DNA of 37,757 bases. It comes from a virus. The notes under the pieces were generated by a model. That model searched no databases. It saw only the letters and a program-made list of their open reading frames with translations, and was not told the DNA's origin. Shown here piece by piece: positions 1 to 37,757 of the stretch (its first letter is position 1; the number at the start of each line of letters is the position of its first letter). The DNA is taken from IMG/VR virus record IMGVR_UViG_3300044998_001203, positions 1-37,757 of that record, one strand, 5' to 3'. Both the position numbers and the translations under genes were made by a program.

Positions 1-127
1 TTGCGCGGGTGAGTTTTGCAAGGGTGAGGTCTGCGCGGGTGAGGTCAGCGCGGTTACCTTCTCTCCCGTCGGTCTCCAGCCACAAAGCGTGGCTCGTGAG
101 AATCTTGTTTAGTTCAAGTTGCGTCAT
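1..127. repeat. Terminal direct repeat, left copy
   Basis: Bases 1-127 are identical to 37631-37757. The copy contains the end of the pentapeptide-repeat tract and the unique sequence that follows it, including the start codon of the pentapeptide gene. Joining the ends gives one continuous early operon, which supports circularity. A length of exactly 127 matches a common assembler k-mer, so I read it as an assembly overlap of a circular or terminally redundant molecule. Confidence 0.95.
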
Positions 128-143
128 CGGGTGGGTAATAGGG

Positions 144-440
144 TTAGTTGGGTATCTCAATCTCCGTGGGCGATACCACGCGCGCGTAGGGGAAATGCAG
201 CAGGTTGGGTGGGGGTGTAAGGTGCTCCATCACCCATTGTTCTTGCGCTGCTTCTGCATCCTCGGTGCCCAGATTTTTATATTTATCCAAAAAATTATGG
301 GCCATATCAACTGCCCAATGCAGAAAGGGGCGAGTCTTCCACTCCACGCCCGGCTTATCAATCGGCTCAAACAGTCCTTGCTTGGTCAGGCCATACAGCA
401 GTCCTGAACCGTTGTTGATGGTGGGGATATAGGCTTTCAT
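144..440 (-). CDS. Hypothetical early protein, 98 aa
   Basis: I do not recognise this family. The product is a small soluble-looking protein with no membrane segment; its middle is rich in acidic and aromatic residues and ends in a proline-rich stretch. The ATG at 440 overlaps the stop of the gene upstream (437-733) by 4 nt, the ATGA arrangement seen along this operon, which supports both the gene and its start. The next gene downstream is the pentapeptide protein, whose ATG lies 16 nt further on at 127 (same as 37757). It belongs to the leftward early operon that begins near 2610. Confidence 0.75.
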   Translation of the reverse strand: MKAYIPTINNGSGLLYGLTKQGLFEPIDKPGVEWKTRPFLHWAVDMAHNFLDKYKNLGTEDAEAAQEQWVMEHLTPPPNLLHFPYARVVSPTEIEIPN

Positions 441-733
441 GGGATGGGTTGGTGAAGGGTGGGTGTAAAGGGCGAGAGTTGGCTATCTGCCAGGCAGAGC
501 TGCACCTGCTCGTGATACTCGGTATAGAGATAGACGTAGTTCTGTCTGCCCATCACGCTGTGTCGGTCAAGCATATCCAGCACTGTGCGGTCGCGGCATT
601 CTGCCCGCAGGTTGCCCCATCTCACCGCCGCGTGGTAAGCCCGTTCTGCCCGGTGGGTGCGGTGGATGAAATACACGCTGGTGGTTAGCGAGACTACCAA
701 CAGCAAGGTCATCGTCCAGTGTAACTGCTTCAT
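437..733 (-). CDS. Small membrane-anchored early protein, 98 aa
   Basis: A hydrophobic segment at about residues 6-25 is followed by a basic, His/Arg-rich stretch, so the protein is probably anchored in the inner membrane. The rest is polar with two cysteines (around residues 46 and 80) and no motif I recognise. It overlaps both neighbours by 4 nt (437-440 and 730-733), so it is translated as part of the early operon. The role is unknown. Small anchored proteins in early operons sometimes act on host envelope functions, but nothing here shows that. Confidence 0.75.
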   Translation of the reverse strand: MKQLHWTMTLLLVVSLTTSVYFIHRTHRAERAYHAAVRWGNLRAECRDRTVLDMLDRHSVMGRQNYVYLYTEYHEQVQLCLADSQLSPFTPTLHQPIP

Positions 734-1008
734 TGGCCGTATTGGTTAAGGATGAAGCCCATTTCGGAGATGACGTTAAACTCGCCCCTATAGAGCGTGT
801 AGGTAGGTTCAGTGAGGACGTGGGTTGGCACACTAGTCGGCTCAGGTGTATTGTGCGACACATTGCCCTTGCTGGTAAAGGCAATCACGTAGCGCGGTTC
901 GAAACCGGGCCTGTCGAACAGTGGCGGCTTAATTGCAATGACGCGTCCGCGCCATTTGCCGGCGCTCACTATGTCGCCGAGCTTAGCAGGTTTCAGGGAT
1001 TTTTTCAT
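730..1008 (-). CDS. Hypothetical early protein, 92 aa
   Basis: Residues 8-25 (KLGDIVSAGKWRGRVIAI) look like the first strands of a small SH3/KOW-type beta barrel, a fold often used to bind nucleic acid or protein; this is a weak resemblance only. The rest is beta-rich and has no catalytic motif. It overlaps the upstream gene (1005-1757) and the downstream gene (437-733) by 4 nt each, so it is an ordinary member of the early operon. Function unknown. Confidence 0.7.
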   Translation of the reverse strand: MKKSLKPAKLGDIVSAGKWRGRVIAIKPPLFDRPGFEPRYVIAFTSKGNVSHNTPEPTSVPTHVLTEPTYTLYRGEFNVISEMGFILNQYGQ

Positions 1009-1757
1009 ACGGTTGCTGCGTGAGAGGTTGGCGTGGGTAACGTATAGACTTTGCGCGGGTCCTTGCCGCGCTTGCGCAGGGTGTCCAGTTGTTGGGCCAG
1101 TTCTGCATTGATGGCGAGCAGATGGTCGCGCTCTTGCTTCACGGTGCCATAGGCTGATGCCCAGGCACTTACTTGGGTTTGACGCAGGTCAGCCTCCGCC
1201 TGCTTACCGGCCTCTGCATTGCGCAGCTCTGCCATCAGCTTGGTACGCTCGGCAAATGGGTTGCCCGGTTGCGGCTCGGCCTCGGTCAGTGCCTGTAGCT
1301 TCAGCGTGGCATCCAGCACCTCCTCGCGCAGGGCATCCAGATGGTCAGGCTCCAGTTGCAGATTGCGCAGGGTCACAATCGCCAGCCCTTTGCGGTTGGC
1401 CCGGTCCATATCCCAGCCATAAGAGTTCAGCCATTTGGTCAGCAGCTTATGCCATGGCAGGCCAAATCCTTGCTCGCATATCAGGTCCAGCAGGGTTACC
1501 TCAGCCGCAGTCAATGCGTTGGGATACACCACCACCCAGTCCTGCATCCGATACCAGCCCTGTAGTTGTGTGCTCGCTTTGCCCACCATCAGGCGCACCA
1601 GCTGATTGTGTTGCAGCATGGGGTCTATACCCGGCACCATTTCATACAGGATTTTAGCGCGGTATTTATACTGCGGCAACCCTGTCCTACACAGTGTGGC
1701 GTAGTCTTCTTCAGCCACCGGGCGAGCGGGCATGCCTTTGTGCAGTTCGTTAAGCAT
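1005..1757 (-). CDS. Hypothetical early protein with C-terminal coiled coil, 250 aa
   Basis: The product has a globular N-terminal half (about residues 1-130, several Trp and Tyr) and a long charged helical part (about 140-235) rich in Glu, Ala, Gln and Leu that should form a coiled coil. A basic tail (RKRGKDPRK) follows. I see no enzyme motif. Its ATG lies 6 nt after the stop of the upstream gene (1764), and its end overlaps the next gene by 4 nt. It is the largest unknown in the first part of the early operon, so it may be a DNA-associated or scaffolding factor, but this is a guess from shape alone. Confidence 0.72.
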   Translation of the reverse strand: MLNELHKGMPARPVAEEDYATLCRTGLPQYKYRAKILYEMVPGIDPMLQHNQLVRLMVGKASTQLQGWYRMQDWVVVYPNALTAAEVTLLDLICEQGFGLPWHKLLTKWLNSYGWDMDRANRKGLAIVTLRNLQLEPDHLDALREEVLDATLKLQALTEAEPQPGNPFAERTKLMAELRNAEAGKQAEADLRQTQVSAWASAYGTVKQERDHLLAINAELAQQLDTLRKRGKDPRKVYTLPTPTSHAATV

Positions 1758-1763
1758 GGCGGA

Positions 1764-2204
1764 TTAGCGGGTTTGGGTAAGTTGTGCGTGACCAATTACC
1801 CCACTTTCGGGAGCGTTTTCGGCCATTATCGCCCTCGCCTGGGCATGTTGGATGGCGCGCAGTTTGAGCGCCGCAAAGTCCAGCGCCTGCACTTCGGCTT
1901 GCAGCTGCTCTATCCGCAATAGGACAATCTGTGGACTGCAATCACTTATCTCACTGCCCAAATCCAACTGGTAGTAGCTTTTGCCGCTGCCGGGTGCCAA
2001 AAAGCGATGCAGGGTCAGCGTCTGAAATGCGCGATAGCTTTTGCATGCGAGCACCATCAGCCCTGCATCCCAGTCCAGCAGTAGGTACTGGTGCTGTGAT
2101 TGGTGATAGGTGAATTGTGGGCGGTTATACGCCGGGCGGTCTATCCGGATGCGATAGCGCGTGGGTGGTGGCGCGATTTGCGCAGCATCAATGGCAGGAT
2201 TCAT
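1764..2204 (-). CDS. Hypothetical early protein, 146 aa
   Basis: I chose the ATG at 2204. A longer reading to 2297 would overlap the upstream gene and adds a low-complexity Ser/Pro stretch. The N-terminal half has many aromatic residues and alternating hydrophobics (beta-rich); the C-terminal half is an Ala/Gln/Leu-rich helix (about residues 85-125) that could form a coiled coil. No family recognised. It is separated from its neighbours by 28 and 6 nt in the same operon. Confidence 0.65.
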   Translation of the reverse strand: MNPAIDAAQIAPPPTRYRIRIDRPAYNRPQFTYHQSQHQYLLLDWDAGLMVLACKSYRAFQTLTLHRFLAPGSGKSYYQLDLGSEISDCSPQIVLLRIEQLQAEVQALDFAALKLRAIQHAQARAIMAENAPESGVIGHAQLTQTR

Positions 2205-2232
2205 TGGATGTATGGGAGAAAATGAGTAGGGA

Positions 2233-2583
2233 CTAGGATTTGGGCGCGATCCAAACGCCCGGCTTTCGGCTGCGGGCAAGGATTGTCTGCTGGTCATTGC
2301 TCAGCTTAATGGTCTTTTGTCCGGCCTTGTGCGGGGTGGCCGCGCGGCGCAGGGCAATCAGTGCTTCGGCCTCCAGGCGATAGGCTTCCGCCAGTTGGTT
2401 CCGGGCCTCTACCAGATTCAGGCGGCTTTCGTCCTCCAGGCGGTCTAAGTCGGGCCCGGCCACGTGCGGGGGGCGCATGCTTGTTGAATGTCGAAGTCCT
2501 ACATGCTGCAGAGCCTGCCTCTTATGGCTAGCCCGTGCGCCCCCTTGGGCGACGTGGTTTGTGTGCGATGGGTTTGCGGGCAT
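2233..2583 (-). CDS. First gene of the early operon, hypothetical, 116 aa
   Basis: This is the promoter-proximal early gene. An ATG at 2616 exists, but it lies inside the -7 element and operator, so transcription would start downstream of it; the ATG at 2583 is the first usable one. Another ATG at 2478 would give 81 aa and begins the part that looks best conserved. That part is a helical, Arg/Glu/Ala-rich segment (DRLEDESRLNLVEARNQLAE) followed by a basic tail. Copy C of the operator motif (2490-2507) lies just upstream of this second ATG, so the real start may be 2478. Function unknown. Confidence 0.55.
   Translation of the reverse strand: MPANPSHTNHVAQGGARASHKRQALQHVGLRHSTSMRPPHVAGPDLDRLEDESRLNLVEARNQLAEAYRLEAEALIALRRAATPHKAGQKTIKLSNDQQTILARSRKPGVWIAPKS
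2490..2507 (+). promoter_or_regulatory. Operator-like motif, copy C
   Basis: GTCGAAGTCCTACATGCT matches copy B (2708-2725) at 16 of 18 positions and the reverse strand of copy A (2588-2605) at its first nine bases and most of the rest. It is flanked by GCATG/CATGC inverted ends (2475-2479 and 2502-2506). Probably a secondary binding site for the XRE repressor at 2733. Confidence 0.55.
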
Positions 2584-2587
2584 GGCA

Positions 2588-2619
2588 TGTATGTTTGACT
2601 TCGACGGCTCAAACATACA
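2588..2619. promoter_or_regulatory. Operator: perfect 11-bp inverted repeat over the early promoter
   Basis: TGTATGTTTGA (2588-2598) and TCAAACATACA (2609-2619) are perfect inverted repeats around a 10-bp spacer. The right arm contains the -7 element of the leftward early promoter (2610-2617). A protein bound here would block RNA polymerase. The spacer and left arm contain, on the - strand, the shared GTCGAAGTC motif (2597-2605), so this is operator copy A. The obvious ligand is the XRE repressor encoded at 2733. Confidence 0.7.
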
Positions 2620-2641
2620 CCTGAAAAAGTTGTATTGTCAA
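2610..2641 (-). promoter_or_regulatory. Leftward early promoter
   Basis: On the - strand there is TTG at 2641-2639, 21 nt, then TATGTTTG at 2617-2610. This matches the Bacteroidota housekeeping promoter pattern (TTTG/TTG, then TAnnTTTG). The spacing and the TTGACA start are the same as in the two cargo promoters at 12659-12690 and 16620-16651. It should drive the early operon leftward through the circle junction. Confidence 0.7.
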
Positions 2642-2707
2642 GACTATGTAATTTATTCACCCATATTGATTTAGAACTTTTTTTTCTGTATGCCGTAGAC
2701 TTGCATA

Positions 2708-2725
2708 GTCGAAGTCTTACATACT
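2708..2725 (+). promoter_or_regulatory. Operator-like motif, copy B
   Basis: GTCGAAGTCTTACATACT lies 8 bp before the repressor ATG at 2733. It shares the nine-base core with copies A and C. The region also carries AGACTT (2698-2703) and AAGTCT (2712-2717) as an inverted pair. Its position suits autoregulation of the repressor gene. A weak -7-like TAGACTTG is at 2696-2703 on the + strand, without a well-spaced -33 element. Confidence 0.6.
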
Positions 2726-2732
2726 ACTTAAA

Positions 2733-3131
2733 ATGGAAAAGGAAAAATTAACCCTAGTAGTGGGTAAAAGAATAGCTGCTTTGCGAAAAGCTAAAGGCTA
2801 TAGTCAGGGTGATTTAGCAGAAATGTTAAATTACAGCCACTATAACAATGTCTATAAGCTTGAATCGGGTAAAATAGGCATATCAATTGATATGCTTGAA
2901 TCTGTTTGCAAAGTTCTAGACTGTACTATGTTTGATTTGATTGGTTATCCAGATAATGAAAACTATAATATAATATTGGAAAAACTAAATGAATGCGAAA
3001 AAAGGGCAGAAATTGAACGCACGAAATATATACGTCTACGTTCTTTGGCGCGTGAAAAAGCGCAAGACCTATATCAGTTGTTTGTGGAGCCCGAGGCTCT
3101 GGTTAGCTACTCTATCGCAGCCCAGCCATGA
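2733..3131 (+). CDS. XRE-family repressor, 132 aa
   Basis: Residues 10-66 form a classic HTH_3/XRE DNA-binding domain: the two helices of the HTH motif span about residues 23-44 (SQGDLAEML, then YNNVYKLESGK), followed by a dimerisation-type helix. The C-terminal 60 residues are charged and helical and could be an oligomerisation domain. There is no S24 peptidase domain, so induction is unlikely to use RecA-stimulated self-cleavage. The gene is divergent from the early operon, with operator motifs between the two starts, which marks it as the likely lysogeny repressor. It is AT-richer than the structural genes. Confidence 0.88.
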   Translation: MEKEKLTLVVGKRIAALRKAKGYSQGDLAEMLNYSHYNNVYKLESGKIGISIDMLESVCKVLDCTMFDLIGYPDNENYNIILEKLNECEKRAEIERTKYIRLRSLAREKAQDLYQLFVEPEALVSYSIAAQP

Positions 3132-3505
3132 ATCGTAAATCGCAATGGCTACTGGTGTACGTGATCTGTTTTATTACGTTCATAATTGTGTTAATTGCCA
3201 TCATTGGTAATGATGATATCCCCACCAAAATATTAGCAAAAGAGGAATTCTCTGAAAAGGATTGGCCCTACACGGTTAAATCGCTGCGTGTAGAGTGCTA
3301 TAATGAATTAGGGGTTATCGGTTATACAGATGATGGCCGCTTAGTTGGATTAAATGGTTCTGCAAAAAACCTATTACGTGCAAATAATATTTATTTTATA
3401 GATCATTACGAAATATGCAAAAAAGACAAAGACAGGTACGGTGTCTATGTGTATTACTCGCAATGCTTTGATTTACCCATGTCGCTAAGTCCATGTAGGA
3501 AGTAG
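3128..3505 (+). CDS. Membrane-anchored protein co-expressed with the repressor, 125 aa
   Basis: The ATG overlaps the repressor stop by 4 nt (ATGA), so the two should be expressed together in the lysogen. One membrane helix spans about residues 8-27 with a positive N-terminus, placing the C-terminal domain outside the inner membrane. That domain (about residues 45-120) has four Cys and a segment, RVECYNELGVIGYTDDGR...LNGSAKN, that resembles the small DUF2511 (YebY-like) fold; this is a family resemblance by eye, not a search result. The position next to the repressor is typical of lysogenic-conversion or superinfection-exclusion genes, which is my inference. Confidence 0.75.
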   Translation: MNRKSQWLLVYVICFITFIIVLIAIIGNDDIPTKILAKEEFSEKDWPYTVKSLRVECYNELGVIGYTDDGRLVGLNGSAKNLLRANNIYFIDHYEICKKDKDRYGVYVYYSQCFDLPMSLSPCRK

Positions 3506-3610
3506 CCAGTCACCCTGAAAGTCACCTATTCCTGCATTCTTTCTGCCCGTTTCCGCGTTCTTTTCCCTCGCTGTGTGCTTCTCCAGCCCCTTGGGCGCAT
3601 CCTCGCTTTC

Positions 3611-3654
3611 TACGGATCAGAAGGTTTGGGGTTCGAATCCCTACGGGTGCACAA
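3611..3654 (+). other. attP core: 3' part of tRNA-Arg(ACG)
   Basis: The sequence runs from the anticodon loop CTACGGA (3611-3617) through a variable loop, a T-arm with TTCGAAT loop (3633-3639) and 5-bp stem, to the acceptor strand CGGGTGC and discriminator A (3645-3652). CCA is not encoded. No 5' half is present: the bases before 3611 do not pair with TCAGA. This is therefore not a working tRNA but the identity segment that would rebuild the host tRNA-Arg gene after integration. Confidence 0.85.
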
Positions 3655-3660
3655 TTTTTT

Positions 3661-3678
3661 GGGGCGGGAAACCGCCCC
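3661..3678. other. GC-rich stem-loop beside the attP core
   Basis: GGGGCGG-GAAA-CCGCCCC forms a 7-bp stem with a GAAA loop. The T tract is on the wrong side (3655-3660, before the stem on the + strand) for a terminator acting on either strand here. It may be carried host sequence from downstream of the tRNA gene or part of the attP structure. Confidence 0.5.
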
Positions 3679-3752
3679 GGCAGACAAGGAGGAACGCAGT
3701 TTGGGCGGAAAATGAGTAGGGACCATTTTCTCTCCTTAAACCAAAGTCACCC

Positions 3753-4946
3753 TTGAAGTCACCCTATACTGCGCTGCCCCAGCAATTGGAACGCAGCACC
3801 TACGCACTCCACCTGCATTGCAGGGGCAATGAGTTAAGTAAAGCGTGGTTCGTCCGGGTTAGCGTGAAGCTAACGGATGGACGGATATATCGCAAAGACT
3901 ATAAGCGCGACCTAGCCAACTACACCACGATTGCCACACGTACCCGGCGCGGGCAGCACTGGATAAAGGAGCTGGGCAAGCTGTTACGCTCTGGTTGGCG
4001 GCCCGCCCCCCCCCAAGGATGGTTGCCTGAACAGATTACTAACCAGCCTGTTGGACTGCATGCTGCCCTGTTGGAGGCATTGGAGGCCAAGCGCAGCCTG
4101 CGCCGCGCCACGTTTAAGAGCTATTACATGGTGATGACCAAGTTGGAGGCATTCTGCGGGCAACGGTTTGGCGGCTGGCCGCTGGTGGGTGACTTTAGCA
4201 CGGCCGATGCAAGGGCCTATCAGCAGTGGTTGCACAAAGGCGGACTGGGCAATACCAGCGTAAATACCTACTGTACGTGCACAGCGGGCCTGTTTGCCGA
4301 AGTTGTGCGCGCGGGGCATATAGAGGCAAACCCGTTTTTTCGGTTGCCCAAACTGCGGATTGACCCCAAGCTGCATCGACCATTTACGCCTGAGCAGATG
4401 CAACTTATCCACACACACCTGTTAGAGCGCCACCCGGTGTTGGGATTCTTTATCGAGTTAATGCACTACTCACTTTTGCGCCCGGCGGAAATCTGTAAGC
4501 TGAAATTTGAGCATCTGGACCCGAAAACCGGGCGACTGCTGGTGCCGGGCGAAGTCCGCAAAAACCGCAAACCCCACATGGCGCTATTGCCCAGCTGGAC
4601 GGTGGACAAATGGGAGGCGCTGGCGCGCGATTACCCCCGCCATTACCATGTGTTCGGGTTCCGGTTCAGCCCTGGTGAGCGTCCCGCGGTGCGCGATTCG
4701 TTCAGCACTCGCCACCGGGCAATCATGGATGAGTTGGGCTTTGGCGCGCATTACACACTGTATAGTTGGCGGCACAGTGGCGCGGCGGCACTAGTGGAGG
4801 CGGGTGTGGACATTTTCGACTTGCAACGCCAGATGGGCCACTCCAACCCCACTACCACGCAGGTGTATTTGCGCGCGCTAGGCTTTGTGCCGAGCAAGGA
4901 TTTGCGTGCCAAGTTCGTGCAGCTAGGTACTGGCCCAGGGCCGTGA
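3753..4946 (+). CDS. int: Tyrosine integrase, about 397 aa
   Basis: Site-specific recombinase that should integrate the phage at tRNA-Arg. An arm-DNA-binding domain (about residues 14-82), a SAM-like core-binding domain (about 95-205) and a catalytic domain (about 210-390) follow in order. Catalytic residues visible are Arg243 (SLLRPAEI), the WRH motif (Arg340, His341), MGHS, and the nucleophile Tyr372. The usual first His of HxLRH is Tyr (YSWRH), as I have seen in other Bacteroidota integrases. No ATG exists in frame before the domain, so I give TTG at 3753; it overlaps the stop of a 14-codon frame beginning with ATG at 3712 and lies inside the right arm sites. The 3' end overlaps the convergent late operon by 24 bp. 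Confidence 0.92.
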   Translation: MKSPYTALPQQLERSTYALHLHCRGNELSKAWFVRVSVKLTDGRIYRKDYKRDLANYTTIATRTRRGQHWIKELGKLLRSGWRPAPPQGWLPEQITNQPVGLHAALLEALEAKRSLRRATFKSYYMVMTKLEAFCGQRFGGWPLVGDFSTADARAYQQWLHKGGLGNTSVNTYCTCTAGLFAEVVRAGHIEANPFFRLPKLRIDPKLHRPFTPEQMQLIHTHLLERHPVLGFFIELMHYSLLRPAEICKLKFEHLDPKTGRLLVPGEVRKNRKPHMALLPSWTVDKWEALARDYPRHYHVFGFRFSPGERPAVRDSFSTRHRAIMDELGFGAHYTLYSWRHSGAAALVEAGVDIFDLQRQMGHSNPTTTQVYLRALGFVPSKDLRAKFVQLGTGPGP

Positions 4947-5393
4947 AGGCTCCGGCCTGGCGGATAGGCTAAAGTGGGTGCGCGCCTGATAGCTAATACG
5001 GCTGACGGAAAAGCCATCTCCCCGGATGTTATCCACGATTGTGGGTTGGGTGAGGCCGCCAATAATGCCTTCCTCATCGCTCCAGTGGTGAAACAGCGCC
5101 TGTAGTTCGTCTCGCTGGTCGAGGATAGTGAGCGCTGCATCCTGCATATCCGCGTCGTCATAGGTACTCAGCAGGTTGCCCTGCACCAGATGCAGGGTGA
5201 TCGTGGCCAGATAAATGACGGTGCCGTCTCCCAGCTTCTGTGGTTCGAATCTTTCGAATGCCACAAACACGGCGGGTTTGCGCAGCTCCTCCAGATTGTC
5301 GCCGTTAGTTTGTCCGCGGAACAGGTCGATATGCCGAAGCCATTCTAAGGCTTTCAGTCGCTCACTAATGGATAAGTAGGCTTGTTTCTGCAT
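4923..5393 (-). CDS. Last late-operon gene, possible tail terminator, 156 aa
   Basis: The product has a helical N-terminus, a central beta-rich region with alternating hydrophobics (AVFVAFERF, TVIYLATITLHLVQG) and the pattern of a small tail-completion or terminator protein. I cannot name a family with confidence. Such genes usually sit between head and sheath genes, but no candidate is seen there, so this one may fill the role. The last residues, rich in Pro/Ser, are encoded in the overlap with the end of the integrase gene. It follows the 128-aa gene with a 2-nt gap. Confidence 0.7.
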   Translation of the reverse strand: MQKQAYLSISERLKALEWLRHIDLFRGQTNGDNLEELRKPAVFVAFERFEPQKLGDGTVIYLATITLHLVQGNLLSTYDDADMQDAALTILDQRDELQALFHHWSDEEGIIGGLTQPTIVDNIRGDGFSVSRISYQARTHFSLSARPEPSRPWAST

Positions 5394-5395
5394 GG

Positions 5396-5782
5396 CTAAA
5401 GACTGTAGGGTTGCAGGATATAGGTGGTTCCGGAAATGCGATAGGACTCAACGATGGCAGTCATGCGGTCGCGAATGCCTCCTTGTAGGGGTATGCGACT
5501 GGGCACGCGGACGGTGAATTGCCCCGGTTGGTTGGGTGTATCCACAATTTGGATTTGCCGAAAGGCGAGGTCGAACTCCTCATTGAGTTTATCGGCCAGC
5601 ACCATTACCTGCCCACGCAGGGCCACCCGCCGCAGCATGTCATCGGTACGCGCGCGGAACCTGCGGTTCAGGTCGTTGAGGGGCCAAAGCAGGGCGGTGA
5701 ACAGCGCCACCAACCTGCGCCCGCGAAGCATCCACGGCAGCCAGTTATGCACAAAAGGTCCTACGGACAGCTTGTCGTTCAT
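5396..5782 (-). CDS. Distal tail/baseplate protein, 128 aa
   Basis: A hydrophobic, Trp-rich N-terminal segment (about residues 5-35, HNWLPWMLRGRRLVALFTALL) precedes an Arg-rich helix and a C-terminal beta region. The hydrophobic stretch is probably buried packing and not a membrane helix. The gene overlaps the gpJ-like gene by 4 nt and follows it directly, which is where P2-type phages encode gpI. I see no sequence proof of gpI homology. A baseplate role is inferred from position. Confidence 0.7.
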   Translation of the reverse strand: MNDKLSVGPFVHNWLPWMLRGRRLVALFTALLWPLNDLNRRFRARTDDMLRRVALRGQVMVLADKLNEEFDLAFRQIQIVDTPNQPGQFTVRVPSRIPLQGGIRDRMTAIVESYRISGTTYILQPYSL

Positions 5783-6585
5783 TGGACGATGTAGCTAAGG
5801 GTGTTGAGTAGTGGCGTTTCAGGGTTGACTTCCGCCGCGCCAGAGTAGAGCTGGTAGAATCGCGGGTTGGTCTGGGTGGCGGCGTTGGGGTGACGGATGC
5901 TGCTGCTGGCCACGATGAAGTCCTTTACGCCAGGCACTTTCTGCACCGCATCCACCAGTGCCGATTCGCGATAAAATCCTCCATAGTCAATGCCCAGCAG
6001 GTAATCGGTAATGGCTTTTTCCACTGCGGGCCTCAGCACACTAAGCGGCACGAGCGCGTCGCGGTAGACAGTAGCGGTGACGGTCAGGTAATCGTTGCGC
6101 ACCGACCGTAGGGTGAGATGGATTCCGGCAAACTTCACTTGGTTCATATAGGCGGCGAAGGCCTCCAGTTCGAGCGCTGTGAGTGCCACTGTTTGGCCCG
6201 CGGATAGTTTGGCTACCTTCATCAGCAGTTCGCCCGGAACGGGTGTCTCGTTGACTACAGCGCGTGCAATCAGTTGCTTGGATTCGTCTACTACGGCGTA
6301 TCCGGGCTTACCGTCCACCAGTATCAGCGCGTCGCCCAGCTGAAATGCGCGTGCTTGTTCGGCATACCAGAGCGGGGTACCGGTGCGGGTGCCTTCGAAT
6401 CGCGCCTCTAGGGCTTCGGCCCGGTCCTCCCATATCTGTTCGTGGAGCCAGAGGATATTGGCCAGCAACCCGCGCAGGATTCGTGCGAAGGATAGGTCGC
6501 TATCGGTGTCAAATTGTGCTAGCAGTGCGCTTGCGGCCCACTTTTCGGCAATTTGGTTTTCTATTTCGGCCAGAGTACGGCGCAT
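5779..6585 (-). CDS. Baseplate J-like wedge protein, 268 aa
   Basis: This matches the P2 gpJ / Mu gp47 / T4 gp6 type of baseplate wedge protein. Features are an N-terminal helical segment, a central region, and a C-terminal half with an alpha/beta repeat containing LRPAVEKAITDYL and ALVDAVQKVPGVKDF, the latter being a recurrent signature in this family. At 268 aa it is near the size of P2 gpJ. It lies after the gp25-like gene and before the small 128-aa gene, the usual order for contractile tails. Confidence 0.85.
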   Translation of the reverse strand: MRRTLAEIENQIAEKWAASALLAQFDTDSDLSFARILRGLLANILWLHEQIWEDRAEALEARFEGTRTGTPLWYAEQARAFQLGDALILVDGKPGYAVVDESKQLIARAVVNETPVPGELLMKVAKLSAGQTVALTALELEAFAAYMNQVKFAGIHLTLRSVRNDYLTVTATVYRDALVPLSVLRPAVEKAITDYLLGIDYGGFYRESALVDAVQKVPGVKDFIVASSSIRHPNAATQTNPRFYQLYSGAAEVNPETPLLNTLSYIVQ

Positions 6586-6603
6586 GGTGGGTTAACTTAA
6601 AGG

Positions 6604-6936
6604 TTAATCGGGTTGGCGGGTTGCGTCCACATCGATGGTGGGTTGGTCGGTGTCTAGGCTTACCCGCAGGCGGCGGATGCGAAATCGTTCGGCGGCTAGT
6701 TGTTCGCGCGCACTGGCTTCTATTTGTGCGGCCTCTACACTGGATTGGCGGTAGCGGAGCATGCCCACACCGGTAAGCGGTGCGTGACGCAGGTCGCCGG
6801 GACTGGCCAGCAGCAGCAGGGCCAACTGGTGGGGTTCCGCCGCCGCGTTGGTCACGGTGCGCAGGTCGCCCCCGGGTGTAGCATCTGCCAGGTCTAGCAC
6901 TTGCAGCGCAGGGTCATATATCATCAGCAGGTCCAT
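6604..6936 (-). CDS. gp25/gpW-like baseplate wedge protein, 110 aa
   Basis: Small protein of the size and position of the gp25-like wedge subunit (P2 gpW, Mu gp46). The segment around LLASPGDLRHAPLTGVGML (residues 42-60) has the conserved pattern seen in this family, where a helix is followed by a Gly-rich turn. A helical, Arg-rich part and a short acidic beta segment follow. Its ATG overlaps the spike gene stop by 1 nt, and an 18-nt gap separates it from the gpJ-like gene. Confidence 0.75.
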   Translation of the reverse strand: MDLLMIYDPALQVLDLADATPGGDLRTVTNAAAEPHQLALLLLASPGDLRHAPLTGVGMLRYRQSSVEAAQIEASAREQLAAERFRIRRLRVSLDTDQPTIDVDATRQPD

Positions 6937-7514
6937 CAGTGCTTGACTTTAGGGTTGGCTAGGGCTTGCGCGTTGGTGGGGTTGAGCGCGGGTAGGGTGG
7001 CTACCGGGTTGGTGGCGGGCAGGGCAACGGCTCCATCGGTTGGGTGTACATGTGCGGCCATGGCGCTCTGTAGCAGGTTAACGCGGTCCACCACTTGGTT
7101 AAACTCAGTAACGAGGTCATCCACTTTGACCAACCCCCCAAATTGCCCTTGGTTAAGCGTGAGCGTACCATCAGCTTGTACCACAGCTTGGAACACCACT
7201 TGTTTGTTGCTGTCTTGCAGCACAATTTCAGCATCCGTCCACTCGCCTATCCGCAGCACGGTGGCATCGGTGGTGCTGGATTCTATCCACCCGCAGATAA
7301 TCAGGCTGTCCACTTTGGGCCAAAGCACCAGGTGTGAGGGTTGTGCGGGCGTGATGGGCAATAGGCGCACGGCTTGCACGGGTGCGGCATCGTCATCGGT
7401 GGGTTGCACATCCACGGTGTGCCTGCTGCGGTTGACCTGTGTCACGCGAGCGAGAAACGTGGCTTCGCGTCCGGGCGGACTGATTTTTCGAATTGCGTTG
7501 TGTATGGGGCTCAT
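6936..7514 (-). CDS. Baseplate spike protein, gpV/gp45-like, 192 aa
   Basis: The N-terminal part (about residues 15-95) looks like the OB-fold of membrane-piercing tail spikes: FLARVTQVNRSRHTVDVQPT and later strands. A beta-prism-like region (about 95-125) and a short coiled-coil helix follow. The C-terminus has an HVH motif at about residues 155-157 (AAHVHPTDG); His-x-His motifs coordinate a metal ion at the tip of some spikes. It lies between the hub gene and the gp25-like gene, and overlaps the hub gene by 4 nt. Confidence 0.8.
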   Translation of the reverse strand: MSPIHNAIRKISPPGREATFLARVTQVNRSRHTVDVQPTDDDAAPVQAVRLLPITPAQPSHLVLWPKVDSLIICGWIESSTTDATVLRIGEWTDAEIVLQDSNKQVVFQAVVQADGTLTLNQGQFGGLVKVDDLVTEFNQVVDRVNLLQSAMAAHVHPTDGAVALPATNPVATLPALNPTNAQALANPKVKH

Positions 7515-8464
7515 CGCGCGGTTTTGCCGAGGTTGAATTGTTGGCGGTAGCCTTGTGGGCCAAAGGTTCGCCCAACGCCGTCCACATAGACGCGCCCATT
7601 AAGGTCGGGCCAGCGGAAGGAACGGATATCGAGTACATCGCCCGGATACGCAAGGGGCTCACCAAAGCAGGTTACGCTCCCTTGCAATCCGCCGAGGTTG
7701 AGATTGTCATACTCGTTTTGGGCCAGCGTCTGCCAGTCCGGCTGGTTGTAGTAGTGTCGGATGTATTCGGCTCCTTCATCTGACCCCAAAATGCGGGTTT
7801 GGGTTTGGCCCGTGGGCAGTTGGTGGATGGCCTTTAGCTTAACTGGGCGGCTTTCGGTGCTGACAAAGCGCAAATCGTGGCTTACCACATTGCAGTTGGG
7901 TCCATCCAGGTGTAGTTGCACGCGCTGCTGGTCGGGGCGGCTGTAGGGGCGGTTAGTGAGCTCGGTGGTGCCGTTGCGCAGCAGGCGATAGCCTAGCGGG
8001 AGTCCGGTGGTTTTGCCCAGTTCGGCCAGCGCCAGCGCGGGGGTCAGCCTATCTATCCTCACGGCCCCCAGCACTGCATCCTGTAGGTTGAGCACTGTGC
8101 CGGGCACCAGCTGGGCCACCACTGCGGATAACTTGGTTTGGGCCAATGCCATCGACCGGGTGCCGCGCTTAAGGGCCCACATTTCATCCTCACACTCCAC
8201 CTCTACGGGGCTGGTAGGGCTTACGCGGGCAATGTAGCCCACAAACACCGGGTGCAGGCGGTTGTCATAGCCCAGTTGCACGGTGATGCGTTTGCCCGGT
8301 TTTAGCAGTTGCCGCAGGTCGTTGTCGGATAGGCCTTCAGGGCGGGTGAGCTCCAGTTTACAGGTGTCGGTCAGTTGCTTGTGGCTGCTCTGGCAGTGCA
8401 CGGCCACATAGGTTTGCAGAGGTTGCAGACCTTCGATGGCGATATGTGCGGACAGGCTTACCAC
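7511..8464 (-). CDS. Baseplate hub protein, gpD/gp44-like, 317 aa
   Basis: Matches late-control protein D / Mu gp44 / T4 gp27 hub proteins: a beta-rich first domain (about residues 5-90) containing RITVQLGYDNRLHPVFVGYI, a central alpha/beta part, and a C-terminal beta domain ending with FGEPLAYPGDVLDI...GRVYVDGVGRTFGPQGYRQQF, where the GR-Y.VD-V pattern is typical of this family. It sits directly upstream of the spike gene, as expected for its physical partner in the baseplate. Confidence 0.85.
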   Translation of the reverse strand: MVSLSAHIAIEGLQPLQTYVAVHCQSSHKQLTDTCKLELTRPEGLSDNDLRQLLKPGKRITVQLGYDNRLHPVFVGYIARVSPTSPVEVECEDEMWALKRGTRSMALAQTKLSAVVAQLVPGTVLNLQDAVLGAVRIDRLTPALALAELGKTTGLPLGYRLLRNGTTELTNRPYSRPDQQRVQLHLDGPNCNVVSHDLRFVSTESRPVKLKAIHQLPTGQTQTRILGSDEGAEYIRHYYNQPDWQTLAQNEYDNLNLGGLQGSVTCFGEPLAYPGDVLDIRSFRWPDLNGRVYVDGVGRTFGPQGYRQQFNLGKTAR

Positions 8465-8472
8465 GGTGCGGG

Positions 8473-9726
8473 TTAAATGGCTACGCCGAACTCGAAGAAG
8501 AAGTGCACTTCGCCCGGCCCGGTAAGCGTGAGCGTACCCGTGCCGGTGTTTACCAGTCGGATAGGCTCTGCTGTGCCGCGGCGGGGATTGAATCCGCTCT
8601 TGTTCTCGGGGTTTAGCAAGTCGAAAAATCCGATAGCGTTATATATCTGACTGAGTTCCCCGCCCATGTTCTGGATGCCGCCGGTGCCGTGGTGCACGCG
8701 CAGGTTGGCTAGGTTGCCGCCGCCGCTGGTGCCGCCGGTGAAAGGTGTGATGACTAGGCCATACGCGCGGGTGAGGAACGTGCCTGCGGGCAGCGGTTCG
8801 GGGCTGATGGTCAGCCCACTACCGGTAATGTTAACGGTTTGGTCGGTGTTTAGGATGTATTTGAATCCCACGTTGCCCATGTTGCGCAGGCGGATACGAT
8901 TGCCGTTTATCTCGCCGTTGATAGTCATCACGCCAGAAGTGGACTGGTCGCCGTCGTGCGTGACGGGCCCGTTAACGGCTAGGGCTGCGTTGACAATCGT
9001 TTCGTCATTGAGTTGTGTGATTCCGCCAATAACCGTGTTCCCGGTGACCAGCAGTCCGCCGTCGGTGATGTTGACTTGGCCCTGGATATCGGCTCCGTCC
9101 TGCAGTTCGGTGGCCCCTTGCACTTGCAGGGCTTGTTGCATCACCACGGTGTCCTCAAAGGTTGCCTCACCTACCTGGGTCAGCGTGCCGCTGTTCTGGA
9201 TGCTGCCTAGTACGATAAGCTGTTTGTGGCGGCCGATGGCCTTGTTGTAGCCTGCAATGGCTATCCATCGCCCTCCCCCCGCGCTTTGCACCACATAGGG
9301 GCTGTCCACTCCCCCGGGGTCGTTGTCGTATAGGTAGATGGTCAGGCGGTCGGCCTCGCCCGAACGGGCTTCGCGGCAGTATAGCAGCAGTCCTGCCTCG
9401 TTGCCCAAGCTGTTGAGCTCTGTGGGGTTGTTGAGGTCGGCCACCAGCTGCACGCCCAGCCCGGCACTGTTTATCAGCGTCCAGTAGTTGCCGTCGGTAA
9501 TGGGTGTGGCGGCGGGTACATTATCCAGCGCCAGATACAATTGATCGTTGTATACGCAGCATTCGCCCACGCGATAGGTGGCGGCGGGGTTGTGGGTGCG
9601 CAGGCCGATATTCCAATCGTCCGCATAGTTGGGCACGGCGCGCGAGAAGCGCTGAAATTCTTCTTCGGTTGGAAAATCGCCCTCTTCGAATGCTTGCTCA
9701 ATTTCCGCACGCGTGGCTGTGCTCAT
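8473..9726 (-). CDS. Tail fibre with beta-helix repeats, 417 aa
   Basis: The N-terminal part has a short anchor (FPTEEEFQRFSRAVPNYADD) and a carbohydrate-binding-like motif (YRVGECCVYNDQLYLALD...YWT, residues 51-85). The middle (about 165-300) is a run of short V/I-x-G repeats (GATELQDGADIQGQVNITDG, and so on) consistent with a triple beta-helix shaft. The end is a beta-rich, Gly-rich domain suited to receptor binding. The anchor resembles that of the next fibre gene. Role in host recognition is inferred. Confidence 0.8.
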   Translation of the reverse strand: MSTATRAEIEQAFEEGDFPTEEEFQRFSRAVPNYADDWNIGLRTHNPAATYRVGECCVYNDQLYLALDNVPAATPITDGNYWTLINSAGLGVQLVADLNNPTELNSLGNEAGLLLYCREARSGEADRLTIYLYDNDPGGVDSPYVVQSAGGGRWIAIAGYNKAIGRHKQLIVLGSIQNSGTLTQVGEATFEDTVVMQQALQVQGATELQDGADIQGQVNITDGGLLVTGNTVIGGITQLNDETIVNAALAVNGPVTHDGDQSTSGVMTINGEINGNRIRLRNMGNVGFKYILNTDQTVNITGSGLTISPEPLPAGTFLTRAYGLVITPFTGGTSGGGNLANLRVHHGTGGIQNMGGELSQIYNAIGFFDLLNPENKSGFNPRRGTAEPIRLVNTGTGTLTLTGPGEVHFFFEFGVAI

Positions 9727-9740
9727 CGGTGGTCAGGTGG

Positions 9741-10880
9741 TTATAGTTGATAGTAGAGCAGGGTTACCTCCACCGCGCCTGCGGTCAGGTCGTCCACGTT
9801 GCATCCGGTGGTGGTCAGTTGCACGTTGAGCGGTGTGGGTGCGGATAGGCTGGGCCCATCTTCGTCCCAGCTGAGTGCCTGTTGGGCGTTGGCGGTGGCG
9901 TTTACGGTGGTCAGGTCCACCTCCAGGCTGGTGTAATCGGTGCCTAAGGTGGCGGCGGATAGGCCCAACCCGGCAAATGGAAAGGTGGGTCGCAGGCGGA
10001 TGGCATAAGGGATTGAGTTCGCGGGGATGTCCAGTGCGGCGGCGCTGGCGGTGGTGCCTGCCCCGCTAAAGTCGCTGTAGGTGACAGTGGTCTGGACGCT
10101 GCGCATGCGCGCGGCGTTTGACAGGACTTCGACCACCGTGCCCAGCAGCCCCGCCCGGTTGAGCGGTGTACAGTTGTCTCCGGTTATCACGGTTGCGGTG
10201 GTGCCCACGGCGCTGCTATAGGCTTGGGCGGTGTCACTGACGTTGGTGAATTGCAGGATGATGGCTTCCGCTCCCGCGGTAATGTCGATTACGGGCCCGG
10301 CATCGGAGTTGATGAATACGTTATAGAGGTCGAGTTCGGCCACGGTGTCGGCTCCGGATATCCGTAGCCAGGGTTGGCCGATGGTGCCCACGACGCAATC
10401 TTTGAACAACGCGTAGGCATCTGCCCCGGTCAGGGTGAGCGCGGCACCGCTTGTGCGGGCGTTGAAGGTGGTGATGTTGCGTAGGGTTAAGCCCGAGCCT
10501 GTGAATCCGCCTCCATTAACGATGGAGAGTAAGGTTTTCCGACCCTTACTGCGCCGTCCGGCCACGATGAGTCCATCGCCGCAGTCTATTTGTACGTTCA
10601 GTTCGGGGATTGCACCGCCGGTGAGGGCGCTATCGTCCACCAGCAGGATACGTTCGCCGCGCACGGCCTCTATATCGGCCTTCAGGGTTTCGCGATTGGT
10701 GTACACGTTGTGGCTGGCTGTGCCGCCGGGCCTCCAGATAAATAAGTTGCGAAACTGGTAGAGCAGCTTATCGTCCAGCAGGTGCAACACGCTGTCCAGC
10801 AGGTCGCGCCACTCGGTTTCCGGGGGTCGCCGTCCGCGGCGCAGGTTGGTTTTGTTCGTGGCTCGAGTTACTTGTGCCAT
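9741..10880 (-). CDS. Second tail fibre or tailspike, beta-helix, 379 aa
   Basis: The N-terminal anchor (PPETEWRDLLDSVLHLLDDKL) resembles that of the 417-aa fibre. Residues about 75-235 form repeated short strands (GDGLIVAGRRSKG, GSGLTLRNITTFN, SGAALTLTGADAYALF) like a single-chain right-handed beta-helix, the fold of pectate lyases and tailspikes. I see no clear catalytic pair, so enzymatic activity is unproven. The C-terminal 120 residues are a beta sandwich-like domain. Located between the LysM-like gene and the first fibre. Confidence 0.78.
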   Translation of the reverse strand: MAQVTRATNKTNLRRGRRPPETEWRDLLDSVLHLLDDKLLYQFRNLFIWRPGGTASHNVYTNRETLKADIEAVRGERILLVDDSALTGGAIPELNVQIDCGDGLIVAGRRSKGRKTLLSIVNGGGFTGSGLTLRNITTFNARTSGAALTLTGADAYALFKDCVVGTIGQPWLRISGADTVAELDLYNVFINSDAGPVIDITAGAEAIILQFTNVSDTAQAYSSAVGTTATVITGDNCTPLNRAGLLGTVVEVLSNAARMRSVQTTVTYSDFSGAGTTASAAALDIPANSIPYAIRLRPTFPFAGLGLSAATLGTDYTSLEVDLTTVNATANAQQALSWDEDGPSLSAPTPLNVQLTTTGCNVDDLTAGAVEVTLLYYQL

Positions 10881-10889
10881 GGTTATAGC

Positions 10890-11285
10890 TTAGGCAATGG
10901 TGAATTCAATCTCGATTGCATCGTACCCGATACCGATACCGGATTCGGGGTCGTAGCCGGATACGACAAAGTCGCCGTCCACACCGGGGGTGTCGGCATT
11001 GCGGATGCGCATATAGTTGATGCCGCGGCCGCGGAAGGTTCCATTAGCCGGGCGGTGGCCGCGTTCGCGGTTGAACTGTGCCACGGTGGTGGCGCGGTCC
11101 ATGCCGGGTTCCAGCTGGGGCGCTCCGCCGGGGCGGATATGCAGCACGGTGCCGGCGGGCAGCTTGCCTTGTAGGTTGAGGGTAGGGTTGTCGCGCAGCA
11201 GCAGCAACAGCCCACGTGCATCGCCATAGTATTGCAGGGCGATATCCACCAGGTTCTGCCCCGTCTGGGTGTAGATAGAGCTCAT
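10890..11285 (-). CDS. LysM-domain tail/baseplate protein, 131 aa
   Basis: Residues about 5-51 have the LysM pattern (TGQNLVDIALQYYGD...LLLLLRDNP...AGTVLHI), as in tail proteins such as P2 gpX or Mu gp43-region proteins where LysM-like domains join tube and baseplate. The C-terminal 80 residues are beta-rich with several Gly and Asp. The ATG at 11285 overlaps the stop of the DUF6046-like gene by 4 nt. Confidence 0.8.
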   Translation of the reverse strand: MSSIYTQTGQNLVDIALQYYGDARGLLLLLRDNPTLNLQGKLPAGTVLHIRPGGAPQLEPGMDRATTVAQFNRERGHRPANGTFRGRGINYMRIRNADTPGVDGDFVVSGYDPESGIGIGYDAIEIEFTIA

Positions 11286-11896
11286 TGGGGCTTAATGGTT
11301 AGCGTGATGGGGATGTGCTGCTCCCACCTAAAGAGCACGGGATAGACGGTATCCTCGCGGCTGGGGCTGATGGGGTCTTGGCCTTGGATGATAATCCAGC
11401 GGATTCCGCGCTCGTTGAGCACGGGGCAAACCACTTCCAACGGCACGGGCAGGCTGCTAATGCGCTCCCAGAGTTGCACCTCTTGTTCGGGATACTGGTC
11501 CAGCCTGTCGGATTGCAGCACTCCGCGGATGGTGCCTTGCCAGGGGCCGTTGCTGATAAACTCGTGGAAGACGGGCGCAACCGTCTGTATATCGGTGGTG
11601 CGATTGAGCGGGGTGGCCACAATGTTTTTGGCCCGGCTCAGGGTGAGCACGGGCGATAGCAGTTGCAGACGGCCGATGGTTTCCTCCACCACGCGGGGGC
11701 TGTCGCCACCGGTGGGGCTCCGGTAGAGTGTGACGGTTTGTTTTGGAAACTCCAGCCAGTCTAGCACGGTGGTGCCGGCGGGCGTGGTTTTGCCCAGATA
11801 GGTGATATCGGGCGGCGGTGGCAGCGCCCCGTATGGCTCCGCAGGGGTTGGGGGCTGCAGTTTTGGCAGCGGCGTGTACGGGGAGGAACTTACCAT
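11282..11896 (-). CDS. DUF6046-like tail protein, 204 aa
   Basis: Fits a tail protein family (DUF6046) found between tape measure and LysM genes in Bacteroidota phages. A proline-rich N-terminus is followed by a beta-rich domain with GTIRGVLQSDRLDQYPEQEV and a segment where a short linker precedes LNERGIRWIIIQG. I chose the ATG at 11896. An upstream ATG at 11941 is in frame, but it lies within a repeated regulatory motif (11937-11957). This gene restarts the tail operon after the cargo island. Confidence 0.72.
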   Translation of the reverse strand: MVSSSPYTPLPKLQPPTPAEPYGALPPPPDITYLGKTTPAGTTVLDWLEFPKQTVTLYRSPTGGDSPRVVEETIGRLQLLSPVLTLSRAKNIVATPLNRTTDIQTVAPVFHEFISNGPWQGTIRGVLQSDRLDQYPEQEVQLWERISSLPVPLEVVCPVLNERGIRWIIIQGQDPISPSREDTVYPVLFRWEQHIPITLTIKPQ

Positions 11897-11936
11897 AATG
11901 CCCGCAAGGTGGATGTTGCAGCGTTTAGACTGCGCG

Positions 11937-11957
11937 AGCATAGCCGGTTAACGGCAG
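11937..11957 (-). promoter_or_regulatory. 21-bp late motif, copy 3
   Basis: Identical over 21 bp to 30070-30090 and 18/21 to 26192-26212. On the - strand it reads CTGCCGTTAACCGGCTATGC plus T, with a GCCG-N5-CGGC inverted repeat. It ends 40 bp before the ATG at 11896. Probably a late promoter or activator site that restarts tail-gene expression downstream of the cargo island. Confidence 0.6.
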
Positions 11958-11963
11958 CACGGG

Positions 11964-12302
11964 CTAGTTGTCCTGCGCGGGGTGGGTGGGCAGTGCGCCT
12001 TGGGCGGGGCGAAACTCAATATAGGCGCGCAAACCCATACAGGCCAGCACCCGGTGGTGGGTGTCTAGGGTGGTGTTTAGTACTTTGCCCCGCTCCAGTT
12101 GCGAGATAAACGAGCGTGTAAGTCCGGTTTGGGCGGCCATGTCGGTGGCGGATAGGCGGTTCCAGGCCCGGAAATAGCGCAGCAAGACACCCAGCACATT
12201 ACACTGGGCGTGTACCGGGTTGTTGGCAGTATCCACGGCTTGGCGGATGGCTTCTGCCAGTTGGGTGGTTTGTTCCGGGCCACAGTTGGTGAGGTTGGTC
12301 AT
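11964..12302 (-). CDS. XRE-family regulator of the cargo island, 112 aa
   Basis: Residues about 37-95 form an HTH_3-type domain (LLRYFRAWNRLSATDMAAQ, then SFISQLERGK). Its first eight residues, MTNLTNCG, are the same as those of the 38-aa peptide at 12744-12860, and the DNA around both starts is identical over 26 bp. It overlaps the upstream 109-aa gene by 4 nt, so both come from the promoter at 12659-12690. It may regulate one or both island promoters. Confidence 0.82.
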   Translation of the reverse strand: MTNLTNCGPEQTTQLAEAIRQAVDTANNPVHAQCNVLGVLLRYFRAWNRLSATDMAAQTGLTRSFISQLERGKVLNTTLDTHHRVLACMGLRAYIEFRPAQGALPTHPAQDN

Positions 12303-12308
12303 GGGTTT
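12283..12308. repeat. 26-bp direct repeat, copy 1
   Basis: Identical to 12842-12867. It covers the first codons (MTNLTNCG on the - strand) and upstream bases of the XRE gene at 11964-12302. Confidence 0.9.
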
Positions 12309-12628
12309 GTTAGTTCTTTTAGGGTCTTAAAATCTACTTTAGAGAATACCCCATCGGCCTCCAGCTGGTCAATGTCATGAGGTTGCTGGTCAAGCCACAC
12401 GGCCGGTAATAACGCGTTAGACACGTCATTGTAAGGGTCATCGTTGAGATGAAAGTAAGCATCAGCCAAGATGGCAATTTCGGCGGCTGGCACCTCATGC
12501 CAACTGCTTGGCTTGGTATCGATGAGTTTGGCGATAGCATCGATGTGATGCGGTTTTAGGTTATTAGTGTTACTCATGGGTTGGGGTTGGGCTTGGGCAT
12601 CTGTAGCGTTTGGGAGGATGAATTTCAT
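12299..12628 (-). CDS. Hypothetical cargo protein, 109 aa
   Basis: An acidic, mostly helical protein with no motif I recognise. A second ATG (residue 18) is possible. It is preceded by a full Bacteroidota promoter with a leader of about 25-30 nt, and overlaps the XRE gene by 4 nt. The pair resembles a small regulatory or toxin-antitoxin-like unit only in arrangement; the sequence does not show a toxin family. Confidence 0.7.
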   Translation of the reverse strand: MKFILPNATDAQAQPQPMSNTNNLKPHHIDAIAKLIDTKPSSWHEVPAAEIAILADAYFHLNDDPYNDVSNALLPAVWLDQQPHDIDQLEADGVFSKVDFKTLKELTNP

Positions 12629-12655
12629 GGCGGTGTGTGTTTATTGCGAGTTATG

Positions 12656-12743
12656 CACCAAATATACATCATCGAATCCGTCTTTGTCAAGTACTTTACA
12701 ACTAATTTATAATATAATATACAAGATAAGTAGTTGTACTTAC
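12656..12743 (-). promoter_or_regulatory. Cargo promoter P12 with AT-rich upstream region
   Basis: On the - strand: TTG at 12690-12688, 21 nt, TATATTTG at 12666-12659. The preceding 50 bp are AT-rich and closely match the region upstream of P16 (16652-16702), including a shared TTGTATATTATATT. It drives the 109-aa gene and the XRE gene. Confidence 0.75.
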
Positions 12744-12860
12744 GTTACTCGAAATAGTTAGCAACCGTTTGACGGATGAATGCGTCGGCCTGCTCTACTG
12801 TCCAGTCGCTGGGGATGTGGTGGTTGTTCACGTTCAGGCCGCAGTTGGTGAGGTTGGTCA
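12744..12860 (-). CDS. 38-residue peptide sharing its N-terminus with the XRE regulator
   Basis: A short frame from ATG at 12860 to TAA at 12746 encodes 38 residues, beginning MTNLTNCGLNVNNHHIPSDW and ending in a short helix. The first eight residues and the surrounding DNA repeat the start of the XRE gene at 12302. It is the last frame of the helicase-IbrA-IbrB operon, 30 nt after the IbrB-like stop. It could be a real peptide, a remnant of a second XRE gene, or a recombination scar. Confidence 0.5.
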
Positions 12861-12867
12861 TGGGTTT
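12842..12867. repeat. 26-bp direct repeat, copy 2
   Basis: Identical to 12283-12308. It includes the start of the 38-residue peptide. Recombination between the two copies would remove the P12 promoter and the 109-aa gene. Confidence 0.9.
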
Positions 12868-12890
12868 CTATCGAGTGGGTAGAAAGTTGG

Positions 12891-13388
12891 TTACCTATCG
12901 GCTTGCGTGAATTCAGTATCCTTAAACAGGGCTTTTAGGCCACTAATCTGCTTTAATCGGAGGAGTTCTTCGGCATCCATGCCAATATGTCGAAGAATCC
13001 ACTGGTCTGACATTCCAGCCGCGACTAAGTCGGCAACGATGTTGACCATCAATTCGATGGAATGTGATCCGCGGGCCCGGTTATGGCGAATAGTGCTGGC
13101 CATACGGTTGCTCAAATCTTTATCTATTACCACTACTGGTAATAATCCGCGTTCGCGTTCGCGGATTCTTTCGCTGGTTAACATTACCGTGTATCTGTGG
13201 TAACCATCTACAATCTCATATTTGTTTGTGTCTGGCACGCGGTAGCAGACCACAGGCTGGGTGTAACCATCCTCCCATATCGACAGCTCTAGTAGTCGCA
13301 TCTCGGGGGGGGCCACGCTGTTGGGATTGTAGGCATTGGCCTGTATTTGGTCAATAGGAATTGCCTGAACTTGGTAAACGGGGCTCAT
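12891..13388 (-). CDS. ibrB: IbrB-like ParB-domain protein, 165 aa
   Basis: Residues about 9-75 match the ParB/Srx-type nuclease-like domain: IDQIQANAYNPNSV, a loop, then DGYTQPVVCYRV and EIVDGYHRYTVM, where the GxHR motif is the family signature. The C-terminal part is helical with a second small domain. It overlaps the IbrA-like gene by 4 nt. The pair of a PAPS-reductase-like protein and a small ParB-like protein is the IbrA/IbrB arrangement, described in E. coli as activators of prophage eib genes. Whether this one regulates, binds or modifies DNA is not shown. Confidence 0.82.
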   Translation of the reverse strand: MSPVYQVQAIPIDQIQANAYNPNSVAPPEMRLLELSIWEDGYTQPVVCYRVPDTNKYEIVDGYHRYTVMLTSERIRERERGLLPVVVIDKDLSNRMASTIRHNRARGSHSIELMVNIVADLVAAGMSDQWILRHIGMDAEELLRLKQISGLKALFKDTEFTQADR

Positions 13389-14626
13389 AAGTTCATGTAT
13401 CGGTTAAGAGTGGATAACTTACGCTCTTGTTCTTCCTTGGTTGCCGCAAAACCCATATACTTACATAGTATGTCGTTTTTAAGTATACAAACACACATTC
13501 TTTTGTAGCTTGGTATTTTATTGAAATAACTAGACTGTATTTCGTCTATGTAATCCAATTTAACTTCACCTTTTTCATTCTTTTTATATTCTATCATGTT
13601 TTTATCTAAATCTTCTATGGCTTCAATAGGTAATTTCCCTCCCTTTGTGCGCCAAAATTTTAGGCTTACAGCTAATTTTTCACGATACCTTTGCGCGGTA
13701 TCCTTTGGCAAGGTATCTAGAAGAAAATCGCAGTATTCCTTCCATGTAAAATGTTTTGGCTTAGTAATATTTCGCCATCCCATTGCTGTTGTGTTACCGT
13801 AAATAGCGGCAAAGTTTACACCATTTACTCTGCTCACCATCTTGCCCCAGGTGTGCGGTTCTAACACACGGTAGAGATGTAGGCTTGCTATGCCTTGTTG
13901 CAGAAATGGGCTTGCTACGCGCATCTCATGTATGCTTAAGCCTGCCTGATGCATCAGGTCGTATAGCCGATTATTTGGCCAATCCTCCTTCGCATAGGCT
14001 CGCCAGATATCTTCGGTTTGCCAATCATATATTGGGTGAGCTACGTCCGTGCCATTTGGCAGATGTTTCCACCACTTGTGCCCATCCACTCGATTGCCTT
14101 GGTCTTGCTCCAATGCCCGCCAGCGATTTAGGCTTTCTTGCATACGCAGCCCAAGCAGCACGATTGTCCTTTTAGCGCCCTTATGTTTATGATGCCAAGG
14201 GGCAAACTCATGCCCAAACTCATAGTCGGTAATATCTGGCCGGTAAAAGTCAAAGTCTTTGGCAGTATAGGCATTTGGCGGCATTTGTCTTACCCATATA
14301 CTTTTGTCGGCATCAGCCCAGGGTCGCCAGTAGGGCGAATTCATGTGGGTGGCGCACCCAGCGTTAAATTCCACGCAGCAGTGGTAAATATCGGTTACGT
14401 CTGTAACGTTAGAATGTGCATCTAGTACATATTCGGTAGTGGCTTGATATTGACACTCATAATCAAGATGCAGAACACTAAATCTGCGGCCTAACTCACG
14501 TGCAATTTTCGCGGTCAGAAAAAGGACAATTCCACTATCTTTTCCCCCGGAAAAACTTACAATAATGTTATCGGCCGCATTAAAAAGTAGTTTAATACGC
14601 TTTTCGGCAGCTTGATATACGTTCAT
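13385..14626 (-). CDS. ibrA: IbrA-like PAPS-reductase-family protein, 413 aa
   Basis: An adenine-nucleotide alpha-hydrolase/PAPS reductase fold with the PP-loop SFSGGKDSG at residues 24-32, where ATP is bound. Downstream are HLDYECQY, an HCC...C cluster, and a long C-terminal half of the DUF3440 type found in IbrA proteins. PP-loop enzymes of this group activate a substrate by adenylation; DndC of DNA phosphorothioation is a relative at the fold level. I set the start at ATG 14626 because it overlaps the helicase stop (ATGA); an ATG at 14641 would add five residues. AT-richer than the tail genes. Confidence 0.85.
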   Translation of the reverse strand: MNVYQAAEKRIKLLFNAADNIIVSFSGGKDSGIVLFLTAKIARELGRRFSVLHLDYECQYQATTEYVLDAHSNVTDVTDIYHCCVEFNAGCATHMNSPYWRPWADADKSIWVRQMPPNAYTAKDFDFYRPDITDYEFGHEFAPWHHKHKGAKRTIVLLGLRMQESLNRWRALEQDQGNRVDGHKWWKHLPNGTDVAHPIYDWQTEDIWRAYAKEDWPNNRLYDLMHQAGLSIHEMRVASPFLQQGIASLHLYRVLEPHTWGKMVSRVNGVNFAAIYGNTTAMGWRNITKPKHFTWKEYCDFLLDTLPKDTAQRYREKLAVSLKFWRTKGGKLPIEAIEDLDKNMIEYKKNEKGEVKLDYIDEIQSSYFNKIPSYKRMCVCILKNDILCKYMGFAATKEEQERKLSTLNRYMNL

Positions 14627-16113
14627 ATTGTTTCCCTCCAATTTTTGGAATTATGTATAAATTCATGTAGCCCAAGTTTGGTTGAAAGACATTTATGAAT
14701 AATGGTATCAATACCCATGCTAGTGCTAAAGTCTACATAAGTAACTGGATGAGATTGTCCCATCCGGTGTAGCCTATCTTCCGCCTGTATCCGCTCGCTA
14801 AAGTTAAAGCTATTACTGACAAATGCAGCCTTACTTGAATGGGTTAGGTCAATGCCTAAACCTGCAACTGCGATGTTGCACACTAATGCGTCTTGGCTTT
14901 TTCGCCAGTTAGCAAGGATTTCCGGCCTCGCTTGTGCTGGGGTGCGACCATCATAAGGTATCGCACCTGGAAGATGCTTTGCCAGCCAATCTACCTCGTG
15001 ATGATAGCGGCAATAAATTACCTTGGGTTCTTTAAGCGACAATGACCAGTTACGCACTGCTACTAATTTATCCGGCACTGTTGCTGTCCAATCGCCTTGC
15101 TGGCCACTTATTATTTGCTGAAGTGCGGTAAACAGTTCGTATACCATGTTTACACTGTTCCCGCCAAACCACTTATTTAATATTTGGTGTTTCGTGTCGT
15201 GGTACTTTACCACGGTTTCTTCGCTCAACTTTACGTGTATTGTTTCTTGCAGTTTTGCAGGCAAGTTTAGTACAGCCTGTTTGGTGCAAGTGAACCATAC
15301 AGGTTCAAGTGATGCATACAGCTGGGGCTTATCTGAATATCCAATAACCCTCCCTTTGTCCTTAACTATAAACCTGCGCTCAAAGGCTTCTTGCGACATG
15401 CCTTGCACAATGCTAAGGCTAGGGTCTAAGATAGCCATTTGTCCCCATAGATCAGCCGGTGAGCGCGGCACAGGAGTGCCGGAAAGAGCGTATCTGTAAA
15501 CGCAGTGTTTAGCGATTTCGATGCAACGATAGTTGCGCCAAGTGTCGCCGTTTTTGACCCAATGCGCCTCATCCACTATTAGCATTGTGGGTTTACGCCG
15601 GACGAATTCAAGTGATTCATTAAACTCTCTGACCGAAAGCGAAAGGCTGTCTAGCCCAACAAACTTAAATTCTAAATCAGCGCCGCCTTGTTTTTCAATT
15701 TCAGCTACTGCGTTGGTAATAGTTTGCAATGGAGCGGCCCAGATAACTTGACTGATTTCCCCGGTGCTAGCCCTGGCTTTAGCTAATTCAAGGGCAATTT
15801 TGGTTTTTCCTGTGCCCATCTCAAGGTATAGTGCCCCGAAAAAATATTGTGACACTTTGGCAAAAGCTTCTTGCTGATGCGGAAGCATCTCTGGTACTGA
15901 TATTTTGCCAGCGGCAGATGGTTTCGCGGGCGATATTACACGCGGATAGATGCCTTTTGCTTCTGCTAGCCATAGAGGCACGTGGTATCCGCCTTTACCA
16001 GCCGAGCGGACCGCAGACTTAGGCAGCCAATACTGGCCAGCATCTGACACTACTTTCCAAGCTTTAGGCGTTTGGCTGAGTATTTGGGCTTCAATGTAGG
16101 TATATTCACGCAT
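14623..16113 (-). CDS. SNF2-family DNA helicase/translocase, 496 aa
   Basis: Superfamily 2 ATPase with Walker A MGTGKTK (99-105), DEAH (181-184), motif III SGTP (211-214), and motif VI QAEDRLHRMGQ (443-453), which is the SNF2-type signature. The N-terminal 70 residues are an extra domain of unknown role (GQYWLPKSAV). It is compact and lacks large SNF2 insertions. It should move on double-stranded DNA using ATP. It overlaps the IbrA-like gene by 4 nt and the upstream unknown gene by 8 nt, so the proteins are made together and probably act together. Confidence 0.9.
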   Translation of the reverse strand: MREYTYIEAQILSQTPKAWKVVSDAGQYWLPKSAVRSAGKGGYHVPLWLAEAKGIYPRVISPAKPSAAGKISVPEMLPHQQEAFAKVSQYFFGALYLEMGTGKTKIALELAKARASTGEISQVIWAAPLQTITNAVAEIEKQGGADLEFKFVGLDSLSLSVREFNESLEFVRRKPTMLIVDEAHWVKNGDTWRNYRCIEIAKHCVYRYALSGTPVPRSPADLWGQMAILDPSLSIVQGMSQEAFERRFIVKDKGRVIGYSDKPQLYASLEPVWFTCTKQAVLNLPAKLQETIHVKLSEETVVKYHDTKHQILNKWFGGNSVNMVYELFTALQQIISGQQGDWTATVPDKLVAVRNWSLSLKEPKVIYCRYHHEVDWLAKHLPGAIPYDGRTPAQARPEILANWRKSQDALVCNIAVAGLGIDLTHSSKAAFVSNSFNFSERIQAEDRLHRMGQSHPVTYVDFSTSMGIDTIIHKCLSTKLGLHEFIHNSKNWRETI

Positions 16114-16615
16114 TTTCGTACATATTAGAAAATGCTACGGCAAGACGGCGGTTGATAAGAGCGGCCATTCTCAAGCCGGCGGATTGACGTTCTCCAAATA
16201 CGACCCGTTCATGGTCGACTTCACTATAAGTAGTTTTTGGGTTTGCAAGGGTGCGAAGAGATGATTCTATCCGCCATTGTTGGATACCAGCCTTGGGTTC
16301 AGGCTCAAAAACTTCAGTTGGCACGCTGGACCAAGTCCGTGGGCCAGCGTCGTGGCCTACAACAATCTCATTGACTAGCAATACTTTAAGTCCTGTTTCG
16401 CGCTCAAATCCAAAGCAGGAATGATAGTCACGACAAGGCAATGCGTGGTCACTGATTCGCGTCAGATACACTCCACCGTTAGCCTCTAGTCTATAGTAGA
16501 AGCTACAGGTATAAAGATTCGTACGTCCCTTGCTTCGGGTTTCTCCACTGCTGGTGCAGTAGGGCTTTAGCCCGGTTTGGGCTTCAAAAAGTGCGGTTAC
16601 TTGCGTCAGATTCAT
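16106..16615 (-). CDS. First gene of the helicase-IbrAB operon, hypothetical, 169 aa
   Basis: I set the start at ATG 16615, 4 nt downstream of the -7 element TATCTTTG; a longer frame to 16651 would read through the promoter. The mRNA should therefore be nearly leaderless. The protein has many aromatic residues and a possible metal or substrate site (HALPCRDYHSC, around residues 57-67). It includes a DHERVVFGERQ segment and a C-terminal helix. No family recognised. It may be a dedicated partner of the helicase. Confidence 0.72.
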   Translation of the reverse strand: MNLTQVTALFEAQTGLKPYCTSSGETRSKGRTNLYTCSFYYRLEANGGVYLTRISDHALPCRDYHSCFGFERETGLKVLLVNEIVVGHDAGPRTWSSVPTEVFEPEPKAGIQQWRIESSLRTLANPKTTYSEVDHERVVFGERQSAGLRMAALINRRLAVAFSNMYENA

Positions 16616-16702
16616 GTACCAAAGATACACTATCGTATCCGCCTTTGTCAATTAATTTACAACTTAATTACAATATAATATACAAAATAGGTAATTGTAC
16701 GT
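16616..16702 (-). promoter_or_regulatory. Cargo promoter P16
   Basis: On the - strand: TTG at 16651-16649, 21 nt, TATCTTTG at 16627-16620. It matches P12 over about 85 bp with scattered differences, including the AT-rich upstream part. It drives the operon 16615-12744. Confidence 0.75.
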
Positions 16703-16767
16703 AGATATTATTGAGTGCATAACCCTGCTGAATGGCGGGGTGGTAATTGTGCTAAATCCAGTCGGGC

Positions 16768-18930
16768 TTACTGGTCGAGGGCGATTTCGGCATCGCGGAC
16801 GGCATCGGTGAGGGCGCGGGCTACTTGATCGCGGATGTCGGCCAAGGTGTTGACTACCATGTGGACGTTGACGGTGAGGGTGCGGCTGGCACCGGCGCTT
16901 GCGCCCGTGGTGGATAAACCGGGGGCGCTGCCTGTGGTGGGGCCGGGGGCGGCACCGGGGGCGGTGAGCATTGCGGGGGTGGCGGGCGAGAGCGGTACCG
17001 GCGTGGCGGGGGCAGGGTTTGCGGGGGTGGCGGCGGGCGAAGTGCGGCTTATTTGGCTGTCGTAGCCTTCGCGAAAGCCTTGGGCAAAGCCGCGCTGGGG
17101 TGCGGTGAGGGCGGAAGCGCCGCGGGTGAGGGCTTTTTTTAAGCTGTCCACATCGCCGGATAGGGCAGCCTGTACCAGGTCGCCGAGAGCGCCAAACACG
17201 CCAGTGATTTGCTCCCAAAGGCCTTTTACAAACCCTGCCACCGCGCCACCCAGCCCGTGGAGCACGGCGCGTACTTGTTCGGATTGTTGGTAGAGCACTG
17301 CCAGAGCGCCGATGGCTAGGGCCACCCATCCAAATGGGTTAGTAGTGTTGAGGAACTGCATGGCCCCGGAGAGGGCGGTGATAGCCCCAGTGAGCAGCCC
17401 GGCTGCGCCGCCCCCGGCGATGAACGAGGGCACCACGCGGGTGAGCACCAGTGCGGCAAGGGTGCCCAGAATGGTGAGCGTGGTGGTGCCGTTGTCGTTT
17501 ATCCAGGACAAGAATCCGGTCAGGCCGTTGAAGAGCGTGGTGAGCACGGGCAGCACGGCGGTGCCTACTTTGATGCCTGCCTCTTGCAGTTGGGCGGTAA
17601 AGCGCTTCCAGGCTTCGGTGTTGCTTTGCATGATTTTGGCGGCCATCTCTTGCAGGCTGTTGGTGCCTACTATTTGGGCTTGCATCTCGCGCATCACATC
17701 CACATTGCGGGCCAGTATGCCGTAGGCGTTCAGGTTTTCGGCACCGAACAGGTTGCTTACCATTTCGGCGCGCAGGCCCTCGTTGGTTACCTTGTTTAGG
17801 CCACCTTGCAGCTGCTCGATGCCGGCAAGTAAGCCTTTACTATATAAGGTGTCGCGCACGGCTATCAGGTCGATACCCATGGCGGCAAATTGGTCACGGG
17901 CCAGCTTGCTGCTATCGGCCAACTTGGTGAGTACGTTGCGCAGGGCCACGCCGCCTTCGGCACCGCGTTTGCCGCCTTTGTCCAGGGCCTGTATGGCTGC
18001 GGCCACCTCGCTAAACTGGAGGTGCGCGCCATAGGCGGCCACGCCGGCTTGTTCCAGGGCGGCTTTGAAGGGGCCAAACTCTGCGGATCCGGCCTGTGCA
18101 CTGGCGCTGGCTATGTTGATCATCCGGCTAAGTTCGGCGGCCCCGGCGATGGGGTCGTCCATGCTGATGTTAAACTGGTTGAGCATGGTGGTGGCGGCCT
18201 CGGTGGCTGCGGCCATATCGCCCCCCAGTTGTTTGCTGAGCAGGTTGATGGTTTGGCCCATTTGCGCCATGGCTTCGGGGTTTTCGGCTATGGCCGGGCC
18301 CAGCTGGCTAATGAGGGTTTTGAACATCTCGACATTTTGGGCGGCTCCGGTGCCGAATTCGGTGCCCAGGTTGCGGGCCTTTAGGCCCAGCTGGTCCAAC
18401 CCCGCGCCGGATATACCGGTGATGGCGGACAGCTCCAGCAGGCTGTCTTCAAAGTCTTGGGCCATTTTAACGGATGCGGCAAAGCCCCCTGCCACCATGG
18501 TTACGCCTGCTAGGGCCGCGCCACCGGGCCCCAAGAATGCGCCCACACCTGGCAGCGATGCGGCGGCATTGCGCAGGTTGCCCATTGCGCCGGGGCCTGC
18601 GGGGGTTTGTTGGGTGAGTTCCAGTTCTTTGCGCAGGCCTTTCAGCTCTTCCTTGCGAGTGCGTATCTGTTTGGCGAGTATTTCAAAGGTGTTAACGTCC
18701 TTGGTGCTGCGCAGTTGGTTGTTGAGGGTGCGGAGCTCTTTGTTGATTTCGATGATGGAGCGCGGCAGTTGGCGGGCGCTGTTGGCGGTTGCGTCCATGG
18801 CCTTGCTGCCGTCGGTGCCCAGTTGGCGCACGCCGCCGCGGGCCTGTTGCACCTGCCGTATCATGGTGGCGAGGGTGCCGGTGATGTTCTCGTTGAGGTT
18901 TACGGACCAACTGGTGCTAAACTGTCCCAT
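16768..18930 (-). CDS. Tail tape measure protein, 720 aa
   Basis: Tape measure of the TP901-like class. It has a helical N-terminus with coiled-coil character (about residues 60-110), a conserved core (about 165-420) with AQDFEDSLLELSAITG and GGVALRNVLTKL, hydrophobic segments (about 130-155 and 465-560), and a Pro/Ala/Thr-rich low-complexity stretch near 640-685. It sits directly after the frameshifted chaperone pair, the near-universal order. At 720 aa it predicts a fairly short tail (roughly 1.5 angstroms per residue gives about 100 nm). The cargo island begins immediately downstream. Confidence 0.92.
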   Translation of the reverse strand: MGQFSTSWSVNLNENITGTLATMIRQVQQARGGVRQLGTDGSKAMDATANSARQLPRSIIEINKELRTLNNQLRSTKDVNTFEILAKQIRTRKEELKGLRKELELTQQTPAGPGAMGNLRNAAASLPGVGAFLGPGGAALAGVTMVAGGFAASVKMAQDFEDSLLELSAITGISGAGLDQLGLKARNLGTEFGTGAAQNVEMFKTLISQLGPAIAENPEAMAQMGQTINLLSKQLGGDMAAATEAATTMLNQFNISMDDPIAGAAELSRMINIASASAQAGSAEFGPFKAALEQAGVAAYGAHLQFSEVAAAIQALDKGGKRGAEGGVALRNVLTKLADSSKLARDQFAAMGIDLIAVRDTLYSKGLLAGIEQLQGGLNKVTNEGLRAEMVSNLFGAENLNAYGILARNVDVMREMQAQIVGTNSLQEMAAKIMQSNTEAWKRFTAQLQEAGIKVGTAVLPVLTTLFNGLTGFLSWINDNGTTTLTILGTLAALVLTRVVPSFIAGGGAAGLLTGAITALSGAMQFLNTTNPFGWVALAIGALAVLYQQSEQVRAVLHGLGGAVAGFVKGLWEQITGVFGALGDLVQAALSGDVDSLKKALTRGASALTAPQRGFAQGFREGYDSQISRTSPAATPANPAPATPVPLSPATPAMLTAPGAAPGPTTGSAPGLSTTGASAGASRTLTVNVHMVVNTLADIRDQVARALTDAVRDAEIALDQ

Positions 18931-18933
18931 GGG

Positions 18934-19658
18934 TTAGAGTTTTTTGGGAGGCGGAATATGGCCGCTGGCGGACAGGAAGTTGATTTGGTGGATCGCTTCG
19001 AGGTAGTCGTCGTCGTTGAGCGTGAGCGGGTCGATGTGCAGGTACCGGCGCATAAGGGCCTCCAGCTTGCGCAGGGTGTCGCGGTCGGGCTCTAGGCTGA
19101 TGGGCTGGAGGCTGAGGTGTTTTTTTTTATAAAACCTATACCAACTTGCAGAATTTGCATGAGCAGGGGCTCCAGGGTTACGTGACTTTGGATGTCAGTT
19201 TGAGCCGGATAGCCACCCAGCCAAAGTCCGTCGCTGTCTTCGGTGCCCACCAGGCGGGGGTGCAGGGCCAGTTCGACGTGCAGCAGGCTGTCTTCGGGGC
19301 GGGTGCGACAGCGGCGGGCAAAGCGTGAGGTGGGTGGCGAGAGGTAGACCACGCCGAAGCGTTCGCCGTTGGGGTCAAGGGGGAAAACGACTTCGTGGAC
19401 GTGTTGGTAGCGCTGTTGCCAGGCGGCAATCTGTTCGGGGCTGACTTGGCCTATAGGCTGGATGGATCCATCGGCTAGGCCCTCTTGAATGCGACGCTGG
19501 ATGGCGAGGATTTGGCGGCCTTGGTCGAGGTTGGGGAGGTGGCGTTCAAGTGCGTTGAGCAGGATTTCCAGTTCGGCGGCAGCGGCATCAGCGGCGGCAT
19601 CTTGCACATCGTTGGTCGGTGCGGCGGTGGGCCGGGTGGGGGTAGGTTCGGGTGTCAT
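18934..19658 (-). CDS. Tail assembly chaperone fusion made by -1 frameshift, about 241 aa
   Basis: If ribosomes slip by -1 at the heptamer A_AAA_AAC (19125-19119), the chaperone frame continues for 61 more residues to TAA at 18936. The extension (starting HLSLQPISLEPDRDTLRKLE, with a YLHIDPLTL motif) is protein-like, has no ATG-led frame of its own covering it, and fills the gap before the tape measure start. This is the gpG/gpGT arrangement of long-tailed phages, where a small fraction of products carries the extension that binds the tape measure. Confidence 0.82.
19092..19658 (-). CDS. Tail assembly chaperone, gpG-like, 188 aa
   Basis: The unshifted product. A Pro/Thr/Ala-rich N-terminus is followed by a helical part (about 20-90) and a beta part with VVFPLDPNGERFGVVYLSPP, as in phage chaperones that share a fold with tail proteins. 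It ends eight codons after the slippery site. It is the first gene after a terminator and may have its own promoter. Its place between tube and tape measure supports the call. Confidence 0.82.
   Translation of the reverse strand: MTPEPTPTRPTAAPTNDVQDAAADAAAAELEILLNALERHLPNLDQGRQILAIQRRIQEGLADGSIQPIGQVSPEQIAAWQQRYQHVHEVVFPLDPNGERFGVVYLSPPTSRFARRCRTRPEDSLLHVELALHPRLVGTEDSDGLWLGGYPAQTDIQSHVTLEPLLMQILQVGIGFIKKNTSASSPSA
19119..19125 (-). promoter_or_regulatory. -1 ribosomal frameshift site A_AAA_AAC
   Basis: In the chaperone frame the codons AAA AAC (residues 179-180) are preceded by A, which gives the canonical X_XXY_YYZ heptamer inside a run of nine A. A GC-rich stretch downstream may provide a stimulatory structure. 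Confidence 0.85.
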
Positions 19659-19698
19659 GAGGCGTATTACGTATTGAGATATTATTTAAAATTTGTGA

Positions 19699-19733
19699 TA
19701 AATATATTACTATATGCGATAATGGTATTACAA
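19699..19733 (-). promoter_or_regulatory. Possible promoter of the chaperone-tape measure unit
   Basis: On the - strand: TTG at 19733-19731, 24 nt, TATATTTA at 19706-19699, one base from the TAnnTTTG consensus. The region is strongly AT-rich and lies between a terminator and the chaperone ATG at 19658. Confidence 0.4.
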
Positions 19734-19738
19734 TTTGT

Positions 19739-19776
19739 AAAAAAACCGCCGCAAGGCTAGTGAACCGGCGCGGCGG
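19739..19776 (-). terminator. Intrinsic terminator after the tail tube gene
   Basis: On the - strand CCGCCGC (19776-19770), a 17-nt loop, GCGGCGG (19752-19746), then seven T (19745-19739). It is placed 30 bp after the end of the tube gene, so it should end or reduce transcription before the chaperone genes. Confidence 0.8.
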
Positions 19777-19805
19777 GTGGTGCTGTGCTACGTGCTACGT
19801 TGCGG

Positions 19806-20252
19806 CTAGGACTGTACGGCGCCGAAGCGGATGGTCCCTATCCAAAGGGAGATTTGGTGCATGGATGCGTCCGAACCGCTGAAATCGCGCCCGTTGGACT
19901 GGAATTTGACGTTTTCGATGATATCGATGCTGAACTGGGTGCCGTTGCCTTTGAACGCCTTGCAGGTGATGTTGACGGGGGGAATCTCGTCAATGTTGCT
20001 AAAGCCTGCGGCAAGGGCGGCGCGTTGCAGTTCGATGAGCTCTTCTTGGTAGAGGGTGATGTTGCCTTCGTAGCTAACATCACCGGGCGTGTAGCCGATA
20101 TGCTCTTTACCGCGTCCGCGGACGCTGTTGGTGGGTGCGTTGCGGGTATAGTTGATGGCTGAGATGGCCACCACGCGGCGACCGAGGATGGTGACCTCAA
20201 TCTCGTTGCCGTTATACATGTGGCCGTTGATGATGGGCGGGAGTTGCGACAT
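19806..20252 (-). CDS. Tail tube protein, 148 aa
   Basis: Small beta-rich protein of the size expected for a contractile tail tube. NGHMYNGNEIEVTILGRRVV at residues 9-28 fits the N-terminal hairpin of tube proteins, and the C-terminal half alternates hydrophobics (SIDIIENVKFQSNGRDF). It sits downstream of the sheath, endolysin and holin genes, and upstream of the chaperones. A terminator follows, consistent with a need for much more tube than tape measure. Confidence 0.8.
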   Translation of the reverse strand: MSQLPPIINGHMYNGNEIEVTILGRRVVAISAINYTRNAPTNSVRGRGKEHIGYTPGDVSYEGNITLYQEELIELQRAALAAGFSNIDEIPPVNITCKAFKGNGTQFSIDIIENVKFQSNGRDFSGSDASMHQISLWIGTIRFGAVQS

Positions 20253-20272
20253 GGGATGTGCGGTTTAGCGGT

Positions 20273-20482
20273 TTAGCGGTTGAAGGGGTTGTGGAGTTTG
20301 AGTATGTCAAAGAGCCATTCGTCTTTGCCCACGGCGATGATATAGCCTGCCAGGGCGATGAGTGCGCATAGGCTTAGGGGCTCGTTGTGGGCATACCAGG
20401 CATAGGCTGCTCCGGATATGAAGGCTAGGCCGAGCACGGTGGTGAGCACGTTGCGGCGAAAGCGGTGGAGGAGTTGTTGCAT
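20273..20482 (-). CDS. Putative holin, 69 aa
   Basis: Two membrane helices (about residues 11-29 and 33-51) are separated by a short turn, with a basic N-terminus (LLHRFRRN) and a charged C-terminus. This is a class II holin layout. It starts 13 nt after the amidase stop. I chose the ATG at 20482; a longer frame to 20572 would overlap the amidase with a low-complexity stretch. The role is inferred from topology and from its endolysin neighbour. Confidence 0.7.
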   Translation of the reverse strand: MQQLLHRFRRNVLTTVLGLAFISGAAYAWYAHNEPLSLCALIALAGYIIAVGKDEWLFDILKLHNPFNR

Positions 20483-20495
20483 GGCTAGATGAGGG

Positions 20496-21092
20496 CTAGA
20501 TGCGGGCGAATTGGGTGAATGCGCGGACGTGAACGGCAATGAGCTCGCTATAGCGGGGTGCGCCGGGGGCATAGCGTGCTAGTTCGGCGGGGTTGTCTAT
20601 AAAGTAGGGCTCCAGATATATGCAGGGTGCGTGCACGCTGCCGAGCAGTCCGCCCAGGGGCATGCGGCGGGTGGTGGGTATGTGGGTTACGGCGCGGGCG
20701 GAGGGGCCAAAGCTGCTGCGCATTTCGGCATGCCAGGTGTTGAGCATGGACCAGCCGCGGGTGCTGCCCTGCCAGTATCCGCCTTGGTAGCCTGCGGCGC
20801 GGCCTTTGGCGGCGGGAGGTGCGGCGTTGAGGTGGAGGGTGACTACGTGGGTGGGCTGCAGGGCGTTGGTGCGGGAGGGCAGGCCGTCATAGCCGGTGGT
20901 GGTGTCTTGCGTGAGCAGAATGATCTCTGCGCCGTTAACGCCGTGGCTGCGGATATCTTGGCAAAGTTGGAGGGCGAGCTCGTGCTCTTGCAGTTTACCG
21001 TCCAACGATACCGCACCGGGGTCATAGCCGCGGGATACGCGCCCGGTGGGGGGGTTGTGTCCGTGTCCGGGTATGAGTACGATGCGGGTCAT
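20496..21092 (-). CDS. Endolysin: N-acetylmuramoyl-L-alanine amidase, 198 aa
   Basis: Amidase_3-type zinc enzyme that cuts peptidoglycan between MurNAc and L-Ala. The expected ligands are visible: His10 (IPGHGHN), a Glu at about 36-38 (QEHEL), His87 (VTLHLNA) and the catalytic Glu161 (IYLEPYF). There is no signal peptide, so release needs a holin, which is the next gene. The module sits between sheath and tube genes, which is an unusual place for lysis genes. Confidence 0.9.
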   Translation of the reverse strand: MTRIVLIPGHGHNPPTGRVSRGYDPGAVSLDGKLQEHELALQLCQDIRSHGVNGAEIILLTQDTTTGYDGLPSRTNALQPTHVVTLHLNAAPPAAKGRAAGYQGGYWQGSTRGWSMLNTWHAEMRSSFGPSARAVTHIPTTRRMPLGGLLGSVHAPCIYLEPYFIDNPAELARYAPGAPRYSELIAVHVRAFTQFARI

Positions 21093-21113
21093 CCGAGGTT
21101 GTGCGCGGGCGGG

Positions 21114-22286
21114 TTAGGCGTTGTTGGGGTTGTTGTAGCGGATTTGCCCGCGGATAAGGTCGGCACGGCCGGTGGGGGTGGCGATGTAGTCAATCACCAG
21201 TTCATCGGTGGCGAGGATATCCTGCGTGGGGTCAATGCTAATCAGGATGCTGCTGAGCTCGTTGGTGGTCACCATTTCGCGTTCTATGGTTTGGCGCAGG
21301 GCGGTTTCTATGATCGCGATGCTTTCGGGTGCGATGCGTCCGGCGGCGGTGATGGCGAGGTTGGATTGCACAAACTGGAGTTGGCCGGTGTAGGCCAGGC
21401 GGGCGATTTTGTCGGCCACGCGGCGGCGGGCCAGCAGGGCATAATCGCTGGCGAGGGTGGCGCGGGTGGGGTCTAGGTTGACGTACAGGCCTGCTTGGCC
21501 CACGTAGGTGAGCAGATAGATGATGCGGTCGGCGGCTAGGGTGGCGCGCTGGGTGTCGGTGAGTGCGGCGTAGGGTTTGTCGCCGCTGAGATAGGCGGTG
21601 GTGAAAGCTTCGCCGTCGCCCAGGGGGAATGCGGCCACCTCGCCTATAGACTGGTTGACGCGGGCGGCGGCGCAGAGGCCAAGAATGGTGCCGATGGCTG
21701 CACCGCTGTAGGTGGCTCCCACTTCCTCTTCATACGCCAGTTGGCTGTTGTCTTTGCCCACCACCAGTGCCAGTCGGCTTTGGGTGTTGGCCAGTGCGGG
21801 CACGGCACCTTTGTTTCCTGCGGCGGGCCAGAAATCGGCCCCTTCAAGCAGGCAGGTGACGAATCGGTTGGCTGCGGCTTGGGCGTTGAGTTCGGTGGCG
21901 AGGTCGGCCAGCAGCTGTGTCCAGGTGGCGGGTGCGCGGTTGCCACAGAGGGCGATAAGGCGCAGGCTGCCGTTGAGGGCGCGGATGACGGTGTCGAGCC
22001 ATGCACGGAGTTCGGCGTTGGTGAGGTCTTCGTGGTCGGTGAAGCAGATGTGGAGTTCGCGGCCAGGTGCGCGGCGGTAGAATTCGCGGATGTGGAACCA
22101 GACCAGGGTGTTGTCAGCCAGGTCTTGGGCTTGGGTGAAGCCTAGCTCTTCGGCCTCTTGCAGGCTGAAGATGCGGTGCTGTGCGGCTGCGGTGTGAGTG
22201 TGCAAGAAGAACAGCGCGGCGGTGGCATCGCTGCTGGGGTTGCGGCGGCCTAGGTTGCCGTCGCTAAAGGTGATGGTGCTGGCCAT
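21114..22286 (-). CDS. Contractile tail sheath protein (DUF2586-like), 390 aa
   Basis: Fits the DUF2586 sheath group. The N-terminus has a short beta part followed by an alpha/beta domain with LVWFHIREFYR; a conserved C-terminal domain has VADKIARLAYTGQLQFVQSN, SIAIIETALRQTI and the final DELVIDYIATPTGRADLIRG strand that interlocks with neighbours in assembled sheaths. Together with the tube, hub, spike and gpJ-like genes it establishes a myovirus-type tail. Confidence 0.85.
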   Translation of the reverse strand: MASTITFSDGNLGRRNPSSDATAALFFLHTHTAAAQHRIFSLQEAEELGFTQAQDLADNTLVWFHIREFYRRAPGRELHICFTDHEDLTNAELRAWLDTVIRALNGSLRLIALCGNRAPATWTQLLADLATELNAQAAANRFVTCLLEGADFWPAAGNKGAVPALANTQSRLALVVGKDNSQLAYEEEVGATYSGAAIGTILGLCAAARVNQSIGEVAAFPLGDGEAFTTAYLSGDKPYAALTDTQRATLAADRIIYLLTYVGQAGLYVNLDPTRATLASDYALLARRRVADKIARLAYTGQLQFVQSNLAITAAGRIAPESIAIIETALRQTIEREMVTTNELSSILISIDPTQDILATDELVIDYIATPTGRADLIRGQIRYNNPNNA

Positions 22287-22319
22287 AGGGGTTGCGGGCG
22301 AGTCTGGTGCGGGTGCGCG

Positions 22320-22589
22320 TTAAGAGGTGGGGTTGGCGGCTAGGCCTGCGAGCATGGTGTCGGCCCAGAGGTTAGCCATGTGCAGGTTGCACATGAGCAG
22401 TGCTAGGGAGGTGAAGGCTTCGTCTTGGTGGCTGGGGTCTGCGGGGTATCGGCTCTCTAGTTGGGTGAGGATGTTGTGCACTTTGTCGTGCAGGTCATGG
22501 GCGGCATCGTGCACATCGTTGAGCGTTAGGTTGGTGGCTGCGCCGTTGATGTGCTTGCTGAACGGGCCGGGTGTGCGGGTGGTACACAT
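22320..22589 (-). CDS. Hypothetical late protein, 89 aa
   Basis: A helical protein rich in His, Asp, Leu and Met with no membrane segment or known motif. It has a repeated HD/HDL pattern (VHDAAHDLHDKVHN). It lies between the spanin-like gene and the sheath. A 77-bp gap upstream holds a 12-bp tandem repeat. Function unknown. Confidence 0.65.
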   Translation of the reverse strand: MCTTRTPGPFSKHINGAATNLTLNDVHDAAHDLHDKVHNILTQLESRYPADPSHQDEAFTSLALLMCNLHMANLWADTMLAGLAANPTS

Positions 22590-22621
22590 GGGGCTGTGAT
22601 GGGGGTAAATTGGGTGTGCGG

Positions 22622-22669
22622 GTGGGCGCGGACGTGGGCGCGTCAGTGGGCGCGTCAGTGGGCGCGTCA
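22622..22669. repeat. 12-bp tandem repeat, three perfect units plus one degenerate
   Basis: GTGGGCGCGTCA repeats at 22634, 22646 and 22658, and a variant ending GAC is at 22622. The last unit includes the stop codon of the spanin-like gene (22667-22669). Confidence 0.9.
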
Positions 22670-23152
22670 GTGGCGGAAGATGCGGGAGAGTGTGCTTAGG
22701 GGGCTGGCGTTTAGGGCTAGGCTAAGGGCAGTGCGGCCGTATCGGTAGATTAGGTAGGCACTTAGCATGCTGGCGGAGCCGAATGCGAACCATCGCCATT
22801 TACTAGGGGTTTGTGCGGGGCTGGTGGGCAGGGCGGCAAGAGTGGCTACGGGCACGGTGATGCGCAGGGTGTCCGGCGCGCAGCGGGCGCGCAGGTGCAG
22901 GGTTTCGCCGGGCAGGCGGGTGATGCGGATTTGGACGGGCCCTTGGGTGTAGACGGTGTCGGTGAGGGTGGTGTAGTGGGTGCGCACTTCGAGGCGGGCT
23001 TCGGGCGTGGTGACCACGGTGTCGCGCTGGTAGACGGTTTGCACGCCGTAGTAGGGGCCGTACTGTTTCTCGCAGGCGGCGCGGCTGGGGGTACAGCTGG
23101 GCAGTTGCAGCGCTGTAATGAGCAGCAAAAGGAGGCTAAAAATGTGCTTCAC
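22667..23152 (-). CDS. Putative u-spanin: lipoprotein with C-terminal membrane helix, 161 aa
   Basis: A lipoprotein signal peptide (residues 1-19) with lipobox LPSC puts Cys20 in the outer membrane. A periplasmic part (21-118) is Thr/Val-rich and should be beta-structured. One membrane helix (about 121-138) and a basic tail (RYGRTAL, SRIFRH) reach the inner membrane. An outer-membrane lipid anchor and an inner-membrane helix in one chain is the defining architecture of unimolecular spanins (T1 gp11 type), which fuse the two membranes in the last step of lysis. No homology claim is made; the call rests on topology. Confidence 0.7.
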   Translation of the reverse strand: MKHIFSLLLLLITALQLPSCTPSRAACEKQYGPYYGVQTVYQRDTVVTTPEARLEVRTHYTTLTDTVYTQGPVQIRITRLPGETLHLRARCAPDTLRITVPVATLAALPTSPAQTPSKWRWFAFGSASMLSAYLIYRYGRTALSLALNASPLSTLSRIFRH

Positions 23153-23161
23153 GGGGTTGCG

Positions 23162-23428
23162 CTAGGGGGTTTGGGTTTGGGTTTTGAGGGGGGATTTGCG
23201 CTCTTGTCGGTCGATAAGGATGGCGAGTTTGAGGTTCATCTGGTCGAGAGCTTTATTGATTTGGGCCAGTTCGCCATTGACGCGTGATTCGAGGAGGTCT
23301 ATCTCTTTTTGCTGTGCGCTGTTGTCGCGTTCCACGGCTTTCACCCGTGCCTCCAGTTTATAGTAGGCTCCGATGAGCAGAACGGCCTGTCCGATGGCCT
23401 GTAACAGGAAGGCGGGGGTAAAATCCAT
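23162..23428 (-). CDS. Small membrane protein with coiled coil, 88 aa
   Basis: A hydrophobic N-terminal helix (about residues 5-23) is followed by a charged coiled coil (about 25-75) with regular heptads and a basic tail. Small phage proteins of this shape are often accessory lysis proteins or class III holins. It sits just before the spanin-like gene, so a lysis role is plausible. The family is not recognised. Confidence 0.65.
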   Translation of the reverse strand: MDFTPAFLLQAIGQAVLLIGAYYKLEARVKAVERDNSAQQKEIDLLESRVNGELAQINKALDQMNLKLAILIDRQERKSPLKTQTQTP

Positions 23429-23519
23429 GTGCCGAGACGTGCGGGCGGGGTGTGGGCTGTGTGGGCGTTAGGGGTTTCGCCGGGCAGGCTACTCCCCCTC
23501 TATCACCCATGATTTCGGC

Positions 23520-24431
23520 TTAGGGGGTGGTGTTGGGGCTGACGATTGCACCCACCCCGCGGTTGTCGCTGCGCAGGCGGAAGGCCAGGCCGTGGCCCCA
23601 GGTGCGAAAGAGGTCGCCGTCGTGGGTCACCTTGCCCTCTTGCTCCACCACGTTGACGCTGCCCATAGCGTGGGCCACCATGCTCTTACTATAGCAGATG
23701 CTGGCAATGCGGTCGGTGGCGGGGTTGGGAGTGGCATCAAGGGCCAGCTTGGCATTAAGGGCGCTGTACTTGGGCAGATAGCCGTCCAGCGATTCGGGCA
23801 CGATGGTGAACCCGGCGATGACGGTGCGCAGCACCCCGTTCACGTCTACAATTGCGTCTTTATACAGATTCACGCCGGCTTCCATCAGGTTGCGTTTGTG
23901 GGTGCCGTGCAGCAGCAGGTAGCGGTCGTTGGCGGGGATGTTCAGGCTGTCGAACTTCTCTTGCATCCGGTAGATATCGTTGAGCGTGAGCTTGTTATAG
24001 GTCACGTGCTCATCTTCGTCGCCACTTGCCTCCAGGATAGGGGTTGTGCTACTTTCTCCTTCGGGGGAAACCAAGAACACCGCATCTTTGATCATGTAGT
24101 CGAGCAGGGATTCGGCTTGGGCGTTGAGCATGTCCTCTTTTTTGTTGTAGCTCAGAAAGAGCTGCTCAAAGTCGCCCACGACTTGTGCAGTTGTGGTGTA
24201 GCCTTTGAGCTCCACGCGCTTGTTGGTGTCGGTGCGGCGTACAACCGTGAGCGGAAATGTGCTGCCGTCGATGACAACCACGGTAGGTTGTGCGCCGGCT
24301 TGCGCCAGGTTGATGTAGTTATGTTCGGCCCAGGCGGATTTGTCTGCCATGGTGCGCAGCAGGCTGTCTTTGGCCTTGCTAAAGAGCGCAGACTGTACTT
24401 CTGCGGCAAATGCTTCGGTGGTCAATCCCAT
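23520..24431 (-). CDS. Major capsid protein, 303 aa
   Basis: The length and the place right after a protease-scaffold gene indicate the major capsid protein, probably of the HK97 fold: an N-terminal helical arm (1-50), an extended E-loop-like region (about 55-110), a central alpha/beta domain and a C-terminal domain ending near RTWGHGLAFRLRSDNRGVGA. I do not see a cleavage site clearly. The 90-bp gap downstream holds no gene. Upstream of the ATG is an A/T-rich stretch and then a G-rich tract on the opposite strand. Confidence 0.85.
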   Translation of the reverse strand: MGLTTEAFAAEVQSALFSKAKDSLLRTMADKSAWAEHNYINLAQAGAQPTVVVIDGSTFPLTVVRRTDTNKRVELKGYTTTAQVVGDFEQLFLSYNKKEDMLNAQAESLLDYMIKDAVFLVSPEGESSTTPILEASGDEDEHVTYNKLTLNDIYRMQEKFDSLNIPANDRYLLLHGTHKRNLMEAGVNLYKDAIVDVNGVLRTVIAGFTIVPESLDGYLPKYSALNAKLALDATPNPATDRIASICYSKSMVAHAMGSVNVVEQEGKVTHDGDLFRTWGHGLAFRLRSDNRGVGAIVSPNTTP

Positions 24432-24443
24432 TGTTTAAAAATT

Positions 24444-24475
24444 GGGGTTAGGGGTTAGGGGGTTGTGCGGGGGGG
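24444..24475 (+). other. G-quadruplex-forming tract
   Basis: Four runs of 4-7 G separated by TTA, TTA and TTGTGC lie on the + strand, which is the template strand for the capsid gene, in the 45-bp gap between the protease-scaffold and capsid genes. Confidence 0.6.
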
Positions 24476-24476
24476 C

Positions 24477-25004
24477 TTACTTGCGGCTTGCGTGTACTTC
24501 TTGGATGCGGGCGGTGTAAGCGGCCACTAGTTTGTCAAACTCGGCGGGCTTGTCGCGTTTCAGGTCTTGGAGGGCCTTTGGGTTGTGCCGCTGCAGTTTG
24601 TCAAACTTTTCGGCTAAATCCAGTTCGTGGTCTGCTTCTGCGTCCGGGCTGGTGGTGGCGATGGCTTTCAGCTGGTCTGCGATGGCGGGCACGGCGGGCA
24701 CGGTGGCAGTCGGGTTGGTGGCTGTTGTGGTGGCTGTATCGTCGGGGGTAGCTGTGGCCACGGCGATGGGCAGCAGATGCAGTGCGGCTTCGGGGCTTTT
24801 GGCTGCGGCGGCTTTCAGGGCTTCGGTGGTGGCTTGGGGCAGGTTGAGCAGGCCGATGAATTGGTTGAGCAGTTGTTCTTGGGCTGCGGCCACGGCGGCT
24901 TGCACTTCGGCGCGCACGTGGCTGTCGAATGCGGCTTTGGCTTGGGCTTCGGTCATGCCTTCGGTCACTGCGATGGCGGCGGCAATCAGTTTCAGATTGT
25001 TCAT
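24477..25004 (-). CDS. Possible separate scaffold protein from an internal start, 175 aa
   Basis: An in-frame ATG at 25004 follows a low-complexity Thr/Pro/Asn linker and starts MNNLKLIAAAIAVTEGMTEA. The linker-then-Met junction separates the protease from the helical scaffold. An internal product is common in this gene class, but the start here is inferred only from position. Confidence 0.45.
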   Translation of the reverse strand: MNNLKLIAAAIAVTEGMTEAQAKAAFDSHVRAEVQAAVAAAQEQLLNQFIGLLNLPQATTEALKAAAAKSPEAALHLLPIAVATATPDDTATTTATNPTATVPAVPAIADQLKAIATTSPDAEADHELDLAEKFDKLQRHNPKALQDLKRDKPAEFDKLVAAYTARIQEVHASRK

Positions 25005-25646
25005 AGGGGTGGGGTTGGTGGTGTCGTTGGTGTCGTTGGTGGGGGTTGTGGGGGCAAAGTGCTGTGCACTGGGTTCGTCGGTCATAATGCCGTCGGCCAG
25101 CTTGATATCAAGGGCTGAAGCTGCGGTAAACCATGATTCTTTTTCCATCAGGGCGGAAATGCCGTCTTTGTCCAGGTGGGTCATCCGGCGTTGGTATACC
25201 TGTATCAGTTGCTCGGTGATGGAGTCGAGGAGGTCGGCGGTGGCGCGCAGGTCTTTGGCTTGTCCCACGCTAGCGGAGCGCGGGTTGTGTATCATAATTT
25301 GCGACATGGGGTGCATCAGCACCTTATCGCCCACCATCGCGAGGATGCTGCCCATGCTGGCGGCCATACCCATCACGTGGGTTATCACTTCGCGGCCTTG
25401 CACTTTGCGGCGCCACTCTTTAATGGCGTTGTACATGGTTGCGCCTTCGAAGACGCTCCCGCCGGGGCTGTTGATATAGACGTGCAGGCGTTTGACGCTG
25501 CTGCCCAGTGCATTGATCTGGTCTTGTATTTCCTCGGCCGATAGGCCCATCCACCCGCCAATGCTGTTATAGATGTATAACGCACCCTCTTGCCCGTTGG
25601 GCAGTGGCTTTAGATTAAAACCAATAGGGGCGGTTTGTTGGCTCAC
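24477..25646 (-). CDS. Capsid maturation protease (ClpP-like) with C-terminal scaffold, 389 aa
   Basis: Residues 1-205 are a ClpP/S14-like serine protease: NSPGG (59-63), nucleophile Ser97 in GMAASMG, His120 in MIHNP, and an Asp around 168-175. The remaining 175 residues are Ala/Glu/Gln-rich and helical, as in scaffold domains. An ATG at 25004 (residue 215) could yield the scaffold alone, as lambda C and Nu3 do. The enzyme should cut the scaffold and prime the capsid. The gene precedes the major capsid gene. Confidence 0.9.
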   Translation of the reverse strand: MSQQTAPIGFNLKPLPNGQEGALYIYNSIGGWMGLSAEEIQDQINALGSSVKRLHVYINSPGGSVFEGATMYNAIKEWRRKVQGREVITHVMGMAASMGSILAMVGDKVLMHPMSQIMIHNPRSASVGQAKDLRATADLLDSITEQLIQVYQRRMTHLDKDGISALMEKESWFTAASALDIKLADGIMTDEPSAQHFAPTTPTNDTNDTTNPTPMNNLKLIAAAIAVTEGMTEAQAKAAFDSHVRAEVQAAVAAAQEQLLNQFIGLLNLPQATTEALKAAAAKSPEAALHLLPIAVATATPDDTATTTATNPTATVPAVPAIADQLKAIATTSPDAEADHELDLAEKFDKLQRHNPKALQDLKRDKPAEFDKLVAAYTARIQEVHASRK

Positions 25647-25652
25647 TCTGGG

Positions 25653-26120
25653 TTATGCCTTGGGGTTTTCAGGTTTGACGAAAAACTTGTCGGGCTGGGT
25701 GGTCATTTTCACGCCTAGCAGCTTAGCCACCTTTGCGTCTAGGCTGCGCAGGTTCTTCAGGTGCAGGGTTGTGCTTATAACCGTGGCTATTACTGATGCA
25801 TGTTCGTGGCCTTTGCGGATAAGTTCTTGTGCCTTGTTGAGGGCGGTCTTGTTGTCGCCGCCGTGGAGGTATTCCAGTTTGGGGTCTTGTTGCTTCCAGC
25901 CTATTCTGGCGCCTGCTATCACAAAGGACTTGTTGCCGTCCAGCAGGTCTTTCTGCTTTTTGGCCCAAACGGCCAGCCGCTCGCACAGTGCATCAATTTG
26001 CTCGTCTAGGTCGGCTTCGTCGGCTTTGGCCTGCGCCTTGATTCGAGCTTGTTCGGCTTGCAGGTCCAGCACTTGGTGGATGAGTGCTTCGGCTTCGATC
26101 TGAGTGGTGGGCGCGTCCAT
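25653..26120 (-). CDS. gam: Gam-like host-nuclease inhibitor, 155 aa
   Basis: Resembles Mu Gam, a Ku-like protein that binds double-stranded DNA ends and blocks exonucleases. An N-terminal coiled-coil helix (about 1-65) precedes NKSFVIAGARIGWKQQDPKLEY, the family's beta-hairpin signature, then a helical and beta C-terminus. I chose ATG 26120; the frame to 26351 includes non-coding-like sequence and a regulatory motif. Gam is normally early in Mu, next to the transposition genes; here it is between the gp10-like gene and the protease in the late operon, 71 bp downstream of a 21-bp motif copy. Confidence 0.8.
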   Translation of the reverse strand: MDAPTTQIEAEALIHQVLDLQAEQARIKAQAKADEADLDEQIDALCERLAVWAKKQKDLLDGNKSFVIAGARIGWKQQDPKLEYLHGGDNKTALNKAQELIRKGHEHASVIATVISTTLHLKNLRSLDAKVAKLLGVKMTTQPDKFFVKPENPKA

Positions 26121-26191
26121 TCGTGTGGGGTTTGGGGGCCTGATGGGTATGTTGGGCAGCAAGTTGCAGCCAAACCCGCGCAATAATCTGT

Positions 26192-26212
26192 AGCATAGCC
26201 GGTGAGCGGCTG
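26192..26212 (-). promoter_or_regulatory. 21-bp late motif, copy 2 (diverged)
   Basis: 18 of 21 bases match the exact copies at 11937-11957 and 30070-30090. The GCCG-N5-CGGC inverted repeat is kept while the changes fall mostly in the spacer. It lies 71 bp upstream of the gam ATG. Confidence 0.55.
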
Positions 26213-26253
26213 CGGCTGGGGTTACGTGGTTGATTACCGGAGAGTTTTTTTTG

Positions 26254-26267
26254 CCGCACCGGTGCGG
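26254..26267. other. 14-bp perfect palindrome in the gap upstream of gam
   Basis: CCGCACCGGTGCGG, with a run of eight T on its left. In the leftward transcript this would be a hairpin followed by A, so it is not an intrinsic terminator. The 258-bp gap 26121-26378 also holds TCAAATATTTGA (12-bp palindrome near 26334-26345) and the late motif; no gene is seen. Confidence 0.6.
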
Positions 26268-26378
26268 ATACGCCGCCGCTCCGGGCGCAAGCCGTCTAAA
26301 ACTCGACAATTGAACCGAGGGGGTGGGTTTAGTCAAATATTTGATTTTCAATAAATTATCATGTCCTGGGAGTTGGGA

Positions 26379-26750
26379 TTATATCCGGCGAAGGGCCGAT
26401 TCCAGGGCCGATTCTAGGGCATTTACGAGGCCGTCCTCGGCGCTTTGCACCGCTTTTTGACCGAGCGGCGCATCAATAAATGTCCGTTTTGCAACAGTCC
26501 AAGAACGATTGCGCTGCTTAACCGTGCCACCATAGTTGTAGATGTTGCCATAATCCGTATCGGTGCCCACTAGCACTTTGCCGCCCTTGGTGGTGCGGGC
26601 CTCAATGCTATCGCGCAGGGTGCCACTATGCACCAAGTTCTGCTTTTCGATGTTTTCGCGCGCGATTTTAACCGCAGCCGCGCCCACCTGCTCCTCCGCG
26701 GCTTCAATCGCTTGCGCAACGTCGGTCAAGAATTGCTCTACCGAGTCCAT
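26379..26750 (-). CDS. HK97 gp10-like head-tail connector protein, 123 aa
   Basis: A helical N-terminus with Ala/Glu heptads (about 1-35), then a beta part with HSGTLRDSIEART and YGNIYNYGGTVKQR. The SG.LRDSI...GT....YG...GG order is typical of the HK97 gp10 / virion-morphogenesis (Mu gpG) group that joins head and tail. Its start overlaps the portal stop by 1 nt (TGATG). Confidence 0.8.
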   Translation of the reverse strand: MDSVEQFLTDVAQAIEAAEEQVGAAAVKIARENIEKQNLVHSGTLRDSIEARTTKGGKVLVGTDTDYGNIYNYGGTVKQRNRSWTVAKRTFIDAPLGQKAVQSAEDGLVNALESALESALRRI

Positions 26751-28006
26751 CAGGGGGCGGTGGCAGCCTCCACCACCTGCAGTTTGTCAATTCCAAACGC
26801 CGATTGCAGATAGTCCGCGGTGGGTGTAAAGCCCGCCTTGCGCAGGTTGAGAATCACCTCCGAGAGTTCCTTCATCGTGATGGCTTCGTATTTACGCCAT
26901 CTGAAACGGTAGCCTGTCCAGCCCAGTAGCGGGAACAATTGGTCGTTAATGACGTGCTCGATGAGCAGCTTGTCGGCTTCGATGATTGTCTCTAGCACTT
27001 TACGGTGAACTTGGGCTTGTGCGCGGCTCGATCCGCTGTCGACAGTCATAGTCTGACCCAATATCAGCTTACTCATCTCATCAGTCATCCGTTGGATGAA
27101 CTTATCGTACACCTGATATGCGTCAGGGCGGTTAGGCTCTTTCAGCTCAATCTGATCGTTCAGCCCAATTATGGCCCAAAATCCGGTAGTCATCTGCTCC
27201 ATGGACTGCTCAATTTTCTCAACCATTTTATCATCCATGGTATTTGTTTTTACAATTCTTAGCGGTAAACCAAAGACTTCTGTCCAGTCTTCCCACACTT
27301 GCAGCGCGTTTTTTTTCTGAATAGCTCGCAAACTAGCTTGTTTGAGTAGACCCAAATCGCGGCGGCGGCCAACCTCTATCAGGTTATTCGCCAATCTCCG
27401 CCCGACATATTGAACCCCGACCTCATCGTTGGGGTTGACAACCACAAGCCCCAGTTCAGGCCTTACGTGCTCCCGGGGGATTAGGGTCACCTCTATACCC
27501 GAACCCTCAACAGACGGGTTAATCTGCATCAGACTGTGCCCCCAAAACACGCTGTCTAGCGCATAATCCATCACATCACGGGCCCAGGCGCTTCGCATGG
27601 TTTGGCTGTATTCTACCGCCTCGGCACCGTTTGCGTCCACCACCATATAAGGTTGACACATCACCTCCTGCTTGCGGTCGTTGATAATAGCCATCAGATG
27701 CGCGTCATGTCGCGTCACCTCGTGGTAGCGCTGATATAACGCTTGGCGTTTAGGGCGCAACGGATGTTCGGCTTGCTCCACGCTGATTTTCCACAACTGG
27801 GCATCAGCGCGGGCGTGGCCAACCGCTTTTAGCGTCAGTTGCTCCATCAGTGACTTGCGGGAGCGCAGCATCGTGCTAATGCCGGCACGTACCTCGTTCA
27901 TAATTCCGCCATCCATCACCCGGCTAAGCAGGCTAGGTGTGGGCGTTGGGGCGGCCTCGGTGCGGGTATCGCTGGTGTTAAATATTCGGGTCAGTAGGTT
28001 AGCCAT
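26750..28006 (-). CDS. Portal protein, DUF935 (Mu gp29-like), 418 aa
   Basis: Mu-type portal, the ring through which DNA enters the head. The family pattern is seen in DAHLMAIINDRKQEV, a central region with LIPREHVRPELG, VEKIEQSMEQMTTGFWAII and the C-terminal KLILGQTMTVDSGSSRAQAQVH, where the QTxT...GS..a..VH signature is characteristic of DUF935. I set ATG 28006, immediately after the gp36-like stop; an ATG at 28081 is possible but overlaps. Confidence 0.9.
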   Translation of the reverse strand: MANLLTRIFNTSDTRTEAAPTPTPSLLSRVMDGGIMNEVRAGISTMLRSRKSLMEQLTLKAVGHARADAQLWKISVEQAEHPLRPKRQALYQRYHEVTRHDAHLMAIINDRKQEVMCQPYMVVDANGAEAVEYSQTMRSAWARDVMDYALDSVFWGHSLMQINPSVEGSGIEVTLIPREHVRPELGLVVVNPNDEVGVQYVGRRLANNLIEVGRRRDLGLLKQASLRAIQKKNALQVWEDWTEVFGLPLRIVKTNTMDDKMVEKIEQSMEQMTTGFWAIIGLNDQIELKEPNRPDAYQVYDKFIQRMTDEMSKLILGQTMTVDSGSSRAQAQVHRKVLETIIEADKLLIEHVINDQLFPLLGWTGYRFRWRKYEAITMKELSEVILNLRKAGFTPTADYLQSAFGIDKLQVVEAATAP

Positions 28007-28007
28007 A

Positions 28008-28442
28008 TCAATAGGCGCTGTTGTTGCGTGGTTCTTGTCGGTTGCCAAATCGGCGGAAAGTATCTGGTTGTACGGTTCCATCTTCGCCCACCTTAGGCGA
28101 CAGCCTTGGGGTCAGCTCGCCCCGGCTCATTTTAGCCAGCATCTCCTTCGCCTCCATATACCTCGCCACCCGTGGGGCGGGCACTTTCTGCGGTTCCAGC
28201 GTGTGGATAAGCTGGTAAATCATAATGTCGCCCACAATGCCCAGCAGCGTTGCGTTACGGGCATCACCTGTTTGGCTGAACTCTGCCTCTAGGTCATACA
28301 GGTTGCCAATGTGCGTATGCACCGTCTCCAATGCCAATTGCTCAGCACGGGTTAGGGTCACCTCCAGTTTATCATTGCTGATAGCCTTAAGCCCGTAATC
28401 CGAGATTACTTTGGTCAGGTCTTCTTCAGTCAGATAGGTCAT
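28008..28442 (-). CDS. Mu gp36-like protein (DUF1320), 144 aa
   Basis: Small helical head-completion protein. YLTEEDLTKVI at the start and a conserved helix with ARNATLLGIVGDIMIYQLIHTL fit the gp36/DUF1320 family, which binds near the portal. The C-terminus has a Gly/Pro/Asn-rich tail ending in RFGNRQEPRNN. It overlaps terL by 4 nt. Confidence 0.82.
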   Translation of the reverse strand: MTYLTEEDLTKVISDYGLKAISNDKLEVTLTRAEQLALETVHTHIGNLYDLEAEFSQTGDARNATLLGIVGDIMIYQLIHTLEPQKVPAPRVARYMEAKEMLAKMSRGELTPRLSPKVGEDGTVQPDTFRRFGNRQEPRNNSAY

Positions 28443-30031
28443 ATTCCTCGGTTTTTATTGCGGCCTCCACCCATCCGGTAGGTGCCAGTTGCTAATGCTT
28501 GGGTACCATGTTGGAGCTTCATCACGCCGCCCTCCAGACAGTCCGGACCGTCATCCACTTGCCTTCGGTTTTGCGGATTAAAGCTGACCAGTTGGGCGCG
28601 GAGCGTCTCCCAATCCGAACGCTCTTTTAGGCGCTCATTAAATTGTACAGATCCCAAAACCACCAATCCGGAAAGCTGCTCTATCCGGCGCTGCTTATTC
28701 AGTTTTCGGTCGGTGTCTTTAATTATGGGCAGCACTTGGCCTCTCAGGCGCGCCACCTCATCAATCGTCACTTGCAGTATCCCTTGCTGAAAGGTTGCCT
28801 CGTAGTAACTCACCACTCGCGGGCGCACATCGGTGGGCAGACTGTAGTACCAATCGTACGCCCAGCCTATCCACGTCGGCACATCACACTGTCTCACAAA
28901 GCAGTCTAACAACTCTAGCACCTGGCTTCCGCGCCGTTGACCTAGCACCGTCCATGCCTTATAGTCGGCTACATTGCTAGCCTTATAGCTAGGGTCGCCG
29001 TACAGTACGATGCTCTGATATTCAGTCCAATCGGCCACCGGCTGCCACTTAAAGTCAGCCTCGCGAAAGCAACTGCCAGATACAATCGGATTGTTCATAT
29101 ACTCGGCCTGGGCAGAAGTGTACGGCATACTGTTCATTAGCGCAGCCACTTCTTCGCGGGTGTACTTCTCGGGCCAGCTGGGCTCTCCGTCTTCATTTAG
29201 TGCGTTCACCTTGCTGTAATACCAGCCTTTGTCCTGTGCGTGCTGAACCATCTTAGCCAACAATCCTTTCGGCCCTATCCGGTTGCCCACCATCACATAC
29301 GTGCCGCGGCCCATATCCATCGACCCATACACCGAGCCCAGCAGAAACTTGAATTTGGTCGCAACTATCCGCTCATTGTCCACCCACTGGTCGTTGTCTA
29401 CATCATCTATCAGAATGTAATCCGGGCGGAACTTGCCCTGTCGGCTGCCACGTGGGGGTTTCTGGAGGGTGTAGCACTTAAAGGCCACACCTCCGGCAGT
29501 CACAAAGTGATCATCTTCCCACTGACCATAGTTATACATCACGCCGTAATCGGCCACCAGTCGCTCGTTGTTTTCCAGCTCCATTTTCAGCGCCGATACC
29601 AGCTCTTTCACTTTATCCTCGTCCGGGCCAATGTATAGCATGTATTTCAAATTGCCCCTACACATCTCCCACAGAGGGAATCCTACACCTAAGTGAATGC
29701 TTTTGGCATGCCCGCGGGCCCATTCTAGCACTGCCCGTCCACTGCGGGGGTGCGCCTGTAGATAGGCCATAGCCTCTCGGTGGAAGCTAGCAATTGGCAC
29801 ACGTTTTTTGTGCACCACGCCGGTGAGCGGGTCCTTTGTCTCCTCTGTGGCTAAGTGACCCAAATAATACTCAAAAAACGCCGCATAGTCATTCTCCAAC
29901 CGCTTTTTACGCTCCAGCACATGGCTCCATTCCTCGTGCGGTTGGGTAGCTTGCCCCTCTCCTATCGACCGCCACAAAGCATTTGCTTCCTCCAATTGGG
30001 CTTTAACCTTGGGCGGCAGTTTCACGGGCAT
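28439..30031 (-). CDS. terL: Large terminase subunit, 530 aa
   Basis: Packaging motor: ATPase domain with Walker A ARGHAKS (105-111) and Walker B YILIDD (205-210), followed by the RNase H-like nuclease with its first acidic residue in YGDPS (Asp346). The Arg-Gly-His-Ala-Lys-Ser P-loop and the overall plan are like Mu gp28-type terminases. The ATG lies 38 bp after an exact 21-bp motif copy and about 590 bp downstream of terS. Confidence 0.92.
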   Translation of the reverse strand: MPVKLPPKVKAQLEEANALWRSIGEGQATQPHEEWSHVLERKKRLENDYAAFFEYYLGHLATEETKDPLTGVVHKKRVPIASFHREAMAYLQAHPRSGRAVLEWARGHAKSIHLGVGFPLWEMCRGNLKYMLYIGPDEDKVKELVSALKMELENNERLVADYGVMYNYGQWEDDHFVTAGGVAFKCYTLQKPPRGSRQGKFRPDYILIDDVDNDQWVDNERIVATKFKFLLGSVYGSMDMGRGTYVMVGNRIGPKGLLAKMVQHAQDKGWYYSKVNALNEDGEPSWPEKYTREEVAALMNSMPYTSAQAEYMNNPIVSGSCFREADFKWQPVADWTEYQSIVLYGDPSYKASNVADYKAWTVLGQRRGSQVLELLDCFVRQCDVPTWIGWAYDWYYSLPTDVRPRVVSYYEATFQQGILQVTIDEVARLRGQVLPIIKDTDRKLNKQRRIEQLSGLVVLGSVQFNERLKERSDWETLRAQLVSFNPQNRRQVDDGPDCLEGGVMKLQHGTQALATGTYRMGGGRNKNRGI

Positions 30032-30069
30032 ACAGGCAAAACTGTCATCCAGCCCAAATACGGAGGCTC

Positions 30070-30090
30070 AGCATAGCCGGTTAACGGCAG
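30070..30090 (-). promoter_or_regulatory. 21-bp late motif, copy 1
   Basis: Identical over 21 bp to 11937-11957. It ends 38 bp before the terL ATG, almost the same distance as at the DUF6046 gene (40 bp). Confidence 0.62.
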
Positions 30091-30189
30091 GATATCACAC
30101 CTGTAGCGTTTCTAATTTTAAGTACCAAGACCAAAAGCCCAGCCTTCCTTTCAGGTAATCCAGAGAAGTATAGCATTTTTTGCTTTTGC

Positions 30190-30468
30190 TTGTAACATTG
30201 TAACATTTCGTTGTAATTAATTCATTATCAATTACTTATAGCGTTACAAGCTTGTAACATTCAGGGGGTACTTGTAACACGTTTATCAACCTATCGTTTG
30301 GTAAAACCGTTACAACCTTGTTACCGACCGCTCCAGTTTGTAACAGCCCTAGAGCTACTTCCAGAGCTGTTTTTATGTATTTAGTATATTTAAAGTGTTA
30401 CAGTATTGTAACACTTATAAAATACTGATTATCAATATATTACGGGCAATTTAGAGGCAATGTTACAA
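30190..30468. other. Cluster of TTGTAACA repeats between terS and terL: possible origin or packaging site
   Basis: TTGTAACA occurs at 30190, 30198, 30252, 30272, 30338 and 30406, and its reverse (TGTTACAA or GTTACAA) at 30243, 30309 and 30461. Two pairs form palindromes: GTTACAAGCTTGTAAC (30243-30258) and GTGTTACA-GTAT-TGTAACAC (30395-30414). The region is AT-rich and has TTATCAA boxes at about 30223, 30283 and 30427, which resemble weak DnaA boxes. The 588-bp gap (30032-30619) holds no gene. Iterons and AT-richness suit an origin; the place between terminase genes also suits a TerS-binding pac/cos site. Confidence 0.7.
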
Positions 30469-30548
30469 AAAATCCCAAGTCATGCAAAAAAACACATTGT
30501 TGCGCTCAGGCACGTCACGCTCGTGTCATCACGCGCGCGCGCGTATTA

Positions 30549-30584
30549 AGCGTCAAGCGATGGGCTAACCCCAAGCTTAACGCT
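30549..30584. other. Inverted repeat downstream of terS
   Basis: AGCGTCAAG (30549-30557) pairs with CTTAACGCT (30576-30584), with one G-T pair, over an 18-nt loop. There is no T tract, so I do not call it an intrinsic terminator, but it may end or process the terS transcript. A CG-repeat (CGCGCGCGCG) lies just left of it. Confidence 0.45.
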
Positions 30585-30619
30585 CCATCTTTCTGCGAGA
30601 TGTACAGATTGCCGCGTAC

Positions 30620-31102
30620 TTACTCTTGCGACTTTTTGGCCTTCATTGCCAAAAATTGCCCCACATGCTCAGCCATTTGGGCGGCCAGCACAGGGTTGGC
30701 CTGGCTGATGTATTTGCCGAACTCCCGCATCACCTCTATTGTGTTGGGCAAACTCGCCCCCTCCTTTAACATCTTAATGGCCGTTATAGCCTTTATCCGC
30801 GCATCCCACATTGCCGTATCGGCAAAGCCTATGGGGTGGCCATCCTTATCCACCTTTTTTCGTACTGCTCTGTCCATCGCCGCGAGCTCGCCCTGATACA
30901 CCGCAGCCTGCTGGGTGGGAGATCGGTTAGCCGCATCCCGCAGCTCATTCCAATATCCTTTCCGCACCCAATCGCTCACCGTGTCGGGATGCACATTCAG
31001 CCGCTCGGCAATATCGCGCTGTGTATCCCCGCTCAAATAGTACTCCATGGCCAAAATCTGTTCGGCCTGCTTGGCATTTTGTTTACCGCGTATCACTTTC
31101 AT
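30620..31102 (-). CDS. terS: Small terminase subunit, 160 aa
   Basis: The N-terminal helix-turn-helix (DTQRDIAERLNVHPDTVSDWVRKG, about residues 26-49) is of the homeodomain-like type found in small terminase subunits; the middle has helices for oligomerisation (AAMDRAVRKKVDKDG, RIKAITAIKMLKEG), and the C-terminus is Lys-rich. It should recognise viral DNA and recruit TerL. The gap to terL (588 bp) is unusually long and contains the repeats. Confidence 0.82.
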   Translation of the reverse strand: MKVIRGKQNAKQAEQILAMEYYLSGDTQRDIAERLNVHPDTVSDWVRKGYWNELRDAANRSPTQQAAVYQGELAAMDRAVRKKVDKDGHPIGFADTAMWDARIKAITAIKMLKEGASLPNTIEVMREFGKYISQANPVLAAQMAEHVGQFLAMKAKKSQE

Positions 31103-31224
31103 CGGCTAAAGATTGATTGCACCTGGCGTATAGTTCTGCTGCATCGCCGTTTACTGTCTAATTCATTAATTTATTTTACATTTGAAAAATAAGAAGGGGT
31201 ACAAATAACTAATAAACCACGTTT

Positions 31225-31232
31225 TATATTTG
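31225..31232 (+). promoter_or_regulatory. -7-like element TATATTTG for the lone + strand gene
   Basis: TATATTTG matches TAnnTTTG and lies 15 nt before the ATG at 31248. I do not see a well-spaced TTG upstream (the nearest, at 31182, is 40 nt away), so an activator may be needed. Confidence 0.5.
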
Positions 31233-31247
31233 CAAAACTCTAGTAGT

Positions 31248-31562
31248 ATGTCCAGAGTCAAGGCAAAATTGTATTCCAAAAACTGGTGTATCTATCAGGA
31301 TTCTATTCTGCTCCAGCGGCAAATAGACTCCGCCAAAGGCCGACCGCCCACGCTGGATGAAATCATCGACCGACTGGCCCGCAAGCACTTTATGCGACTA
31401 AAAGATGTGCGCTACGTCTTGCGCCACGTAGGCCTGAACAACGGCAAGGTTATACCAGTCAACTACACGCCTTCGCACCTCGATGTAGACGATAGCTACT
31501 GGGCGTTGTTGCCCGGTAGCCCTATCCAGGAGCTTATCAAAACGGAGTCTCCTCCTCTATAG
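31248..31562 (+). CDS. Lone + strand hypothetical protein, 104 aa
   Basis: A basic N-terminus (SRVKAKLYSKNW) precedes a helical region with ARKHFMRLKDVRYVLRHVG, a pattern like DNA-binding or HU/integration-host-factor-like 'HU family DNA-binding' proteins of Bacteroidota, though this is only a weak resemblance. It ends LIKTESPPL, overlapping the convergent primase-helicase gene by 26 bp. Divergent from terS and opposite to both operons, it is well placed to act as a late-gene regulator, which is an inference. I used ATG 31248; a TTG at 31230 is in frame. Confidence 0.7.
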   Translation: MSRVKAKLYSKNWCIYQDSILLQRQIDSAKGRPPTLDEIIDRLARKHFMRLKDVRYVLRHVGLNNGKVIPVNYTPSHLDVDDSYWALLPGSPIQELIKTESPPL

Positions 31563-34095
31563 GAGGAGGTTTTGCCACCGCACCGGGTGTGGCAGGGGCC
31601 TCGGCAATCCGTTTTGCCCGCGCCTCTTCCCACAGGGCCTGTACGCGCTTGCTCGCAAATTCGCGCAGCGCAAATTTATAGGCTCGGCCGTTATGCGGTT
31701 TCAGCGTCCACCGCTCATCCGGGTCCACCAGCTCATGCACCGGCGCGCGGCCTATATCAAACACGCTATCCGGGTCCTTGGTCTCGCTCACCGACGCTTC
31801 GGGCTTTGTGCGGTCTGGCTTCAGATAGCGGCCCACCGGCAGTCCGTTGGTGGTCACACCCATACGTTCCAGGAGCTCTTTGAGGTAGTGTGGCTCAAAC
31901 TTGCGTCCCGCTGTTTTGTTCAGCAGCTCCAGCAGTTGCTCTTGGTTAAAGCCGAATTCCGGGTTGTCCTTGCTGCTCTCCAATATCCGTTTATCCTCCC
32001 AGATGTCGTCCCAAATACTCTCCATCAGGTTATACACGGCTTTTTCATTCCACGGAATATTCGCCTGCTTAGCCTTACGACCTGCATCTGTTTCTAGTAA
32101 ACCTTCTTCAAACCACATACGTCCCTTTTTCGGGTGAGTTATCGCCCGCTCCCGTAAATAATGCACAAAAGCAGGTATTTCTTTCAGCATTTTATCCAAT
32201 AAATTCGGGTCTTTTACTTTCAATTTCGGCACTTTAACTACTAAAAAGCGGTTTTCTTCGCGCTCTACGGGTAAAAATCCAGTCTCTTTATTGCTCGCAA
32301 TACATATTTTGAGAATACAATTTATTTCAACCCCGTTCATTCCTTTCTGCTCGTATATCGCCTTTTTGGCGGTCGATAGCGACTTAAGTGTCTCCAACAC
32401 CTGCGGTTTGTCCTCTTTTAATTCGTCAATAAATAAATACAATTTAGAAATATAATAAGCATTGAACTTATCATTCGCTCGGCTGGAATCAATAAATACC
32501 GCATTATCCCCAAAAATACCTGAAATAAAATCATACCAAGTCGTTTTCCCCGTTTCGCGCGTGTTACTCACCAGTACCAAGATGGGCAATTTTTGCAAAG
32601 GGTATCGATATAATATTGTCAAATAATCCAGCATCAATTCATATACGTTTTGAAATTCATTGTCATACAAATGCCGCAAGTAGGATTCTATGGTCGGCCA
32701 AACGCCCTCATCCGGTTGCACTACGGGCGGATTGTATAAATTATAATAAGCCATATCGTTATGAGGCTGGAAAAATTCGCGCTGATATTTGGCCGGATCG
32801 TTTTCAGGCACATTTATAAAATCAGAAAACAACGCCCTGTTTTTGATAAACACGTCATAGCTAAGTTGTTTTTGACGTAAAATCTCCTTAATCGCACCTT
32901 TATCAAATATTGAGATCGTGCGACTCATTACGCCTGTATACATGTCGCGCTGGTAATCTTCCTTGAAATGTTTGTCACCCACCATAAAATATCGCGCCAT
33001 GTCTTTACTGCGCTTCATCGTGGGATATCTGCCCTTCTCATCGCCGTCATCCGCCACACTATAAATATTTCCCTCAAAAATAAAATCCTTCATCTCTATC
33101 TGTCCGGCGTGGCGCTGGTAAAATCCCTCCACCGTATACACGCCAAAGGCCTCATACACCTGCCTGCGGCTGCTGCCCTTGCCCAGCCCATGTATACTAA
33201 AGTAGTGCTGCGCATGGGTCAGCTGCTGCAAATCCTCCAAAATCAGGTGTTCACGGCCCGGTCGGCTGCTAAGCAGGTCGTCCAGCCCCTTCGGGTCCTC
33301 TGCCCCATACTCCCCCGTATCCTCGTTGTGGTATGCGCGTATACCCTTGCGGATGTGCCCCCAATAGGTGTCCACCTCTTTATAGTCGCCACCCTTCACC
33401 GCTTCATGCAGGCTTACCGCCGCGTTGGCGAAGGATTTCAAACGCTTACTTCCGTCCTTTTCGGCGCTCCAGGTATAGTCCATGCAGTCTGCATCGTATA
33501 ACATCACCAGATTCTTGACTTTGCATTTGCGGACAATCCGCAAAATGTCGCCAAACAACCGCTTATTGCCCGATTTGTCTCGCTCCTTAAAGTTGTGGAT
33601 TCCGCCCACACCCACGGTGTATAGGCCGTGGTGCGTGGCCTTAATAGCCTTAAACTCACCTTCGGTGATCACCAGTGTATCTATCTCTGTGCCATCGGTA
33701 TAGGCTTTGCGAAGCTTGCCGGGGAAGAATGGATAGTTGGGGCTCCCTTTAGGCTGGCGATACTTCGGTGCGTCGCCTGTCAGGTTGTGCGGCGCCACGC
33801 GCGTACGGTAGTAATCCGTGCCCTCATCGCCTTGGTTGAGCGTGCCTTTGTCCCAAGTGTAGGGCGAACCATCCAGCCGCGTGTACCAAATACGGATATT
33901 CCCCGCCTGGTCTAGCCGTAGCATGCCCTCCACGTCTTCCATCCGCATGCCCATCTCGTGTAGTCGAAGGGTCAGGTAATCGACGGGCTCCGGGTGGGCA
34001 GCACTTTGCGACGCATCGGTTATCTCCATTAGGGCATCCTCTGCGGCTACGTGCTCGCTTGCAGGTGATTGTATTTCGCGCTCTAGGTCAGTCAT
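31537..34095 (-). CDS. Primase-helicase: TOPRIM-like domain plus SF3/D5-type helicase, 852 aa
   Basis: Replication protein. The N-terminal half has a DUF3854/TOPRIM-like domain (LVITEGEFKAIKA 141-153; MLYDADC 198-204). The C-terminal half is a superfamily 3 helicase: Walker A SNTRETGKTT (510-519), Walker B LYLFIDEL (552-559), then a sensor-like CIASNKE segment. Such a protein primes and unwinds DNA at an origin. I chose ATG 34095, after the methyltransferase stop; the frame to 34257 would overlap it widely. A Pro/Ala tail ends the protein. This is the last gene of the early operon. Confidence 0.9.
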   Translation of the reverse strand: MTDLEREIQSPASEHVAAEDALMEITDASQSAAHPEPVDYLTLRLHEMGMRMEDVEGMLRLDQAGNIRIWYTRLDGSPYTWDKGTLNQGDEGTDYYRTRVAPHNLTGDAPKYRQPKGSPNYPFFPGKLRKAYTDGTEIDTLVITEGEFKAIKATHHGLYTVGVGGIHNFKERDKSGNKRLFGDILRIVRKCKVKNLVMLYDADCMDYTWSAEKDGSKRLKSFANAAVSLHEAVKGGDYKEVDTYWGHIRKGIRAYHNEDTGEYGAEDPKGLDDLLSSRPGREHLILEDLQQLTHAQHYFSIHGLGKGSSRRQVYEAFGVYTVEGFYQRHAGQIEMKDFIFEGNIYSVADDGDEKGRYPTMKRSKDMARYFMVGDKHFKEDYQRDMYTGVMSRTISIFDKGAIKEILRQKQLSYDVFIKNRALFSDFINVPENDPAKYQREFFQPHNDMAYYNLYNPPVVQPDEGVWPTIESYLRHLYDNEFQNVYELMLDYLTILYRYPLQKLPILVLVSNTRETGKTTWYDFISGIFGDNAVFIDSSRANDKFNAYYISKLYLFIDELKEDKPQVLETLKSLSTAKKAIYEQKGMNGVEINCILKICIASNKETGFLPVEREENRFLVVKVPKLKVKDPNLLDKMLKEIPAFVHYLRERAITHPKKGRMWFEEGLLETDAGRKAKQANIPWNEKAVYNLMESIWDDIWEDKRILESSKDNPEFGFNQEQLLELLNKTAGRKFEPHYLKELLERMGVTTNGLPVGRYLKPDRTKPEASVSETKDPDSVFDIGRAPVHELVDPDERWTLKPHNGRAYKFALREFASKRVQALWEEARAKRIAEAPATPGAVAKPPPIEEETPF

Positions 34096-34109
34096 CTTTA
34101 AATTGCTAA

Positions 34110-35033
34110 TCAGAATAGTTGCGGGTGGGTTACTTGCTTGAACAGAGCGGTCTCGGTGCGGGGCACTTTGGCAGATAGAGCCCTTGCACCTAGCAAGCCC
34201 GAAACGCGGGTGCGGGGCGCCGCGTGAGATACTGCGGCAAAGTCTAGTTTTGTCCACCCTGCATCCACCAGGGGTTGATATACCGGGTGCCAGTAGCAGC
34301 TCAGCACTGCGCTGCCTTTTAGGTGTAGCAGCCTGTCCACGAGTGCTGCGTGAAATTCCAGCGGTTGTTCGTGGGCGTATTCCTTGCCCTTGCGGGTGCT
34401 GTGTTCGTATGGCGGGTCGAGGTAGAATAGCGTTTCTGGCGTGTCGAATATCTCAATTACCTCCAGCGCGTCGCGGTTGTGTATCTGTACGTCACGCAAA
34501 CGTTGGCAGTACCAGTCAAAGAGCTTTTGGCGCTTCAGGAAGCCGTTTACGGTACGGGCTTTGCCGCAATTGGAAACGGTTATAGCCGTTCCCCAGCTGC
34601 CAATACCTGTAGCCCTACCCGAAAACCCTTGGTTTTGCCCCACGAAGAACGCCCACGCATCCAGCACCTCGTTGCCATAGATACCCTGTAACTCTCGCAA
34701 CCGCGCGGGCCACTGGTTTGTAGGCCGCTGTAAGATGATGAGCGCGTCTCTGTACTCTTCCTTGGCATACAGCGTGTAGCTTAACAGGTGGTGCAGCTGT
34801 GCGTTTTGGTCAGGGTGTTTGAGCACCCGAAACAGGTTGACCAGTCGTTGGTCTAGGTCGTTGTACACTTCCACGGGGCTGGGCTTGCGGCGGATGAGGA
34901 TATTGCCCGCGCCGCCGAACGCGTCCACGAAAGTCTGGCACTGGGGCATGAGCGGCAGAATCTTACTGTGCAGGTTGCCTTTGCCGCCAAACCATTGGAC
35001 GGGTGCGAGTATGCGCGTGGGGGGTTTGGTCAT
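34110..35033 (-). CDS. D12-class adenine DNA methyltransferase 1, 307 aa
   Basis: N6-adenine methyltransferase. Motif X FGGKGNL (11-17) and motif I FVDAFGGAGN bind AdoMet; DPPY (motif IV) forms the catalytic site. The C-terminal part carries the target-recognition region. I chose ATG 35033; the frame to 35108 includes the end of the upstream gene. No restriction enzyme gene is nearby, so it is an orphan that probably protects phage DNA or marks regulatory sites. Confidence 0.9.
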   Translation of the reverse strand: MTKPPTRILAPVQWFGGKGNLHSKILPLMPQCQTFVDAFGGAGNILIRRKPSPVEVYNDLDQRLVNLFRVLKHPDQNAQLHHLLSYTLYAKEEYRDALIILQRPTNQWPARLRELQGIYGNEVLDAWAFFVGQNQGFSGRATGIGSWGTAITVSNCGKARTVNGFLKRQKLFDWYCQRLRDVQIHNRDALEVIEIFDTPETLFYLDPPYEHSTRKGKEYAHEQPLEFHAALVDRLLHLKGSAVLSCYWHPVYQPLVDAGWTKLDFAAVSHAAPRTRVSGLLGARALSAKVPRTETALFKQVTHPQLF

Positions 35034-35044
35034 GTAATTTAATT

Positions 35045-35392
35045 TTAACAGGTGTGCAGAAAGTTGCTGTAAAGCTTTTTTTCGGGCATAAAAGGATTGT
35101 ACACCCATACAGGTGTATATTTTACATGTCTGGAATCCGCAAATTGTATATAACCAAGCCCTAATTCATCTAATGTCCAGCTACAAGATGCGTTGGGGAT
35201 ATGTCCAAAAGGGGTGGGGCCTTTTTCTGTGACCCAATCCTTGCTATACTCAATGCGAAATAAATACTGGCCGTTTTTGTTTGTAATAATATCCCAAAAA
35301 GCATAGCCTACTTCTCGCCCATTGGCATTTTTACGGGCTAACTTTTGCGCTAAAGCGTCTAATTCTTTGAATCCGGCAAAAATCGTTGGCAT
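35045..35392 (-). CDS. Hypothetical protein between two methyltransferases, 115 aa
   Basis: A small alpha/beta protein. Its N-terminal part has a helix (KELDALAQKLARKN), the middle strands (GYAFWDIITNKNGQYLFRIEYSKDW), and it ends with a Tyr-rich stretch. I chose ATG 35392, 5 nt after the upstream stop; ATGs at 35422 and 35524 would overlap the methyltransferase gene. It may bind or assist a neighbouring methyltransferase, but nothing proves it. Confidence 0.68.
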   Translation of the reverse strand: MPTIFAGFKELDALAQKLARKNANGREVGYAFWDIITNKNGQYLFRIEYSKDWVTEKGPTPFGHIPNASCSWTLDELGLGYIQFADSRHVKYTPVWVYNPFMPEKKLYSNFLHTC

Positions 35393-35397
35393 ACAGG

Positions 35398-36243
35398 TTA
35401 AGGGTTGGTTATTTTGCTGCATAATCGAGGGTTGAGATACAGGCTTTCGACCCTCGCGTTGCACAAGCCGCCGTTGCTTACCTTGCCGGCACTTGTGGTT
35501 GTGGGGCAAGACACGACTCGCCATCCATTGAGTATCAGCTTATCATAAGCCGCACATTGATAGCCGCTTAACGCAACCATGCCGTTGAGCAACAACAACC
35601 TATCAACTAGCTCTACGTGTTGTTCGTGGCTCATTTCATGGGGATACTCTCTCGGATTCTTGCGCGTAAGGGGATGATATGGAGGGTCTGCGTAATGCAA
35701 CGTATCTGAGCCGTCAAAGTCTTGCATGACCTCCCAGTAGTCTTTGCATTCCACTTGCACGTGCCTCAATCGCGCATGAATCTCTCCCAGTATGTCTACT
35801 CGACTATTCCAACGACTCACGGACGCGCCCCCTTTACCGCCGCCTGACCGCACAAACGACCATTGCTTGACGTTTGGGCGTGTGGGATTTATGGCCATGT
35901 TATAAACCAAAAAAGCTGCCCATGCACGTTCGGTAACAGAAAACTGTAACGGGTTGCCGAGAACTTGGTGTGCGTGTTCATATTCCTGTCTGCTGTACAA
36001 CGTGGCTTCTACCTTTGCTTGAAAGCGGCAAAATAAATCATCGTCCTTTAGGCAAGTGTATAGGGTATGCAACCTAGAATCCAAGTCGTTTACAACTTCA
36101 ATCCCCAGTGGTTCGCGAGCGAAGAGTACCGCCAACGAACCCCCAAAAGGCTCTACGTATAGCTTAGACTTGGGCAGGTAGCCTAATATCCACTTGGACA
36201 GTTTAGCCTTGCTGCCATAGTACCTGATGGGTGTGCGAATCAT
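35398..36243 (-). CDS. D12-class adenine DNA methyltransferase 2, 281 aa
   Basis: N6-adenine methyltransferase with motif X YYGSKAKL (8-15), motif I YVEPFGGSLAVLF (29-41) and DPPY (motif IV). It is only distantly like methyltransferase 1 outside these motifs, so the two probably recognise different sites. Motif I lacks the second usual Gly (GGSLA where GGSGA is common). It overlaps the upstream gene by 4 nt. Confidence 0.9.
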   Translation of the reverse strand: MIRTPIRYYGSKAKLSKWILGYLPKSKLYVEPFGGSLAVLFAREPLGIEVVNDLDSRLHTLYTCLKDDDLFCRFQAKVEATLYSRQEYEHAHQVLGNPLQFSVTERAWAAFLVYNMAINPTRPNVKQWSFVRSGGGKGGASVSRWNSRVDILGEIHARLRHVQVECKDYWEVMQDFDGSDTLHYADPPYHPLTRKNPREYPHEMSHEQHVELVDRLLLLNGMVALSGYQCAAYDKLILNGWRVVSCPTTTSAGKVSNGGLCNARVESLYLNPRLCSKITNP

Positions 36244-36623
36244 GGCTGCTCGTCCTCCTCCGGTTTGGCAAACGGGTTATGGCCGCATTCCAGCTCGTTA
36301 TAGGCCATGACTAGGCGCGTGATGGCGTGGCGCAAGTCCTTTTTTAGATCGTCTATATTGTCGGGGGATTCGCAGGCTAATAGGTGGTAGGTGGCATGCT
36401 CCATATGCTCTTCGTAGCGGCCCAGCTTCACTTTGCCGAGGTGCTTTTGGGTGCCGATAATCATGGTGCCATCAACGATGTCGCTGGCCAATCCATGTAA
36501 TGCCTCAAGTTGGTCATTAAGGGCGACAGCATTTAAGCCAAATTCTCGGTAGTCCAGCCGACAGAAATAGGCTTCGGTGATTTGTGCTTGCAGCTCTTGC
36601 TCGGTAAGGTCTGGGTTACTCAT
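36240..36623 (-). CDS. Hypothetical early protein, 127 aa
   Basis: A helical, acidic protein with helices around SNPDLTEQELQAQITEAYF and LKKDLRHAITRLVMAYNELE, and an acidic tail. No motif is recognised. It overlaps its two neighbours by 4 nt each. The place before two methyltransferases gives no clear role. Confidence 0.7.
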   Translation of the reverse strand: MSNPDLTEQELQAQITEAYFCRLDYREFGLNAVALNDQLEALHGLASDIVDGTMIIGTQKHLGKVKLGRYEEHMEHATYHLLACESPDNIDDLKKDLRHAITRLVMAYNELECGHNPFAKPEEDEQP

Positions 36624-36871
36624 TTGGGTTGCCCTCCTTTTTCGGTGGCCTGCTGGCGTGCGGCCATTAGCATCACCAATTGGCTGAGTTGCTCCAGGCT
36701 ATCGGCCCTGCGGTGGGCTGCATCCAACCTTTGGAGGATTTCGGCCTGCTGGCGGCGGTGTTCGGCTACGGTGTCGCGGTGCTGGACAAACAGGCCCAGT
36801 ATCATCAGTGCGGCCAAGCAGCTGATGAGGATGAACGCCGATATGGCGACGTGATAGTGGTTGGTTTTCAT
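36620..36871 (-). CDS. Small membrane protein with coiled coil, 83 aa
   Basis: One membrane helix (about residues 8-28) followed by a coiled coil (about 33-70, DTVAEHRRQQAEILQRLDAA). Similar in plan to the late 88-aa protein at 23162 but not similar in sequence. It is in the early operon, so a lysis role is unlikely; it may associate replication or other early factors with the membrane. Confidence 0.65.
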   Translation of the reverse strand: MKTNHYHVAISAFILISCLAALMILGLFVQHRDTVAEHRRQQAEILQRLDAAHRRADSLEQLSQLVMLMAARQQATEKGGQPK

Positions 36872-37071
36872 GGTTGGGTTTTGGGGGGTTGGGTATGGGT
36901 GGGTTTATCGCCAATCGGGCTTTTGTGAAGCTGTATCTGGTGGTCACTCAGGCGCTTGACCTGTTTCAGGTCTTGCAGCTCTTGGGTGGCGATTTGCACC
37001 TTACGGGCGTAGGCTACCTGTAAGTCTAGGAGTTCGTGGTACTCCAGCGGGATGATGGGTGTAGGTATCAT
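36868..37071 (-). CDS. Hypothetical early protein, 67 aa
   Basis: I chose ATG 37071, which overlaps the pentapeptide gene stop as ATGA; the frame to 37110 adds a Pro-rich stretch. The N-terminal half is helical with heptads (LDLQVAYARKVQIATQELQDL), the C-terminal tail is Pro/Thr/Lys-rich. It overlaps the next gene by 4 nt. Function unknown. Confidence 0.62.
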   Translation of the reverse strand: MIPTPIIPLEYHELLDLQVAYARKVQIATQELQDLKQVKRLSDHQIQLHKSPIGDKPTHTQPPKTQP

Positions 37072-37757
37072 TGGTTGGGTTGGTGAAGGGTGAGGAATTC
37101 GTCTATCCACTCCACTGTGATAGCGGATACTTGGTTGGTCTTAGGCGTGTCGCCAACCGATATGCCGGTGAACCACCGCTCGGTGGGGCTGTAACCGTCT
37201 GGCTTTAGACCTTCAATCTTGTCGTATTCGCACCCTCTTGTCTTGGCCACAGTGCCTACGAAGCAGCGGCACTCGCCTTGGTAAGCACTTCCATCCACTT
37301 TGCCGCCGACTAGTGCCTTTCTTAGCCCTGGTATCTCGTTCGGTACAATGGCTAAGCGTTTGAAGAAGTCGGCTTTGATTTCACCTAAGTTGGCTTCGCG
37401 CAAGTTGGAACCCGCAAAGTTTGCGCGGGTGAGTTTTGCGCGGGTGAGTTTTGCGCCCGTGAGGTCTGCATAGCGCAAATTTGCGCATGTGAGGTCTGCC
37501 CAGGTGAGGTCTGCCCAGGCGAGGATTGCGCGGGTGAGTTTTGCAAGGGTGAGGTCTGCGCGGGTGAGTTTTGCGCGGGTGAGGATTGCGCGGGTGAGGT
37601 TTGTCCAGGTGAGGTTTGCCCAGGCGAGTTTTGCGCGGGTGAGTTTTGCAAGGGTGAGGTCTGCGCGGGTGAGGTCAGCGCGGTTACCTTCTCTCCCGTC
37701 GGTCTCCAGCCACAAAGCGTGGCTCGTGAGAATCTTGTTTAGTTCAAGTTGCGTCAT
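37068..37757 (-). CDS. Pentapeptide-repeat protein, 229 aa
   Basis: About 20 tandem A(D/N/K)LTx pentapeptides (residues 26-124) should form a right-handed four-sided beta-helix. A conserved C-terminal domain (about 150-229) has ECRCFVGTVAKTRGCEYD, ERWFTGISVGDTP and TVEWIDEFL, as I have seen in other phage-borne pentapeptide proteins. The ATG is exactly at the window end (37757, same as 127), so the gene is complete only when the circle is closed. Known pentapeptide proteins of the Qnr/MfpA type mimic DNA and protect gyrase; whether this one does is unknown. The first residues (TQLELNKILTSHALWLE) form a helix. Confidence 0.85.
   Translation of the reverse strand: MTQLELNKILTSHALWLETDGREGNRADLTRADLTLAKLTRAKLAWANLTWTNLTRAILTRAKLTRADLTLAKLTRAILAWADLTWADLTCANLRYADLTGAKLTRAKLTRANFAGSNLREANLGEIKADFFKRLAIVPNEIPGLRKALVGGKVDGSAYQGECRCFVGTVAKTRGCEYDKIEGLKPDGYSPTERWFTGISVGDTPKTNQVSAITVEWIDEFLTLHQPNQ
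37386..37682. repeat. 15-bp periodic repeats coding the pentapeptides, with a 105-bp internal duplication
   Basis: Units like TTTGCGCGGGTGAGG repeat every 15 bp. A block encoding RADLTLAKLTRAKLA (residues 31-45) recurs 35 residues later as RADLTLAKLTRAILA, so a seven-unit (105-bp) step duplication is visible. Confidence 0.85.
37631..37757. repeat. Terminal direct repeat, right copy
   Basis: Identical to bases 1-127; see the left copy. Removing one copy leaves a 37,630-bp circle. Confidence 0.95.

Follow-up and report, generated by a model that had tools for sequence, protein, structure and literature searches.

What does a phage gain from a SNF2-family ATPase that is encoded, together with the proteins IbrA and IbrB, in the middle of its tail operon, and on what would such proteins act? 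The locus in question belongs to a temperate phage, whose virus record spans 37,757 bases and was analysed at its full length (the window). Since its first 127 bases are identical to its last 127, the record has the form expected when an assembly is complete and either circular or terminally redundant. Terminase, portal, head maturation protease, tail sheath, baseplate hub, and tape measure functions were assigned by profile match, as were a primase, an integrase, a repressor-like protein, and two DNA methyltransferases. The methyltransferase genes lie close together (34110–35108 and 35398–36243) and belong to the same PHROG family (phrog_56). At the right end, a 229-aa ORF with weak tail-fibre-type matches contains a 15-nt periodic repeat (37389–37703). 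The terminase has its nearest kin among phages from human faeces and from Bacteroidota.

Layout of the locus

The features of the locus are as follows:

16609–16703, minus strand: 95-nt repeat, copy 1, with a promoter-like TTG...TAnnTTTG sequence at 16651–16620, directly before U169
16106–16615, minus strand: U169, a 169-aa orphan protein with no Pfam match
14623–16113, minus strand: SNF2-family ATPase, 496 aa (Pfam SNF2-rel_dom, 4e-14; Helicase_C, 7e-8)
13385–14626, minus strand: IbrA, with a PP-loop ATP-pyrophosphatase domain (Pfam PAPS_reduct, 3e-11; DUF3440, 9e-74)
12891–13388, minus strand: IbrB (Pfam ParB_N, 1e-7; putative C-terminal helix-turn-helix)
12745–12861, minus strand: 38-aa ORF with no Pfam match, probably outside the module
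12648–12742, minus strand: 95-nt repeat, copy 2, with the same promoter-like sequence at 12690–12659, before the next small operon

A previous sequence-only reading had placed four overlapping genes inside the tail operon, between the tape measure and DUF6046 genes. Both the position, on the minus strand, and the overlaps (8, 4, and 4 nt for U169/SNF2, SNF2/IbrA, and IbrA/IbrB, respectively) were confirmed. IbrA starts with TTG at 14641 in the ORF list; the ATG at 14626 gives an ATGA overlap with the SNF2 stop codon, and the IbrB–IbrA junction is an ATGA overlap as well. The domain assignments lie above the Pfam cut-offs (PAPS_reduct, 44.1 bits vs. 22.5; DUF3440, 247.6 vs. 25; ParB_N, 32.1 vs. 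26.3). The 38-aa peptide had also been counted as a member of the module, which was not borne out: its ORF does not overlap with IbrB and has a native GC3 of 0.77, and its first 8 codons recur, by way of a 31-nt repeat (97%) that spans both gene starts, in the helix-turn-helix (HTH) gene of the operon that follows. Because of this native composition and the shared codons, the ORF was left out of the module and is probably native phage sequence.

The base composition of the four genes is foreign to the phage: within the module the GC content drops to 0.44, from a level of about 0.60. GC3 values of 0.43, 0.42, 0.41, and 0.54 were obtained for U169, SNF2, IbrA, and IbrB, respectively, and values of 0.74–0.75 for the tape measure, DUF6046, and 379-aa tail genes. 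The module appears to be an import that sits in the tail operon behind a promoter-like sequence of its own. When viral contigs were scanned with the DUF6046 and terminase proteins, no close relative of the phage emerged, and hence no empty insertion site could be demonstrated. The proposal of a promoter belonging to the module itself is supported by the sequence, in that TTGACAAAGGCGGATACGATAGTGTATCTTTG at 16651–16620 conforms to the TTG/TAnnTTTG pattern of Bacteroidota promoters. In its strict form this motif was counted three times in the window, always on the minus strand, compared with 0.07 occurrences expected in shuffles. As the ATG of U169 follows 4 nt past the −7-like box, its mRNA may be nearly leaderless.

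The two copies of the 95-nt repeat are 82% identical to each other. The small operon behind copy 2 (11964–12628) encodes a 109-aa orphan and an HTH protein with a weak HipB-type antitoxin match, possibly a toxin–antitoxin or regulatory pair. Our reading, in which the origin is deduced, is of two accessory units in tandem, both headed by one and the same promoter region. U169 is an orphan of this locus: searches of phages, viral contigs, Pfam, PHROGs, NCBIfam, and PADLOC gave no homologue, and in these databases conservation of the 169-aa protein with the cluster, a check proposed at the outset, was not supported. Its fold as predicted by single-sequence AlphaFold (pLDDT 40) was unusable and was set aside.

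A mobile, co-inherited module

Locus counts refer to best matches from sets that partly share contigs, and percentages calculated from them are not population estimates. IbrA and IbrB were found together in 78 of 80 viral loci retrieved with IbrA and in all 80 genome loci retrieved with IbrB. SNF2 accompanied IbrA in 31/80 viral and 22/80 genome loci, mostly upstream and with overlapping genes; many IbrAB pairs have no SNF2. No IbrAB pair was found beside the nearest relatives of the window SNF2 (0/80, best 80 loci by sequence). Taken alone, this last figure resembles weak linkage, yet a single branch of the SNF2 tree separates IbrAB-linked from unlinked proteins (SH-aLRT 100; 31 changes expected with shuffled labels). 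The window SNF2 sits on a long branch (2.11), and its placement relative to the two linked subclades is unsure. When loci were retrieved by the linked SNF2 lineages only, IbrA and/or IbrB were adjacent in 75 of 79 loci for the type that carries the N-terminal domain described below and in 77 of 79 for a second type; the six remaining loci all have short flanks. Co-occurrence of the helicase with IbrA/IbrB, as proposed at the outset, is thereby strongly supported, and the rarity of co-occurrence that had been named as counter-evidence was not seen in the tested SNF2 lineages. A HARP-like domain spotted by eye in the second SNF2 subtype received no support from Pfam and was rejected.

Distance matrices were correlated for IbrA and IbrB (rho 0.44) and for SNF2 and IbrB (rho 0.26; both p≤0.001), and no correlation of raw distances was found for IbrA and SNF2 (rho 0.07, p=0.12). 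Given this pattern, some exchange of partners within the module is likely. Conservation of the gene order, likewise a check proposed at the outset, was not observed; three orders of the same gene set occur. No flanking gene is constant beside the modules (the commonest PHROG family accounts for 6 of 122 flanking proteins), and no enrichment of defence genes was found among the flanking genes. The varying order and the absence of any constant flanking gene indicate mobility: SNF2–IbrA–IbrB is a real, mobile, co-inherited module that is present in phages and in bacteria of several phyla.

The same SNF2, IbrA, and IbrB set is carried by Streptococcus phages D4276 and Pika, Lactobacillus phage AQ113, Fusobacterium phage phiFN37, and Flavobacterium phage FCL-2. 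In most of these cassettes a small upstream protein is present, separate rather than fused, and those SNF2 proteins that were aligned (FCL-2 lay outside the alignment) are 25–29% identical to the window SNF2. The cassettes occupy genome positions unlike that of the window, and the gene order differs in FCL-2 (N-SNF2-IbrB-IbrA, between terminase and portal and so also within structural genes) and in phiFN37 (IbrA-IbrB-N-SNF2). In D4276 (L002:3981–4403) the module follows closely after a gene annotated as the anti-CRISPR AcrIIA5. Near the phiFN37 module (L005) a second ParB-like gene, a queuine tRNA-ribosyltransferase, and a queuosine precursor transporter are annotated; these neighbours are suggestive of 7-deazaguanine modification. 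No description of the three-gene unit was found in the open-access literature (most subscription journals and all preprints lay outside the search), and the module is apparently undescribed so far.

A GNAT-like protein accompanies IbrAB in 55/80 genome and 9/80 viral loci, and both GNAT and SNF2 are present in 11. The identity of this protein was assigned from solved GNAT structures (E=0.003) and, for one member, from NCBIfam (4e-12). On Bacteroidota chromosomes the GNAT-IbrA-IbrB locus is common (L110, L117, L139, and about 50 other genome loci), and the inspected examples adjoin genes such as those of glutamate and malate dehydrogenase. In view of the many IbrAB pairs without SNF2 and of these chromosomal GNAT-IbrAB loci among housekeeping genes, the core chemistry of IbrAB may not be specific to phage protection. 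The same chromosomal loci would fit a nucleic-acid or metabolic enzyme without a part in conflict, for example one that modifies RNA or a small molecule, borne by phages in support of host metabolism. Also in keeping with it are the repression by CitR of ybdNM, the E. coli relatives, in a setting connected with citrate (PMC9068703), and the presence of the PP-loop enzymes TilS, TtuA, and NAD synthetase among the structural matches. A ParB-type partner and a SNF2 lineage dedicated to the pair indicate DNA instead, and we consider such a metabolic role very doubtful.

Protein features and relation to known systems

The SNF2 protein of the window retains intact motifs (GTGKT, DEAH, SGTP, and QAEDRLHRMGQ). 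Snf2/Rad54 structures were matched by the SNF2 family profile with E values down to 5e-42, and chromatin remodellers and transcription-repair coupling factors are among the matches. In many modules SNF2 is preceded by a small protein of about 95–130 residues. No separate protein of this kind exists in the window, and an extra N-terminal stretch of its SNF2 (residues ~1–60) resembles the small protein encoded upstream of SNF2 elsewhere. Pairwise comparison of this N-domain with the two closest small ORFs (loci L152 and L021) gave z=8 over shuffles; a profile of the small upstream ORFs gave no significant match to the SNF2 N-terminus. The small accessory protein is apparently fused to SNF2 in the window phage.

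Active-site mutation, the other observation named beforehand as speaking against the module, was absent from IbrA and present in SNF2 of one chromosomal clade. In gut Alphaproteobacteria loci that keep SNF2-IbrA-IbrB (L136, L143, L147, L148, L158, L160–L162, L165, L168, and L170), Walker A is lost (e.g., GARKV, GAKKI), so that SNF2 may be retained there without ATPase activity. Those of these loci that were inspected have ordinary chromosomal genes alongside.

The SGGKDS motif of IbrA is intact in the window, and the PP-loop SxGKDS is intact in all of the relatives (169/169). Cys89 and Cys393 (numbered from the upstream TTG) are conserved in 96% and 91%, respectively. An invariant PP-loop and two highly conserved cysteines imply catalysis. 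The predicted structure of IbrA (pLDDT 84) has CysH/CysD as its nearest solved folds and partly matches PAPS reductase, CysD, TtuA, and other PP-loop enzymes, with a TM-score of ~0.33 when normalised to the whole query; at this value no solved relative of the DUF3440 half was evident in the structure search with the predicted model. The DGYHR and RHNRARG motifs of IbrB are present and retained among relatives, and the protein is 53–72% identical to IbrB of other phages. The C-terminal helix-turn-helix of IbrB is putative and was recognised by eye. A 539-aa fusion of IbrA and IbrB in one locus (L015) was not used as proof of interaction, because the C-terminal part of IbrA is absent from it and a deletion may be the cause. 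Separate ORFs of ~85–100 aa that match IbrA lie just upstream of IbrA in L010–L012, L045, L048, L060, and L067; in the last four loci the ORF matches only C-terminal positions of IbrA (about 373–426).

In E. coli, IbrA and IbrB (ibrAB, ybdNM) are encoded by adjacent genes and belong to the same two families (PP-loop with DUF3440, and ParB_N). No SNF2 or GNAT gene adjoins the E. coli phage ibrAB locus that was examined, and the window adds U169 and a SNF2 protein with a fused N-domain. The only functional work known on IbrAB concerns the activation of prophage genes in E. coli.

In phosphorothioation gene sets a PAPS reductase is joined by an ATPase and a protein that recognises DNA (PMC12707154). 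The phosphorothioation systems DndBCDE and SspBCD and type 4 BREX (BrxP) resemble the module in pairing a PAPS-reductase-like PP-loop enzyme with an ATPase and a DNA-recognition protein, and DndB, like IbrB, is ParB-like. The module differs in that the ATPase and recognition roles are filled by other families and IbrA falls far below the DndC cut-off: the kinship to DndC noted in the sequence-only reading amounts to partial similarity (PADLOC, 1.7e-8; TIGR03183, 27.1 bits, cut-off 290.4). Neither cysteine desulfurase (DndA) nor DndD or DndE was detected in a PADLOC scan of the module proteins. The Dpd system makes use of a ParB-like ATPase (PMC12839542) and, like the module, unites a ParB-like ATPase and a SNF2-type protein within one system; in contrast to Dpd, the module has no TGT/DpdA, and its SNF2 matches DpdE only partially. 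Scores against the DrmD, ZorD, and DpdE models were 13.1, 18.5, and 20.8 bits, with cut-offs of 610, 1500, and 500, respectively. The phage SNF2 protein DarB shields P1 DNA against type I restriction (PMC5512222). All of these systems serve as analogies, with no claim that the module belongs to them.

Candidate functions

We favour, tentatively and with a probability of roughly 0.4, a DNA-directed modification or protection system that is active during infection. Action on DNA is the simplest reading of partners that are co-encoded, co-transported, and of DNA-type. IbrB, with its nucleotide-binding ParB/Srx-type domain and putative HTH, would bring the complex to DNA, the SNF2 protein would track along the double strand driven by ATP, and the PP-loop of IbrA would activate a substrate with ATP. 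Together the three proteins would modify DNA or remodel DNA-bound proteins during infection, the simplest consequence of which would be protection of the phage DNA from host defences. FCL-2 has no integrase, and lysogeny has not been observed for it (PMC4541368); its carrying the module in the absence of lysogeny genes argues for a role in infection and not only in the lysogen. The module is also carried by Streptococcus thermophilus phages, in one of them near acrIIA5. Such ecological arguments are indirect. Counting against this reading are the score of IbrA far below the DndC cut-off, the lack of DndA, DndD, and DndE among the module proteins, the uncorrelated IbrA and SNF2 distances, the many IbrAB pairs without SNF2, the chromosomal GNAT-IbrAB loci, the loss of Walker A in gut Alphaproteobacteria, and the flanks without defence enrichment.

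Besides the metabolic role considered above, two other readings were weighed against this one. In the first, IbrA and IbrB would co-activate phage or host genes, and SNF2 would strip silencers or stalled complexes in the manner of Mot1 or RapA. IbrAB is annotated in several phages as a pair of co-activators of prophage gene expression, a naming that comes from E. coli; the putative HTH of IbrB, the remodellers and coupling factors among the SNF2 profile matches, and the promoter region held in common with a second small operon encoding an HTH protein are likewise in keeping with regulation. Such a role is nevertheless unlikely, given the catalysis implied by the PP-loop invariant in 169 sequences and the two conserved cysteines, the presence of the module in a phage without lysogeny genes (PMC4541368), and the lack of a conserved target gene adjoining it. 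In the second, the module would guard the lysogen as a prophage-borne defence or superinfection exclusion system, with SNF2 as a motor on invading DNA. The flanks without defence enrichment, the module proteins, whose scans revealed neither a nuclease nor any other effector domain, and the retention of the module by the non-lysogenic FCL-2 (PMC4541368) make this very unlikely, even with the integrase and repressor-like genes of the window phage, the partial, below-cut-off matches of SNF2 to ZorD, DpdE, and DrmD, and the import as a block with its own promoter-like sequence, as is often the case for lysogenic accessory genes.

Until now IbrA and IbrB have been annotated only as prophage co-activators or as unnamed PAPS-reductase and ParB proteins in phages and plasmids. 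With a dedicated SNF2 motor in several phyla and invariant IbrA residues, IbrAB merits testing as part of a DNA-acting machine, and as the carriers include phages of tractable hosts (Streptococcus thermophilus), the question is accessible to direct gene removal. A more specific form of the DNA-directed reading, which we regard as quite improbable, is a new DNA modification machine in which the SNF2 motor would carry the PP-loop enzyme along DNA for the installation of a sulfur- or nitrogen-containing group; if this were true, phages would own a new kind of protected DNA.

Follow-up and report, generated by a model that had tools for sequence, protein, structure and literature searches.

What is the role of a cluster of short repeats that lies in a non-coding gap between terS and terL, two phage genes that are usually adjacent? 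We addressed this question in a window of 37,757 bp, which is the whole of an IMG/VR record and encodes a tyrosine integrase, a Mu-like portal protein, terS and terL, and a 906-aa primase-helicase. An earlier note on this DNA had offered three options for the repeats: an origin served by the primase-helicase, a packaging site bound by TerS, or an array bound by a regulator. We find that the array is very probably the iteron-type replication origin of the phage, read by its own primase-helicase (31537–34257) in the manner of the satellite phage P4 and the SaPIs.

The nearest terL relatives among genomes are nearly all from Bacteroidota, and the host of the phage is therefore probably a member of this phylum. 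The two ends of the window share an exact 127-bp repeat (1–127 and 37631–37757). Because 127 is a frequent k-mer length of assemblers, this repeat is probably the sign of a circular contig rather than a biological end. It falls within a pentapeptide-repeat-like gene.

A dense repeat array interrupts the packaging genes

The terL gene (28439–30031, minus strand; PHROG match, phrog_38) and the gene for a terS-like HTH protein (30620–31102, minus strand; phrog_4151) flank a non-coding gap of 588 bp (30032–30619) that houses the proposed origin. As the earlier note had described, this gap is AT-rich, with a GC content of 41% compared with 55% for the window overall, and contains no credible gene. 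The remark that such an insertion is unusual is likewise borne out, since among 134 related pairs the median terS–terL gap is 3 bp, and only 5 of these pairs have one above 60 bp. None of these five relatives has a TGTAAC cluster, and an inserted ORF occupies two of the larger gaps (L141 and L145). On the far side of terS, an ORF of 110 aa on the opposite strand (31230–31562), without a Pfam or PHROG match, lies between terS and the primase.

The array itself (30190–30468, 33% GC) contains ten TGTAAC cores in both orientations, in agreement with the nine or more copies counted before; seven are exact copies of TTGTAACA and three carry one mismatch. Iterons 1 (30190–30197) and 2 (30198–30205), both TTGTAACA on the plus strand, form a direct tandem with a step of 8 bp. 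Iteron 3 (TTGTAACG, one mismatch; 30242–30249, minus strand) and iteron 4 (TTGTAACA; 30252–30259, plus strand) together make a 16-bp perfect palindrome, GTTACAAGCTTGTAAC (30243–30258), and are followed by iterons 5 (TTGTAACA; 30272–30279, plus strand), 6 (TTGTAACG, one mismatch; 30308–30315, minus strand) and 7 (TTGTAACA; 30338–30345, plus strand). Iterons 8 (CTGTAACA, one mismatch; 30396–30403, minus strand) and 9 (TTGTAACA; 30406–30413, plus strand) form a second inverted pair (30393–30416), and iteron 10 (TTGTAACA; 30461–30468) lies on the minus strand. Two perfect palindromes had been claimed for this region; the first stands as such, whereas the second has perfect arms of 10 bp around a GTAT centre that is not palindromic.

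Every exact copy of TTGTAACA in the entire window lies within 30190–30468, six on the plus strand and one on the minus strand, and TGTAAC occurs 17 times in the window, with 10 of these cores packed into 277 bp. In 100 dinucleotide shuffles of the whole window, TTGTAACA occurred 1.1 times on average and at most 5 times. When TGTAAC was counted in shuffles of the whole window, no 277-bp stretch contained more than 3 copies. When the AT-rich gap alone was shuffled 5000 times, TGTAAC had a mean of 0.59 copies and a maximum of 5, and the top count for any 6-mer over 3000 shuffles of the gap was 7. Judged by these shuffles, the array is a short-repeat cluster in AT-rich non-coding DNA that exceeds chance.

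The most AT-rich stretch of the array (30356–30470), where 100-mers of 23–25% GC are among the lowest in the window, is a candidate unwinding element. No DnaA box with fewer than two mismatches was found in the gap, and the hits of a promoter and terminator scan did not rise above the shuffle level. The cumulative GC skew has its maximum at about 27 kb and leaves the array unmarked; gene orientation may explain this skew. Within the array we also observe two of the three copies of TTATCAAT in the entire window (30225–30232 and 30429–30436), which are part of an imperfect direct repeat of 22 bp.

The array accompanies the primase-helicase gene and not the terminase genes

We compared the surroundings of primase-helicase relatives with those of terminase relatives, both gathered by alignment searches; single-sequence searches with the primase or terL against viral contigs, and with the primase against genomes, gave no match. 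The primase-gathered set comprises 28 non-redundant full-length loci, the window included, with duplicates and truncated copies set aside, and the terL-gathered control set comprises 167 loci that span 2.58 Mb and in most of which terS adjoins terL. An array was counted at a primase locus where at least six GTTACA/TGTAAC copies cluster no more than 5.5 kb from the gene.

By this definition, 11 of the 28 full-length primase loci have an array, mostly downstream of the gene, and no other hexamer forms clusters in as many of these loci as GTTACA. The array lies about 40 bp downstream of the primase in L281, about 60 bp downstream in both L189 and L203, 70 bp downstream in L310, and less than 200 bp from the gene in L206. 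Larger downstream distances are seen in the window (1.07 kb), L204 (1.6 kb), L205 (1.7 kb), L191 (2.3 kb) and L308 (3.4 kb), and in L311 the array is found 5 kb upstream. The array-bearing relatives sit in other genetic settings, namely unrelated phages and chromosomal elements. One further locus, L306, has an array of a variant word, TGTTTCAA. By our criteria, no clear array was found at 10 of the 28 full-length homologues and L288 has only a weak one, with contig ends cutting some of the loci. The viral contigs L240, L242, L243 and L245, whose primase matches are no more than remote, also contain 7–10 copies of GTTACA per 300 bp.

By comparison, GTTACA/TGTAAC clusters are absent from all 167 terL-gathered loci, even at a threshold of five copies per 300 bp. 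The contrast of 11/28 with 0/167 gives a Fisher p of 7e-11, a value to be taken as a guide and not as an exact probability because homologues within the same set are partly related. The repeats thus lie near, and usually downstream of, the gene for the proposed cognate initiator and recur with that gene elsewhere, as is expected of an iteron origin, and this comparison strongly supports the option of an origin served by the primase-helicase. Several observations count against the origin reading: some full-length homologues have no clear array, the GC skew leaves the array unmarked, the winged-helix match of the isolated C-terminal domain (below) is weak, terS separates the primase from the array in the window, and in a twelfth genome, G740, a 12-copy array is distant from the primase along the linear contig.

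The same comparison bears on the second option, a packaging (pac) site in which TerS-bound repeats mark the first cut of the terminase. The array does adjoin both terS and terL, the terS-like protein has an HTH domain, and the 127-bp terminal repeat closes the contig, an arrangement that headful packaging would permit. Repeats bound by TerS should nevertheless be conserved with the terS/terL module, and the TGTAAC cluster occurs in 0 of the 167 loci that carry the same module. Conversely, TGTAAC-word arrays are present in 12 loci without a detected homologue of the window terS or terL, one of which, L189, adjoins a tyrosine integrase gene. A terL profile found nothing in five of the viral records, in a search that had no positive control of its own. 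We consider a pac site highly improbable. For the array-bearing phages G740 and G741, Pfam and PHROG searches named no terminase genes. In the control set, clusters of at least five TGTCAA copies were observed in 9 of the 167 terS–terL loci (L008–L175), and these are possibly binding sites for another protein of these Mu-like phages.

A shared protein could also account for a shared array. Each of the 142 window ORFs that reach 70 aa was compared with the other 12 loci that have an array, L306 among them. Only the primase matches, which leaves no second shared protein to explain the array and makes TerS or a shared regulator an unlikely binder. That the primase is shared is to be expected, since similarity to it was the basis on which these loci were collected. 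Most of them are stretches of 8–20 kb, and a shared gene farther away may have escaped the comparison. The result weighs on the third option, in which a repressor or activator of the phage or host would bind the array as an operator or late-promoter region that controls terL and the head genes. Such control would suit a gap upstream of a late operon that starts with terL, as well as the operator-like palindromic pairs, and two promoter-like matches on the terL strand overlap iterons, a number not above that in shuffles (2 compared with 2.8). With no other window ORF shared, however, the array would need a host protein as its binder, or a different, unrelated regulator in each case; moreover, the arrays of relatives lie mostly downstream of the primase, and their word changes with the helicase. 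We therefore regard a regulator array as very unlikely.

If the element is a plasmid-like prophage, the repeats could also be its site of partition (parS-like) or incompatibility, to which a ParB-type protein would bind. Partition is among the functions that iteron arrays can have, and the window does encode a ParB-domain protein (12891–13388). This protein is encoded 17 kb from the array, however, and no homologue of it was detected in the loci that bear arrays, which renders a partition site exceedingly improbable. The ParB-domain gene (phrog_2159, E 4e-75) adjoins a putative 418-aa PAPS-reductase-family-like gene, and the pair spans 12891–14641.

The reading of the array as a replication origin also accounts for the interruption of a normally contiguous packaging module in the window. 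The packaging genes of Mu-like relatives are contiguous, and at least one such relative (L015) has a transposase, so that phages of this kind would not need an origin of the array type. We infer that the phage combines a Mu-like packaging module and an integrase with a P4-like replication module. The location of the array amid the packaging genes is probably incidental. An additional role of the array in late transcription or packaging is no more than conceivable.

The predicted initiator combines a DnaG-like core, an SF3 helicase and a winged-helix-like C terminus

The proposed initiator is encoded on the minus strand (31537–34257) and is 906 aa long when read from a GTG codon. Its sequence contains DUF3854 (E 2.8e-5) and DUF5906 (E 1.5e-13) domains, its family matches are to generic phage primase families only, and its only sequence match in the PDB is NrS-1 (E 4e-19). 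An AlphaFold2 model built from a 29-sequence alignment has a mean pLDDT of 79.7. Residues 1–88 are predicted to be disordered, and the true start may thus lie downstream. In the model, residues 89–382 resemble the catalytic core of DnaG (1dde, Z 12.9), residues 417–863 match the C-terminal region of NrS-1 (Z 25.6, RMSD 3.8 over 360 residues), and residues 414–799 match the SaPI5 primase-helicase (Z 17.9). The protein thus has both a DnaG/TOPRIM primase core and an SF3-type AAA+ helicase.

The C-terminal domain (residues 726–906; 31537–32082, minus strand) is the part that we propose binds the iterons. The order of its helices and strands is winged-helix-like, and taken alone it gives weak matches that include the winged helices of a plasmid initiator (4pt7), a Rep–DNA complex (5kbj) and Cdc6/Orc1 (2qby). 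With Z scores of at most 5.3 throughout, a winged-helix assignment is suggestive, and a Foldseek search with the isolated domain returned nothing with E below 1.

Array grammar, and array words that vary with the helicase lineage

In 12 arrays, the TGTAAC core is mostly followed by A, with T in L189 and C in L205. The commonest step between neighbors in the same orientation is 9–10 bp, or one helical turn. Among close inverted pairs, six have an exact step of 10 bp, which places two cores on either side of a 4-bp spacer; both inverted pairs of the window have this spacer, with 10 bp from start to start, and the spacing recurs in relatives. Most of the arrays are AT-rich relative to their surroundings.

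The origin might work as follows. The winged-helix-like C-terminal domain would bind TGTAAC iterons that stand alone, that follow one another directly at a distance of roughly one helical turn, or that form inverted pairs with a 4-bp spacer. Primase-helicase subunits would then assemble into SF3 hexamers that surround the array, and the AT-rich stretch (about 30356–30470) would melt. Finally, the helicase would translocate, and the DnaG-type primase domain would prime synthesis on circular phage DNA. Each of these steps, from iteron binding and hexamer assembly to melting, priming and the direction of replication, is proposed by analogy with known initiators.

More distant DUF5906 proteins, many of them of about 400 aa, have arrays of other words. 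TCAACA, TGATGA or TGATGC repeats in two orientations lie at or just past the 3′ end of the gene in L193–L201 and L292, and arrays of ACCTAA, ACCGAA or ACTACA lie near the gene in L314–L316. The helicases beside these own-word arrays are both ~400-aa and full-length DUF5906 proteins of Bacteroidota genomes. We placed the array words on a tree built from the helicase and C-terminal regions of 39 proteins, in which several long branches, including that of the window, are poorly supported. The words require 16 changes on this tree. With the labels shuffled the figure is 22.1, and none of 200 shuffles came as low; the TGTAAC group alone requires 7 compared with 10.5 (8 of 500 as low). The array words follow the helicase tree.

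It is plausible, at slightly less than even confidence, that DUF5906 primase-helicases constitute a widespread and undescribed group of iteron replicons, common to phages and integrative elements of Bacteroidota, whose word (TGTAAC, TCAACA, TGATGA, TGATGC or ACCTAA/ACCGAA) is dictated by the C-terminal domain. If so, elements that share an iteron word could replicate from one another's initiators. Apart from this possibility, helicase domains with differing target words provide a natural series for testing DNA recognition by initiators, and origins can be placed together with their initiators from sequence alone in many phages and integrated elements of Bacteroidota with apparently unstudied replication.

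Comparison with known replication systems

This kind of origin, the iteron type of P4 and the SaPIs, is already known, and it is the lineage and the words that appear undescribed. In the literature on DUF5906/DUF3854 and iterons, taken at the level of titles and abstracts for the DUF5906 papers, we found no description of such origins.

In pRN1, the origin lies directly downstream of the gene for the primase-helicase ORF904, a protein that ends in a winged-helix domain (PMC4234260). The pRN1 origin contains one large stem-loop, in contrast to the iterons observed here. NrS-1 shares the DUF5906 helicase domain and is the top structural match (Z 25.6), but it carries a PrimPol domain (PMC9611036) where the window protein has a DnaG-like core.

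The SaPI Rep C-terminal domain recognizes iterons immediately downstream of its own gene, and the C-terminal domain of SCCmec Cch2 binds a downstream region, with deletion of the direct repeats abolishing Cch2 binding (PMC7581432). The primases of SaPIs belong to the archaeo-eukaryotic type (PMC7581432). The phage studied here resembles SaPI5 Pri-Rep, a structural match (Z 17.9), and Cch2 in the pairing of a helicase with downstream iterons, and differs from them in its DnaG-like core, its iteron words and the terS gene that lies between the primase-helicase gene and the array.

The P4 origin has repeats of about 8 bp in both orientations. The winged helix of P4 alpha binds the origin repeats, after which the protein, a TOPRIM primase, unwinds and primes (PMC4234260). 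By its predicted layout, the window protein likewise unites a TOPRIM primase of the DnaG type, an SF3 helicase and a putatively winged-helix-like C terminus in one protein, which would bind the repeats. The differences are that the word has a TGTAAC core and that the element is a full phage, with hosts probably among the Bacteroidota.
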